DNA from: Planctomycetota bacterium | Lineage (GTDB): Bacteria > Planctomycetota > Phycisphaerae > Sedimentisphaerales > Anaerohalosphaeraceae | Reading direction: 5' to 3' | DNA length: 50,983 nt | Assembly: GCA_016873215.1 (NCBI GenBank) | Contig: VGXU01000013.1 | Coordinates: 1 to 50,983 of the forward strand | In this document: positions 1 through 50,983 of the stretch, piece by piece | Layout of the letters: every line of letters starts with the position of its first letter | Numbering within the stretch: the first letter of the stretch is position 1 | Position numbers and translations under genes: made by a program | Notes under the pieces: generated by a model | The model's database searches: none | Told to the model about the DNA's origin: nothing | Seen by the model: the letters and a program-made list of their open reading frames with translations, nothing else

Positions 1-334
1 CACGTTCGTACAGGCCCGCAGCGATAAACGCCCAGAACTGGTAAAACAGCCATGGACAGGAAATCAGTGCCGCCAGGACTATAACCGCCTTTATATAGAC
101 CATAAATGGCTCGGCAACGGTAATCGCCTGAATATGAGACGAAAGACCTGAGTCCCTGACCGCCGCCTCATAAGGCTTGAGCAGCAGTCGTACAAAATAC
201 TGACCAAAGAAAGCGGAAACCAAAATCCCAACCCCCAGGCCCGCTATCGCCAAAATCAGCCGGGCTCGTAACTCCTCCAGATGATCGCCCAGGCTCATCG
301 ACACCAAAAGCTGCTCACGTTTGGGTTCGGTCAT
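1..334 (-). CDS. tatC: Sec-independent protein translocase TatC (3' end cut by window edge)
   Basis: Translating the minus strand from the ATG at 334 gives about 111 residues before the window ends, so only the N-terminal part is present. TatC is the multi-spanning inner-membrane receptor that binds twin-arginine signal peptides. Seen here: the family start LGDHLEELRARL, a first membrane segment (about residues 26-46), a periplasmic stretch ending TVAEPFMVYIK, a second hydrophobic segment, and the conserved F-x-A-x-GLYER turn at the cut. The E-P-F and GLYER motifs are characteristic of the family. The start codon lies 6 bases after the rtcB stop, so the two are probably cotranscribed. Confidence 0.9.
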   Translation of the reverse strand, partial: MTEPKREQLLVSMSLGDHLEELRARLILAIAGLGVGILVSAFFGQYFVRLLLKPYEAAVRDSGLSSHIQAITVAEPFMVYIKAVIVLAALISCPWLFYQFWAFIAAGLYER

Positions 335-340
335 AACCGT

Positions 341-1771
341 CTATCCTTTCACGCAAATCAACGGAACGAGTTTGGCCACTCTGGTCGCAAGGCCGAGCTG
401 ATGAGACACTTCCACGACTTCGCTGACATCCTTGTATGCACCGGGGGCTTCTTCGGCCAGTCCCCGCATCGAGGAGGAACGAATAAAAACGCCCTGCTGT
501 TCAAGTTTACGGGCAACATCTTTGCCGTTCCATTTTTTCGTTGCGGCGGTTCGGCTCATTTGCCGGCCAGCGCCGTGACAGGATGAACTGAGTGAAAGTT
601 TTTCGCCACGCTCTGTTCCAACGAGAATATAGGAAGACGTGCCCATGGTGCCGCCAATTAATACCGGCTGACCGAAGGGGCGATACTCGACGGGCAAATC
701 CGCCCTGCCGGGGCCGAAGGCACGGGTAGCGCCTTTACGATGGACAAATAATTTTCTGCGTTTGCCGCCGATTTCGTGTTCCTCTTCCTGGCAGGTATTG
801 TGAGATACATCATAGAGCAGACGAACATTTGCCTGCGGCAAAATATCAGCCATTGCCTCGCGTACCAGATGGGTCAGAATCTGCCGATTGGCGAGGGCGC
901 AATTGATGCCGCTCCGCATCGCACCCAGATAGCGTTTCCCAACAGCGGAATGCAGCGGCGCGCAGGCCAGTTCCCGTTCGGGCAGTTCAAGGCCGGCCTC
1001 TTTGGCAGCAACCGTCATCTGCTTTAGGAAATCGGTCCCGATTTGATGGCCCAGCCCGCGTGAGCCGCAGTGAATACTGATTTCGATATCGTCCAGTTCA
1101 ATGCCGAAGGCCTTTGCGGCAGGTTCGTCATAAATTTCCACGACTTTCTGGACTTCGAGATAATGATTGCCGGAGCCGAGGGTGCCCATCTCTTCTTCCT
1201 GACGCTTCTTGGCCTCATAAGAGACGCAGGATGGATCTGCGCCGGTGATACGGCCGCCGGATTCGATAAATCGCATATCTTCTTTTGTACCAAATCCCTG
1301 CTCGACGGCCCAGACGGCGCCACCCTCTAAAACTTCATCCAGTCTCTGCTGATTGAGTTTGAGTTTTCCGGTACTGCCAACGCCGGCGGGAACATGGCGG
1401 AAGAGCTTGTCGGCGATTTGAGTTCTGAGATGTTCAATCCGTGAAGCTTTGAGGCCGGTGTGAAGTGTTCGCACACCACAGGCGATGTCGAATCCCACGC
1501 CGCCGGCGGAAATGACGCCATCCTGTGACGGGTCGAAAGCCGCGACGCCGCCGATACAGAAACCATATCCCCAGTGGGCGTCGGGCATCGCGTAAGAGGC
1601 CGCGACAATGCCCGGCAGCGAGGCAACATTGCGAACCTGCTCGGCAACCTTATCGTCCATCCCCTCAATCAGCGGCTCGGAAGCATAAAGAATGCCTTCG
1701 ACGTTCATCCGGCCGGCTTTTTCAATCAGCCATTTGTATTCGCTGCGCTGTTTGACAAGTTTTCGGTTCAT
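341..1771 (-). CDS. rtcB: RNA-splicing ligase RtcB
   Basis: GTP- and Mn2+-dependent ligase joining RNA 2',3'-cyclic phosphate or 3'-phosphate ends to 5'-OH ends in tRNA splicing or RNA repair. The 476 residues match the usual length. Metal and guanylation residues are visible: GGVGFDIACG (Asp95, Cys98), GSGNH (His203), IHCGSRG (His234), DVSHN (His324) and CHGAGR, whose His399 corresponds to the histidine that becomes GMP-linked. The C-terminus ends in the typical K-D-V-x-E-V-V ... PLICVKG. It is the second gene after archease, its activating cofactor, with a beta-propeller gene between them, and tatC follows after 6 bases. Confidence 0.96.
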   Translation of the reverse strand: MNRKLVKQRSEYKWLIEKAGRMNVEGILYASEPLIEGMDDKVAEQVRNVASLPGIVAASYAMPDAHWGYGFCIGGVAAFDPSQDGVISAGGVGFDIACGVRTLHTGLKASRIEHLRTQIADKLFRHVPAGVGSTGKLKLNQQRLDEVLEGGAVWAVEQGFGTKEDMRFIESGGRITGADPSCVSYEAKKRQEEEMGTLGSGNHYLEVQKVVEIYDEPAAKAFGIELDDIEISIHCGSRGLGHQIGTDFLKQMTVAAKEAGLELPERELACAPLHSAVGKRYLGAMRSGINCALANRQILTHLVREAMADILPQANVRLLYDVSHNTCQEEEHEIGGKRRKLFVHRKGATRAFGPGRADLPVEYRPFGQPVLIGGTMGTSSYILVGTERGEKLSLSSSCHGAGRQMSRTAATKKWNGKDVARKLEQQGVFIRSSSMRGLAEEAPGAYKDVSEVVEVSHQLGLATRVAKLVPLICVKG

Positions 1772-1809
1772 ATATTCATATCGGTTTAAGTATAGCCGAC
1801 TATACTAAA

Positions 1810-2796
1810 TTATTTAACGGTCTTGTAAACTCGGATTTCGGCGATTTGTTTATCTCGCATAGGTACAGCCAGATAAAACTGGCCCAGATCAGGACAAAAA
1901 AGGGCGGTGCGGGCTCCAAAAGATGCGGTAATATGTTGCCGCATCCGGTAGCTGTCAGGGTTAATCTGCTCGACTATATCGACAAAGCCTTCACCACAGG
2001 ACACGTAGAGACATTTTAAAACAGCATCATAAAACAGGTCATCTGTATCGCCAGAGATTACCATATCAGTCACGGATTTGCCGGTTATCGTATCCAGAAC
2101 GACCAGACGGGCGGGCTTACGGCAACCGATAAACAGACGATTGTCGGCTTCATCCAGAGCCATAGGAAAATTGGCCAGAAATCTTTCGAACGGCCAGACC
2201 GCAATCACAGCGCGTTTATTACGATCAATCACGGCAATTTGCCTTGCGTTGGGAAGGTTAACGAAAAGACGAGGGCCGTTTTTTTCCAATTGAAATGCTT
2301 CGGGATGTGCGGGCAATGAGATACTGGCGATCTGTTTTGCGGTGAGAGTATCAATTACAGCTATTGCACCATCGCCATAGCCGAGATAGGCCAGTTTGGT
2401 TTTGGAATCGTAACGCAGATTGTCGGCATCATCAAGTTCACCGAGGGTGTACATTAGTTTGAAAGCAGCACCATCGAAAATTTTAAGGGTACCCTCTATA
2501 CCATTTGCAACATAAATCTGGTTTGGTTCAGCCAGATATAATACGCCGGTGGGTTTGGACATTCCGGAAATAGTATGGAGTCGTTTACCAGACACAATAT
2601 CGATTACTTCAACCGTATTATTGCCGAGAGCGGCAACAAAAAGACGCTGATTTTTGACATCGATGGAAAAATGATCAAAACGGCCCTGTACGCCGGGCAA
2701 TGGGATAGTCTGAGCAGGTATAAGGACGGCTTTTTCCTGTGCAAAGGACTCTGTTAATAATGCAAAACTCAGTAAAATCGGAAGTATTTGCACCAT
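1810..2796 (-). CDS. Secreted YncE-like beta-propeller protein
   Basis: A protein of about 328 residues built from repeated strands of the type LFVAALGNNTVEVIDI, IYVANGIEGTLKIFD and AYLGYGDGAIAVIDT. These are typical of seven-bladed YVTN/YncE-like propellers. I place the start at the ATG at 2796, because AAAGG lies 9 bases upstream and the following MVQILPILLSFALLTESFAQ is a good signal peptide cleaved after SFA. An ORF extending to 2868 would run into archease and bury the signal. The protein should be periplasmic. Its substrate is unknown; such propellers usually act as binding scaffolds. It sits between archease and rtcB, although a periplasmic protein is unlikely to touch RtcB directly. 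Confidence 0.8.
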   Translation of the reverse strand: MVQILPILLSFALLTESFAQEKAVLIPAQTIPLPGVQGRFDHFSIDVKNQRLFVAALGNNTVEVIDIVSGKRLHTISGMSKPTGVLYLAEPNQIYVANGIEGTLKIFDGAAFKLMYTLGELDDADNLRYDSKTKLAYLGYGDGAIAVIDTLTAKQIASISLPAHPEAFQLEKNGPRLFVNLPNARQIAVIDRNKRAVIAVWPFERFLANFPMALDEADNRLFIGCRKPARLVVLDTITGKSVTDMVISGDTDDLFYDAVLKCLYVSCGEGFVDIVEQINPDSYRMRQHITASFGARTALFCPDLGQFYLAVPMRDKQIAEIRVYKTVK

Positions 2797-2824
2797 AGCA
2801 AAAAACCTTTCAGTTAAAGTGTTT

Positions 2825-3235
2825 TTATACATCCACGACGCACTGCGCCGTCCAGAGGCCTTTTTCATTTCTGGCGACTTTAAGTTCCATATAGGTCGCG
2901 GCCTTGACGCCGACGGTGATTTTGTGGCGATTCGGGTCGATTCTCTCGCCCCAGGCCTCGCCCGTCAATTGCAATCCTGTGATGGAGACATCGAACCGGC
3001 TGAAAAGCATTTTGCGAACGTCCATTTCGTAAATCAAAGAATTGAGCCAGTCAGCCAGCAGGAGCTCGACATCGAGGGACTCACAGCGGATTTCGACCGC
3101 CTCCAACGGCTCAACCGTTTGGGGGTCGCATATCACCGCCGATAAAGCATACGCGGTTTGGGCAAATGCATCTTCGAGCGTATCAGCAACGCCCCGAATG
3201 CCTATGTCGGCCGGATGAGAAAAATGCTCCCACAT
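2825..3235 (-). CDS. Archease (RtcB cofactor)
   Basis: 136 residues, the family's normal size. Archease accelerates RtcB guanylation and allows multiple turnover. Recognisable features are the N-terminal HPADIGIRGV (family H-T-A-D-x-G-I), the central LLADWLNSLIYEMD, the GE-x-x-D-x-x-RH segment (GERIDPNRH) and the C-terminal aspartate in VVDV, which contributes to the acidic metal site. The usual VKAVTYH stretch reads VKAATYM, so the histidine is replaced by methionine. It starts 26 bases after the ahcY stop and its last codons abut the propeller gene. I chose the ATG at 3235 because it places the conserved H-x-A-D-x-G near residue 7, although the ribosome-binding site is poor. Confidence 0.9.
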   Translation of the reverse strand: MWEHFSHPADIGIRGVADTLEDAFAQTAYALSAVICDPQTVEPLEAVEIRCESLDVELLLADWLNSLIYEMDVRKMLFSRFDVSITGLQLTGEAWGERIDPNRHKITVGVKAATYMELKVARNEKGLWTAQCVVDV

Positions 3236-3261
3236 GGGCTAAATCCGAAATTCGAAACAAC

Positions 3262-4713
3262 TCAATAGCGATAATGATCCGGCTTATAGGGTCCATCCAC
3301 GGGAACACCAAGATACTCGGCCTGCCTTTTTGTCAGGCGGGTGATTTTGCCGCTGAGGGCCTCGACGTGCAGACGGGCCACTTCCTCATCAAGTTTCTTG
3401 GGCAGCGTATAAACGCCGGGCTTGAGGTCTTCGGCTACCAGCATCATTTGCGCCAGGCACTGATTGGTAAAGCTGTTACTCATCACAAAACTCGGATGGC
3501 CCATCGCGCAGCCCAGATTGACTAATCGGCCTTCGGCCAGCACAATCACCGACCGTCCGGATTCGAGCGTCCATTGGTCCACCTGCGGCTTAATGGTTTG
3601 CTTTCGGCATTTGGGATTGTTTTCCAGATAGCTCATCTGAATTTCGCTGTCGAAATGGCCGATGTTGCAGACGATGGCCTCGTTCTTCATTTTTTCCAGA
3701 TGCTCGGCGCGGATGATGTCGCAACAGCCGGTGGCGGTGACAAAAATATCACCAATGGCGGCGGCGTCTTCCATCGTCGTCACCGCATAACCTTCCATCA
3801 TCGCCTGCAAGGCACAGATGGGGTCGATTTCGGTAATCAGCACACGAGCGCCAAAGCCTCGCATCGACTGGGCGCAACCTTTTCCAACGTCGCCATAGCC
3901 GCAGATGACCACAACTTTGCCGGCGACCATCACGTCGGTAGCCCGCTTGATGCCGTCGGCCAGCGATTCCCGGCAGCCATACAGATTATCGAATTTGCTT
4001 TTGGTAACCGAGTCATTGACATTGATGGCGGCAAAAGGCAGCTCTCCCGCCGCAGCCATTTGATAAAGCCGATGCACGCCGGTGGTCGTTTCTTCGGAAA
4101 CGCCGCGAAGATTTTTCGCCACGGTTGTCCACCTGGTCGGATTTTCACGAAGACTCGCGGCCAGGCGGTCGAGAATGATTTGAAATTCCTTGTTGTCGGA
4201 TTTTTTGTCAAGAATCGACGGGGCTTTCTCGACTTTCGCTCCCTGCACGACCATTAAGGTCGCGTCGCCGCCGTCATCGACAATCAAATCCGGGCCGGAG
4301 CCGTCCGGCCAGGTCAAGGCTTGTTCGGTACACCACCAGTATTCTTCGAGCGTTTCGCCTTTCCAGGCGAAGACGGCGGTTTTGCCGGCGGCGGCAATGG
4401 CCGCGGCGGCGTGGTCCTGTGTCGAAAAGATATTGCACGATGCCCAGCGGACATCAGCGCCTAAAACTTCGAGCGTCTCAATCAGCATGGCCGTCTGAAT
4501 CGTCATATGAAGACTGCCGGCGACCTTGAAACCTTTGAGCGGCTTGGCCTTGCCGTATTTTTTACGGATGGACATCAGGCCGGGCATCTCCTTCTGGGCC
4601 AGTTCCATCTCGCGTCTGCCCCACGGGGCCAACGATAAATCTTTGACCTTATGCGGCAGAGAAAGTTCAAGTTTCTGCACTGCTTTTGACACGTGATTCC
4701 TGACAGCTTTCAT
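3262..4713 (-). CDS. ahcY: Adenosylhomocysteinase (SAH hydrolase)
   Basis: NAD-dependent cytosolic enzyme that splits S-adenosylhomocysteine into adenosine and homocysteine, clearing the product inhibitor of methyltransferases. The 483 residues include [15 protein letters not shown], the NAD-binding [15 protein letters not shown] Rossmann glycine loop, [19 protein letters not shown], and the diagnostic C-terminus ending PYKPDHYRY, which reaches into the partner subunit's NAD site. AAGGGA stands 5 bases before the ATG at 4713. A promoter (4758-4785) lies in the 85-base gap after aroDE. The homocysteine released could feed into the cysteine/methionine chemistry encoded at 30613-37380. Confidence 0.97.
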
Positions 4714-4757
4714 AGTATTCCCTTATTATAAATAATTTTAAGCATTTGGAAGTGAAT

Positions 4758-4785
4758 AGTATAACACAAACCATCCCGCTTGCAA
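4758..4785 (-). promoter_or_regulatory. Putative sigma-70 promoter of ahcY
   Basis: On the minus strand TTGCAA, 16 bases, then TATACT, about 45 bases upstream of the ahcY ATG and just past the aroDE stop. It suggests ahcY and the genes behind it can be transcribed separately from aroDE. Sequence match only. Confidence 0.5.
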
Positions 4786-4798
4786 GCCGAATGTCGGG

Positions 4799-6352
4799 TT
4801 ATACCTGCCCCAGCCGGTCAGAGACCGTTTTGCGCATTGTCGGTTCGTCCGGCTCTTTGCCAAAAAAGATACGATACTGCGCCATTGCCTGGCGGATAAA
4901 CATCTCGGCGCCGGTGACAATGGCTGCGCCGGCAGCCTCAGCCTGCTGTAAAAAACGGGTTTTTAGCGGCGAGTACACGGTGTCAAATGCCGTCATTCCC
5001 GCCTTGAAAACCTCCGCCGGCACGGGCGAGGCATCCACATTGGGACTCATCCCGATACTGGTACAATTGATTACAATCGCCGCGTCAAGCGAAGAAAGCT
5101 CTTGCAGCCCATACACCCTGCATCGAAATTCCTCCGCGAGTAATTGTGCTTTGGGGAGCGTGCGATTATAAATAGTCACTTCCGCGCCAGCATCCATAAG
5201 CCCGGCAACGACAGCCCGGGCGGCACCGCCGGCGCCGATACAGGCGACTTTTACGCCGTGCAATTGATGTCTTTCTATGCCCATTGTCGAGGTCAGCGCA
5301 TCCATCGCGCCGGCATAATCGGTATTGTATGCGCTGACAATGCCGTTAAATCCGATTTTAAGGGTATTGACCGCGCCAATTGTCGAGGCCAGAGGCTCCA
5401 CGAAATCCCCGCCGCGACTGGCAAAATCCAGCGCGTTGGTCTTGTGAGGGAGTGTCACGCTGAAGCCGCCCATATTCAGCCACAGGCGCTCGACGACGCC
5501 TTTCATAAACGAATTAAATCCCATCTTGTCCTGCTGCACATGAAACGGCAGATGCACCGCGTTGATGCCGTCTTTTTCAAAACAGGCGTTAAATACCCAC
5601 GGGCTGATTGAATGGGCCACCGGGTCGCCGATAACACCAAGAATTTCCGTCTGTTCATCGATTTTGTCCCAGCGGTATATGTCTTTGGCCTGCCGGATGG
5701 TTAACTGTCCCGGCGCTGTGGTTTGCCGGTCATCAAGCGAAGCAAAGGTCAAAAATGAATCGAATTTTTTGGCCAATACGCGGGAAATCATTCCCGCTGA
5801 CCCCATACAGAACACAATCGCGTCGCGGTCTTTATTATGCAGCAGGTCAAAGGCAGGAAAACAATCGCAGATGTGATTAGCGGCGTAAACCAGTTTCGGA
5901 ATCGCCTGCGGGCAAACCGTAATAATGGATTCATACAGAACCGCAATATCTTCAAATGGCCCCTGAAAATTGTGTGCCGACAAAATCAGGCGACAGCGGG
6001 AATTCGCGGACATTACCTCTTGGATTGCATTTTGCACATCGCCGGCAAAATTGTCAGCCTCGCAGTCGATAAACTCAGCCCCGGCCCGCACCGCCTCAAG
6101 CAGAACCTCCGTTCGCTGCTTCAAATCCCAGTTGCCCGCACCGCCCTGCTTAGCATCGCGGCAGGTGACAATCACAGGCAATCCCGTCCGTCGTGCCGAA
6201 TGAATCAACTCGACAACAACCGCCGATGACAAATCGGTGAGATAATCCGTACGCAGTTCAAGTATCTCGGCGCCGGCCTCCTTGGCCGCTTTGAGCCGAT
6301 CCTTAAACTGGGCTTTTGTCTGCCCCTGTATTGGAACCGCCAGATACGTCAT
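4799..6352 (-). CDS. aroDE: Bifunctional 3-dehydroquinate dehydratase / shikimate dehydrogenase
   Basis: A fusion of steps three and four of the shikimate pathway. Residues 1 to about 220 form a type I dehydroquinase: VTCRDAKQGG, the catalytic His127 in SAHNFQ and the Schiff-base Lys153 in IPKLVYAA. Residues from about 235 form shikimate dehydrogenase: GVIGDPVAHSISP, FSVTLPHK with Lys304, GAVNT, YNTDYAGA with Asp345, the NADP loop GAGGAAR (373-379) and NCTSIGM. The 517-residue length fits two complete domains. AroDE fusions are known in plants, chlamydiae and some planctomycetes. The fusion should channel 3-dehydroshikimate and ties production of both enzymes to one transcript. Confidence 0.95.
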   Translation of the reverse strand: MTYLAVPIQGQTKAQFKDRLKAAKEAGAEILELRTDYLTDLSSAVVVELIHSARRTGLPVIVTCRDAKQGGAGNWDLKQRTEVLLEAVRAGAEFIDCEADNFAGDVQNAIQEVMSANSRCRLILSAHNFQGPFEDIAVLYESIITVCPQAIPKLVYAANHICDCFPAFDLLHNKDRDAIVFCMGSAGMISRVLAKKFDSFLTFASLDDRQTTAPGQLTIRQAKDIYRWDKIDEQTEILGVIGDPVAHSISPWVFNACFEKDGINAVHLPFHVQQDKMGFNSFMKGVVERLWLNMGGFSVTLPHKTNALDFASRGGDFVEPLASTIGAVNTLKIGFNGIVSAYNTDYAGAMDALTSTMGIERHQLHGVKVACIGAGGAARAVVAGLMDAGAEVTIYNRTLPKAQLLAEEFRCRVYGLQELSSLDAAIVINCTSIGMSPNVDASPVPAEVFKAGMTAFDTVYSPLKTRFLQQAEAAGAAIVTGAEMFIRQAMAQYRIFFGKEPDEPTMRKTVSDRLGQV

Positions 6353-6817
6353 ATTTCAAAAAATATCCCGCAACCTCCCTTTTTGCAAGGATAAACACAT
6401 CGATTGATCCTGTTATGAAAGAAAACAAAAACGCCCGCTTTCGGTGTGACAATTCATTTTGTTCGAGGCTTTTCAAAGGCCCATCCAATTATGAGCCCAG
6501 ACAAATTGCCGCGTAATCGCGGGCACTCTGGTCGTAATAGCTGAGAGAATCCCCGTTTTTGGCCCTGCCAAGTTGGCGTAAGAATCCCCCCTGTTTTAGG
6601 GTAAAAATGGCAGAATCGGCTTACAGATGAATTTTAAAAGTCCTTTTTGAAAAAATCATATCGAATCATAACCTGCCAAAAACAAATAAGTTAAATTTCA
6701 TCCGGCAATTTGCTTGTTGCAGTTTTTCTCTAAACTGGTATCTTCTTTGCTTTGAATGCTGAAAACAAGGGAAGCGTTTTATTTTATTGATAACTGGACA
6801 AAGGAGAGGCAGAAATT
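6353..6817. other. Divergent intergenic region between aroDE and groEL1
   Basis: 465 bases with no convincing gene. It must hold promoters for both directions. I see a small hairpin at 6507-6524 (TGCCGCG and CGCGGGCA arms around TAAT), a repeated AGAATCCCC element near 6547 and 6581, and a promoter candidate at 6717-6744. I looked for a CIRCE operator and found none. Confidence 0.5.
6717..6744 (+). promoter_or_regulatory. Putative promoter of the chaperonin block
   Basis: TTGCAG, 16 bases, TATCTT, about 75 bases upstream of the groEL1 ATG. It resembles a housekeeping promoter rather than a sigma-32 site, and no HrcA (CIRCE) repeat accompanies it. A strong ribosome-binding site, AAGGAGAGG at 6801-6809, precedes the start codon. 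Confidence 0.35.
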
Positions 6818-8470
6818 ATGGCAGCTAAAAATCTGTCGTTCGAAAACGATGCGAGAACCGCATTGCTGGCCGGGGTTGAAAAACTGGCCGCGGCGGTTAA
6901 ATCCACTTTAGGTCCGCGAGGCCGATGCGCCATCATTGACAAAGGATGGGGTGGTCCGACGGTCACCAAGGACGGCGTAACAGTGGCCGAGGAAATCGAA
7001 CTGTTGGACAAGACCGAAAATATGGGCGCCAAGCTCGTCAAGGAAGCCGCCAGCAAGACATCCAAAATCGCCGGCGACGGGACGACTACGGCAACCGTCC
7101 TGACGGAAGCGATTTTCAAGGAAGCCTTCAAGAATCTGGCCGCCGGCGCCGACGCGATGAGTCTCAACCGCGGCCTGCAAAAAGCAGTGGCCGTCGCGGT
7201 GGAAAACCTGAAAAAACAGGCCAAGCCCATCGACATCACCAAGAAAAATGACATCATCAACATCGCCGCCATCAGCGCCAACAACGACTATGACATCGGC
7301 GAGAAGATGGCCGAGGCGTTTATGCGGGTCGGCAAAGACGGCGTCATCACCGTCGAAGAAGGCAAGAGCCTTGACACGGTGGTCGAATATGTCGAAGGAA
7401 TGCAGTTTGACCGGGGATACCTGTCGCCGCATTTCGTCACCAATCCCGACAATATGACCTGTCAGCTCGAAAAACCGTACATTCTCATCTATGAAGAAAA
7501 AATCACAAACGTCGCCAAAATCATTCCCCTGCTGGAAGCCGCGGCCAAAAGTAAACGTCCGCTGCTGATTATCGCCGAGGATATCGAAGGTGAAGCGCTG
7601 GCGACACTGGTCGTCAATAAGCTGCGCGGCATTTTACAAATTGCCGCGGTCAAGGCCCCCGGCTATGGCGACCGCAGAAAAGCAATGCTCGAAGATATCG
7701 CAATCCTGACCGGCGGCGAGCCGATTTTCAAAGACCTCGGTCTCGACCTCGAAAAAATCAAACTGTCGCAACTCGGCCAGGCAAAAAAAATCACCCTCGA
7801 CAATGACAATACCATCATTATCGAAGGAGCGGGAACCACCGCGGCGATTCAGGGACGCATCAAACAAATTCAGGAAGAAATCAAAACTATCACCAGCGAT
7901 TACGACCGCGAAAAACTCCAGGAACGGCTGGCCAAACTGACCGGAGGCGTGGCACAGATTCGCGTCGGAGCCGCCAGCGAAGCGGAAATGAAAGAAAAGA
8001 AAGCCCGCATCGAGGATGCCCTGCATGCAACCCGCGCGGCCATCGAAGAAGGGATTGTTCCCGGCGGCGGCGTGGCCCTGGTCCGCTGTATTGATTTGGT
8101 CAAGAAACTGAAACTGACCGGCGACGAAAAGACCGGCGCCGAAATCATCGCCAGTGCCCTGCGGACGCCCTGCTACTGCATCGCCGAGAATGCCGGGGCC
8201 GTAGGCAACCTGGTCGTTAATAAAGTCTCGCAGGGTCAGGACGGCTTCGGCTATAATGCCGACAAGGACGAATACGAAGACCTGCTCGCCGCCGGAATCG
8301 TCGATCCGGTCAAGGTTACCCGCATCGCCCTGCAAAACGCCGCGTCGGTGGCGGGACTGCTTCTGACGACCGACTGCATCGTCACCGAAAAGCCAAAAGA
8401 CAAGAAAAATGCAGGTCCTGACGCACCGGGGATGGACGGTATGGACGATATGGGCGGAATGGATATGTAA
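6818..8470 (+). CDS. groEL1: 60-kDa chaperonin GroEL, copy 1 (GGM-tailed)
   Basis: 550-residue ATP-driven folding chamber subunit. ATP-site motifs are intact ([25 protein letters not shown] with Asp87, and the PGGGVAL region), as is the equatorial/intermediate NNDYDIGE segment. The C-terminus carries the Met/Gly-rich tail ([10 protein letters not shown]) that lines the cavity. An odd point is the apical substrate/GroES-binding surface: E. coli YLSPYF reads YLSPHF here, putting His205 at the position of Tyr203. AAGGAGAGG lies 8 bases before the ATG. It opens the block groEL1-groES-groEL2-dnaJ-grpE and differs clearly from copy 2. Confidence 0.97.
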
Positions 8471-8557
8471 CAAAGTCAAAAATTAAAAGTTAAAATTCAA
8501 AACTAACGACAGCCTGACGGCTGGATTAAACAAAACAATATGACAGGAGAAACTGAT

Positions 8558-8848
8558 ATGAAACTGATACCACTGGAAGATCGCGTTGTTGTTAAACCCC
8601 AGGAAGCCGAATCCAAAACCGCCGGCGGCATCGTTCTGCCCGACACCGCCAAGGAAAAACCGCTCCTCGGCAAAATCATCGCCACCGGCCCTGGCAAACT
8701 GGACGACAACGGCAAACGCATCGCAATGTCGGTCAAAAAAAACGACACCGTGCTGTTCGGCAAGTACAGCGGCAGCGACGTCGAACTGGACGGCGAAGAA
8801 TACAAAATTCTCCGCGAAAGCGAAATTCTGGGCGTAATTGAAAAATAA
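8558..8848 (+). CDS. groES: 10-kDa co-chaperonin GroES
   Basis: 96-residue lid of the GroEL chamber. The start [14 protein letters not shown] is standard, and AGGAG at 8545-8549 supports the ATG at 8558 over the upstream in-frame ATG at 8540. The mobile loop is the segment [18 protein letters not shown], with the G-I-V-L anchor that docks on GroEL. The ending [15 protein letters not shown] is typical. Only one GroES serves both GroELs here. The 87-base spacer before it carries an A-rich low-complexity tract (8472-8504) and a small CAGCC/GGCTG hairpin (8510-8523). Confidence 0.97.
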
Positions 8849-8879
8849 TCCGGCTCTATACACTGGAGGTGTAAGTAAT

Positions 8880-10496
8880 ATGGCAAAACAAATGATGTAT
8901 CAGGACGCGGCACGGACACAGCTTAAAGAAGGCCTGGCCCAGTTGGCCGCGGCGGTCAAAGTAACAATGGGGCCGACCGGCAAAAATGTGCTGCTGCAGA
9001 AAAGCTGGGGGGCGCCCAAGGTCACCAAAGACGGCGTGTCCGTCAGCAAGGAAATCGAACTGCCCGAATCGTTCAAAAATATCGGCGCAAAGATGATTAA
9101 CCAGGTCGCCAGCAAAACCAGCGACCGTGTCGGCGACGGCACGACCACCGCGACGGTGCTGGCCGAGGCGATTTACAACGAAGGTCTTAAATATGTCACC
9201 GCCGGCGTCAATCCTGTGGCGATTCAGCGCGGCATTCTGAAAGCCGCCGAAATCGCCTGCGACTACATCAAAAGCGTCAGCAAACCCGTCAAGGGCCACG
9301 ATGATATTGCTAAAGTCGCCGCTATCAGCGCCAACAACAACGTTGAGGTCGGTGAAATCCTCGCTCAGGCGATGGACAAAGTCGGCAAGGAAGGCGTCAT
9401 CGAAGTCGAGGAAGGCAAAGGGATGGAAACCGAACTGACTGTCGTCGAAGGCATGCAGTTTGATAAAGGTTATATCTCGCCCTATTTTATGACCAACCCC
9501 GATACACTCGAATGCATATTGGAAGACGCATATATTCTGCTGCACGAAAAGAAAATCTCCAACCTGCGGGAACTGGTGCCGCTGCTGGAAAAGACCGCAC
9601 AGGTCGGCGCACCGCTGCTGATTATTTCCGAAGACGTTGAAGGCGAAGCACTGGCGGCGCTGGTGATTAACCGCCTGCAGGGTGTGCTGAAAATCTGCGC
9701 CGTCAAGGCGCCGGGCTTCGGCGACCGCAGAAAAGCGATGATGCAGGATATTGCCGTTTTGGCCGGCGGCCAGGTCATCACTGAAGATCTCGGCATCAAG
9801 CTGGAAAGCCTTGAACTGTCCCAGCTTGGCAAGGCCAAAAAAATCGTCGTCGGCAAGGAAAATACGACAATTATCGAAGGCGAAGGCACGAAAAAAGACA
9901 TCAAGGCCCGCTGCGACCAGATTCGCAGCCAGATTGAAAAAACCACCAGTGACTACGACCGCGAAAAACTTCAGGAACGGCTGGCAAAACTGACCGGCGG
10001 CGTTGCCGTCATCAAAGCCGGCGCCGCGACTGAAACGGAGATGAAAGAACGCAAAGACCTGCTCGATGATGCGCTGCACGCCACCAAGGCCGCGGCCCAG
10101 GAAGGCGTCGTCATCGGCGGCGGTGTGGTTTTTCTGCGCTGCATACCGGAAGTCGAAAAGGCCAAAGGCAAAGCCAAAGGCGACGAAAAAATCGGCTTTG
10201 ATATTCTTTGCGGCGCGTTGAAATCCCCGACGCGGCAAATCGTCGATAACGGCGGGCTCGAAGGCGACGTCATTGTCGAAGAGCTGCTGGAAAAAGGCGG
10301 CAATATCGGTTTTGACGCCAACACAAGTGAATTCGTCGATATGTTCAAGGCCGGGATTATCGACCCGGCCAAGGTCGCCCGCACCGCCCTGCAAAACGCC
10401 GCTTCGGTGGCCGGGCTGATGCTCACAACCAATGTGGTTATCGCCGACCTCAAAGATGACGACAAAAAGAACCTGGTCCACGGCGCAATAGTGTAA
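8880..10496 (+). CDS. groEL2: 60-kDa chaperonin GroEL, copy 2 (no GGM tail)
   Basis: About 538 residues from the ATG at 8880, which has GGAGGTG upstream; the ORF's earlier ATG at 8838 lies inside the end of groES. The ATP-binding motifs ([37 protein letters not shown]) are intact, and the apical motif is the canonical YISPYF. Unlike copy 1, it ends [13 protein letters not shown] with no Gly/Met repeats, so the chamber floor would be different. It follows groES in the classical groES-groEL order, suggesting this may be the ancestral partner. Two chaperonins with unlike tails are known in several phyla and usually reflect client specialisation. Confidence 0.95.
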
Positions 10497-10509
10497 ATTC
10501 CGACGATTC

Positions 10510-10563
10510 AATGCCGAGCCGTTGTGAGACCTGAATACAAGAGTTTCATAACGGTTCGGCATT
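10510..10563 (+). promoter_or_regulatory. Long hairpin between groEL2 and dnaJ
   Basis: Arms at 10510-10523 and 10550-10563 form a 14-bp stem with one G-U pair. A second 5-bp stem (10526-10530 with 10543-10547) lies inside the loop. It is followed only by a short mixed T tract (TTTGATTTT). It may be a weak terminator, an RNase processing site or a stability element setting chaperonin against DnaJ levels. Confidence 0.5.
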
Positions 10564-10591
10564 TGATTTTGGCCGAAAGGCAAATCCTGCG

Positions 10592-11722
10592 ATGGCAAAA
10601 CGCGACTACTATGAAGTCCTCGGCGTCCCAAAAGGTGCCTCCGCCGACGAGATAAAAAAAGCCTATCGGCGTCTGGCGCTGAAATTTCACCCGGATAAAA
10701 ACCCCAACGACAAGGATGCCGAGTCGAAATTTAAGGAATGCGCCGAGGCTTACGAAGTCCTCAGCGACCCGCAGAAAAAACAGAAGTACGACCAGTTCGG
10801 CCATGACGGCCTGCGCGGCGCCGGCGTTCACGACTATTCCCACATGAACGTGCAGGACATCTCCGATATATTCGGTGATTTATTCGGGGATATGTTCGGC
10901 GGCGGGCGGCGGCAGTCGGGACGTTCTCAGCGGGCGGCCCGCGGCTACGACCTTGAGACCGCCGTGGAGCTGACGCTCGAAGAAGTCGCCAAAGGCACCG
11001 AAAAAACCATTGAGTTCACCCGGCAGGATACGTGTACTGAGTGCGGCGGTTCCGGCGCAGCCAAAGGCAAGGCCCCTTCCCGCTGTCCAACCTGCGGCGG
11101 AGCCGGCCAGGTACAGAGGGCGGGTCTCGGCGGATTTTTCCAGATGGTTTCCACCTGTCCGCATTGCCGCGGCACCGGCCAGGTCATCACCGACCCGTGC
11201 AGAAAATGCCGGGGCAGCGGCACTGTTCCGCAAAAACGGACACTGAGCGTTAAAATTCCTGCCGGCGTCCACGAAGGTCAGGGCGTTCGCGTCTCCGGCG
11301 AAGGCGAGCCAGGCAGACTCGGCGGCCCCAGAGGCGACTTATATTGTTATGTGCGAGTCAAGGCCCATCCGTTCCTGATGCGGGACGGCGCCAACCTCGT
11401 GGTAACTGTACCGCTGCGATTTACGCAAATGGCGCTGGGCGATACGATCGACGTGCCGACACTGAACGGGGCCAAGCAATTAAAAATTCCGGCCGGCACG
11501 CAGCATGGCGATCTCTTCCGTATCCGCGGCCAGGGTCTGCCCGAACTGCGCGGCGGAAAAACAGGCGACCTGCTGGTACGGGTGATGGTCGAAATACCGA
11601 AAAAACTCAACGCGGAACAGCAAGAGCTGCTTGGTAAATTCGCCCAGACGGAAAAAAAAGATATGTCGCCGGACAGCGCAAATTTTTTTGACCGGCTGAA
11701 GCGACATTTTGGAAATGGATAA
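10592..11722 (+). CDS. dnaJ: Chaperone protein DnaJ
   Basis: Complete type I J-protein of 376 residues, the Hsp70 co-chaperone that delivers clients and stimulates ATP hydrolysis. The J domain (1-70) has HPD at 33-35. A Gly/Phe-rich linker (about 75-110) is followed by four CxxCxGxG zinc motifs beginning at Cys148, Cys165, Cys189 and Cys203, then the two client-binding beta domains. No dnaK lies in this window, so its partner must be elsewhere. grpE follows after about 20-30 bases. The start [12 protein letters not shown] is standard, and GAAAGG is found 12 bases upstream. Confidence 0.97.
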
Positions 11723-11742
11723 CTTCAAAATTGAAAATTAAA

Positions 11743-12354
11743 ATGAAATTTATGAGCCATAAAAACAAAGACAAAAATGAACCGCAGGAAACACCGCACG
11801 ACCCGGCCGCCGCTCCAGCGTCGCCGGAGGTACAAGTCCTGCAAAAAGAAATCGACCGCCTGCAGGCGGAAAACAAGGAACTGCTGGATAAATTCCAGCG
11901 GCTGGGAGCCGATTACGCTAATTATCAAAAACGCGTCCCCAAACAGATTGCCGATTCCGTGGATTACGAAAAACGCCTGATTATCAGGTCGCTGCTGCTG
12001 TCGCTGGATAATTTTGCCCACGCGATGGCCGGGGCGAAAACAGCGCAGGGGCCGGAGAGCTTGCAAAGCGTCATCGATGGCGTTCAGCTTGTTTACAACC
12101 ACATTCTTGACGCGCTCAAGACTCTTGGTATGGAAAAAATCGCTTCCGTCGGCCAACTTTTTGAGCCGGGCAAACACGAGGCAATCATGCAAAAAACTGA
12201 GCCGAACAAGCCGGACAATATCGTACTGGAGGAATTTCTGGCCGGCTATACGCTCAATGGACAGGTGCTGCGTCCGGCACGAGTGGTGGTCAACAAACTG
12301 CCGGCCCAACCAACACCGACGCCGGATGAAACGACGGACACGGAAACGGAATAA
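11743..12354 (+). CDS. grpE: Nucleotide exchange factor GrpE
   Basis: Dimeric factor that releases ADP from DnaK. It has a charged disordered N-terminus, a long coiled coil (about VQVLQKEIDRLQAENKELL onward) and the C-terminal beta-domain signature ending NKPDNIVLEEFLAGYTLNGQ, VLRPARVVV. Length of about 200 residues is normal. The start is uncertain: a TTG at 11731 and ATGs at 11743 and 11752 are in frame and none has a clear Shine-Dalgarno site, because the spacer is an A-rich tract. It lies directly behind dnaJ, and an FmdB-like gene follows after 5 bases, so they share a transcript. Confidence 0.93.
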   Translation: MKFMSHKNKDKNEPQETPHDPAAAPASPEVQVLQKEIDRLQAENKELLDKFQRLGADYANYQKRVPKQIADSVDYEKRLIIRSLLLSLDNFAHAMAGAKTAQGPESLQSVIDGVQLVYNHILDALKTLGMEKIASVGQLFEPGKHEAIMQKTEPNKPDNIVLEEFLAGYTLNGQVLRPARVVVNKLPAQPTPTPDETTDTETE

Positions 12355-12359
12355 ATTCT

Positions 12360-12695
12360 ATGCCGACGTATGATTACCAATGTGACGCCTGCGGACACAA
12401 ATTCGAGCAATTTCAGTCGATTACCATAAGCCCGCTTAAAAAATGTCCCAAATGCGGCAAACTGAAACTCAAACGGCTGCTGGGCACCGGCGTCGGAGTC
12501 ATCTTCAAGGGTTCTGGATTCTACGAGACGGACTATCGTTCAGAAGGATATAAAAAGGCTGCTCAAAACGACAAGCCCGCATCTCCCGCGTCAACCGAAT
12601 CGAAGACGGAAAAGACGGAGACAAAAAAGGAATCCAAACCGGCGACAGAAAGCAAAACCGAATCGAAACCTTCGCCCAAAAAGAAAACCTCTTAA
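12360..12695 (+). CDS. FmdB-family zinc-ribbon protein
   Basis: 111 residues. The start MPTYDYQCDACGHKFE, with cysteine pairs Cys8/Cys11 and Cys29/Cys32, is the FmdB/CxxC-CxxC small regulatory zinc-ribbon signature, followed by the usual G-V-I-F-K-G-S-G-F-Y-x-T-D-Y stretch. The last 45 residues are a low-complexity Lys/Thr/Ser/Glu tail, which is normal for this family. Function is poorly defined; members are often annotated as putative regulators. It sits 5 bases after grpE in the chaperone operon, which hints at a stress or proteostasis role, but that is inference. Confidence 0.85.
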   Translation: MPTYDYQCDACGHKFEQFQSITISPLKKCPKCGKLKLKRLLGTGVGVIFKGSGFYETDYRSEGYKKAAQNDKPASPASTESKTEKTETKKESKPATESKTESKPSPKKKTS

Positions 12696-12705
12696 TCCCG
12701 CGTTT

Positions 12706-13452
12706 ATGACATGCACATTACAGGGTTTGTACAAAGACTTTGAAACGCAGGCTGACGCCGGGCAGGCTGTGATTTTGCAGCGTTTTTTTAAGACCGGCAA
12801 GGGACAGTACGGCCAAGGCGATATTTTTCTCGGCCTTAAAGTTCCCGTTCAGCGAAAAATAGCCAAACAGTACCGCGACTTGCCAATCAATGATGTCATC
12901 AGGCTGCTGCAAAGCAAAATCCACGAACACCGCCTGACCGCCCTGCTCATTCTGATACTCCAGTATCAAAAGGCTGACGACAAAACACGTAAAATCATTT
13001 TCAACCTTTATTTCGAACACCGCAAATGGATCAACAACTGGGATTTGGTGGATTTGTCGGCGCCGAACATAGTGGGTAATTACCTGCTGGATAAAGAGCG
13101 AGAGGTGTTATACAAACTTGCACAATCAAAGAATCTGTGGGATAAACGTATCGCGATTCTTGCAACCTTTGAATTTATCAAAGCAGGCGACGCCAAAGAC
13201 ACCTTTCACATCGTCGAGATACTGCTTAACGATTCACACGATTTGATTCACAAGGCTGCCGGCTGGATGCTGCGGGAAGTCGGCAAACGCATCGGACAGG
13301 CCACCGAAGAAACATTTCTCAAAAAACACCACCGCCAAATGCCCCGCACGATGCTGCGTTATGCGATTGAACACTTCAGCCCGACATTGAAGAAAAAGTA
13401 TATGGCGAAAAATAAGACAGCGAAGAAAAGACCTTGCCGCCTGTTTCCTTAA
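12706..13452 (+). CDS. DNA alkylation repair protein, AlkD-like HEAT-repeat glycosylase
   Basis: 248 residues of mostly helical repeats with the AlkC/AlkD signature: FLGLKVPVQRKIAK near the start, HEHRLTALLIL, NNWDLVDLSAP, LWDKRIAIL and HDLIHKAAGWMLREVGKR. AlkD-type proteins excise positively charged alkyl bases such as 3- and 7-alkylpurines without flipping the base. The Trp and Asp of the NNWDLVD region correspond to catalytic-cleft residues of the family. The C-terminus is Lys-rich. It is the last gene of the plus-strand block. The start at 12706 is 10 bases after the zinc-ribbon gene and lacks a good ribosome site, so translation may be coupled. Confidence 0.88.
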   Translation: MTCTLQGLYKDFETQADAGQAVILQRFFKTGKGQYGQGDIFLGLKVPVQRKIAKQYRDLPINDVIRLLQSKIHEHRLTALLILILQYQKADDKTRKIIFNLYFEHRKWINNWDLVDLSAPNIVGNYLLDKEREVLYKLAQSKNLWDKRIAILATFEFIKAGDAKDTFHIVEILLNDSHDLIHKAAGWMLREVGKRIGQATEETFLKKHHRQMPRTMLRYAIEHFSPTLKKKYMAKNKTAKKRPCRLFP

Positions 13453-13498
13453 ACCATTGTCCGCCTGCTCTACATCACTTGTGTCAAATAGAACGCCG

Positions 13499-14038
13499 TC
13501 AGCGAATCAGCGCCGCCAGTTCTTTGAACTTTGGATGCTCGGCAGTACGCAAAAGCTCAAACAAAAACATCTCCGTCGAACTGATTACGGCGCCTGCCGC
13601 GGCCATTCGTGAAAGACCGATTTGCCTGTTTTCTTCTGTACGCGAACCAACTGCATCGGCGATCACATGCACTTTCAGACCCTGATGAAGTATATCCATC
13701 GCCGTCTGAAATACGCAAACGTGGCTTTCGATGCCGCACAGGACGGCGGCTTCAGTATTAAGGGCTTCCAGACGTTCGGCAAAACCCGGCGCCCCGCCGC
13801 AACTGAAAGACAACTTATCCATCGGCGAAAGACCATTTAATAATTCCGTCAGCGGCCCGGCCGTCAACCCCAAAGCTTTGGGGTACTGCTGACACCACAG
13901 AATGGGAATATTGAGGGCTTTGGCGATTTGAATTAAAATGCCGCAGTGTTTGACCAAGCCATCAGGGTTCTGCATCACCCGCAGCAGTTTTTCCTGTACA
14001 TCAATTAATACCAGGCAGCATTTCTTGGCGTCAAGCAT
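13499..14038 (-). CDS. Isochorismatase-family cysteine hydrolase
   Basis: 179 residues in the cysteine-hydrolase fold. The triad is readable: Asp in CCLVLIDVQEK, Lys in MDKLSFSC and the nucleophilic Cys in AVLCGIESHVCVFQTA, the family's conserved C-G-x-E-S-H-V-C motif. This subtype (YcaC/hydrolase-like, about 180 residues) has an uncertain substrate; relatives hydrolyse amides or isochorismate-type ethers. It lies 81 bases downstream of the anti-sigma gene on the same strand and may be part of that transcript, although nothing in the protein links it to sigma signalling. Confidence 0.85.
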   Translation of the reverse strand: MLDAKKCCLVLIDVQEKLLRVMQNPDGLVKHCGILIQIAKALNIPILWCQQYPKALGLTAGPLTELLNGLSPMDKLSFSCGGAPGFAERLEALNTEAAVLCGIESHVCVFQTAMDILHQGLKVHVIADAVGSRTEENRQIGLSRMAAAGAVISSTEMFLFELLRTAEHPKFKELAALIR

Positions 14039-14119
14039 TTTCAGACCTCATTCGACATCAGACTGTTAAATTGATGATTTTCGATTGAAATTTCCCAATC
14101 GAAAATGACAGATGTGATT

Positions 14120-15070
14120 TTACTGTCCGAGGACTTCGATGACAAGACAAATCGTATCCTGTCCGTCGGCGGGAACCTGCTGCATGTCTTTGTCCCAAGC
14201 AAGAATGGGTTTGGAGGGTTTTTCCGGACGTGGCTCAGCCACGTCCGCGGGATTGGCTTTGACAAGCGCTTTCTGCGTGTTTTGTTCAGAGATATTCTGC
14301 GCCAGCTTCGCGGCGGTGGAAATATCGGCAAGACGAATCATCGCCAGCGCCTGCTGTGCGTCAATACCATCAACGCATACCGGCTGCTTTGTGCTCGTAT
14401 CCAAAAGAGCGTATGACGCTTTTTCACTGTGCGACCACAAATCCGCCAGTTCCCCCACCAGCCCTTCCACATATTTCCGCGAACAGACGATTTTATAGCT
14501 GGTGCGGTCGGATTGCCTCGCAGGCGTGGTAAAATTCATCAGACCCAGCGTGTGGATTTTCTTTTCGATAAAATCGTTGGCCGCGATAGGCTGATTGGTC
14601 TGGAACTGCAATACGGCGCTGAATAATAATTCAGGTGAAGCCGAGGCTCCTTTTTCAATCGCCGCGACCGGCTCGGAGGACGTATTCGGCGCTTGTTCCG
14701 TCGGCTGCAAAATAGTATAAACCACCGCACTCAGCGCCAGCAGTGGCAGCAGAATCATCGCCGCGGCGGCGGCCGCTTTTCGCAGACGAAGCCCCCACTT
14801 GCCAACCGTGTCGGAATGGCGGACGGAACCACCAAGGATAAACTGGCGTTCGAGAGCGGATTGAATTTCCTGCGTCAATCCGGCCGGGGCGGATTCCACG
14901 GGCAGCGACTGCAAAAGTCGCTGCTGACGTTCCATCGCCTCCAGCTCCTGCTGACACTGCGAATCATGAGCCAGAAGACGTTTCAGTTCCGTTATCTGCC
15001 GCGGGGTCAACTGGCCGTCGATATACCCGCTGATAAGCTCATTTTTTTCCAGATATTCTTTTTCGCTCAT
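14120..15070 (-). CDS. Membrane anti-sigma factor partner of the ECF sigma
   Basis: About 316 residues. The N-terminal 60 residues (ISGYIDGQLTPRQITELKRLLAHDSQCQQELE) look like the anti-sigma zinc-finger domain that grips an ECF sigma factor. One hydrophobic segment lies near residues 99-121, then an outer domain of about 190 residues. The usual H-x3-C-x2-C motif reads H-D-S-Q-C-Q-Q-E, so the last cysteine is replaced by Glu and zinc binding is doubtful. The ATG at 15070 overlaps the sigma TGA as ATGA, which couples the two genes; the ORF can be extended two codons to a GTG. The outer domain has no motif I recognise. Confidence 0.82.
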   Translation of the reverse strand: MSEKEYLEKNELISGYIDGQLTPRQITELKRLLAHDSQCQQELEAMERQQRLLQSLPVESAPAGLTQEIQSALERQFILGGSVRHSDTVGKWGLRLRKAAAAAAMILLPLLALSAVVYTILQPTEQAPNTSSEPVAAIEKGASASPELLFSAVLQFQTNQPIAANDFIEKKIHTLGLMNFTTPARQSDRTSYKIVCSRKYVEGLVGELADLWSHSEKASYALLDTSTKQPVCVDGIDAQQALAMIRLADISTAAKLAQNISEQNTQKALVKANPADVAEPRPEKPSKPILAWDKDMQQVPADGQDTICLVIEVLGQ

Positions 15071-15666
15071 ATCCACACCGTCTGCAAAAGTTCACGCAGC
15101 GCCATTCTCGCCCGGCAAAGCCGGCTTTTGACCGTTCCCAACTCAATCTGAAGGACTTCGGCAATTTCTTCGTAGCTCATTGCCTCAATGTCCCGAAGCA
15201 CGATGATGGCCCGCTGGTTATCTTCCAGCTTTTCGAGGGCCGCCAGAACCTGCCGGGCAAGCTCACGGTTTTGGGCGATAGCAACGGGGTTAATTTCTCT
15301 TTTATCCGGCAGATTCGCCGCCAGCGAAAACTTTTCCTGCTCGCCCACGCCGCCATCCAGAGAACACATCCCCAGCCGCAGTTTGCGACTGCAGAAATTC
15401 AACGCCAGATTCACGCCTATCCGAAACAGCCAGGTATAAAAACTGCTCTGGCCGCGGAAAGCGCCAATGTTCTCTAATACTTTGACAAACGTTTCCTGGG
15501 TTAGTTCCGCGGCATCGTCGGAATTTCCGCAGATTTTTAGAATGGCGTTATAAAGGCGGTCTTGATATTTAACGATAAGCCGACCCATCGCATCGGAATC
15601 TCCCCTCCGGCACTGCTTTACAAGGACGGCATCATCTAAGCTGACTTTTTCAGAATTTGAATGCAC
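15067..15666 (-). CDS. ECF-family RNA polymerase sigma factor
   Basis: 199 residues with region 2 (about 25-92: YQDRLYNAILKICGNSDDAAELTQETFVKVLENI, FYTWLFRIGVNLALN) and region 4 (about 130-185: the helix-turn-helix SYEEIAEVLQIELGTVKSRLCRAR). There is no region 1 or 3, as expected for ECF sigmas. The start is GTG at 15666 with AAAGG 5 bases upstream. It is translationally coupled to the membrane anti-sigma by a 4-base overlap, so it should be released by an envelope signal. The regulon cannot be read from the window. Confidence 0.93.
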   Translation of the reverse strand: MHSNSEKVSLDDAVLVKQCRRGDSDAMGRLIVKYQDRLYNAILKICGNSDDAAELTQETFVKVLENIGAFRGQSSFYTWLFRIGVNLALNFCSRKLRLGMCSLDGGVGEQEKFSLAANLPDKREINPVAIAQNRELARQVLAALEKLEDNQRAIIVLRDIEAMSYEEIAEVLQIELGTVKSRLCRARMALRELLQTVWI

Positions 15667-15724
15667 AAATACCTTTTTATACTGTTCCCGGACGAAATCG
15701 TCGGGAATGCGGTTTATAGCCTGA

Positions 15725-16750
15725 TTATCGGCAGAATCCTATACCGGCAATCTGATTTCCGCAATACGGGCAAGCAGAATCTCGAATCACATTCTGGATT
15801 ATACGGTAGCCGGAGCGTTCTATCAAAATTTTTCCGCAACCGGGACAAAAAGTCGATTCGGCACGGTTGCCGGGCAGATTCCCGACATAAACGTACCGCA
15901 GGCCCGCCTTTTTGCCGATGTCATACGCCCGCTGTAAAGCGGCGCTGTCCGTCGGTTCCCGGTCGGTCATTTTATACTGCGGATAAAACCGGCTGATATG
16001 CCACGGCATATCCGGGCCGCATTCTTTCACCAAAAACCCGGCCAAGGCCTCAAGTTCGTCATCGCTGTCATTTTTGCCGGGGACAAGAAGAGTCGTAATC
16101 TCCAGCCAGATATCCGTCTTTTGGGCGATATACCGAATCGTCTCCAAAACCGGAGCAAGATGGGCCTTGCACAAGTCTTTGTAAAATTCTTCCTTAAAGG
16201 CCTTGAGGTCAATGTTGATTGCGTCCAGCCACGACTTCATAAAGTCCACCGCTTCAAGACTCATATATCCATTGCTGACAAAAACATTATACAGCCCCCG
16301 CTGTTTGGCCAGGACCGCCGTCTCGGCGCAAATCTCCACAAACACCGTCGGCTCGGTATAAGTATAGGCCACGCTCTTGCAGCCGGATTCTATGGCGGCA
16401 TCGACAATCTGCTGCGGACTGTAGGCGCTGCCGTCGATAACATTCTCCTGGGGTGACTGACTGATTTGCCAGTTCTGGCAGAAAACGCACTGAAAATTAC
16501 ATCCGGGGGCGGAAATGGAAAACGTCCGGCTGCCGGGCAAAAAATGAAACAGCGGCTTTTTCTCAATCGGGTCATCGTTGGCGGCACAGAGTTTGTCGTA
16601 ATTGAGCGAATATAAAACGCCGTCGATGTTCTTACGAACCCGGCAGCGTCCCGCAGCACCGGACTTAATGACACAGCCCCAATGACAAAGCCTGCATTGG
16701 ACGCTTTGCGATTCCCGCTTTTCCCACAATATGGCTTCTTTGAGCGCCAC
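15725..16750 (-). CDS. AmmeMemoRadiSam-type radical SAM enzyme (PflA-like)
   Basis: About 341 residues from a GTG at 16750 that has AGAGGA 6 bases before it; the ORF's upstream ATG at 16849 lacks such a site. The radical SAM cluster motif CNFQCVFC (CxxxCxxC) follows the family's typical C-R-L-C-x-W-G-C and C-R-V-R region and the FSISAPGC strand. Later segments (YTYTEPTVFVE, VFVSNGYM, DAINIDLKAF) are standard for this pyruvate-formate-lyase-activase-like group, whose members often sit with AMMECR1 and Memo genes. Here neither partner is adjacent. The C-terminus has two further Cys pairs (CPGCGK and CPYCGN) that look like a zinc ribbon. Confidence 0.9.
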   Translation of the reverse strand: MALKEAILWEKRESQSVQCRLCHWGCVIKSGAAGRCRVRKNIDGVLYSLNYDKLCAANDDPIEKKPLFHFLPGSRTFSISAPGCNFQCVFCQNWQISQSPQENVIDGSAYSPQQIVDAAIESGCKSVAYTYTEPTVFVEICAETAVLAKQRGLYNVFVSNGYMSLEAVDFMKSWLDAINIDLKAFKEEFYKDLCKAHLAPVLETIRYIAQKTDIWLEITTLLVPGKNDSDDELEALAGFLVKECGPDMPWHISRFYPQYKMTDREPTDSAALQRAYDIGKKAGLRYVYVGNLPGNRAESTFCPGCGKILIERSGYRIIQNVIRDSACPYCGNQIAGIGFCR

Positions 16751-16846
16751 GTTAATTCCTCTTTTTAATCTATGGTATGATAAACCGAAATGCCCCCAAA
16801 AACAAGACGCTGCCGGAAATACCGTCGTGGATAGAAAGGAAATGGC

Positions 16847-16883
16847 CAAAAAAATCCCCGGTTAGAGAACACCGGGGATTTCT
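16847..16883 (-). terminator. Rho-independent terminator of the glycosyltransferase gene
   Basis: On the minus strand a stem of AAATCCCCGGT with ACCGGGGATTT around a short loop is followed by seven T residues, about 60 bases after the stop at 16943. This is a textbook intrinsic terminator and separates this gene from the radical SAM gene. Confidence 0.8.
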
Positions 16884-16942
16884 ATCATTTTTGGATTTCG
16901 GATTGCGGCTTTGAGTTTCGGGTATTCCGTTTTAATTTTTTG

Positions 16943-18727
16943 TCATACTCGTACGGCTTTGGTGTGCTGTTTCTTCATCGCCTTGTGGATGCTCTTGAGC
17001 ACGTAATTTTCCGCCACCGCGTCCCAGCCCATGTGCCGGGCTATTTCAAAGCCTCCCCGGAGCAGTTTGTAGGATTCATCGTCGTTTTTGGGCAGCCTGG
17101 CGCAGATTTCCAGCGCAATCTTCTGGCTGATTTTCCGTTCAATCTGATCGCGGTATTCCTTATTGATTCGCAGTAATTGTTCGATTTCCATTCCCGCATC
17201 GCCATTGAGTTCGGTATAGTCGGCGAAAATGACATTCGGCGTATCTTTTCCGCCGGTCACCGCCCGGGCGAACCCCGCGCAGCCGCAGATATTGGTCACG
17301 ACGCATAATCCCCCGAAGCACAGCGGTTCCAGTTGGGCAATACCGAACGGCTCATAAATGCTCTGCCCGAATTCCGCATCGGTGCCCCGCCGGATATCCA
17401 TAAATTCCATATCATACGGCATTCGATGGCCGCAGCTTTGCCGGGTAAAGCCGAACTGGTTAATGAAAATCACCTTGACGGCTCTGCTTTTGGCATTGAA
17501 TTCCTGTACGCCGGCATAATAAGCCGCCTCGCCGCCAGATAAATCCGGCATCCCTTCGCGATGCGCCACAGGCCAGTTGTACCCCGATTCCATATTGTAG
17601 ATATCATTGTCCCGCCGGCGATGGGTTTCCGTGCTGAGCACCAGCAGTACGCCGGTTTTGCCCTGGGCAAGGAATTCGCGATCCACATGTTCGAGAACGC
17701 GCAGGTCTCGCCACAGTCCCTTGCTTTGTACGAGGCGCGTAACGTGCGTGAAAATAAAATCGGGACGCCAGCCCAGCAGATTCTGGCAGTAATCGCGCAG
17801 TTTGTCACGCGACTGATGTTTTTCCGCCAGCGTGATTTCGTAGGCCGGGATGCCGTTATAGGTCAGGTCGATGTCCGCTATTTTAAACTCCGGCGACAGA
17901 AATTTCAGCTCATCCACGACGCAATCGCCGACGGCCAGGATATTATTACAGAACCGCGCGGCGTCCACCAATCCATACTTAAAAAATGTCGTCTGGTCGC
18001 CAAACACGTCATTGATATATAAATCCTGTCCCAGCGCCTTGTGCAGGACGTTATAAAACATCGTGTCGTGTCCGGGATGGCCCTCCACAATCCGCCGGAC
18101 CGGTGCGACTTCGTGAGCATAGAAAATAGTCTTGAAATCAAACGGGTCCAGCCGAGCTGCCAGTGCCGTGGGCATTCCCATAAATTCGTGAGAGACGATG
18201 ACGGTATTGCTGTCTTTTTCGGCCGCGCTGATGGCTTTAATCGCCGCAATGGCCGGGGTGGCCAGACGCATATACTGCTCAAACTCCCACAGGTTTTCAT
18301 ACATATTGCTCTTGATGCCGAACTCGAAAAACAGCGATGCCTTAAACTCATTGAGCGGCGCAGGGTCCATCCGGGTAATATCAATGAGAATGACTTCCGG
18401 CGAGCTTTTGATCTGCGTCAGCGGGTCCAGAAATGTCCTGTGTCCATAGACGATGCCGACGTTATATTTGTTTTCGATTTTGCGGAAGCTCGAGACGTAG
18501 CTGCTGCGAATATACCCATCAATCGACGAATATAATACTTCACCGCCCGGCCCGAGACGCGAAGAGACATCGCCTTCGGTTGAAAACAGGGGACTTACTA
18601 AAATATTGCGCGCGGTAGCGTCCAGATACACCTTACTGGTGAACAAGCCATCCAGAACCGCTCCGATGCCGCCAATTTTTCCTATGGCCTCGTGTGTTAC
18701 GTGTACTACTGTCGGCTTTTGATCCAT
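16943..18727 (-). CDS. Glycogen/starch-synthase-like glycosyltransferase (GT-B fold)
   Basis: About 594 residues. The N-terminal KIGGIGAVLDGL matches the K-x-G-G-L loop of glycogen synthases. YAHEVAPVRR, the second-domain start FTHVTRLVQSKGLWRD, and YEPFGIAQLEPLCFGG carrying the E-x7-E nucleotide-sugar motif support a retaining GT-B enzyme. Many insertions separate it from classical GlgA, and donor and acceptor cannot be fixed by eye. I prefer the ATG at 18727 over the one at 18733, because GAGGG then has 7-base spacing. It is transcribed alone and ends at a strong terminator. Storage glucan synthesis is the likely role. Confidence 0.82.
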   Translation of the reverse strand: MDQKPTVVHVTHEAIGKIGGIGAVLDGLFTSKVYLDATARNILVSPLFSTEGDVSSRLGPGGEVLYSSIDGYIRSSYVSSFRKIENKYNVGIVYGHRTFLDPLTQIKSSPEVILIDITRMDPAPLNEFKASLFFEFGIKSNMYENLWEFEQYMRLATPAIAAIKAISAAEKDSNTVIVSHEFMGMPTALAARLDPFDFKTIFYAHEVAPVRRIVEGHPGHDTMFYNVLHKALGQDLYINDVFGDQTTFFKYGLVDAARFCNNILAVGDCVVDELKFLSPEFKIADIDLTYNGIPAYEITLAEKHQSRDKLRDYCQNLLGWRPDFIFTHVTRLVQSKGLWRDLRVLEHVDREFLAQGKTGVLLVLSTETHRRRDNDIYNMESGYNWPVAHREGMPDLSGGEAAYYAGVQEFNAKSRAVKVIFINQFGFTRQSCGHRMPYDMEFMDIRRGTDAEFGQSIYEPFGIAQLEPLCFGGLCVVTNICGCAGFARAVTGGKDTPNVIFADYTELNGDAGMEIEQLLRINKEYRDQIERKISQKIALEICARLPKNDDESYKLLRGGFEIARHMGWDAVAENYVLKSIHKAMKKQHTKAVRV

Positions 18728-19037
18728 CGCCATTCCCTCGTCTGCACTCGCACTCTCGTATATATCGTTTCCGATAACCCATCACACGCCGAACAGGGAC
18801 TTCATCCGGCACCCATTGCCGAATAAAATATAATGAATGATTCCCTGCTTCGCCTGCTTTTTGTCGGTATTTTTACTGAGTTTTTTAAGTTTTATTTCCT
18901 TATTCATTTATCGCGGTTTTTATCGGGCTGAAAACCGTCCTATAATTTTTATTCCTACTCAACAGACATTCCCTTTTGAAATTTTCGTGCGGGAAAATCT
19001 TCTTCCTGTTGATATGGCAGCAAATGTATTACCTCAT
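18728..19037. other. Intergenic region between nnrD and the glycosyltransferase
   Basis: 310 AT-rich bases without a convincing gene; a plus-strand ORF from 18837 runs antisense into nnrD and has no family features. A 7-bp inverted repeat, CGGTTTT and AAAACCG, lies at 18914-18937 and could be a weak transcription stop for nnrD. The glycosyltransferase promoter must be here but no clear hexamer pair stands out. Confidence 0.4.
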
Positions 19038-19913
19038 CTATGCAACGCCATGCAACAAAAACGCCGCAGGCAGAAAATCAATAATATCCGTCGCAATCAG
19101 ACTGATTTGGCCTTTGTCTTTTGCGGCCTTGTCACCGGCCAGTCCATGCAGATAAACACCGGCAACCGCCGCATCTATCAGGCCCAATCCTTGTCCCAGC
19201 AGCGCTGCAATAACGCCGGTCAGCACATCACCCGCCCCGGCCGTGGCCATCCCGGAATTGCCTGTGGTATTGACATAGATTTTCTGGCCGTCGGCAACCA
19301 CCGTCCCGGCACCTTTTAATACGACCGTTGTGCCGGTCCGTTCAGCCATTTTCGCCGCCTGTTCAGCCCGGTCTTCCGGCATCGCCTCACGAATCAGTGA
19401 TTTCCACAGCCGCTGCATCTCGCCCGGGTGCGGCGTCAAAATCACGGACGCCTTTTTCTTTTTCACCCAGCCGCCCGCCCCGCCGCACAATGCCAGCGTA
19501 TTCAATCCATCCGCGTCAATGACTATCTTCAAACTTTCCATACCCAGTAAATGCAGCAATACATCTTTAACGCCGGCGCTGACGCCGACGCCGGGACCGA
19601 ACGCAACCACATCATTTTGTTTTGCGTGTTCCGCCAAAATGCCCGCCGCCTCGGATGCGATTTTTCCGTCGGCGTCTTCGGCCAGCGGTATCGTGGTATA
19701 ACACGGCTCCAGCGATGCAACAATCGGCAGTATCGACCCCGGCACGGCCACACGCACCAGCCCCGCCCCGCTGCGTAATGCCGCCTTACCCGCCAAAGCC
19801 GGCGCCCCGCTGAATCCAACGCTGCCGCCGATAATCAGAATTTTGCCAAACAGCCCCTTATGCCCGTCCACCGGCCGGGGTTGGAGTACTGGGATTTGTG
19901 TAATCGTCTTCAT
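19038..19913 (-). CDS. nnrD: ADP-dependent NAD(P)H-hydrate dehydratase
   Basis: Repairs hydrated NADH/NADPH using ADP as phosphate donor for the dehydration. The protein of about 291 residues is the YjeF C-terminal (ribokinase-like) domain alone: HKGLFGKILIIGGS, GAPALAGKAALRSGAGLV, VIDADGLN, LTPHPGEM, VLKGAGTVV and the NSGMATAGAGDVLTGVI anion-hole/ADP motif. There is no fused N-terminal epimerase domain, so NnrE must be encoded elsewhere. I chose the ATG at 19913 (MKTITQIP), the usual start of the domain; the ORF can run 13 codons further but without family resemblance. Confidence 0.93.
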   Translation of the reverse strand: MKTITQIPVLQPRPVDGHKGLFGKILIIGGSVGFSGAPALAGKAALRSGAGLVRVAVPGSILPIVASLEPCYTTIPLAEDADGKIASEAAGILAEHAKQNDVVAFGPGVGVSAGVKDVLLHLLGMESLKIVIDADGLNTLALCGGAGGWVKKKKASVILTPHPGEMQRLWKSLIREAMPEDRAEQAAKMAERTGTTVVLKGAGTVVADGQKIYVNTTGNSGMATAGAGDVLTGVIAALLGQGLGLIDAAVAGVYLHGLAGDKAAKDKGQISLIATDIIDFLPAAFLLHGVA

Positions 19914-20032
19914 TGTGAAATATATTGTACGCAGGATACGGACAAAACACAACTATTTTGTATGCCCCGCTCCACGCGATGTGAATTCTGAATTAATTTA
20001 TATGTTTTTTGCTTTTGCCAGGGCAATTGGGG

Positions 20033-20061
20033 TGGACAAGCCAGGCGGGAAACGGTACTAT
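20033..20061 (+). promoter_or_regulatory. Putative promoter of the Clp N-domain gene
   Basis: TGGACA, 17 bases, TACTAT, about 130 bases ahead of the ATG at 20194. It leaves a long 5' leader in which I see no recognisable riboswitch. Confidence 0.4.
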
Positions 20062-20193
20062 AACACATGGATTGAGAGGTCGGGATTAAAGAGCCGTAAT
20101 CGGGGAATTTATATAAGGGCATCTAACAAGATACTTTCCCGCGGAAATCGGCAGGCGAAATGGCAGATATCACACTATTATAGGAGACGAACC

Positions 20194-20646
20194 ATGTTTG
20201 AGCATTATTCGGAGCACGCACAAAGCGTCATCGAACGGGCCCGTCAGGAAGCACAGAAATTGCGGCACGATCATATCGGGACAGAACATCTCTTATTAGG
20301 TCTTATCGAAGTCAAAGACGGCTGCGCGGCGATGGTCCTCCGGCACCGCAAGATCGACCTGGCCCACGCCCGCGAACAGGTCAAAAAATTAGTGACTCAC
20401 GGCTCCGGCCCCGAAGACGGCAATTACGAAAAGCTCCCCTTTACAAAACACTCCATCAGCGCAATTAATGACGCCCTCAAAGAGGCGCGACTGCTCAAAC
20501 ACCCGACCGTCGGGTCGGAACACCTGCTGCTGGGCCTGCTGTATGAAAACGAAGGCACCGGCGCACAGGCACTTTGCAATCTGGGTTTCAAGCTCGATGA
20601 AATTCGCAGCGATGTCCTGTATTTTCTTGAAGAGGCCGGCAATTAA
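20194..20646 (+). CDS. Stand-alone ClpC-type N-domain protein
   Basis: 150 residues containing only the two Clp_N repeats: MFEHYSEHAQSVIERARQEA ... IGTEHLLLGLI and FTKHSISAINDALKEARLL ... VGSEHLLLGLLYENEG. The ClpC/ClpA N-domain normally docks adaptors and substrates on the AAA+ unfoldase. Here the ATPase modules are absent and the ORF stops cleanly after the second repeat, followed by a terminator, so this is an intact short protein and not a truncation. AGGAG at 20182-20186 fixes the ATG at 20194; the ORF extends much further upstream but that part is non-coding leader. It may act as an adaptor or decoy for ClpC. Confidence 0.88.
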   Translation: MFEHYSEHAQSVIERARQEAQKLRHDHIGTEHLLLGLIEVKDGCAAMVLRHRKIDLAHAREQVKKLVTHGSGPEDGNYEKLPFTKHSISAINDALKEARLLKHPTVGSEHLLLGLLYENEGTGAQALCNLGFKLDEIRSDVLYFLEEAGN

Positions 20647-20664
20647 AAATCTGCTGAAAAACAC

Positions 20665-20703
20665 AAAAAAAAGACGCGTATCGTTGATATGCGGCTTTTT
20701 TTT
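20665..20703. terminator. Bidirectional terminator
   Basis: A stem of AAAAAAGACGCGTAT with ATATGCGGCTTTTTT (one G-U pair, one mismatch) is flanked by A and T runs. It can end both the Clp N-domain transcript and the minus-strand gene that stops at 20750. Confidence 0.7.
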
Positions 20704-20749
20704 ATCGATTCCTGCCCACAACAAGCGTGGGCAGGCCACCCGTCAATTG

Positions 20750-21148
20750 TTAATGGGATTTGGATCCGTGCATCATTTCAATCAGCGGCAGCCACGGGGC
20801 CTCCGGGTACCATATCCAGCGACCTTTGTGCTGCAGGAAAAAACGGCCGTCATGGAAAGCCATTTTACCGGAAGGATAGTATTGGATGGGACGGCCGGAA
20901 TCTGTCACGGGCTGTCCCTTAAAATCACTGCCCATACGCTTAAAACCGCACGCCTCGTTAACCAATTCGCCGTCACCGGAGTAAACTGAATCAATAACGG
21001 CTTGGAGCGTTGCGTATTTGACCTTCATCTGTTCTGTGTAATACCGGCTATCACAGGGAATACGAACCGCATACCAGCACAATAAGACGACAATAACGAT
21101 TATCGGAAGCGTAATAAAAAGGGCTGTTTTAAGTTTCGATTTTTTCAT
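20750..21148 (-). CDS. Hypothetical single-pass membrane protein
   Basis: 132 residues that I do not recognise. A Lys-rich start (MKKSKLKT) precedes one hydrophobic segment of about 20 residues (ALFITLPIIVIVVLLCWYAV), giving a likely N-in anchor with a small outer domain. The outer part has the aromatic stretch GRWIWYPEAPWLPLIEMM near the C-terminus and two cysteines, Cys32 and Cys67. AAAGGAGTC stands upstream of the ATG. It follows larB on the same strand after 67 bases and ends at the shared terminator. Confidence 0.65.
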   Translation of the reverse strand: MKKSKLKTALFITLPIIVIVVLLCWYAVRIPCDSRYYTEQMKVKYATLQAVIDSVYSGDGELVNEACGFKRMGSDFKGQPVTDSGRPIQYYPSGKMAFHDGRFFLQHKGRWIWYPEAPWLPLIEMMHGSKSH

Positions 21149-21215
21149 ACCATGACTCCTTTTATTTTTGAAGAAATTAACGCCCTGTTTTCCGGCCCGC
21201 GCAGGAATGACACTG

Positions 21216-21986
21216 CTAAGAGCCTTTTGCTTTCTCGATCTTCATATTAATCAAACTGGCCGAGTACGCTGCGCCGAAGCCGTTGTCGATATTGACGACG
21301 CTGACGCCGGAGGCGCAGCTATTGAGCATCGCCAGCAATGCCGCCAGGCCTTCAAAACTCGCCCCATAGCCGACGCTGGTCGGCACGGCAATCACCGGGC
21401 AATCCACCAATCCCCCGACCACACTGGCCAACGCCCCTTCCATCCCCGCAATCACAATCACCACCGACGCCTTTTGCAACGTCGGAATATGATTCAACAA
21501 TCGATGCAGCCCGGCCACGCCCACATCGCTGACCCTCTTCACCTGCTGGCCCAGCATCCGGGCCGTGCATTCAGCCTCCGCCGCCACGGGCATGTCCGCC
21601 GTGCCTGCCGTGACAATTGCAATATAACCCTGCGTTGTCGGCGGTTCTTTTTGACGCAGGACAATCATTCGCGCAGCCGCCTCGTACTCCAGTTTCAATG
21701 TTGTCGCGGCCTGCACCTGTTCAAAGAACGCCTTATCCGCTCGCGTTGCCATCACAGTATTGCCGGTAGCCGCCAGCGTCTCAAAAATTTTCGCCGTCTG
21801 TTCGGGCGTTTTGCCCGGACAATAAATCACCTCTGGAAACCCGCAGCGAATCTGTCGGTGATGGTCCACGGATGCAAATTCCAACTGCTCATACGGCAGA
21901 TGACGCAGTTTCTCCACCGCCGCGTGAATCGTTATTGTCCCAGCCTTCACCTCTTCAAAAAGCTTTTCTATGTGTCTGCGATCCAT
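21216..21986 (-). CDS. larB: Nickel-pincer cofactor biosynthesis protein LarB
   Basis: 256 residues. LarB carboxylates nicotinic acid adenine dinucleotide and cleaves the product to pyridinium-3,5-biscarboxylic acid mononucleotide, the first step of the nickel-pincer cofactor of lactate racemase-type enzymes. The C-terminal half is PurE-like: VTAGTADMPVAAEAE, VSDVGVAGLHRLL, VIVIAGMEGALASVVGGLV, VIAVPTSVGYGASFEGL. The N-terminal part has PEVIYCPGKTPEQ and TRAD, also normal for LarB. No larC, larE or larA is present here, so the rest of the pathway must lie elsewhere. It follows tsaD by 64 bases. Confidence 0.93.
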   Translation of the reverse strand: MDRRHIEKLFEEVKAGTITIHAAVEKLRHLPYEQLEFASVDHHRQIRCGFPEVIYCPGKTPEQTAKIFETLAATGNTVMATRADKAFFEQVQAATTLKLEYEAAARMIVLRQKEPPTTQGYIAIVTAGTADMPVAAEAECTARMLGQQVKRVSDVGVAGLHRLLNHIPTLQKASVVIVIAGMEGALASVVGGLVDCPVIAVPTSVGYGASFEGLAALLAMLNSCASGVSVVNIDNGFGAAYSASLINMKIEKAKGS

Positions 21987-22050
21987 ATAAATTTCTCAGC
22001 CCACAGGGCTGTCCGCACTTTTTCCTTTTGCCTTTTGCCTTTTTACTTTG

Positions 22051-23082
22051 TTACGTTGTTGCTGTCGGTTCCAAATCCAGTCCCGAAAACCGGCCTTCTT
22101 TGTAATAATAATACGCCAGCGACGCCACCATCGCCGCGTTATCCGTACACAGGCTCTTTGGTGCAATCAACAGCGACAATTTGTTTTTATCGCACATGTC
22201 CTGCATCCCCTCGCGCAGCGCCGTATTGGCCGCCACGCCTCCGCCGACCAGCACCGTTCTGGCCCCGACCTTCCGCACGGCCCGCAGCGTTTTGATAATC
22301 AGCGTATCCACCGCCGCCTGCTGGAACGACGCAGCAATATCCGATATTTCCTGCGGACTCATGGAAGCGACGCGATTGTTGCCTTTCATATCCTGACCCT
22401 GGCAGTGATACAAAACCGCCGTCTTGAGCCCGCTGAACGAAAAATCCAGCGACTCCTTATCCAGCAGCGAACGCGGAAAAGCGACCGCCTTCGGATTCCC
22501 TCCTTTGGCCGTTTTTTCGATGCTCGGCCCGCCGGGGTACGGCAATCCCAATATCGTCGCCACCTTGTCGAACCCCTCCCCCGCCGCATCGTCAATGGTC
22601 GAGCCGAGCCGTTTTAACTCCAGCGCCGATTCCGCTTCGTACAGACTCGTATGCCCTCCGGAGACAATCAGCGCCACGGCCGGCAGTTCCATCGTCTCCG
22701 ATGCCAGTATCGCTGACTGTAAATGGGCATGAAGATGATTAATTCCAATCAGCGGCTTCTGCCAAGCAAACGCCAGTGTTTTTGCCGCCGTCACCCCCAC
22801 CATCAGCGCAATCGCCAGCCCCGGCTGATGCGCCACCGCCACCGCGTCAATATCAGCAGGTTTGACACCCGCCTGTTCAATCGCCTCTTTAATGACGGGA
22901 AGTATCTTTTCGAGGTGTGCCCGCGAAGCGATTTCCGGCACCACGCCGCCGAATCGTTCGTGCAGTTTCGTCTGCGACGCCACCACCGATGATAAAATCT
23001 GTCGTCCGTTGCGCACCACCGCCGCGGCGGTCTCATCGCAGCTTGTTTCAACCCCCAGAATAGTGACCGGTTTTTCCTGCAT
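22051..23082 (-). CDS. tsaD: tRNA N6-adenosine threonylcarbamoyltransferase TsaD
   Basis: 343-residue ASKHA-fold enzyme completing the t6A modification of ANN-decoding tRNAs. It opens GVETSCDETAAAVV, carries the metal-binding pair in NHLHAH (His116, His120), then VSGGHTSLYE, DDAAGEGFDKVA, and LVGGGVAANTALRE. The ATG at 23082 is preferred; a TTG one codon earlier extends the ORF. It follows the peptidoglycan-binding gene after about 50 bases and precedes larB. Confidence 0.97.
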   Translation of the reverse strand: MQEKPVTILGVETSCDETAAAVVRNGRQILSSVVASQTKLHERFGGVVPEIASRAHLEKILPVIKEAIEQAGVKPADIDAVAVAHQPGLAIALMVGVTAAKTLAFAWQKPLIGINHLHAHLQSAILASETMELPAVALIVSGGHTSLYEAESALELKRLGSTIDDAAGEGFDKVATILGLPYPGGPSIEKTAKGGNPKAVAFPRSLLDKESLDFSFSGLKTAVLYHCQGQDMKGNNRVASMSPQEISDIAASFQQAAVDTLIIKTLRAVRKVGARTVLVGGGVAANTALREGMQDMCDKNKLSLLIAPKSLCTDNAAMVASLAYYYYKEGRFSGLDLEPTATT

Positions 23083-23132
23083 CAATTCAGCTCGTTTCGC
23101 CGGCGATAAACCGCCCAGCCCAAAAGCATCCC

Positions 23133-23975
23133 TTACGGCTGGCTGTATCGCCTCATCGCTCTCGGCGTATCGGAAGACTGGGGTTGCCCGGAAGAAGTTT
23201 GCCCCGCAGGTTGCCTGACGGTTGGATTTGCGGGTTGCGGCTTCAACGGCGGCACCATAATCCTAAGCGGCTGTTGTTTGACCACAGCCGGGGCGGCAGG
23301 CTGCTGCCCGAGCGAAGCCTGCGGCGTTTTCTTCGCCGCCCAGAACTCACGCACTTTGGTCCACGTTCCCATGCCGACTTTGCCGTCCTGTTTCAACTGC
23401 TGGTCACCCTGAAATTTCACAACCGCATCGTAGGTGCTCTTAATGCCGCCGGCCTCATTGATCGGGTAGCCCGCCACATCCAGCACCTTTTGAATCAGAT
23501 AGATACCCACGCCGTATTTTTCGGTCTGTTTGGTGTCGATGACGCCTTTTTGCGAAATCTCGCTGCTGACGGCAGAAATCAGCATATCCACTTCCGCCGG
23601 GCCGGTTTTGTAAGATACCTCGACCGGCTTGCGGAATGTCTGCTCCATCGCCATACAAATCTGTTCCGGCGTAGTCAGCGGCTCCGCGGCGGAAAGCTTC
23701 CCGGCGGCAATGGCCGTATCTCTCATCGCCCGAATTCTGCCGGTAAGCCTGCTATTTTCATTAACCACCTTGCTATACTCTTCCGACGCCACCGTGGTCG
23801 TTTTAAGCGTATTATATTGGTTCGTAAGGTCAATGAAGACACTTTGTGTTCTCTGAATCTCGTCTTTATCCTTGCGCTGGGCATATAAAAGATACATACA
23901 GGCCGCGAACTCTAAAACAATAATAACAATGGCAATCGGCGTTTTAAGTGATTTCATCCCGGCTACGATTCTCAT
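23133..23975 (-). CDS. Membrane-anchored peptidoglycan-binding-domain protein
   Basis: 280 residues. An N-terminal membrane segment (about residues 11-30) is followed by a predicted coiled coil (about 33-80). A segment near 155-215 (LIQKVLDVAGYPINEAG ... VVKFQGDQQLKQDGKVGMGTWTKV) reads as a PG_binding_1 repeat, which binds the peptide stem of murein. The C-terminal 60 residues are Pro/Gln/Ala-rich and probably disordered. AAGGA 8 bases before the ATG at 23975 supports the start. The layout suggests a periplasmic tether between membrane and wall. Its exact role is unknown. It is upstream of tsaD and probably cotranscribed. Confidence 0.78.
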   Translation of the reverse strand: MRIVAGMKSLKTPIAIVIIVLEFAACMYLLYAQRKDKDEIQRTQSVFIDLTNQYNTLKTTTVASEEYSKVVNENSRLTGRIRAMRDTAIAAGKLSAAEPLTTPEQICMAMEQTFRKPVEVSYKTGPAEVDMLISAVSSEISQKGVIDTKQTEKYGVGIYLIQKVLDVAGYPINEAGGIKSTYDAVVKFQGDQQLKQDGKVGMGTWTKVREFWAAKKTPQASLGQQPAAPAVVKQQPLRIMVPPLKPQPANPTVRQPAGQTSSGQPQSSDTPRAMRRYSQP

Positions 23976-24141
23976 TACATATTCCTTTTCTTAACTCTTT
24001 TATTTCGATCAAGTACTGCAAACTCCGGATTCCAACCTTCGGTTTTGCTTCCTATTCCCAATTCCGGCATAAAACAAAGCCCAGCCTTTGGAAGGAACAA
24101 TTATATTTGCTTTTTCCGTTTTATTCAATCTGAAATTCGAC

Positions 24142-24174
24142 AAAAAAAGACCGGCGTTTTCAGCGGCGCCGGTC
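24142..24174 (-). terminator. Terminator of the HATPase-REC-HPt gene
   Basis: On the minus strand GACCGGCG and CGCCGGTC form a perfect 8-bp stem with a 10-base loop, followed by seven T residues, 34 bases after the stop at 24208. Confidence 0.85.
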
Positions 24175-24207
24175 GTAAAATCAAGTTTATGCAAAATTAA
24201 GTTTGAA

Positions 24208-25497
24208 TCAGCTTTGCGTGCCGCTTTTGAGCTTGGTTCGAAGACAAAGCTGCACCAGTTCGTCCACCTGCGCATGAAGTTTATCGATTTCATTGGCCCT
24301 GAGCGTTTCTTCCATCAGCTTGGCCTTTTCGGTGAATACCGGAAATCCGGCAAATCCGCCCAGCCCTTTCAGCGCGTGAACCTTAAACGCAAAATCCTTC
24401 ATATCGCCCTTTTCGTAGGCGCCTTTAATCTCCTCCACCCGATTCGGCAGATTGTCCACAAACGTTTCGATGGCCTTCTGGTAATCCGAATCGCCTTCAA
24501 GAAAAGAAAATATCTCGCCGCCCTGATCGGCCGTGTGAACCTGTCGAATCCGCTCGACAACCCGTCCCAGCTTGCGTTCCAGCTTTTTGCGGTCAACGGG
24601 TTTGGTGATGCAATCATCGCAGCCCGCGCCCAGGACCGCCAATTCGTCGGATTTCTGCACGGCGGCCGTCAGCGCGAAAATCGTAGTTTTGGTATTCATT
24701 CCCTCGGCTCGAATCCGCTGTGTCGCCTCTATCCCGTTCATCACCGGCATTTGAACATCCATCAGGATAACATCAAACACTTCCTTTTGACATAAATCCA
24801 CCGCTTCCTGTCCATTGGCACAGACGCTCGCCTGGTATCCCATCTTTTTGAGCAGGACCTCCAGCAGCATGCGGTTTTCCTCCACATCGTCCACGATCAG
24901 AATACGAACGTCGAGACCTTGCTGTACCGTCGAAGGCTGTGATTCATCGACGGGCTGGGAAACAAGCTTTGGCGATGGCGTTGCTGAAATCTCTTTCGGC
25001 GCTTCCTGCCGCAGGGGAATCGAGAAAGTGAATTTTGTGGTTTTGCTGTCGGCGTCTTCACAGACTAATTTCCCACCCAAAAGGCTGACTAATTTGGACG
25101 TCATACGAAGCGACATTGCCATATCACTGCCTGCCATTTCCTGCGACCAGTTCCCCGCCGGCACATCCAGGTCAAGAACCTGCGATATTTCATAAGGATC
25201 CATCGCATCCCCGGTATCTTCCACGCAAAATATCATTTGAGGTGCGTCTTGAGTCTGCGCGGCATCAATTCCCAGGTGAACAGTAACACTGCCCTGGTCG
25301 GTTCTGCGAACCGCCTGATCGGCCAGTGTCACCAGAACCTGGCTCAGCTTGGTTTTGTCGCTGTAAAAACTGTCCGGAAGGTCGTCGGACAGCTCGATAA
25401 GAAATGCAATTTTTTTATGTTGGGCCGCCGCGGCAATGGCCTCCATCGCTGTATCCAGAAATCCTTTGGGTTGAAGCCGATTTTGGATAAAAGACAT
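24208..25497 (-). CDS. Degenerate HATPase - receiver - HPt signalling protein
   Basis: About 429 residues from the ATG at 25497, which has AAGGA 8 bases upstream (an ORF start at 25626 lacks one). Order of domains: a histidine-kinase ATPase-like region (about 10-165), a receiver (about 195-310; RILIVDDVEENR, phospho-acceptor Asp247 in VILMDVQMP, Lys in ITKPVD), and an HPt domain (about 330-425; His374 in VHALKGLGG). No sensor and no H-box/DHp helix precedes the ATPase. The ATPase motifs are eroded: the N-box asparagine is Gln61, and the G2 box reads GSDMAMSL where GxGLGL is expected, although DTG of G1 remains. It is probably a phosphorelay receiver/relay with a pseudo-kinase module. Confidence 0.82.
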   Translation of the reverse strand: MSFIQNRLQPKGFLDTAMEAIAAAAQHKKIAFLIELSDDLPDSFYSDKTKLSQVLVTLADQAVRRTDQGSVTVHLGIDAAQTQDAPQMIFCVEDTGDAMDPYEISQVLDLDVPAGNWSQEMAGSDMAMSLRMTSKLVSLLGGKLVCEDADSKTTKFTFSIPLRQEAPKEISATPSPKLVSQPVDESQPSTVQQGLDVRILIVDDVEENRMLLEVLLKKMGYQASVCANGQEAVDLCQKEVFDVILMDVQMPVMNGIEATQRIRAEGMNTKTTIFALTAAVQKSDELAVLGAGCDDCITKPVDRKKLERKLGRVVERIRQVHTADQGGEIFSFLEGDSDYQKAIETFVDNLPNRVEEIKGAYEKGDMKDFAFKVHALKGLGGFAGFPVFTEKAKLMEETLRANEIDKLHAQVDELVQLCLRTKLKSGTQS

Positions 25498-25937
25498 TCT
25501 GTCATTCCTTATGTAAATGATGTGTCTTATTGAACCGTCTGAAAAAATTCCCTTAGACGGGTCGTTAGTATCTTCTATCGGGCAATGGACAAAATCACTT
25601 AATCGCGGATTTCGCAATGATTTCATAAATCGTACACCTATTCACTATTTGTCAACCTCTTAACTCCGGTTTCTTCTCCGCCCTCTCAAAATCGATTTTT
25701 CGCCGGGAAAAACCTCTCCTGCCGGAAAATTGATAATGGACCCGTATCCAAACAGACGAAATCTTAATAGAAGATAAAAAGGAACAAACCCATGGCCAAT
25801 GCAAGGTCCTATAACTTGCGAAAAAGAAGGAGGTTGTGAAACCGGCTCCAGGGGATTATAATAGCCGTGATTTATTCGTGCAGGATGTGTTTCATAGAGA
25901 AATGAAAAGTTCATATTCAAGATGAAAGGGTTTTGTT
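25498..25937. other. Divergent intergenic region
   Basis: 440 bases between two divergently transcribed genes. It holds a clear plus-strand promoter (25834-25862), a minus-strand TTGACA at 25650-25655 with a poorly spaced TACGAT, and an inverted repeat CCGTCT/AGACGG at 25535-25560 in the minus-strand leader. A short ORF at 25660-25920 shows no family features and I do not count it as a gene. Confidence 0.45.
25834..25862 (+). promoter_or_regulatory. Promoter of the PIN/TRAM membrane protein gene
   Basis: TTGTGA, 17 bases, then a consensus TATAAT, 75 bases before the ATG at 25938. It is one of the best promoter matches in the window. Confidence 0.6.
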
Positions 25938-27026
25938 ATGTTATTATATTTTATCCGCTTTCTGTTTTTTGTCACAGCCGCATCGGTATTATTGGTGGGA
26001 TTGAACGCCACCGCTAAAACAGAACCGGACATTGCGGTGTTCATCGTCGGGCTGGGAATTTGCATTCTGGCGATAGTTGTCGAATGGCTGACACCAAAAA
26101 AATCCCTGACCGCACTGGCAGGCATATTCTTCGGCCTGCTGGTCGGAATACTCATGAGTTGGGCAATGAAGCCGATTATTGAGATGATTAATCTCATCTA
26201 TAATCTGCAGATTCCAGAGCCGACGCTGCGGATGGTAATATGGATGACGGGGATGTGCATTTGCTATTTGATAATCAGTATCGTCATCCGCACGAAGGAC
26301 GACATCCGCTTCGTCATTCCATACGTGGAATTTTCCCGGCAAATCAAGGGCCTGCGTCCGATGGTGCTGGATACCTCGGTCATAATCGACGGACGTATCG
26401 CGGACATCGCACAGACGCGCTTTTTCGATTCCCCGCTGATAGTGCCGCGCTTCGTTCTTAATGAGCTACAGCTCATCGCCGACTCCGCCGACAAAATGAA
26501 GCGCAATCGCGGACGACGTGGCCTTGACATGCTCAACAAAATCCAGCACACGCCCGCCGTCGAGGTAATCATTGATGACACCCCACCGCCCGGCGTGGAA
26601 GAAAAAGCGGGCGTGGACCAAAAACTCGTCGCTTTCACAAAACAATGCAACGGCAGACTTGTCACCAACGATTACAATCTCAACAAAGTCGCTCAGGTTC
26701 GCGGCGTCGATGTCATCAATATTAACGACCTGGCCAACTCCGTCAAAACCGTCACCCTGCCCGGTGAATTGATGCAGGTCAAAATTATGCGCCTCGGCGA
26801 GGAAGCCACGCAGGGCGTCGGTTATCTCGAAGACGGAACAATGGTCGTCGTCGAAGGCGCCCACGACAGACTCGGCCAGGCAATCCAGTTCACCGTCACC
26901 AGCGCCCTGCAGACCTCGGCCGGCAGAATGATTTTCGGCAAAATGGAAGACTCCGGCTCATCCTCAGGCGAAAACGGATACCGCAACAGGGGCTACCAGC
27001 AAACCCGGACTCCGCGGAAATACTGA
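25938..27026 (+). CDS. PIN/TRAM-domain membrane protein (YacL-like)
   Basis: 362 residues. Four hydrophobic segments fill the first 115 residues. A PIN nuclease domain follows, with the acidic residues in place: MVLDTSVIIDGRIADI, LNELQLIAD, VDQKLVAF and RLVTNDYNL. The last part (about 275-340; LPGELMQVKIMRLGEEATQGVGYLEDGTMVVVEGA) is a TRAM RNA-binding domain, and the tail is Gly/Ser/Arg-rich. This is the Bacillus YacL architecture, expected to be a membrane-bound ribonuclease, although the target is not known. GAAAGG precedes the ATG. The C-S lyase gene begins 10 bases after it. Confidence 0.9.
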   Translation: MLLYFIRFLFFVTAASVLLVGLNATAKTEPDIAVFIVGLGICILAIVVEWLTPKKSLTALAGIFFGLLVGILMSWAMKPIIEMINLIYNLQIPEPTLRMVIWMTGMCICYLIISIVIRTKDDIRFVIPYVEFSRQIKGLRPMVLDTSVIIDGRIADIAQTRFFDSPLIVPRFVLNELQLIADSADKMKRNRGRRGLDMLNKIQHTPAVEVIIDDTPPPGVEEKAGVDQKLVAFTKQCNGRLVTNDYNLNKVAQVRGVDVININDLANSVKTVTLPGELMQVKIMRLGEEATQGVGYLEDGTMVVVEGAHDRLGQAIQFTVTSALQTSAGRMIFGKMEDSGSSSGENGYRNRGYQQTRTPRKY

Positions 27027-27036
27027 TTCGCTCCCT

Positions 27037-28197
27037 ATGGCGACAGAAGACCAGACATATTTTGAAGCGATTATCGACCGCAGACACTCCGACAGTCTGA
27101 AATGGGCCAAATACCGCGACAGGTACATCCTCCCGATGTGGGTGGCCGATATGGACTTTCGCTGCCCGCCGCCGGTTATCGAAGCATTGCGGCAGCAGGT
27201 CGAACACGGCATATTCGGCTACGCCGTCCGCCCCGATTCGCTTAACGCCGTCATCATCAACTGGCTTTCTCAACAGCACGGCTGGACAATTCAGGAAGAT
27301 TGGCTCGTCTGGCTCCCTGGCCTCGTCTGTGCGCTCAATGTCGCATGCCGGGGACTGGTGCAGCCCAATCAGCAGGTGGTCACTTTCACGCCGATTTATC
27401 CGCCGTTTTTGTCCGCGCCGCATTATTCGCAGCGTCCCTTGATTCGCTGTCCGCTGCAATATGAAACCGGCCGTTATACCTTCGACCTCGAACAATTCGA
27501 AAATGCCGTCGGCGACAACACCGCCCTGCTGCTGCTTTGCAGTCCGCACAATCCCGTCGGCCGGGTCTGGACTAAAGACGAACTCGAACCGCTCGTCGAA
27601 ATCTGCCTGCGGAAAAATATCCTCATCTGCTCCGACGAAATCCATTGCGACCTCGTCATTAAGCCGACCGCCCGGCAAATCCCCACCGCAACGCTGAGCG
27701 ACGCCGCCACACAAAATACGATTACCTTAATGGCCGCCAGCAAAACCTTTAATGTCCCCGGCCTAAACTGCGCCTTCGCCGTCATCCCCAACCCGCAGAT
27801 TCGACAGCGTTTTCGACAGGCCGCATTCGGCATCGTCCCCCACGTCAACGCCATCGGATATGCCGGCACACTGGCCGCCTTCGGCCAAAGCCATGACTGG
27901 CATAAACAATTGCTGGATTACCTCCGCCAAAATCGCGACTTGCTCGTTGAAGCCGTTCGTTCACTGCCCGGCCTGAAAATGGATACCCCCGAAGCGACGT
28001 ATCTCGCATGGCTTGACGGCCGAGACCTTGACATTTCGAATCTTGTGGAATTTTTCGAAGTTGCCGGCGTCGGCCTCTCCGGCGGCGCTGAATTTGACGC
28101 CCCTGGCTTCCTACGCCTTAACTTCGGCTGCCCCCGCAAGACCCTGCTTACCGCCCTCGACAGAATCAGAACCGCTGTCTCCAAACTCAGAAGATAA
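27037..28197 (+). CDS. patB: PLP-dependent C-S lyase, MalY/PatB type
   Basis: 386 residues of fold-type I aminotransferase family. Cystathionine/cysteine beta-lyases of this group release homocysteine or sulfide, pyruvate and ammonia. Seen here: LPMWVADMDFRCPPPV (the family hallmark W-V-A-D-M-D-F), IFGYAVR, PIYPPFL, CSPHNPVGRVW, Asp200 in CSDEIHCDL, and the PLP lysine Lys236 in AASKTFNVPGL. These are strongest for MalY/PatB, but the exact substrate cannot be read. It is cotranscribed with the fRMsr gene (5-base gap), so both enzymes deal with sulfur amino acids. Confidence 0.9.
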   Translation: MATEDQTYFEAIIDRRHSDSLKWAKYRDRYILPMWVADMDFRCPPPVIEALRQQVEHGIFGYAVRPDSLNAVIINWLSQQHGWTIQEDWLVWLPGLVCALNVACRGLVQPNQQVVTFTPIYPPFLSAPHYSQRPLIRCPLQYETGRYTFDLEQFENAVGDNTALLLLCSPHNPVGRVWTKDELEPLVEICLRKNILICSDEIHCDLVIKPTARQIPTATLSDAATQNTITLMAASKTFNVPGLNCAFAVIPNPQIRQRFRQAAFGIVPHVNAIGYAGTLAAFGQSHDWHKQLLDYLRQNRDLLVEAVRSLPGLKMDTPEATYLAWLDGRDLDISNLVEFFEVAGVGLSGGAEFDAPGFLRLNFGCPRKTLLTALDRIRTAVSKLRR

Positions 28198-28202
28198 CCT
28201 TT

Positions 28203-28667
28203 ATGGAAACAACACAAAAATTCACCCGTTACCAGCGTCTCATCGCTCAACTGAAGGATTTGTTCACAGCCACGACCGATCCCGTCAGCCGGATGGCTAC
28301 CGCTACCGCCCTGCTCTATCATAAAATGGGTTACTTTTATTGGGTCGGTTTTTACCGTCTGGTCGATGGCGACCTGCTTGTCGGCCCGTATCAGGGCACA
28401 CTCGCATGCCAGAAATTAAAGCAAAACACGGGCGTTTGCTGGAAAGCCTTCAATCAGAATCAAACTATTGTCGTCCCCGACGTGCACCAATTTCCCGGCC
28501 ATATCGCCTGTGACCCCAAGAGTCAATCTGAAATCGTTGTCCCCATACACGACACAAAAAACGCCATCATCGCCGTCCTCGATGCCGACAGCGATAAACT
28601 CAACACCTTCGACGCTATTGACGCACACTATCTCGACCTCGTTGCGTCAATGATTTATACTGGATAG
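28203..28667 (+). CDS. msrC: Free methionine-(R)-sulfoxide reductase (GAF domain)
   Basis: 154 residues forming one GAF domain. It reduces free Met-R-sulfoxide, not protein-bound. The three catalytic cysteines are at Cys69, Cys79 and Cys103, with spacings 10 and 24 identical to E. coli (84, 94, 118). Flanking motifs FYWVGFYR, VGPYQGTLAC, GVCW, DVHQFPGHIACD and SEIVVPI are typical. It is the last gene of a plus-strand trio and is separated by about 100 bases and a terminator from the convergent 3D-domain gene. Confidence 0.93.
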   Translation: METTQKFTRYQRLIAQLKDLFTATTDPVSRMATATALLYHKMGYFYWVGFYRLVDGDLLVGPYQGTLACQKLKQNTGVCWKAFNQNQTIVVPDVHQFPGHIACDPKSQSEIVVPIHDTKNAIIAVLDADSDKLNTFDAIDAHYLDLVASMIYTG

Positions 28668-28715
28668 TTTTTTGCCTCCTCTTTATATTCTCGCAGAACG
28701 TGTCTTGTCGCGCAC

Positions 28716-28740
28716 AAAAAAGGCCCGGATAAGCCCGGCC
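28716..28740 (-). terminator. Terminator of the 3D-domain gene
   Basis: On the minus strand GGCCGGG and CCGGGCC form a 7-bp stem with one G-G mismatch and a 5-base loop, followed by six T residues, 33 bases after the stop at 28773. Confidence 0.65.
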
Positions 28741-28772
28741 GTGCAAGTTATTTTCGGTATGCCGAAGATGGA

Positions 28773-29357
28773 TTAGTCTTCCACCCTGACCATTACATCC
28801 AGATATTTAGCGCCCCATTTTTTGGCTGTCTTGTGGCTGTTAAAAAAAACGTCAAGACGATTGCCCTTAATCAGGCGTCCGCGGTCTTTGACTTCGACGG
28901 GCCGGTCGTCGTTATATCCGGGGATAATTATTTCCGTGCCGAATGGAATGCGTTTATCGGCGGCGACAAACGTATCGCCGTGATGAATTTTGTGCATATC
29001 GGCGGTCCGGCCGTCGGCGAATTTACCGCAGCATTTCGGACACGTGCAGTACGCAGTGACGCGCATCCGAACGATCTTCCACTCCGGCGTTCCGCCGCCG
29101 CCGACAGAGGACTGACGCAGTAATTCCACGATCTCCTGGTCAAGGTCCGGCACCGGCTGGGCCTGTTCCTGGGCCTGGGCCGGGAAATCCTGCTCCATCT
29201 CCTGCACGGGAATCCGCGTACTTAACGGAATAACCCCGCCGGCGTGAAAGCGGGCATCCACCAGATAAAGGCCCGCCACCAGCGCAGCGATAACGCCTGC
29301 GCGAACGGCATATTTTCTATTGCTGCAGAGTGCCAGAGTTTTCTCCAAAACAGTCAA
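28773..29357 (-). CDS. 3D-domain (double-psi beta-barrel) envelope protein
   Basis: About 194 residues. One membrane segment near residue 20-35 is followed by a Gln/Pro/Glu linker. The C-terminal half is the 3D domain named for its three aspartates: VTAYCTCPKCCGKFADGRTAD, PFGTEIIIPGY, VEVKDRGRLIKGNRLDVFF and LDVMVRVED. Related domains occur in lytic transglycosylases and resuscitation-type murein enzymes. The start is a TTG: at 29357 AAAGGG has 6-base spacing, whereas the ORF's first TTG at 29363 touches it directly. The extra cysteine cluster CTCPKCC is a family feature of this subgroup. Confidence 0.85.
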   Translation of the reverse strand: MTVLEKTLALCSNRKYAVRAGVIAALVAGLYLVDARFHAGGVIPLSTRIPVQEMEQDFPAQAQEQAQPVPDLDQEIVELLRQSSVGGGGTPEWKIVRMRVTAYCTCPKCCGKFADGRTADMHKIHHGDTFVAADKRIPFGTEIIIPGYNDDRPVEVKDRGRLIKGNRLDVFFNSHKTAKKWGAKYLDVMVRVED

Positions 29358-29502
29358 ATTCAACCCTTTCCATCAACCCACTCTATAGTATCCGACTGCC
29401 AAAAAAACCGCCGGATTAAACGCCCTTTACCTTATATGAAACCACAGTTGCCAGAAACGAAGTATAATAAACCCCCGGAATTGTACTATAGCAACAAGAA
29501 GT

Positions 29503-29531
29503 ATTATATAAAAAACCAGAAAAAAAGTCAA
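29503..29531 (-). promoter_or_regulatory. Promoter of the 3D-domain gene
   Basis: TTGACT, 17 bases, TATAAT on the minus strand, about 145 bases before the TTG start. The spacer is T-rich. It is nearly a perfect consensus. Confidence 0.6.
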
Positions 29532-29593
29532 CCTCTTCCTTGCATAGTCCCATAAAATGCGTTGAAATACTCAAAATTTTTTGCCGGAAGTTC

Positions 29594-29622
29594 TTGACAC
29601 AGCGATAGATATGGATTCTAAT
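29594..29622 (+). promoter_or_regulatory. Promoter of the secreted orphan gene
   Basis: TTGACA, 17 bases, TCTAAT, 62 bases before the ATG at 29684. Confidence 0.55.
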
Positions 29623-29683
29623 ACCGCTGAAAGATAAAGATTACAGGCAATGGCCTAAATTATTCGATTATTTACAGAGAACA

Positions 29684-30586
29684 ATGAAAAAAACAATTAT
29701 TCCAATCATAACAGGTCTGCTTTTCGCAGTACCTTCTGCATTTGGTGTCTGCGGAGATTGTCCGGGGGCTGATAAAACCTCGGGCCCCACACTGCTGATT
29801 GACTACGAGGACGGCGGGCCGGGAAATCCGGTGGATACCTTTATGTATTTTGTTCCGCTGGTGGCGCCGACGGCAATGGACGTTTATACCGACCCCAACA
29901 CTACGCTGAATGCCCGGATTATCTCGCGGACATCCAAAGAATCCAATTCCGGATTTATCACGGTCTGCACGTTTGAAATTCGCGGCAGCGGCGTTTATGA
30001 GGCATTTTTCGAACCAACGGAAATGATCGCATTCAACCTCGAAGGCGACACGAAGCCGCGAACTCTGCATAACCTCCTTCGCTCCATTCGCGTTGACGGG
30101 CCAATGCGAGGTTCGCTGGAAGTATCCGGAACAATTCAGGACACGCAACGGCAGGTCAACCGGGTCCAGGTGCGATTCGACCTGGGCGGCAAAAGCCCCG
30201 TGGCTGCACATCTGTACGATGTAAAAAGCGACGGCAAGACGTGTCTGTTTGAAAATCGCTTTCATGAGCAACTTGCGCGAATTGATTCGCTGAGCTTTGC
30301 CCGCGGCGGCAACCCGCCCCGGATGACCACGGAAGTCGGCGCCATTGCCGGCGAAAAACAAAAGGAAGGCTTCTTCGCGACGGTCAAGGCAATGCTGGCC
30401 AACTGGTTTTTGCCGCCGCTGCCCATCGCCACTGTCGGCAACGAAACGATGATGAATTTTGGAATGGCGCTGGATACCACACAGCCGGCGTTTACTTTCC
30501 CCTACGCACAGAACCTCCGGCAAAGTCTTTCTATATTGCTGGCACGGAAAGATATGCCCCCGCGGGAAATGCAGCAACTCCAATAA
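29684..30586 (+). CDS. Secreted protein of unknown function
   Basis: 300 residues I do not recognise. A signal peptide (MKKTIIPIITGLLFAVPSAFG) is followed at once by a C-x-x-C pair in VCGDC. The rest is predicted mixed beta-structure without repeats: LLIDYEDGGPGNPVDTFMYF, an IRGSGVYEAFFEPTEMIAFN segment, VQVRFDLGG, and late ATVGNETMMNFG. There is one hydrophobic stretch (ANWFLPPLPIATV) near residue 240 that may pack rather than span. The strong promoter points to real expression. The gene is alone and converges with nifS. Confidence 0.7.
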   Translation: MKKTIIPIITGLLFAVPSAFGVCGDCPGADKTSGPTLLIDYEDGGPGNPVDTFMYFVPLVAPTAMDVYTDPNTTLNARIISRTSKESNSGFITVCTFEIRGSGVYEAFFEPTEMIAFNLEGDTKPRTLHNLLRSIRVDGPMRGSLEVSGTIQDTQRQVNRVQVRFDLGGKSPVAAHLYDVKSDGKTCLFENRFHEQLARIDSLSFARGGNPPRMTTEVGAIAGEKQKEGFFATVKAMLANWFLPPLPIATVGNETMMNFGMALDTTQPAFTFPYAQNLRQSLSILLARKDMPPREMQQLQ

Positions 30587-30612
30587 CGCACTTTATGGAA
30601 AGAGCCGCGCCG

Positions 30613-31773
30613 TCACTTCGCCACAAAAGGACTTAACTGGCGCAGACGGTTCACAATTGCGGGGAGTTTTTCGGCCACAAAATCAACTTCGTCCTGCGTA
30701 TTATAGCGGCTGAGGCTGAAACGGATGGAACCGTGAGCGGCGGTAAAAGGCACGCCCATCGCCCGAAGCACGTGCGACGGCTCCAGCGACCCGGACGTGC
30801 AGGCCGAGCCGGAACTGGCGCAAATGCCGAATTGATTGAGCATCATCAAAATCGATTCGCCTTCAATAAATTCAAAACTGACATTGAGCGTATTGGGCAG
30901 ACGATTTTTCACATCGCCGTTGACCATGGCATCGGGGCAGATCGTCAGAATTTTTTCCTGCAGCCGGTCTCGCAAACCTCTGATGCGGGTATTCTCATCC
31001 TCCATATACTGCTGCGACAATTCGCAGGCCTTGCCCAGCGCGACGATGCCGGAGACGTTCTCGGTGCCGCCGCGGCGATTGGCTTCCTGATGGCCGCCGA
31101 GCAGATACGGCGAAAGCCGGGTCCCACGCCGGACATATAATGCCCCCACTCCTTTCGGCGCATGGAGTTTGTGCCCGGACAAGCTCAGCATATCAATACC
31201 GCTTTTCTTCATATTCAGCGGAATTTTTCCCACCGCCTGTACCGCGTCGGTATGAAACGGGATTCCTTTTTCTTTGCAGAGTGCGGCGATTTTTTCGACA
31301 GGAAACACTACGCCGGTTTCGTTGTTGGCATACATCGCCGTCACCAGCGCCGTATCATCGCTGAGGGCCGACTCAAATTCGGCCATACCCAGATTGCCGT
31401 GCTTGTCCACGGCCAATTCGATAACCCGGTAGCCGTGCTGTTCGAGATTACGGCAGGGACTTAAGACGGCCGGGTGCTCCACGCGGGTGGTGATGACAGT
31501 GCGTTTGTTCGGCGATGCCGCCAGCGAACCAAGAATAGCGGTGTTGTTGCTTTCCGTCCCGCAACTGGTAAAAATGATTTCATCGGCGTCGCAGCCCAGC
31601 AACGCGGCCGTCTGTTGGCGTGCAGCGCGGATTTTGTGGGCCACCTGTCCGCCGAAGGTGTGCATACTCGACGGGTTGCCGTATAACTCCGTCAGATACG
31701 GCATCATCTCTTCCAATACTTCCGGAGCGACTCGGGTCGTCGCGTTGTTGTCCATATAAATTACGCGGTTCAT
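30613..31773 (-). CDS. nifS: Cysteine desulfurase NifS
   Basis: PLP enzyme that removes sulfur from cysteine as a persulfide for Fe-S assembly. About 386 residues. Start ATG at 31773 (MNRVIYMDNNATTRV), with GGAGA 7 bases upstream; the ORF's earlier codon at 31788 is unnecessary. Motifs: MDNNATTRV, GTESNNTAILG, HTDAVQAVGKIP, the PLP lysine in LSLSGHKLHAPKGVG, GGTENVSG and the persulfide cysteine loop SSGSACTSGSLEPSHVL. This loop is of the NifS/IscS kind. The gene begins 15 bases after nifU and ends the sulfur operon. Confidence 0.96.
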   Translation of the reverse strand: MNRVIYMDNNATTRVAPEVLEEMMPYLTELYGNPSSMHTFGGQVAHKIRAARQQTAALLGCDADEIIFTSCGTESNNTAILGSLAASPNKRTVITTRVEHPAVLSPCRNLEQHGYRVIELAVDKHGNLGMAEFESALSDDTALVTAMYANNETGVVFPVEKIAALCKEKGIPFHTDAVQAVGKIPLNMKKSGIDMLSLSGHKLHAPKGVGALYVRRGTRLSPYLLGGHQEANRRGGTENVSGIVALGKACELSQQYMEDENTRIRGLRDRLQEKILTICPDAMVNGDVKNRLPNTLNVSFEFIEGESILMMLNQFGICASSGSACTSGSLEPSHVLRAMGVPFTAAHGSIRFSLSRYNTQDEVDFVAEKLPAIVNRLRQLSPFVAK

Positions 31774-31788
31774 CGCGGTTTCTCCCAT

Positions 31789-32643
31789 TTAGGATTCTTT
31801 TTCTTCCTCGACGTACAAATCTTCGCTGACGAATTCTCTGAGCCTGGCCTCAACGAGGTCTTTGGTCGTCACTTCAGACATTTTACAACTGGCACACATC
31901 CCCCGCAGAGCGACAATGACTTTGTTTCCCTCCACGTCAATCAGGTCGATATCGCCGCCATGGGCGCGGATGACCGGGCGAATTTGTTCCCGGACGGTTT
32001 CCTGGATTAATTCAATCTTTTGGATATTAGAAAGCTTTTTTGGCTTTGCCACCGGCGCTTTGGCCTGCTGTTTTATCCTTTGCCCCTGAACGGCCTCAAG
32101 AATCCTTCCGATTTCACCTCTGCAGCCGCCGCAGCCGCCGCCGGCCTTGCAATAATTGGTCACCTGTTCAACCGTCGTCAGGTCATTTTCCATAATGACC
32201 TTGCGAATTTCTTCATCCGTCACGCCAAAACAGGTACAAACGATATGCCCATGTTTTTCAACAGACGCTTTGCCTTTGTTGCGGTGATACGCGATTGCGG
32301 CCGCCAGCGCTTCCTGGCCCATTACCGAGCAGTGCATTTTTTGTTCGGGAAGGCCGCCCAGTCTGTCGGCGATCTGCTGATTGGTCACCTTCGCGGCCTC
32401 TTCGAGCGTCATTCCTTTAATGATTTCGGTCAGGACGGAAGACGACGCCACGGCGCTGGCACAGCCGAACGTCTGAAACTTCACGTCCGCGATGCGGCCG
32501 GCTTTGTCCAGCTTGAATGTCAGTGTCAGGGCGTCGCCGCAGGCCAATGACCCGACTTCGCCAATGCCGTCATAATCTTCAATCTTGCCCACGTTGCGGG
32601 GATTGAAGAAATGATCCATGACTTTATCCGTATAATCCCACAT
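31789..32643 (-). CDS. nifU: NifU Fe-S cluster scaffold protein (three-domain)
   Basis: 284 residues with the full NifU layout. The N-terminal IscU-like scaffold (about 1-125) carries GSLACGDAL, FQTFGCASAVASSS and HCSVMG, with the three cluster cysteines. A central BFD-like [2Fe-2S] ferredoxin domain (about 130-185) has CTCFGV ... CKAGGGCGGC. The C-terminal NifU domain (about 210-280) has IRAHGGDIDLIDV and CASCKMS (CxxC). Such three-domain NifU proteins occur in nitrogen fixers and also in many anaerobes as the housekeeping scaffold; no nif structural genes are seen here. It lies 133 bases downstream of metY and directly ahead of nifS. Confidence 0.96.
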   Translation of the reverse strand: MWDYTDKVMDHFFNPRNVGKIEDYDGIGEVGSLACGDALTLTFKLDKAGRIADVKFQTFGCASAVASSSVLTEIIKGMTLEEAAKVTNQQIADRLGGLPEQKMHCSVMGQEALAAAIAYHRNKGKASVEKHGHIVCTCFGVTDEEIRKVIMENDLTTVEQVTNYCKAGGGCGGCRGEIGRILEAVQGQRIKQQAKAPVAKPKKLSNIQKIELIQETVREQIRPVIRAHGGDIDLIDVEGNKVIVALRGMCASCKMSEVTTKDLVEARLREFVSEDLYVEEEKES

Positions 32644-32776
32644 ATTAGTTTTAAGTCCTTAGTTTTGAGTTTTTAGTTTTTTATCCCGTCGCTAACCCGG
32701 GCTTATACTTTTTTTTATCGGGCGGCTTGTGCCGCCATGTTTCTATTTTGGCAATTTTTAGAGGTTGTCCTAAAAT
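32644..32776. repeat. Repeat-derived spacer between metY and nifU
   Basis: 133 bases with a T-rich tract (TTTTAAG ... TTAGTTTTGAGTTTTTAG), the reverse of the A-rich dispersed element seen elsewhere. A perfect GGCGGC/GCCGCC hairpin lies at 32721-32736. Neither strand shows a clear terminator tail, so read-through is likely. Confidence 0.45.
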
Positions 32777-34090
<1,314 letters not shown>

Positions 34091-34101
34091 TTAAATCTGG
34101 A

Positions 34102-34119
34102 TTCCCGCCTTCGCGGGAA
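34102..34119. repeat. REP-like palindrome inside the operon
   Basis: Perfect hairpin TTCCCGC-CTTC-GCGGGAA preceded by TAAATCTGGA and followed by CGAC, in the 66-base nadA-metY gap. The same leader and layout recur at 40361-40380. Confidence 0.75.
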
Positions 34120-34129
34120 CGACAAATGA

Positions 34130-35047
34130 TTATTTTTCCGGCAGCACCTCTATCATTCGGTCCAGTGCTCGTCGGGCCCGGACTCGAATCGCCTGGGGAA
34201 CGGAAATCACATACCGCATATCCTGTAAAGACCACAGCACCTTTTCAAGTGTAATCTTTTTCATATTTGGGCATACGGCCTTATCGCCGGCCGAATAAAA
34301 CTTTTTGTCCGGGTGCCGTTTTTTCAGCGAATGTAAAATGCCTTCCTCAGTCGCAATGATAAATTCTTTTTTGTCTGACTTTCCCGCAAGAGTAATCATC
34401 TGACTGGTGCTCAGAAGCGCATCAGCCGCAGCCCGTACTTGGGGGCCGCATTCGGGATGCGCCAGTACAAGCGCCTCCGGATGCGCTTTGCGGGCCGTTT
34501 TGATATCTTCGGCCAAAATCCGCATATGCGTCGGGCAAAATCCCGGCCAGAGAATCATGTCCCGCCCGGTCTGTTCCTGTACGAATTTACCGAGGTGCTG
34601 GTCAGGCACAAAAATAATTTTTTTGTCCTTCGGCAGATTATTTACCAGTTTGACGGCGTTGGAACTGGTACAGCAGTAATCGCTGAGGGCCTTGACGTCC
34701 GCGGACGAATTGACATAGCAGACCACCAAAGCCTGCGGATGCTGAGCCTTGAGCGCTTCAAGCTGCGCGGCGGTAATCATATCCGCCATCGGGCAGCCGG
34801 CGTGTTTGTCCGGCAGCAGCACAGTTTTCCCCGGCGACAGAATCGAAGCTGTCTCGGCCATAAACAACACGCCGCAGAATATAATTACGTCCGCGTCGGT
34901 TTTAGATGCCTCTATACTAAGACCCAGCGAATCGCCGGTAAAATCGGCGATATCCTGAATCTCGCCCGGCTGATAGTTATGCGCCAGTATCACCGCTTTG
35001 CGCTGCTTTTTCAGTTCCTGAATTTTATCAACAAGGGATAGGTCCAC
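34130..35047 (-). CDS. nadA: Quinolinate synthase NadA
   Basis: 305 residues. A [4Fe-4S] enzyme condensing iminoaspartate with dihydroxyacetone phosphate to quinolinate in de novo NAD synthesis. The three cluster cysteines are in FCGVLFMAET, HPECGPQV and KAVCPNMKKITLE; LAHNYQPGEIQDIADFTGDS, VVCYVNSSADVKA and PDQHLGKF are also typical. The start is a GTG at 35047, 4 bases after the cysE stop with no room for a free ribosome site, so translation is probably coupled. nadB and nadC are not in the window. It may be placed here because it needs the Fe-S machinery made by the same operon. Confidence 0.95.
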   Translation of the reverse strand: MDLSLVDKIQELKKQRKAVILAHNYQPGEIQDIADFTGDSLGLSIEASKTDADVIIFCGVLFMAETASILSPGKTVLLPDKHAGCPMADMITAAQLEALKAQHPQALVVCYVNSSADVKALSDYCCTSSNAVKLVNNLPKDKKIIFVPDQHLGKFVQEQTGRDMILWPGFCPTHMRILAEDIKTARKAHPEALVLAHPECGPQVRAAADALLSTSQMITLAGKSDKKEFIIATEEGILHSLKKRHPDKKFYSAGDKAVCPNMKKITLEKVLWSLQDMRYVISVPQAIRVRARRALDRMIEVLPEK

Positions 35048-35051
35048 CTTT

Positions 35052-35999
35052 TTATGACTCCGTTTTCTTTCCCGGGTTTTTTTTTCGGCTCCGCGTTACA
35101 TACATCGATTCAGGCTCGGCGATGGCGGTTACGGCGCCGGCCGGCACGGATTCGCGTATCCAGACGTTGCCGCCGATGACGGCGCCTTTGCCGATGGTGA
35201 TATTGCCCAGAATGGTCGCCTCGGCATAGACCGTCACATCATCCTCCAGCGTTGGATGACGCTTCTTGCTGCGGATAAGCTGTCCCTTTTCATCCTTGGG
35301 AAAACTGACGGCGCCCAGCGTGACACCCTGATACATCTTGACATTATTGCCGATGACCGCGGTTTCGCCGATGACGACACCGGTGCCATGGTCGATAAAG
35401 AATCGTTTTCCGATTTTGGCACCGGGATTGATGTCGATGCCGGTTATCGAGTGGGCATATTCGCTCATCATCCGCGGAATCAGCGGTATATCCATCACAT
35501 ACAGTTCATGTGCAACACGGTGTACCGCGATGGCCGTGATGTGCGGATAGCTGAGAACAATTTCCTCAGTGGATTGCGCCGCCGGGTCACCGTCAAAAGC
35601 GGCCTGCACGTCGTCTTTGAGCATTTGCCGAATATGAGGTACCCGCGACAGAAATTTTTCAGTCGATTCCCGAGCCATCACCTTGCAGTCACAGTTCGGG
35701 CAGTTTTTGAGTTTGCATTTAAACCGCAGCGCCAGTTCGATCTGCTCGGCCAGCTCTCGTCGGACCGTCACAAGAATTTCCTGCACGACCGAACGGATAT
35801 TGTCGCTGGTAATGGGTCGTTTGCCTGTATAGCCCGGAAAGAGCAATTCCTTCAGCGAATCGAGTATCGACAATACCTTGTCGCGAACAGGAAGATTCTT
35901 GACATCAATAAAATTCGTACCGGAATCGTCCCGGTAAGATTTTAAGATTTCTTCCGTCAGTTTTTCCAGGTCGCTGCTGCTGAAACTTTTATGCGGCAT
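35052..35999 (-). CDS. cysE: Serine O-acetyltransferase (EpsC/SrpH-like CysE)
   Basis: 315 residues. It makes O-acetylserine from serine and acetyl-CoA. The C-terminal part is the left-handed hexapeptide helix: ITGIDINPGAKIGKRFFIDHGTGVVIGETAVIGNNV, YQGVTLGA, RHPTLEDDVTVYA. The catalytic His/Asp are in FIDHGTGVVIGET. The N-terminal 150 residues are longer than in CysE and contain a cysteine group CKLKNCPNCDCK (C-x5-C-x2-C-x-C), as in the EpsC/SrpH type. AGAGGA precedes the ATG. Its product feeds cysK, immediately upstream (12-base gap). Confidence 0.93.
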   Translation of the reverse strand: MPHKSFSSSDLEKLTEEILKSYRDDSGTNFIDVKNLPVRDKVLSILDSLKELLFPGYTGKRPITSDNIRSVVQEILVTVRRELAEQIELALRFKCKLKNCPNCDCKVMARESTEKFLSRVPHIRQMLKDDVQAAFDGDPAAQSTEEIVLSYPHITAIAVHRVAHELYVMDIPLIPRMMSEYAHSITGIDINPGAKIGKRFFIDHGTGVVIGETAVIGNNVKMYQGVTLGAVSFPKDEKGQLIRSKKRHPTLEDDVTVYAEATILGNITIGKGAVIGGNVWIRESVPAGAVTAIAEPESMYVTRSRKKNPGKKTES

Positions 36000-36011
36000 A
36001 GAATCCTCTTT

Positions 36012-36932
36012 TTATTGTGAATACAATTCGGTCGATAAATACCGTTCGCCGGTATCACACATAATAAACACTATCGTCTTGCCCTGATTTTGGGGCGATC
36101 TCGACAATTCGCAGGCAGCATGGCAGGCAGCCCCTGCGCTGATGCCGGCCAGTATACCTTCCTCCGCAGCAAGTCTGCGCGCCGCGACAAACGCCTGCTC
36201 ATTAGTCACAGTCATCACCCGGTCAATGACATCGCGGTTCAGCACCGCCGGCACAAAACCGGCGCCAATCCCCTGAATCTTGTGCGGGCCGGGCTTGCCG
36301 CCGCTTAAGACCGGCGAATCCGCCGGCTCCACCGCGATAATCTCAATTTTCGGATTGCGGGCCTTAAGAACTTCGCCGCAACCGGTAATCGTCCCGCCCG
36401 TGCCGACACCGGAAACAAGAATATCAATTTTCCCGTCGGTGTCACGCCAGATTTCCTCGGCGGTGGTTTTTCGATGCGCCTCCGGATTGGCCGCGTTGCA
36501 GAATTGCTGCAGAATAATGGAATTGGGAATTTCATGATTCAATTTCTGTGCTGCCTCGATAGCCCCTTTCATTCCACCGGTCGCGGGAGTCAGAACAATC
36601 TGTGCCCCGAGAATTTTAAGAAGTTTTCGGCGTTCGAGGCTCATTGACTCCGGCATCGTCAAAATCAGTTTATATCCCCGGGCGGCACAAATAAAAGCCA
36701 ACCCGATGCCGGTATTACCGCTGGTCGGTTCAATTAAGGTGGTTTCGTGCTTTAAAAGGCCTTTGCGTTCCGCATCCTCAATCATAAACAGAGCGATTCT
36801 GTCCTTGACCGAACTACATGGATTAAACGATTCCATCTTTGCAAGTACTGTTGCACTTTTTGACGCCATACGGTTCAAACAAACCAACGGTGTATTCCCT
36901 ATCGTTTTGGTAATATCCTCATAAATCACCAT
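36012..36932 (-). CDS. cysK: Cysteine synthase A (O-acetylserine sulfhydrylase)
   Basis: 306-residue fold-type II PLP enzyme. It joins O-acetylserine and sulfide to cysteine. Motifs: ITKTIGNTPLVCLNR, the PLP lysine in NPCSSVKDRIALFMI, PTSGNTGIGLAFI, TMPESMSLERRKLL, and the phosphate loop SGVGTGGTITG. AAGGA lies 7 bases before the ATG at 36932. It is the first enzyme gene behind the Rrf2 regulator (10-base gap), with cysE following. The CysE/CysK pair probably forms the cysteine synthase complex. Confidence 0.97.
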   Translation of the reverse strand: MVIYEDITKTIGNTPLVCLNRMASKSATVLAKMESFNPCSSVKDRIALFMIEDAERKGLLKHETTLIEPTSGNTGIGLAFICAARGYKLILTMPESMSLERRKLLKILGAQIVLTPATGGMKGAIEAAQKLNHEIPNSIILQQFCNAANPEAHRKTTAEEIWRDTDGKIDILVSGVGTGGTITGCGEVLKARNPKIEIIAVEPADSPVLSGGKPGPHKIQGIGAGFVPAVLNRDVIDRVMTVTNEQAFVAARRLAAEEGILAGISAGAACHAACELSRSPQNQGKTIVFIMCDTGERYLSTELYSQ

Positions 36933-36942
36933 ATTATAATCC

Positions 36943-37380
36943 TTATATCTGGTAGTGGTCGCCGCGCTGCAATTTCACCGATTTTTCAGCCAAGTCTTTT
37001 AATGTTGTGGTTTCCAGTACCGACATCAGGGCTTTGTACAAATCCTGCCATATCAGGCGGGTCGCACAGTCGCTGCAGCGGGGGCAAAATTCAGAGTGCT
37101 CAATACAATCCACAGGTACCAGAGACCCTTCGAGAGTCGTAAAGACCTCGCTGAGCTTGATTTCCGCAGGAGGACGAGCCAGCATATACCCACCTCGGGG
37201 GCCTCGCATACTGCGTACCAAGCCGGAGGATTTGAGCATCGCTATAAGCTGTTCGAGATACTTATTAGAGATATCTTCTCGATCAGCAATGGCCTTGATT
37301 TGAAGAGGCTTTTTGCCGTATTCGAGGGCCAGTTCGAGCATTGCCCTCATTCCGTATCGTGTTCTTGAAGACAGTTTCAT
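36943..37380 (-). CDS. Rrf2-family transcriptional regulator with Cys cluster
   Basis: 145 residues. Winged helix at the N-terminus (MKLSSRTRYGMRAMLELA, NKYLEQLIAMLKSSGLVRSMRGPRGGYMLARP) and a C-terminal helix. Four cysteines at 92, 99, 102 and 105 sit where IscR (92, 98, 104) and other Rrf2 members bind an Fe-S cluster, although the spacing C-x6-C-x2-C-x2-C is different. The gene heads the cysteine/Fe-S operon, and a palindrome at 37409-37426 lies 29 bases upstream. TAGGAGA precedes the ATG. It probably senses Fe-S or cysteine status (IscR- or CymR-like) and represses its own operon. Which ligand it senses cannot be told from sequence. Confidence 0.92.
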   Translation of the reverse strand: MKLSSRTRYGMRAMLELALEYGKKPLQIKAIADREDISNKYLEQLIAMLKSSGLVRSMRGPRGGYMLARPPAEIKLSEVFTTLEGSLVPVDCIEHSEFCPRCSDCATRLIWQDLYKALMSVLETTTLKDLAEKSVKLQRGDHYQI

Positions 37381-37408
37381 GGTTTTATCTCCTAAATTCC
37401 TACCTATT

Positions 37409-37426
37409 CAGTAGTATATAATACTG
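37409..37426. promoter_or_regulatory. Operator-like palindrome upstream of the Rrf2 gene
   Basis: CAGTAGTATATAATACTG reads nearly the same on both strands: 16 of 18 positions are symmetric. It overlaps a TATACT/TATTAT -10-like sequence of the minus-strand gene and ends 29 bases from its ATG, the usual place of an autorepression site. Confidence 0.55.
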
Positions 37427-37555
37427 TCCCCATTCGAAAAAGTGCAGTGAAAAATCGAAAAAACATTTATTTTCTAACCAAAATAAAAGCTACTCGTATT
37501 TTTACGCAACCATTGAGATTATAACTTATTATTGAGAAACAAGTTATGAAAATAA

Positions 37556-37584
37556 TTGACAAGCCTTAAGTTAAGACTGATAAT
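37556..37584 (+). promoter_or_regulatory. Promoter of exonuclease III, giving a leaderless start
   Basis: TTGACA, 17 bases, GATAAT. The -10 ends only 7 bases before the ATG at 37592, so transcription would start at or next to the start codon. Confidence 0.5.
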
Positions 37585-37591
37585 GAGACGT

Positions 37592-38365
37592 ATGAAGGTA
37601 GCCACGTTTAATGCCAATTCCATCCGCAGCCGGGTGGAAATTATCAATTCCTGGCTGGGCGAGAATCGTCCGCAAATCCTTTGCGTACAGGAAACCAAGG
37701 TGCAGGATTCGGAATTTCCTATCGATGCGTTTTGCGACCGGGGTTATCACGTCATTTTCCGAGGGCAGAAAAAATACAATGGTGTGGCCGTTTTCAGCGA
37801 CCAGCCCGCTGAATCCGTCGTCACTTCCCTGCCGGGCGATTCGGGTGACGAAGCGAGGTTCCTGCAAATCTTTTATAAAAAAATCGCCGTTATCAACACA
37901 TATATTCCACAAGGCGACTCCCCGGCCAGCGAAAAATTTCAGTATAAATTGAAGTGGTTTTCTCTGCTTAAAAAGTATTTCAGCAAAACCTTCAAATCCA
38001 CCGAACCGATATTGTGGATGGGCGATTTTAATGCGGCCCTGGAAGAAATAGACGTTTACGACCCGAAAGGGCTGTGGGGAAGCGTATGTTTTTGCCGGGA
38101 AGTTCAAGATGCATTAAAGGCGCTGATGCAATGGGGATTCGTGGATTTATTTCGGCAATTCCATCCGGAAGACGGGCATTACACATTCTGGGACTATCGT
38201 CTGTCCAACGGATTTCGCCGCAATCTCGGCTGGCGGCTGGATTATATTATGGCTACGCCGTCTCTGGCCCAAAAATGCATCGACTGCCGAATCGACAAAA
38301 CGCCGCGCGGCATGGACAAACCCAGCGACCACACTTTTGTCGTCGCCGAGTTCAAGGATCACTGA
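37592..38365 (+). CDS. xthA: Exodeoxyribonuclease III
   Basis: 257 residues of the ExoIII/AP-endonuclease family. It cuts abasic DNA and acts as a 3'-5' exonuclease. Motifs: MKVATFNANSIRSR (Asn7-Asn9 region), ILCVQETKVQD with the metal Glu, INTYIPQGD, ILWMGDFNAALEEIDVYDP and the C-terminal KPSDHTFVVAEF with the catalytic Asp-His. I chose the ATG at 37592; ORF codons upstream at 37556 and 37583 have no family counterpart. No Shine-Dalgarno site is present, which fits the leaderless promoter. Upstream lies the divergent Rrf2 gene. Confidence 0.95.
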   Translation: MKVATFNANSIRSRVEIINSWLGENRPQILCVQETKVQDSEFPIDAFCDRGYHVIFRGQKKYNGVAVFSDQPAESVVTSLPGDSGDEARFLQIFYKKIAVINTYIPQGDSPASEKFQYKLKWFSLLKKYFSKTFKSTEPILWMGDFNAALEEIDVYDPKGLWGSVCFCREVQDALKALMQWGFVDLFRQFHPEDGHYTFWDYRLSNGFRRNLGWRLDYIMATPSLAQKCIDCRIDKTPRGMDKPSDHTFVVAEFKDH

Positions 38366-38380
38366 TAAGGGGTAAATGGC

Positions 38381-38408
38381 TTGCTTTTTTTTCTCAGCCG
38401 GATATAGT
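38381..38408 (+). promoter_or_regulatory. Putative promoter of the HPr-like orphan
   Basis: TTGCTT, 16 bases, TATAGT, 72 bases before the ATG at 38480 and 16 bases past the xthA stop. Confidence 0.4.
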
Positions 38409-38479
38409 ATTTTATTCCCTTATCAGACAAAATAAAAACGATTGACGATTTCGCCAAAAACGGACAGATACAGAAGCTT

Positions 38480-40021
38480 ATGGGTTCATCATCTATCTCA
38501 TACGAGGATTTTGCCCGGCTGGTCAGCCAGCGGGCGCAGGTTCTTCTGCGGGCCGCCGGTTTTCTCATCCATCAGCATCAGAATAACTGCAAGAGGCTGA
38601 CTCGTCCGCTGCTGGGGGAATTTCTGGCTCAGGCAACCCAAATTGAGGAACTGCTGGATTCCCACGGCGCCCGCAATAATAATCAATGGGCCGGCTTTCG
38701 TTCGACGATTGCCGCGATAAAGCTGTTCTCCAATGTTGGATATGAACTTCTGCATATCCAGCTTTCCATTCCCGTGTATCGGCTTCTGCCGGTGGGACAG
38801 GATTTTGCCCTCAGCACACAACAAACCATTGATTTTGTGGAGGAGATTCTTTTTCACGCCGCCGAACGGCTCAGCCAGGAAGCCGCCGGTCTGCAACTAT
38901 CGTTTTCCTGTTCTCATTTGACCGTGGATATTTATACGGAATCGGTTCTGTCAGGCAGATTGCCGCACGATTTGGCGACGCGCAAAATGGAAACCGTTTC
39001 CAGTACTATCACGCTGCTGGCGACGGCCTTTTTAAATCTGGCGGCGGAATGCCGACAGGCCCTGCCCAAGGGACAAACCCTGCCCCAGGAATATCTGTGT
39101 GAAATCACGGGGCCTATCAGCGAGGAACAACTGCGTTCGCTGGAGCTTCGTTTCCACAATCTTCAGTCGCTTTACGACACATACGTCTCGACGACGGAGA
39201 CCGAAGTGCTCGACAAAGACCTGATTGTCCTGCGCGGGCATATCACCGTTGTTCTGCATCTGCTGCGAACCGCCCGGGATTTCGCCCATTATTATGAACG
39301 TCACATCGGCCCCGCCTCTCTGTACGTCCCCGGCTTTCAGCACCTCGTCGAGCCGGAAAAACTGCTGGATGTTCTGATTCATTATTCCATCTGCTTTGTC
39401 GGCGAATACCTGACCTGCGCGGAACTGCTCTGCCAGAATATGCTGCGGCGCTACACGGAAAACGTCCGCATTGAGGTGCGTGTCCCGCCCTATCGCGGTT
39501 TTCACGTTCGCCCTTCGACGCTGATTTCCAAACTGGTACTGCACTACGGCGGCGACGTGCGGATGGAACTGGAAGGCGAATCCTACGACGCCCATAGCCC
39601 GCTGGAACTGTTCAGGGCCAACGAAAAAATCAATGCACAGAAACGGCGGTCTCTGGCGACTGAAGTCATCCGCCTTAATCTCGCCACACCTCATCCGGAC
39701 AATAGCGACGTCAAAACGCTTATGCGAAATATCATTATGACGCTGGCTGAAAACGGAAAAGTGATTATTTACGAACAGCCGCTCAAACTCGACGAACTGA
39801 CACTTCAATCCGATGCGACGCTGATCGAGCAGCTCACCGATGAGATCGCCAAACTGCTGGTGATGGGCAAAATCGATATCACCACGGAAATGAAAGTGAC
39901 GTTCTTCGGCGATAAACGCGTCCTTGAAGACATCCGCCTCCTGGCCGAGATCGGCTACGGCGAAGACAGTTTCGGCAATAATATCCCGCTGCCCGAACGC
40001 CTCAAATACCTGCGGCAGTAA
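38480..40021 (+). CDS. Orphan protein with an embedded HPr-like phosphocarrier segment
   Basis: 513 residues. I do not recognise the whole protein. The first 320 residues are predicted mostly alpha-helical with no membrane segment, with a phase of long amphipathic helices (for example LLGEFLAQATQIEELLDS, FVEEILFHAAERL). Around 330-405 it reads like a PTS HPr domain: IEVRVPPYRGFHVRPSTLISKL ... G-D-V-R-M-E-L-E-G ... SPLELFRANE, where His342 followed by Val-Arg-Pro matches the H-x-R-P motif carrying HPr's phosphohistidine. A final part of about 110 residues ends LPERLKYLRQ. No PTS enzyme is nearby. The assignment as HPr-like is my inference from the motif and strand/helix order. Confidence 0.7.
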   Translation: MGSSSISYEDFARLVSQRAQVLLRAAGFLIHQHQNNCKRLTRPLLGEFLAQATQIEELLDSHGARNNNQWAGFRSTIAAIKLFSNVGYELLHIQLSIPVYRLLPVGQDFALSTQQTIDFVEEILFHAAERLSQEAAGLQLSFSCSHLTVDIYTESVLSGRLPHDLATRKMETVSSTITLLATAFLNLAAECRQALPKGQTLPQEYLCEITGPISEEQLRSLELRFHNLQSLYDTYVSTTETEVLDKDLIVLRGHITVVLHLLRTARDFAHYYERHIGPASLYVPGFQHLVEPEKLLDVLIHYSICFVGEYLTCAELLCQNMLRRYTENVRIEVRVPPYRGFHVRPSTLISKLVLHYGGDVRMELEGESYDAHSPLELFRANEKINAQKRRSLATEVIRLNLATPHPDNSDVKTLMRNIIMTLAENGKVIIYEQPLKLDELTLQSDATLIEQLTDEIAKLLVMGKIDITTEMKVTFFGDKRVLEDIRLLAEIGYGEDSFGNNIPLPERLKYLRQ

Positions 40022-40231
40022 TTTTATTAAGATTTTATTAAGATTGGGTTTGTTTGGGTTTGCTTTTTTGGGGCGATTTTTGGATTAGTCCTTTCTGTGT
40101 AATAAGTTAGCGATTTTTGAAATGGGTTTGTTTTTCCAAAAAATGATGGTGAACCATTTTTTGGATATCAAAAATCAAAGTGCAAAAATCAAAATTAAGG
40201 AGTCGGCAGGGCCGACGGCTGAAATAAGCGG

Positions 40232-40258
40232 ATTCCTCACCCGCAAGGGGTTCGGAAT
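40232..40258. repeat. Imperfect REP-like hairpin
   Basis: ATTCC-TC-ACCC-GCAA-GGGGT-TC-GGAAT, followed by GAC. It shares the ATTCC...GGAATGAC frame with the perfect palindrome at 40361. Confidence 0.55.
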
Positions 40259-40360
40259 GACGGGCCTCTTGTTCTGTCAATTTCTTCGACAACATGATAC
40301 ACATACTCCTTTTGTTTTCAAAGTTCATAGTTCTTAGTTCGTGGTTCGTAGAAAATCTGG

Positions 40361-40380
40361 ATTCCGGCCTTCGCCGGAAT
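40361..40380. repeat. REP-like perfect palindrome
   Basis: ATTCCGGC-CTTC-GCCGGAAT, preceded by AAAATCTGG and followed by GAC. Same leader and loop as 34102-34119. Confidence 0.75.
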
Positions 40381-40923
40381 GACAGAACCACGAGGCGCAA
40401 AATAAGCGCCTCCTATATGGGCTGGACTTGCGTGGCGGTGTCGAAAATTCGTGATTTTTGGAGGGCGGGAAAGCTGTAAGTCTTTGTTGGAAATAGAGTT
40501 AAAAATTTATGGAATTATTGGAAATAGCAGGATAGTGAAATCGCAATTGTGTTGAAATAATATAAACCACAGATTGACGCAGATTGTCACAGAGAGAAAA
40601 AAGGGAGAAGGCAAGAGACAAAAGGTATGTAGATATACAGGTATGCAGGGATGGAACAAAGACAAAGGGCAAAAGTTAAAAATCAAAAGGTAAAATTAAA
40701 ATTTTAAATTTAAAGCTATTTTGCGGATGAAATCCGCTTAAAAAAGTTCATTGTTCCCGCCGTCGCTAAAGTTATGACGGACAAGAAAGGCAAAACTAAA
40801 ATCCAAAATTAGGCGAAAAATGTACCTGACCCCTTTATTTTACTAAAAGCACTTGCCCGCTGCTGTTCGGATTTTTTTAACTGCAAGTACTATAAAACAC
40901 CGCAAGTTTCATTCGCCCGGTTT

Positions 40924-42501
40924 TTAAAAAGTCTGTGCATCTTTCCATGTCAGCGGCCAAATCAGTATGTCGTCCGATCCCGAATGATCAATCTCGCATG
41001 AGCCGTCACGACAGCTTGGTTTGGGCTTGCCTTTTTCATCAATCTTGTTACGCCCCACGCTGTAAAGCAGAAAATTACAATCCTTTACCTTATATATGAA
41101 CGGAAGTTGGGTAAACGGGTCAATCCATGCTTCGGCAGGCAGAGCAGTTTTTATTTCATCGAGAACGCCGGGCCAGCGGCCGCCTGCGTCCTTATAATTC
41201 CGCAGTGCAAAGAGAATGGCCGTGCCTCGGCGGCGGGCTATTATCTGCAAACGCGAGGCATGGATTTTTTCATGGACAGGAAAACTCATTTGAACCATTA
41301 ATTGGGCTGTGGTTCGATGTGGATCTCTGAGCCATGCGAGGTAAAAACTGGTATTCAGCGGCAGCGTGGTTTCCAGGTTGTTTGCATCAGCAAACAGAAG
41401 TGCTCTTTGAAATTCTTCATCAAAAATACTGCTGATGACTTTCGGATCACGAGGAGCGATAAACCAAAGACCAATGCTCGCTAATTTTTGCATTCTAATC
41501 TGCAGCGCACTATGGGGTTGTTGTATATTTGATGCGTTATTGGGAAAAATCCCATTGCCTTGCCGGAATCTCACTATGCCCTTGTCATCGGTCTCGTAGA
41601 ACATCATTGCGACCATGTTCTTGTTCAGCAGCTTTTCGATTTCGAATATCGGGGGATACAATAGGGGCCAATCATCAATTGGTGCAGGTATTATCCGGCG
41701 GATGGAATCCCGCTGGGTTCTGCTGAGATTTGTGTCTATTATCACAGACGCCAGTTGAGCGTAAGCCATATTTTCAATGTCGTCGCCCATCATTAGTTCC
41801 ATAAATGACGGCTGGGATTGGAGATGGCGGCCCATACGGACGAGACATTCATATTTTTTAAATGCTTCGTCAATCCTGCATTCGCCCATATCCCGATTGG
41901 CGGACGACACAAGCAGATACGCAATATGTCGCATACGATCGACCATTTTTGTGGGCATGTCCAGTGGATTTGTCCATAAAGGGAAAACACACTTGTCCAG
42001 ATTGCTTGCGGTCATTGCTTCGGACACTATCTCCCGGCGAGCGTCGATGAAGGCAGCAGTTTCAGGATGCTCGATTCCTTTCCACTGGACACAGGTGGAA
42101 GAGGCATTTCCCTCATTGAAGAATGATGGCGCATTTGAATCGTTTAGTTTCGCGGTGATACGCTGATAGATGAAAGCGGCATTTTGGTTGTCCGGCACGG
42201 CTCGATTTGCCCGGAAGTCTTTGAGTTCATAATCAAAATTATATGGCCGCCAGTTGTCCTTATCCGGCAGAAATAGCCAGATAACAACAATCCCAATGCA
42301 AATCAGAAAAGCTAATGCCAGGTATCCCGCCGTTTTTCTCTTACACGCGGCTATCCAGAGCGAAACAGGGATGATCAACCATAACCCATGTAAATTTCTG
42401 GAATATGTACCCAGAAAAAACAATATTGAAATCATCAGCAGGCAGAGAATATTAAATATCCCGCGAAAAACGGCTCTGACAATACGCATTTTACTTCCCA
42501 T
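40924..42501 (-). CDS. Lineage-type membrane protein with pseudopilin-like C-terminus
   Basis: 525 residues. Three hydrophobic segments (about 14-31, 38-52, 58-77) precede a large soluble domain. The last 80 residues (GGRWPGVLDEIKTALPAEAWIDPFTQLPFIYKVKDCNFLLYSVGRNKIDEKG ... SDDILIW) resemble the C-terminal end of type II secretion pseudopilins and of many planctomycete proteins. The middle region (YECLVRMGRHLQSQPSFMELMMGDDI) looks helical. Start is either the ATG at 42501 (AGGAA, 4 bases) or at 42489 (GGGA, 6 bases). Function is unknown. It follows the GH106 gene on the same strand after 169 bases. Confidence 0.7.
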   Translation of the reverse strand: MGSKMRIVRAVFRGIFNILCLLMISILFFLGTYSRNLHGLWLIIPVSLWIAACKRKTAGYLALAFLICIGIVVIWLFLPDKDNWRPYNFDYELKDFRANRAVPDNQNAAFIYQRITAKLNDSNAPSFFNEGNASSTCVQWKGIEHPETAAFIDARREIVSEAMTASNLDKCVFPLWTNPLDMPTKMVDRMRHIAYLLVSSANRDMGECRIDEAFKKYECLVRMGRHLQSQPSFMELMMGDDIENMAYAQLASVIIDTNLSRTQRDSIRRIIPAPIDDWPLLYPPIFEIEKLLNKNMVAMMFYETDDKGIVRFRQGNGIFPNNASNIQQPHSALQIRMQKLASIGLWFIAPRDPKVISSIFDEEFQRALLFADANNLETTLPLNTSFYLAWLRDPHRTTAQLMVQMSFPVHEKIHASRLQIIARRRGTAILFALRNYKDAGGRWPGVLDEIKTALPAEAWIDPFTQLPFIYKVKDCNFLLYSVGRNKIDEKGKPKPSCRDGSCEIDHSGSDDILIWPLTWKDAQTF

Positions 42502-42670
42502 ATTTCCTCAGCTATTACGTTCGCCTTATTAATCCGATGTTTCCTATATACAACCCTGTATAGCCTTGCATCGTCGAACAACCGGCCGCTGGTTCAGTTC
42601 AAAACACAATAGACATAACCTCTCGAAGTTTTTCCACAGGCTATTCGTTTTAGTCTTGTTATGTCGCGTA

Positions 42671-45592
42671 TCAATCGCTCACGAGAACAACAGGTCCAAG
42701 CAAACCGGATTTGAGCAAACCCCAGTCTTTTCGGATTGTAATATTCGTTTGTGTATAACGTTTCTCCTTCGGCATGTCACGATCTCCAACCAGCCGATTG
42801 CGCCAGGAATTAACCACGACGATTTCCATTTGGTTTGGACCAGCATTCAAAATTTTTGTAACCTCCACGCGAAACGGTTTTGTCCAGACAATACCCAGGT
42901 CCCTGCCGTTGAGTGTAACAGCCGCAATTCCTGTATCTTCGACGTTATTTAACTCCAGCCAGTAACGTCTTTCTTTTGCGACCTCCGAACACGTAAACGT
43001 CTTGCGATAGACCGCCTTGCCGGAATAAAATTTAACCCCTTTATCGCCGTGCTGTGTCCAGTCGGTCAACGTATCGAATTGAATGGACGCAGGGCCGCCC
43101 CAGGCCGGATTGAACGCGACCTGCCATGATCCCTGGATTTCCATGACAGTTTTCAATGCCGGGAAATTGGAGTCTGCTGTTCCCTGCTGAGTCGCTGGAA
43201 TCGGCTCCTGAAAAATGACAAAGCATGAACCATAAGGTTCAAACTGCAAAGACACTCTCGTGCATCCCGCGGATTGGCTGAAGGCTTTGGCCGGCCGGAT
43301 TTGTCCCGTCACCGGGTCCCACAATTCCGGCTGTCGGCCGGAAACACGGAATGCACCGTCGATGGCCTGCGGCTTCTCGGTCTGGTTGCAGACGAAATAT
43401 ACCTCCGCCTCTCCCACGCGGTAATGAATGTAGTCATACAAGGAACTATTATCTGTGCCGATTACCTCAAAATCTTTGGCAAGCCCTTGACTCTGAAGAA
43501 ACTGACGGGCAGTTATCCCCCAAACCAGACACCCCTTATCAATATTTTTTTGACCGCTTTCAGCCGGCTGAACTCCCCACATCTGATCAGCCAGGCCATG
43601 AAACTGCTGCTGTGCTGTTTTGCCGCCAACCAGGCTGACCAGCCGTTGAGGCTTCGGTCCCAGTACCGTGGCCCCCTGCCTGAGTAATTTGTCAACTTTT
43701 TCCAGGGCTGGCAGCGACAACACCTTGTGATCCGGCAAAACGAGCAAACGATACTGAATCCCGCCGGGAACCACGATTTTCCCATCCACACATTTCAGTT
43801 GCAGTAAAACGTCTTCATTCGTGACATCGTAATCGTAGCCGGGCATTACCCTTGCCGGATCGGATTCCTTCAGAGCGGCAATATTAGGGACATGGTCGCC
43901 ATAGTAATACAGCACATCAGCGATGAATTGACCCTGCTGCACCACGGATTGAATCCGATTCATGTAATTGATGAACGCGTCGGAATAGTCCCACCATGTG
44001 ACCTGCGGATTGACATGCGTGCCTGCAAAATATTCCTGCCCCGGGAGACCCATTTCTTTCGGTGAACAGGTAAAGGTATGAAAGAAAATCTTATTTAATC
44101 CGGCGCAGTATTCATGGTCCATGCTCGGTTTTTGAGATTGCCAGAGAACATCGTTCCAATGGGGACCGATGGAAGTAAAAGATTCGGCGCCGACGTACTG
44201 CTTCCCATAAATATGGGCCGCCGAGGAAGCTTGTTTCACAAAAAACCGCTTTTCCGGCGTTGGCCGATGCGGAGAAGGCACCCAGAATTCACTCATCACG
44301 ATATCACTGTGTGAATAGTTTTTAATACCGTCCAGTGGGCCGGCGTGGGGACCGGCCGATTCCGGCTGGATTCCAAGCTTATATCGGGCCGCATGTTCGG
44401 CAAAGACCTTGTAGTGATTGTTCGAGACACAATCAGCCAGCGTCTTTCTAAAGTCGGCCAAAAAGGCGTTGCTCACTTCACGGTTTTCCACGATTTTGCC
44501 GGCAATGACGGGCAAATACGGAATCGGATCATAGCCGCAATAGTCTTTGAAATCGGCTGCAAAACCCGGACTCCAGTTCATCCCACCGCATTCCCAACTG
44601 TCCGTTCCCAACTGTTTTAAGACCGTCCCGGCCATCGGACCGGCTTTTTTCAACAGCGGCTCAATCATTTCATCCCAATAGCGGTCAAAGGCATCCTCAC
44701 TGAGATAGTCGATCACAAGTCCCTTCCAGTCACTGCTGGAAGTGGAAACCTGGGCGTTTGTAGTGGTGTATCCAAACCGCAGAACGGTCCACGTCCCGGC
44801 CGGAACATCCCACGTCAGCGTGCCATCAACACCCATTTTGGCTGTTATGTTCTGTATATCCTCCATCAACACATCTTCCTCGCCCGGCACAGAGGGGCGG
44901 TCCTCCAGCAAAAATCGGGTATCCGGAGCGGAGCCGCCTAACTCCTTAAAGCCTGATTTAAGAGCGAGATCACGGATCGGTTCTCTGGATTGGTTATGCC
45001 CCGGTTGGCGTCTCTGTGGATAAGCCAGAACACAAATTTCCTGATAATAATTTTTTTTGTTGCCGGGTACAGGCAGTTTTTGGCTGTAAGAAGCCGGCCC
45101 TTTGGCCTGAATCTCAGACCAGACCAATTGCTTGGCTGAGAATTCAGGTGTCACACAGGGTCCGCCCAGATTCCAACCGCTCTGAATGGACAACCCCAAC
45201 TTCAGGCCGAGCCGCTGAGCTTCTTTCAGGGCATGGATGTAAAGCTCCGTCCATTCCGGACTGCCAAACGTCGGCCCTTCAGGGACCTGTGCATTTCCTC
45301 TATGTTCCGCTCCGCCTGCATCAAATATATACGCCCCGCTAAAGCCCTTTTTCCGCATCGCCTCCAGGTCTTTTGTGATGGCTTCCCGGGTCACATTTCC
45401 ATTGAGCCACCACCACCAGCAGCTAACCCCGGCTTCTCGCGGCGGGATTTGAAACCGCTGCTCCAACGCTGCAGACGGCAGACTCAGTTTGGGATCAGAG
45501 ATGGTTTTGTTTGTACATCCGGCATTGAGATGCAGGATAAAAAATGACAATACAATAATAGCTGTAGATAATCGTCGAAATCCCTTTTTCAC
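42671..45592 (-). CDS. GH106 alpha-L-rhamnosidase-like lipoprotein
   Basis: About 973 residues from a GTG at 45592, where AAAGGA has 6-base spacing; an ATG at 45619 extends it nine codons. The start MKKGFRRLSTAIIVLSFFI, then LNAGC, is a lipoprotein signal with the cysteine at residue 26. The body has the GH106 hallmarks: CWWWWLNGNVTREAITKDLEAM, GGAEHRGNAQVPEGPTFGSPEW, SGWNLGGPCVTPE, KLGIQPESAGPHAG, YVGAESFTS, WWDYSDAF, and a C-terminal beta-sandwich ending TWKPFRV-like TKPFRVEVTKIL. It should remove terminal L-rhamnose from plant or algal polysaccharides at the outer membrane. No other polysaccharide-degrading gene is adjacent. Confidence 0.9.
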   Translation of the reverse strand: MKKGFRRLSTAIIVLSFFILHLNAGCTNKTISDPKLSLPSAALEQRFQIPPREAGVSCWWWWLNGNVTREAITKDLEAMRKKGFSGAYIFDAGGAEHRGNAQVPEGPTFGSPEWTELYIHALKEAQRLGLKLGLSIQSGWNLGGPCVTPEFSAKQLVWSEIQAKGPASYSQKLPVPGNKKNYYQEICVLAYPQRRQPGHNQSREPIRDLALKSGFKELGGSAPDTRFLLEDRPSVPGEEDVLMEDIQNITAKMGVDGTLTWDVPAGTWTVLRFGYTTTNAQVSTSSSDWKGLVIDYLSEDAFDRYWDEMIEPLLKKAGPMAGTVLKQLGTDSWECGGMNWSPGFAADFKDYCGYDPIPYLPVIAGKIVENREVSNAFLADFRKTLADCVSNNHYKVFAEHAARYKLGIQPESAGPHAGPLDGIKNYSHSDIVMSEFWVPSPHRPTPEKRFFVKQASSAAHIYGKQYVGAESFTSIGPHWNDVLWQSQKPSMDHEYCAGLNKIFFHTFTCSPKEMGLPGQEYFAGTHVNPQVTWWDYSDAFINYMNRIQSVVQQGQFIADVLYYYGDHVPNIAALKESDPARVMPGYDYDVTNEDVLLQLKCVDGKIVVPGGIQYRLLVLPDHKVLSLPALEKVDKLLRQGATVLGPKPQRLVSLVGGKTAQQQFHGLADQMWGVQPAESGQKNIDKGCLVWGITARQFLQSQGLAKDFEVIGTDNSSLYDYIHYRVGEAEVYFVCNQTEKPQAIDGAFRVSGRQPELWDPVTGQIRPAKAFSQSAGCTRVSLQFEPYGSCFVIFQEPIPATQQGTADSNFPALKTVMEIQGSWQVAFNPAWGGPASIQFDTLTDWTQHGDKGVKFYSGKAVYRKTFTCSEVAKERRYWLELNNVEDTGIAAVTLNGRDLGIVWTKPFRVEVTKILNAGPNQMEIVVVNSWRNRLVGDRDMPKEKRYTQTNITIRKDWGLLKSGLLGPVVLVSD

Positions 45593-45640
45593 TGTTTTTC
45601 CTTTCGTCTCAAAGTGCATGGTTTTTCAAGACATTGTGTT

Positions 45641-45668
45641 ATTATACATGGACCGCTTCAAATATCAA
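45641..45668 (-). promoter_or_regulatory. Promoter of the GH106 gene
   Basis: TTGATA, 16 bases, TATAAT on the minus strand, 49 bases upstream of the GTG start. Confidence 0.5.
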
Positions 45669-45894
45669 AACCCAAAAAAACCAAGACAGCACGATGTCCA
45701 TTGTTCCAAAGGTTTTTACACTATAGATGCAAACAACCAATTTTTCAGTCGGGATTTACAGGATTCTTTATCCATTCTGAATTGGGTCGCTATTCTCTAT
45801 TAACCGTTCACGATGGACTTTTTTATCTCTCTTTACAGGGTTTAAATTATTGTAAAAATATTGCTGCAAAGGGCACAGCGCGGACCTTGGCCGC

Positions 45895-45965
45895 AACCAA
45901 ATCCGAAATTCGAATATCGAAACTCGAAACAAATTCGAATGACAAAAAACTAAAATTCAAAACAA
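45895..45965. repeat. Dispersed A-rich repeat element
   Basis: AAATCCGAAATTCGAA, then ATATCGAAACTCGAAACAA, ATTCGAATGACAAAAAACT and AAAATTCAAAACA. The first 16 bases recur at 3241-3256 and the last part resembles the A-rich elements at 8472, 11723, 40164 and 40666. Confidence 0.6.
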
Positions 45966-46043
45966 GAGTTTTCCCAGGCCGCTGGGCTGGGCTATGGTAT
46001 GCTTGCCTTTCAGGCAGAGAAGAGGATTCCTGATAAATTGAAT

Positions 46044-46063
46044 CCGAAGCACGGAGGCTTCGG
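46044..46063 (-). terminator. Terminator-like hairpin after the Gld-type operon
   Basis: CCGAAGC and GCTTCGG form a perfect 7-bp stem with a 6-base loop, 11 bases after the DUF4340 stop. The following minus-strand sequence is only moderately T-rich (ATTCAATTTATC). Confidence 0.5.
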
Positions 46064-46074
46064 CTACGTTTTAG

Positions 46075-47181
46075 CTATCTTCCGGCAGGCTGATTGGGGT
46101 CGGCGGGTTTCGCCTCGGCCGGGATGTCTTCAACCAAATCCTGTATTTTTTTCTTCAGCTCAGCGGCGGTGTAATCTGCAATCACAAATAGCCAGCCGGC
46201 GGTTTTTTTGGCGAAACGGTCGGCAGCGTCGCGGGCCAGCAGTTTTGCTTCCTTGGCTTTAAGCTGTTCATCGGATTCGACAACACCCTTTTCCTTGGTC
46301 ACCGGCACGGTATCGGTAAATTGGGCTGCGGCGGCAAGCCAGGTCTTTTTGTCTTTTTCGCCTAATTGGAATGTATAAACAGTCGAATCGTCGAGTTTGC
46401 AAACATACCGCCGGTCGAGTTTAAGTCCTTCGAGCTTGTTTGCGGCAGCGACATCTTCAATCTGGATACCGCCGGGAGCGTTAAAGACGCGCTTGCAATC
46501 CGATTCTTTGAGGCGTTTTCCGGTCGGCAGCGTTATGGGCGAGGTAATGGTCTGGCCGCCGTCTTTACTTTGCAGGGCATAAGTATGCTGATTGGGGTCA
46601 GTAATCGTCACTTCGACGATTTTGCCGGTGTTTACTTTCAGGATTTCCTTATCCACATAATCCATCGGAACAGCACTGATCCACGGCGAATTAAGGGTCA
46701 GATAGACTTTGTTTTCGGATGCGAGCCGGACATAGGCCCCCCTGTTCTCCTCGCTGCTTTCCGAAATGAGAATCCCCACGATGGGTTTATTTTCCGCATC
46801 CCACAGGGTAATTACACTTTTGGCCGAGTCTTCAGTGACGCCAAGGTCTTTGTGAAAAGCGGGGTCTTCGGTACGCAGTTCGGCGGTACGAATATCGAGA
46901 CACTGGGCAACGAGTTCATTAACCTTTTTGACACCGGCCGGGTAGTTGTCCTTTTCGACTATGACAAATTTGCCTTCGTTCCTCGAAAGTGTTGTCTTTT
47001 GCTCGCCTTTTTGGCCGCTAATGGTAATTTTCGCAATCTGATCCACATCCAGGCCGCCGACGAGCGGGCCAATCACAAGATTGCTGATCTGTCGAGGTTT
47101 GCTTGCCTGATTAACCACGATTGCCGCGGCAATGGCTATTACGGCAACAATACCCAGTATCGTCAGTTTTTTATCGCTCAT
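46075..47181 (-). CDS. DUF4340-domain protein
   Basis: 368 residues. One N-terminal membrane segment (about 7-24), then a large extracytoplasmic domain. Repeated patterns such as VDQIAKITISGQKGEQKTTLSRNEGKFVIV and GVTEDSAKSVITLWDAENK are those of DUF4340, whose members accompany GldG-type genes. The C-terminal tail is Lys/Pro-rich. GGGAG lies 8 bases ahead of the ATG at 47181. The gene begins 24 bases after the GldG-like gene, and function is not known; I infer an envelope-side partner of the ABC complex. Confidence 0.88.
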   Translation of the reverse strand: MSDKKLTILGIVAVIAIAAAIVVNQASKPRQISNLVIGPLVGGLDVDQIAKITISGQKGEQKTTLSRNEGKFVIVEKDNYPAGVKKVNELVAQCLDIRTAELRTEDPAFHKDLGVTEDSAKSVITLWDAENKPIVGILISESSEENRGAYVRLASENKVYLTLNSPWISAVPMDYVDKEILKVNTGKIVEVTITDPNQHTYALQSKDGGQTITSPITLPTGKRLKESDCKRVFNAPGGIQIEDVAAANKLEGLKLDRRYVCKLDDSTVYTFQLGEKDKKTWLAAAAQFTDTVPVTKEKGVVESDEQLKAKEAKLLARDAADRFAKKTAGWLFVIADYTAAELKKKIQDLVEDIPAEAKPADPNQPAGR

Positions 47182-47205
47182 ATTTCGTTCTCCCGCAGGT
47201 GTTTT

Positions 47206-49191
47206 TTATGCGTCGCTGGCATGGCTGATGTAATGGCGGCGTTTGAAGCCTCGGACGAGGCTTAATACCACCGCAACAACCAGAATCAACACCGGACCCG
47301 GCAGCATACAGAAATTTTTCAGCCGCAGGCCCAGTTTTTCAATCTGCTGCACTTTGCTCATCTTGACGTCGCGAAGTTTCTTTTCAGCCTCGCGCAGTTT
47401 CAGTTCAATGGTTCGTTTTTCCGTCAGAATCGTCTTGTTAATCAACTCGTTCTCATTTTTATCGAGGGCGGCCAGTTTCTGGTTGAGTTCCTGTTCAAAA
47501 CCTTTGATTTGGGCCTCGATCTCAGATTCCTTTTGCGCCGTCTGTGCCGCCGCGTCGGCTTCAATCTTATCGACCCGTATAAAGGGCCGGTTATAACTGC
47601 CCCGCGAGCGAATCGCCATCAGGAAACTCGACCCCGACAAGTCCTCAATCGTATTCAGCACGAGGGAGCTATTGTCGCCGATAACCATCATACCAAACAG
47701 GGGATGATTTCGATAGGCCACGAAGTCACCGATGAAATCCACATCCGCAAACACCGTCACGGCGCAGGAATCCTTGGCTTCGGCAAGGCCGGTCAATTTC
47801 TTTTTGACGGGCGGTTTTTTATCCTTGTCCGGATTTTCCGACTCAGCCGATTTTTCCTGAAATTCAACACCGTCGGGGAACGCAGACTTAAATTTGCCCG
47901 TTAGCATATAGCCCATAACCACTGGCTCCGTCCCATCGCGGAACTTTCGCAGAAACAGTGCGTAATCCGGATTCATCAATTCATAGCTGTTCTCCACCTT
48001 CCATGTGTTTCCCCTGGCGGTAGTCATCATCAGAGGCGTATATTGAATATCCGACGAAACCTTGTCTTTTGTCTCGGCGGGGAGTTTTTTCAAGACCCCC
48101 GGAAATACAACTTCAACATTATTGAGCATCGCCACGGCAGGCGAATTGGGATTAAAACATTTCTGTGCCGAAGTGAGTTTCATAATACCCAGAATTTTTT
48201 CGGGCCTGCGGTCGGGAGATGTGGCCCCTTCTTCGGCCAGCGCGATGTCGCCGGCAAATGTCATTGAAGGCATTTCCAGCCCCCATGTTTTCAGCAGCGG
48301 CTCAAGATTCGATTCCATAGAAAACTGCGGATTCATTTGCTCCTGCGGAGAAGGACGGTCCGTAATGCAGTGCGGGTCCACAAAAATTATCGCCCGGCCG
48401 CCGTTGAGGATATACTGGTCAATCGCAAACAGCGTCTGCTCGGGCAGTTTCTTGGGGTGAATGACCAGCAAAACATCCACGTCTGAAATTTTTTCCGTAT
48501 CGGCAGGGATGGCGCGAACTTCATATTTCTGATTTAACTGCTGCACCAGCCCCCACGGCTGGCGGGGCTGCTGACCCTGCATCCGCATCATATAGGCCAT
48601 ATAACCCGACGTGTCGTCGCCCATTACCGACAGGGAGCTGAGGACGCCGATTCTGCTTTTTTGGCGGGTCATCGCCGTATCGATGAGATAACTGATGTCA
48701 TACTCCACAAAATTCTGACGGTCGGGCGTGAAAAATTCGATGATTTTGGTCACGCCGAACTGCGTCTGGACCACCAGGCCGAAAAAGAAATTTTCTTCCT
48801 GGCTGATGGGGAAGCGTTTGAGGCCGTAGCGTATGGCCGCCATTTCCTCTTCGCTGTAGGGACGGGGGTCGATTGTCTCCAGCTTGACCATCCCTTTGGC
48901 CTGACTGGCGTATTCCTCCAGAATCGCCCGGACATACTGATAATAATTTGTGTAAAACCGAATCTGGTCGGGGGCTTTCATCGACGCCGTCTGGCTGTAA
49001 TACAGCTTGATGGTAATGGGCTGTTTGAGACCAGTCAGAATCGCTTTGGTTCCGTCGGACAAGGTATATAATTTGCGTTCGGTAATATCCAGCCGCCATG
49101 CCCCGCCCACCTGACGGGTGATGCTCACCACGGAAATTGCGATGACAACAATAAAGAAAATCGCCAGAATTGTTTTCATTGCTCGGCTCAT
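47206..49191 (-). CDS. GldG-like ABC transporter auxiliary protein
   Basis: 661 residues. An N-terminal membrane segment (about 7-25), a long extracytoplasmic domain of the ABC_transp_aux/GldG kind (WRLDITERKLYTLSDGTKAIL, TIKLYYSQTASMKAPDQIRFY, VDVLLVIHPKKLPEQTLFAIDQYIL, GGRAIIFVDP) and a coiled-coil stretch near 560-635, then a last membrane segment (VLILVVAVVLSLVRG). The ATG shares its A with the permease TGA (TGATG), so translation is coupled. In Bacteroidetes GldG works with GldA/GldF in gliding; here the phylum need not glide. It is the third gene of a four-gene operon. Confidence 0.9.
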   Translation of the reverse strand: MSRAMKTILAIFFIVVIAISVVSITRQVGGAWRLDITERKLYTLSDGTKAILTGLKQPITIKLYYSQTASMKAPDQIRFYTNYYQYVRAILEEYASQAKGMVKLETIDPRPYSEEEMAAIRYGLKRFPISQEENFFFGLVVQTQFGVTKIIEFFTPDRQNFVEYDISYLIDTAMTRQKSRIGVLSSLSVMGDDTSGYMAYMMRMQGQQPRQPWGLVQQLNQKYEVRAIPADTEKISDVDVLLVIHPKKLPEQTLFAIDQYILNGGRAIIFVDPHCITDRPSPQEQMNPQFSMESNLEPLLKTWGLEMPSMTFAGDIALAEEGATSPDRRPEKILGIMKLTSAQKCFNPNSPAVAMLNNVEVVFPGVLKKLPAETKDKVSSDIQYTPLMMTTARGNTWKVENSYELMNPDYALFLRKFRDGTEPVVMGYMLTGKFKSAFPDGVEFQEKSAESENPDKDKKPPVKKKLTGLAEAKDSCAVTVFADVDFIGDFVAYRNHPLFGMMVIGDNSSLVLNTIEDLSGSSFLMAIRSRGSYNRPFIRVDKIEADAAAQTAQKESEIEAQIKGFEQELNQKLAALDKNENELINKTILTEKRTIELKLREAEKKLRDVKMSKVQQIEKLGLRLKNFCMLPGPVLILVVAVVLSLVRGFKRRHYISHASDA

Positions 49192-49922
49192 CAGGCTGCC
49201 TTCCTTTCTTCCAGAACAACCGCACAGGCGCTGATCCAGGCCACAATCAGAATCACAAAATAGGCCATATCCTGAAACTCAATGACGCCTTTGAGGATAG
49301 AATCAAAATGCGACTGAATACTGAGGCTTTGCACGACATTGACCGCGCCTGACGGCAACATCGACGATAAATAATTCACGGTCGTGGACATCCCCGCATA
49401 AACCAAAATGCCGCATGCCGACACTGACAGGATAAAACTGATGACCTGGTTTTTGGTCATAGCCGAGAAAAAAGAACCGATGGCCAAAAATGAACCGGCC
49501 AATAAAAACGAACCCAGGTAGCCGGTGATAATCAGTCCCGTGTCGGGCTGTCCCAGATAATACACCGTAACGGGCATTGGAAACGTCAGCAGCAGCGCGA
49601 TGCCCAGAAACACCCATGCGGCGAGAAACTTGCCCAGCACCGCCTGCGATACGGTAACCGGCAGCGTCAGCAGAAATTCGATGGAGCCGCTTTTGCGTTC
49701 CTCGGCCCAGAGCCGCATCGCCGTGGAAGGCACCATAAAGATAAACAGCAGCGGCAGATTCGCAAAGAAAAGGTCAAGTCCGGCCTGTCGCATCTCAAAG
49801 AAGCCGTCACGAAACGGCAGATAGCCTGAAAAGAACAAAAAAATCACGAGAAAGACATACGCCACAGGCGTGGCGAAATATCCCTTTAATTCCCGTTTGA
49901 ATACCGATAGAAAACCATTCAT
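49191..49922 (-). CDS. ABC-2 type permease (GldF-like)
   Basis: 243 residues with six hydrophobic segments and the ABC-2 pattern FKRELKGYFATPVAYVFLVIF, MRLWAEERKSGSIEFLLTLPVTVSQAVLGKFLAAW. The coupling segment W-A-E-E-R-K-S-G-S-I-E is the family signature. This is the membrane part of the exporter whose ATPase lies 30 bases upstream; it has a GGAG ribosome site and overlaps the GldG-like gene. The substrate is unknown. Confidence 0.92.
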   Translation of the reverse strand: MNGFLSVFKRELKGYFATPVAYVFLVIFLFFSGYLPFRDGFFEMRQAGLDLFFANLPLLFIFMVPSTAMRLWAEERKSGSIEFLLTLPVTVSQAVLGKFLAAWVFLGIALLLTFPMPVTVYYLGQPDTGLIITGYLGSFLLAGSFLAIGSFFSAMTKNQVISFILSVSACGILVYAGMSTTVNYLSSMLPSGAVNVVQSLSIQSHFDSILKGVIEFQDMAYFVILIVAWISACAVVLEERKAA

Positions 49923-49952
49923 AACGATATACTCCTCAATATGTCCCCGCGG

Positions 49953-50675
49953 CTAAGCGCTCTTTCTGGTGGAGGTGATTTTGCGGAAGACCTCGTCAAG
50001 ACTGCATTTATGCTTTTGCATTAATTCCTGCGGCGTGGAATCCACAAGGATTTTCCCGCGGGCGATGATGATGGTCCGGCTGCAAATCAATTCGACCTCT
50101 TCAAGGATGTGCGTGGAAATAATGATACACTTTTCCTCGGCCATCGCGGTAATCAGTTTCCGTACTTCGTGTTTCTGGTTGGGATCCAGACCGTCGGTCG
50201 GCTCATCGAGTATCAATACCTGCGGGTCGTGGATGAGGGCCTGGGCCAGGCCGACACGACGACGATACCCCTTAGACAGCGTTTCCATGGTTTGATGATA
50301 AACCGACTCAATCGAACACAGAGGAACAACCCTATCCATTGCCTTTTTGCGTGCGGCGCCGTGAATCCGGCGGACATCACAGACGAATTGCAGAAACCCT
50401 CCGACGGTCATTTCGTTATAGGCCGGGGCGTTTTCCGCCAGATAGCCGACAGAACGCCGTACCCCAACGGGATCTTTGAGAATGTCATGCCCGCAGAGGG
50501 TGGCCGTTCCGCTGTCAGGAACCAGGAAGCAGGCCAGCATTTTCATGGCCGTACTTTTGCCGGCGCCGTTGGGACCCAGAAACCCCAGGACATCGCCCTT
50601 TTGGACCTGAAACGAAATATCATCCACCGCAACCACCGGCCCAAAACTGCGACGTAAATGCTGTACGTCAATCAT
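49953..50675 (-). CDS. ABC transporter ATP-binding protein (GldA-like)
   Basis: 240 residues. Walker A GPNGAGKST (34-42), signature LSKGYRRRVGLAQAL, Walker B VLILDEPTDGLDP, and the late HILEEVELICSR switch region. A GGAGA ribosome site is 7 bases before the ATG. It is the first gene of the ATPase-permease-GldG-DUF4340 operon, behind a promoter at 50773-50801. The ATPase energises the GldF-like permease. The substrate cannot be determined. Confidence 0.95.
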   Translation of the reverse strand: MIDVQHLRRSFGPVVAVDDISFQVQKGDVLGFLGPNGAGKSTAMKMLACFLVPDSGTATLCGHDILKDPVGVRRSVGYLAENAPAYNEMTVGGFLQFVCDVRRIHGAARKKAMDRVVPLCSIESVYHQTMETLSKGYRRRVGLAQALIHDPQVLILDEPTDGLDPNQKHEVRKLITAMAEEKCIIISTHILEEVELICSRTIIIARGKILVDSTPQELMQKHKCSLDEVFRKITSTRKSA

Positions 50676-50757
50676 TTCATATTCTCCTGTTTCAGTCAGG
50701 CTCTTAAAATCGCTTGTGAACTGAAAGCGAAATTTTGTGTATTTTTACGTTCAAAAA

Positions 50758-50780
50758 AATAAAGTGGTTCGCACTTTATT
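50758..50780. promoter_or_regulatory. Operator-like perfect inverted repeat over the -10
   Basis: AATAAAGTG-GTTCG-CACTTTATT, 9-bp perfect arms. It contains the TAAAGT -10 of the minus-strand promoter at 50773-50801. Confidence 0.6.
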
Positions 50781-50801
50781 GGTATTTATCGGGGTTGTCA
50801 A
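50773..50801 (-). promoter_or_regulatory. Promoter of the Gld-type ABC operon
   Basis: TTGACA, 17 bases, TAAAGT on the minus strand, about 98 bases before the ATPase ATG. The -10 lies in one arm of the inverted repeat. Confidence 0.55.
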
Positions 50802-50905
50802 GCATTTTTTCTCTCTCTCTTGGAATGGGAAGGGAACATCGTATCCCCCTGATACGGATAAGATGTATGACGATGAAACGGTATCAAGAACTAAAGAAGT
50901 TGTGG

Positions 50906-50923
50906 GCTGGGGGTACCCCCAGC
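50906..50923. repeat. 18-base perfect palindrome
   Basis: GCTGGGGGTACCCCCAGC is perfectly self-complementary. It has no loop, so it may be a protein-binding site or chance; its role is unknown. Confidence 0.5.
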
Positions 50924-50983
50924 GGGCGACATTTTGTATCCAAATTGCCCGGCAAAAAGACTTGAATTAAAAAGACCCTCGCG

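Follow-up and report, generated by a model that had tools for sequence, protein, structure and literature searches.

A histidine kinase requires the histidine of a DHp domain and an Mg-ATP site, which is built by the N box and the G2 loop; further along a relay, the aspartate of a receiver (REC) and the histidine of an HPt domain exchange phosphate. The window analysed here, a stretch of 50,983 nucleotides from a Planctomycetota genome (G000; 2.69 Mb, 99.86% complete), carries a gene for a protein with a degenerate CA domain, a receiver and an HPt, and it raises the question of what such a protein does and why its CA domain is still there. Because the CA looks dead and the phosphate-passing sites of REC and HPt are intact, the protein probably relays the signals of other kinases. 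We consider it likely that it is a soluble, non-kinase phosphorelay intermediate fed by such kinases, in which the pseudo-CA has been kept for docking or regulation. The features on which the argument draws are as follows.

24208..25497, minus strand: complete gene, 429 amino acids, pseudo-CA, REC and HPt; stop codon 24208-24210
25003..25497, minus strand: pseudo-HATPase (CA), residues 1-165 (Pfam HATPase_c; model pLDDT; match to RetS)
25315..25317, minus strand: codon of Gln61, at the N-box Asn position (Asn in 43 of 44 homologues, Gln in nine of nine short members)
25147..25149, minus strand: Trp117, invariant in the nine short members, mostly T, I or V in canonical homologues
25099..25125, minus strand: former G2 box, residues 125-133, DMAMSLRMT, with no glycine (ungapped register, by eye)
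24907..25002, minus strand: linker, residues 166-197, disordered and fast-changing (pLDDT <50 at 170-191; low identity between genera)
24562..24906, minus strand: receiver, residues 198-312, border set by us (Pfam Response_reg; D204, D247, T277 and K299 present)
24757..24759, minus strand: Asp247, receiver phospho-acceptor (Asp in 44 of 44 homologues and in 21 aligned family members)
24211..24510, minus strand: HPt, residues 330-429, border set by us (Pfam Hpt; helical in the model)
24376..24378, minus strand: His374 (HALKGLGGFAGF), HPt phospho-acceptor, invariant in 21 aligned family members
25938..27026, plus strand: divergent neighbour gene, PIN/TRAM-like, found in 14 of 20 relatives' loci

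The frame runs on the minus strand from an ATG at 25497 to its stop codon, and Pfam recognizes Response_reg (8.9e-28), HATPase_c (5.3e-9) and Hpt (1.6e-8) in the product, all above their cut-offs. An in-frame ATG at 25626 offers an alternative start that would add 43 residues; in the resulting 472-residue version Pfam again finds these three domains and, at E <= 10, no HisKA, so no upstream start supplies a DHp. The start at 25497 is preferred because the orthologues of G001 and G002, the two closest, begin at the matching residue, right behind a stop codon. A DHp-supplying upstream start, which the preliminary description of this DNA had named as a way in which its reading could fail, is ruled out by the HisKA-free frame and these start sites, and its claim that the product has no DHp holds. 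The CA begins at about residue 6, and CA, linker, REC and HPt occupy all 429 residues, which apparently leaves no place for a membrane anchor and periplasmic domain. Set against a tripartite hybrid kinase (DHp-CA-REC-HPt), the protein lacks the DHp His, the N-box Asn and the G2 glycines and retains the REC Asp and HPt His. Scans for promoters and terminators around the gene gave chance-level results.

We read the ATP site from an alignment (A1) of the window protein with 44 homologues out of the 80 loci found. The two N-box asparagines, each present in 43 of the 44, are replaced by Thr57 and Gln61, and the second G1 glycine, likewise present in 43, by Ala98; the homologue without an Asn at 61 is most likely L038, a protein in which the CA domain is absent. 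The G2 positions 123, 125 and 127 hold glycine in 43 to 44 of the 44 homologues. MAFFT places residue 131 opposite a gap and leaves Gly123 as the sole surviving G2 glycine, and in an ungapped register set by eye GTGLGLAIS lies opposite DMAMSLRMT (125-133), so that all three glycines are lost. Asp94 and Gly96 of G1 are kept. The receiver has D204, D247, T277 and K299 in place, and the HPt has H374. With the G2 glycines and the two N-box asparagines gone from the CA, and no DHp His in the chain, the protein would be expected to form no phospho-histidine of its own. The substitution at Gln61, the G2 reading GSDMAMSL (residues 123-130) and the intact Asp247 and His374 had all been described from the sequence beforehand, and both the residues and their numbering prove correct.

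The same breakage is found in all nine short members of the family, which comprise the window protein, two from other genomes of its genus (g1) and six from genomes of a second genus (g2). Gln61 is present in nine of nine, and neither an Asn at 57 nor the G2 triad in any; Gly98 survives in two, position 98 being free to vary. Since Asp94 and Gly96 are kept in all nine, some nucleotide binding may have survived. The short members also have in common four residues absent from canonical homologues, namely Arg65 (Phe in 42 of 44 homologues), Trp117, Ala127 (Gly in 43 of 44) and Arg131. Canonical N and G2 boxes in homologues, which would have spoken against the preliminary description, occur in none of the short members and are confined to distant hybrid kinases and the outgroup G036. 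The frame is uninterrupted in all nine, and HATPase_c scores above the Pfam cut-off in eight, with G030 below it.

How far this family extends was assessed with a REC-HPt profile built from 21 members, with which 161 genomes of the order were searched. Thirty genomes match at 1e-45; 23 of them form a distinct group with values of at most 7e-88, and the best of the rest lies at 4e-74. Twenty-two of these 23 belong to the window's taxonomic family (22 of its 39 genomes listed) and one, G036, to another; a phylum-wide check of 392 evenly drawn genomes, few of them from the window's family, returned four of the same members at 1e-60. Strong members occur one per genome, and every one of the 21 that were aligned keeps the REC Asp and the HPt His (G013 and G020 lie outside the alignment). 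In G022 (L128) the HPt motif reads HALKSLG and is followed directly by a three-residue deletion, unlike the other 20 aligned members.

What precedes the REC-HPt part varies widely. Nine of the 23 members have the pseudo-CA-REC-HPt architecture of the window protein, and one (G026, L126) has a long sensor-PAS-pseudo-CA-REC-HPt form, whose CA has Gln at the N box, falls below the Pfam cut-off and shows no G1 motif by eye. Eight have a DHp and no CA (L129, L131, L132, L134, L135, L130, L137 and L026), three (G010, G022 and G028) have neither domain by Pfam, and one (G020) is cut by a contig end. Only the outgroup G036 has DHp and CA complete, the sole complete kinase core among the readable members; its H box lies 504 residues from REC, versus 102-112 in the seven DHp-only members measured. 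At the H box of the DHp-only forms stands His in G005, G007, G011, G016 and G019, Tyr in G012 (whose HisKA falls just below the Pfam cut-off) and Arg in G021 and G013 (the latter read by eye, outside the Pfam run), so that even these forms, in three cases of eight, are losing the phospho-site. The long G026 protein, which keeps sensor and PAS regions, has a coiled segment where the DHp would be expected and looks like an intermediate form with a still more degenerate CA. Orthology of the short proteins with longer ones whose kinase cores broke in other ways is thus established, and the retention of REC-HPt across the family while DHp or CA was lost in different manners argues for a relay that is not a kinase.

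The neighbour gene, which we take to be YacL-like, accompanies family members in several genera, long-form ones included; several of the other relatives' loci are short contigs, and in G005 the gene lies about 4.4 kb from the family member. It is probably a plain marker of synteny and orthology that stands outside the mechanism.

Because G036 has a complete core, the simplest reading of these architectures is that the ancestor was a complete kinase, which would then have suffered differing losses; alternatively, a CA may have been lost and later regained in the clade of genera g1, g2 and g13. That clade is well supported in REC-HPt trees of 30 rows (100/98) and 23 rows (99/98), the former with long branches among its outgroup rows. 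In both trees the long-form genus g13 is the partner of the window's genus (85/85 and 81/79), and if this grouping is right there were two truncations. The AU test nevertheless does not reject a single clade of all short forms (p-AU 0.30 with REC-HPt and 0.253 with the neighbour gene), nor one made up of every DHp-only row plus G010 and G020 (0.11 and 0.224). The sensor and PAS region of G026 (631 residues) matches four of four long-form genomes, at 50-59% identity in two and 23-25% in two, and has no match at 1e-5 in the nine short-form genomes, which speaks against a sensor half encoded elsewhere in them. A giant open frame in one relative proved to be only a run of N.

An AlphaFold2 model run on A1 has a mean pLDDT of 86.8 and a pTM of 0.48, so the arrangement of the domains is left undefined. 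By ten-residue block the pLDDT of the CA is 80-97, except at the former lid (61 at 111-120) and at 161-170 (75), and it drops below 50 at residues 170-191; the dead CA is thus predicted to fold well. With the whole chain as query, the leading Foldseek match was full-length ShkA, an active hybrid kinase (417 columns, rmsd 18.3), followed by RetS. VIA-align, which merely re-ranks the Foldseek matches, placed RetS on top (Z 22.8, 1.8 A, 161 residues aligned); among the matches listed, ETR1 (Z 20.5) is the only other CA, most are receivers, and none falls on the HPt part alone. A PDB sequence search with residues 1-165 also returned RetS first (1.4e-10), followed by 7z8n as the next non-RetS chain (4.6e-8), ETR1 (1.3e-5) and HK853 (2.5e-4). 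In a control search with the canonical CA of G036, 29 other distinct sequences came ahead of RetS (best 6e-22; RetS 4.8e-8). A profile of the nine short-form CAs gave a tie between RetS and 7z8n.

With RetS as the nearest solved structure of the CA, the protein might be an antagonist of the same kind, one that binds a hybrid kinase and removes or blocks its phosphate, so that REC-HPt would serve as a sink and not as a forward relay. RetS itself draws phosphate from GacS to its own REC2 and also keeps GacS from autophosphorylating, according to the accessible text of PMC5992135. It does so, however, with a DHp, which the window protein lacks, and a pure sink would need no HPt, yet the HPt is strictly kept; we regard this role as rather unlikely.

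Substitution rates in the CA were compared by Nei-Gojobori counts on our domain borders over the 36 pairs of short members, five of which have a CA dS <1.2. In the two closest pairs, dN/dS for CA, linker, REC and HPt is 0.07, 0.52, 0.04 and 0.03 (G001-G002, CA dS 0.85) and 0.07, 0.11, 0.06 and 0.03 (G018-G027, CA dS 0.45). The values for CA, REC and HPt are 0.16, 0.06 and 0.02 in G018-G025, 0.15, 0.08 and 0.00 in G027-G025, and 0.41, 0.10 and 0.06 in G027-G030. CA dS exceeds 1.2 or is saturated in the other 31 pairs, where the highest CA dN/dS listed is 0.62 (G000-G030, at a near-saturated dS of 1.36). Identity in the linker is 0-32% across the 18 pairs between the two short-form genera. These CA values point to purifying selection on the dead domain, which over longer distances is clearly less constrained than REC and HPt and which does not evolve as a pseudogene would. 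Together with the domain anatomy, the loss of the same catalytic residues in two genera and the intact Asp and His, this selection is established by our data.

The weaker constraint nonetheless fits a view of the CA as a vanishing remnant, with REC-HPt working alone as a plain phosphotransfer protein. The faster change of the CA relative to REC and HPt, reaching 0.41 among the pairs with dS <1.2, speaks for this, as do the three members without DHp and CA and, more distantly, the frames of 250-294 residues with little beyond REC-HPt in G039, G054 and G050. We think it unlikely, given that the two closest pairs have a CA dN/dS of 0.07, that 24 CA positions are invariant over two genera in the nine short members (the new Trp117 and Arg131 included) and that the frame has stayed intact in each of them.

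Alternatively, the pocket of the pseudo-CA could bind another small ligand and thereby gate the relay. The CckA CA has been solved with c-di-GMP (title of PDB 5idm), Gln53, Thr66, Asp94 and Gly96 are invariant in the nine short members, and the equally invariant Trp117 and Arg131 align close to where the lid and the G2 loop used to be; position 98 varies freely, and we hold such a gate to be quite improbable. That the CA is instead active in trans on the DHp of another protein, as the occurrence of both halves in one family and the kept Asp94 might suggest, is highly improbable, since both N-box asparagines and all G2 glycines are lost in nine of nine short members, three DHp-only members have Tyr or Arg in place of the DHp His, and the two halves sit in different genomes, strong members occurring one per genome.

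The window's own genome offers a plausible setting for the preferred reading, that of a relay fed by other kinases. Pfam finds 15 HisKA matches and 16 receivers in it and, at E <= 1, a single Hpt, that of the window gene, although HPt-like proteins missed by Pfam could exist. Two hybrid kinases with canonical boxes and a C-terminal receiver, the frames C45 (L178, 620 residues) and C10 (L179, 1161 residues), have no HPt and could therefore plausibly take part in a relay that runs through His374; a third frame, C7 (437 residues), has its receiver at the N terminus. Ordinary kinases could feed the protein too, because it has a receiver of its own. Hpt matches occur at E <= 0.01 in 55 of 59 genomes, one to seven in each, and since most of the relatives among them have more than one, the sole-HPt state is not general. 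In G019 and G036 the single Hpt is likewise that of the family member, in assemblies that are only 73% and 84% complete.

We propose that the window protein descends from a full hybrid sensor kinase and that the DHp of a separate sensor kinase would phosphorylate Asp247 of its receiver. From there the phosphate would move to the HPt, at His374, and then either reach the receiver of an output regulator or travel backwards, with the protein acting as a sink. The pseudo-CA would serve as a protein-binding or regulatory domain and, in the simplest case, dock on a partner kinase in the manner of RetS and GacS. The preliminary description had likewise suggested a relay in which the dead ATPase serves regulation or docking: that the protein is a relay and not a kinase is well supported, and the docking or regulatory role is argued for indirectly, by the constraint on the CA, its own invariant Trp117 and Arg131 and, by analogy, its likeness to RetS.

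A bolder version of this relay model, which we advance tentatively and find possible though doubtful, would have the whole family turned from signal generator to phosphorelay hub as different genera dismantled it in opposite ways (loss of the CA with the DHp kept; loss of DHp and sensor with a pseudo-CA kept; or loss of both) around an intact REC-HPt, which in the window's species would be the sole HPt, with a neofunctionalized pseudo-CA picking the kinases that feed it. To our knowledge, pseudo-histidine kinases are usually encountered singly. Here, neighbouring genera keep opposite halves of a broken kinase core around an unchanged REC-HPt, and these orthologues form a natural series for studying how a sensor kinase becomes a relay and why a dead CA is kept. 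The window's genome makes a simple test case, in which the only detectable HPt stands beside two hybrid kinases that have none.

ChpT, Spo0B and PhyT transfer phosphate through a DHp-type histidine. The window protein has no such residue, and its transfer His sits in a Pfam Hpt domain. These three are described as degenerated histidine kinases acting as phosphotransferases in the accessible part of PMC5898713. A PeerJ survey counts 312 RRHPt proteins with receiver and HPt in one chain, the same combination as here, and in its accessible part mentions no pseudo-CA for the class (PMC4558063). In the accessible text of the literature on RetS, RcsD, ChpT-type and RR-HPt proteins (with PMC9981736 and PMC11210211 as context) we found no description of a DHp-less pseudo-CA-REC-HPt protein, and the CC0, CC BY and CC BY-SA part of PMC returned no report of this REC-HPt family and no papers for "Sedimentisphaerales" with "histidine kinase".

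RetS of Pseudomonas aeruginosa, as described in the accessible text of PMC5992135, has a degenerate HATPase without G boxes, does not autophosphorylate and carries receiver domains. The window protein shares with it a degenerate HATPase fold and a receiver, its G1 being only partly lost (Asp94 and Gly96 kept); RetS, in contrast, possesses a DHp (HisKA) together with two or more receivers, versus no DHp, one REC and an HPt here, and in the sequence alignment has Asn opposite Gln61 and Ser opposite Thr57. RcsD combines an inactive histidine-kinase region with an HPt that passes phosphate on (accessible part of PMC13317618), and the lost CA boxes and HPt His of the window protein appear to reproduce that combination. 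RcsD, of the enterobacterial Rcs phosphorelay, has two transmembrane helices, a periplasmic domain and RcsC as its receiver partner, whereas the window protein has no membrane part, no DHp and a receiver of its own. What this family adds to the precedents of RcsD, RetS and ChpT is the complementary dismantling of one kinase core in sister genera.

Follow-up and report, generated by a model that had tools for sequence, protein, structure and literature searches.

Why should a long helical protein from a planctomycete end in a segment that carries the phospho-histidine motif of HPr? The question is raised by a 513-residue open reading frame in the window, the whole stretch of 50,983 nucleotides analysed here, which is one contig (C13) of a 2.69-Mb genome with a completeness of 99.9%. 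A preliminary description, made from the letters alone, had presented this frame as an orphan. The reading frame is real, and it is conserved over its full span, from residue 1 to residue 513, in relatives, the nearest named of which belongs to a Sedimentisphaerales (Planctomycetota) MAG and shares 79% identity. The label of orphan has not survived: the family turned up at 47 loci among the genome contigs searched and in 59 of the 294 Planctomycetota genomes sampled, as a single copy in each genome and always with the same N-terminal domain attached. The features of the gene, and of the gene directly upstream, are collected in Table 1. A homologue with 80% identity (L003 3420–4930) has a disrupted reading frame in its MAG, through either assembly error or decay; because of its stops, the alignment of homologues does not include it.

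Table 1. Window coordinates of the HPr-tailed gene, its parts and the upstream gene.
Feature	Residues	Position	Strand	Remarks
Exo_endo_phos nuclease (ExoIII-like)		37556..38365	+	ends 114 bp upstream of the HPr-tailed gene, co-directional
Whole HPr-tailed gene		38480..40021	+	helical domain, then split HPr domain; 513 aa, coordinates run through the stop
N-terminal all-helical domain	1–327	38480..39460	+	predicted model; no family match
HPr domain, first part	328–381	39461..39622	+	strand 1, phospho-histidine loop, helix A, strands 2 and 3, start of helix B
Active-site motif YRGFHVRP	338–345	39491..39514	+	His342 at 39503–39505, Arg344 at 39509–39511
Insert after HPr helix B	382–470	39623..39889	+	about 90 residues; EKINAQKRR motif in the extended helix B, followed by helix-strand-helix-strand
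HPr domain, second part	471–497	39890..39970	+	strand 4, helix C
Conserved C-terminal tail	498–513	39971..40018	+	GNNIPLPxxLxYLR

In the AlphaFold2 model (mean pLDDT 86.2, pTM 0.82, with the HPr core at about 90 or more), the last third of the protein is an HPr fold, a four-strand sheet with three helices. The predicted elements run from a strand at 328–334 through a helix at 344–356, strands at 360–364 and 367–370 and a helix at 374–398, to two helices and two short strands, followed by a strand at 472–478 and a helix at 479–491. Alignment of the model with the solved HPr structure 3lfg, using VIA-align, gave Z 11.4 and 1.7 Å over 85 residues (model range 328..497), so the predicted fold is that of HPr and not unlike it. 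The preliminary description had proposed an HPr-like segment with a phospho-histidine motif at residues 330–405; fold and motif stand, but these limits were wrong, as the domain occupies about 328–381 and 471–497, with an insert separating the two parts behind helix B, and is the last domain of the protein.

A tree of the homologues resolves two supported clades. The long form, to which the window protein belongs, carries the insert throughout its clade (SH-aLRT 100), while the short form (430–440 aa) joins the same N-terminal domain to a compact HPr, the insert being missing from 20/20 short forms. Mean identity between the two forms is 36% for the HPr domain and 25% for the N-terminal one. 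Among the sampled Planctomycetota genomes, 49 of 294 encode the short form and 10 of 294 the long form (the split of the 59 carriers was counted by hand from the genome table); one clade of Competibacteraceae has the long form too. In a quick tree these Competibacteraceae sequences branch among the planctomycetal long forms, a nesting that suggests a single horizontal transfer. Two contigs labelled Phycisphaerales (isolate GAO1; L033) and Synechococcaceae (SM1_2_3; L034) fall inside the Competibacteraceae clade and are probably mislabelled MAGs. When the family profile was run against 321 genomes of the class that includes Competibacteraceae, 182 were matched, nearly all over the HPr part only and in frames with the look of ordinary HPr genes. 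Neither the family and its short form nor the insert had been noticed in the preliminary description. As no paper describing it was found in the open-licence literature, this HPr-tailed helical family, mainly of Planctomycetota, is apparently undescribed.

The likeness to HPr is beyond chance, and is seen more clearly across the family than in the window protein, which taken alone matches TIGR01003 with E = 1.3e-4 (21.9 bits, under the curated NCBIfam cut-off of 47.9) and Pfam PTS-HPr (PF00381) with E = 0.028 (14.9 bits, under the curated cut-off of 23). Of 38 diverse family members, the TIGR01003 model picks up 37 at E ≤ 0.01, the best at 4e-10, and the Pfam model 36 at E ≤ 1. The Pfam cut-off of 23 bits is exceeded by all four short forms scanned, and in a genome search was also passed by some Competibacteraceae long forms. 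Compared profile to profile with canonical HPr, the short form reached E 2.9e-12, and the long form, once its insert had been taken out, E 3.6e-8.

Within the HPr domain, GFHVRP forms residues 340–345, and His342, Arg344 and Pro345, equivalent to HPr His15, Arg17 and Pro18, are invariant in 76/76 distinct homologues (56 long, 20 short); the comparison of homologues that had been proposed for His342 and Arg344 thus found both without exception. Of the docking positions, those that correspond to 48 and 51 of HPr are hydrophobic in the long form (L/M375 and F378), and in the short form positions 47, 48 and 51 are all mostly hydrophobic, with 48 and 51 mostly L/M/I. Position 47 of helix B is mostly Pro in the long form, where the active-site loop is also two residues longer. 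Further invariant residues, all additions of the long form, are found in 56/56 long forms, namely R339 and, in the region of the insert, N381, E382, N385, K388 and R389. A serine occupies the HPr Ser46 position in 42 of 56 long forms and in 20/20 short forms; Ser46 and HPr kinase constitute a regulatory branch that is not universal within the HPr family.

The N-terminal domain (residues 1–327) is predicted to be entirely helical, with a pLDDT of 87.8. Its conserved residues comprise H92, H226, Q229, Y232, D233, T234, E242, R252, H254, H260, H270, E273, R274 and H275, with E56, D60 and N67 in addition, and its invariant polar residues are common to the long and short forms. A Pfam scan of 38 family members returned PTS-HPr as the only recurring family, with no known family on the N-terminal domain and no match to MtlR (PF05068), and a PDB sequence search with the N-terminal profile gave no match. 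Comparison of the domain's two halves showed no internal repeat. Two candidate identities found no support in profile comparison. For CHAD (PF05235), a polyphosphate-binding domain, hhalign returned a probability of 0.3 and E 0.24, against 99.9 for a control of CHAD halves that still worked with at least three of the 25 rows of the CHAD profile read on the wrong strand; the top Foldseek match was a CHAD structure (6qva, E 0.1), at Z 8.8 over 134 residues and 4.7 Å, which is within the chance range for helical bundles. For the anti-sigma factor Rsd/AlgQ (PF04353), comparison with 20 Rsd sequences gave an hhalign probability no higher than 0.5, with a control of 100.

Whether a phosphate donor is available can be asked of the genome as a whole. 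The observation that no PTS gene lies nearby holds within the window, but EI (Enzyme I), HPr and PtsN occur together on another contig, in a row HPF-PtsN-HPr-EI (L080 8989–11958) that was assigned by sequence, with EI and HPr assigned by Pfam too. At this locus, a ribosome hibernation factor gene adjoins the regulatory PTS. The genome check proposed in the preliminary description therefore located Enzyme I but not HPr kinase, none being found in the window's genome by a search with the kinase C-domain. Planctomycetes have been reported to possess a regulatory PTS without PTS transporters (PMC2405797). EI was present in 276/294 genomes of the phylum, 55/59 family carriers (the window's genome included) against 221/235 non-carriers; being nearly universal it discriminates little, and its co-occurrence with the family is uninformative. 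The same is true of HPr kinase, which was above cut-off in one genome of 294. A separate canonical HPr was found in the window's genome and in 11/11 other genomes checked. When EI, HPr, PtsN and HPF were searched by tblastn over 105 neighbourhood loci of sampled relatives, no EI, HPr or PtsN adjoined the family gene; the only matches were the family's own HPr segments, one HPF (L037), and L146, a PTS region that had itself been fetched.

The neighbourhoods of the family are clade-specific, with no universal partner gene, the gene calls in high-GC genomes being heuristic. In the sub-clade of the window, the ExoIII-like gene adjoins the HPr-tailed gene in every member whose contig extends far enough. 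Downstream, the stretch 40924–45619, between the HPr-tailed gene and a DUF4340 gene, contains the gene for a GH106 alpha-L-rhamnosidase and a frame of 525 aa without known family, and as the DUF4340 gene almost directly follows the gene in many relatives, this stretch looks like a lineage-specific insertion. Upstream, at 34130–37380, nadA (quinolinate synthase) lies within a cluster resembling one for cysteine synthesis. Its other members are a frame similar to PLP cysteine synthases, a hexapeptide transferase that weakly matches serine acetyltransferase, and an Rrf2 regulator. A hairpin-like repeat, TGGATTCCGGCCTTCGCCGGAATGAC, which is similar to dispersed REP-type elements, occurs in two copies where chance would give none, at 40358–40383 (0 mismatches) and 34098–34123 (3 mismatches).

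Other Phycisphaerae show a different arrangement, LysR-HAD-LolA-[gene]-flavodoxin-FabA, and in four Competibacteraceae loci (L032, L040, L041, L042) the long form is directly followed by a phosphofructokinase, which in several other loci lies a few kb away. The GGDDTN and PKTVDND motifs of the Competibacteraceae enzyme are typical of the PPi-dependent type. For the short form 20 neighbourhoods were fetched, five of which the gene caller missed, and a divergent sigma-70 factor stands beside it in 12 of the 15 that could be scored (L148, L150, L152–L154, L156–L158, L161–L163, L166). In these loci hemN lies beyond the sigma-70 factor, and in many of them parB lies downstream. Synteny alone could explain the sigma-70 adjacency, since hemN, pyrF and parB are likewise conserved around short forms.

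We consider it about an even bet (a probability of roughly 0.5) that the HPr-tailed protein is a PTS-linked regulator, in which EI phosphorylates His342 and the HPr domain governs an output domain at the N-terminus. The Enzyme I of the cell, whose gene lies on another contig with those of HPr and PtsN, would phosphorylate His342 in step with the balance of PEP to pyruvate; the phosphorylation state would then alter the docking of the HPr face, either with a partner or with the helical domain of the same chain, and so switch the output of the helical domain. We infer the phosphorylation, its donor, the switch, the output and the partner alike. Phosphorylation by EI is favoured because the histidine, the arginine and the hydrophobic docking positions 48 and 51 are retained, the existence of a separate canonical HPr makes the fusion look like an extra output rather than a carrier, and the constancy of the helical partner suggests its role as an output domain. 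Counted against an EI-driven role are the absence of PTS genes adjoining the sampled family members, the usual proline at position 47 and the longer loop of the long form, and the neighbours that vary between sub-clades; the near-universal presence of EI in the phylum also lends it little weight, and the long-form insert may obstruct EI.

The preliminary description had left two options, a new phospho-signal reader or a fold reused without phosphorylation, and the HPr fold, the invariant His/Arg pair and the presence of EI favour the reader, in which phosphorylation would be the signal. That the fold now serves as a plain binding module, with His342 and Arg344 kept for contact with a ligand or partner, is unlikely: the missing PTS linkage, the additional invariant polar residues of the long form and the sub-cut-off HPr scores of the window protein would suit it, but neither form departs from the exact H-x-R-P set, and the HPr of the short form is still canonical, its Ser46 position being invariant too. 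It is distinctly improbable that the long form has a chemistry of its own, in which the insert and the EKINAQKRR helix would build a new pocket over the histidine for another phosphate donor or for catalysis; the insert, present throughout the long clade and missing from the short, and the five invariant residues from N381 to R389 point that way, although the short form does without these residues while having the same N-terminal domain. Very improbable is an extra phosphocarrier between EI and PtsN, with the helical domain as a mere tether, for which the HPr fold and motif speak, since a canonical HPr already stands between PtsN and EI, and the invariant polar residues of the N-terminal domain are too many for a tether. 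A more specific proposal than a PTS-linked regulator in general is unlikely as well, namely that the N-terminal domain represents a novel type of output domain (e.g. a regulator of the divergent sigma-70 factor), which phosphorylation of the attached HPr would switch in cis, the whole being re-engineered in the long form by the insert beside the phospho-histidine. If true, it would be a self-contained, PTS-controlled regulator of transcription or metabolism.

As a PTS-linked regulator, the HPr-tailed protein may allow the carbon-energy status of the cell to switch another process on or off. Although HPr has been studied extensively, its companions in the fused forms of the literature covered here are other PTS parts. 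Its fusion to an unrelated, highly conserved helical domain, widespread in planctomycetes, would represent an uncharted output of the regulatory PTS, with His342 as a direct handle on what that system controls in Planctomycetota.

With the stand-alone carriers HPr (PtsH) and NPr (PF00381, TIGR01003), the family has in common the predicted fold, the H-x-R-P site and largely hydrophobic residues at docking positions 48 and 51 of helix B; it differs in the C-terminal fusion of HPr to a 327-residue helical domain, in its low sequence score and, in the long form, in an active-site loop longer by two residues and in the insert, about 90 residues long, that follows helix B. FruB/FPr, DhaM and the multiphosphoryl transfer proteins likewise hold an HPr domain inside a longer polypeptide, with partners that are mostly PTS domains, EIIA or EI (PMC2405797), whereas the partner here is not a known PTS domain, there is no adjacent PTS gene, and the Pfam scan of 38 members revealed no second PTS domain in the chain. 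In E. coli it is free HPr, not phospho-HPr, that binds MtlR and Rsd via its docking face (PMC6763467), again bringing an HPr module together with a helical protein. Those pairs are of two separate proteins, unlike the one chain described here, whose N-terminal domain lacks profile similarity to Rsd; if the likeness extends to function, the HPr-tailed protein would be a single-chain version of the HPr-MtlR and HPr-Rsd pairs.
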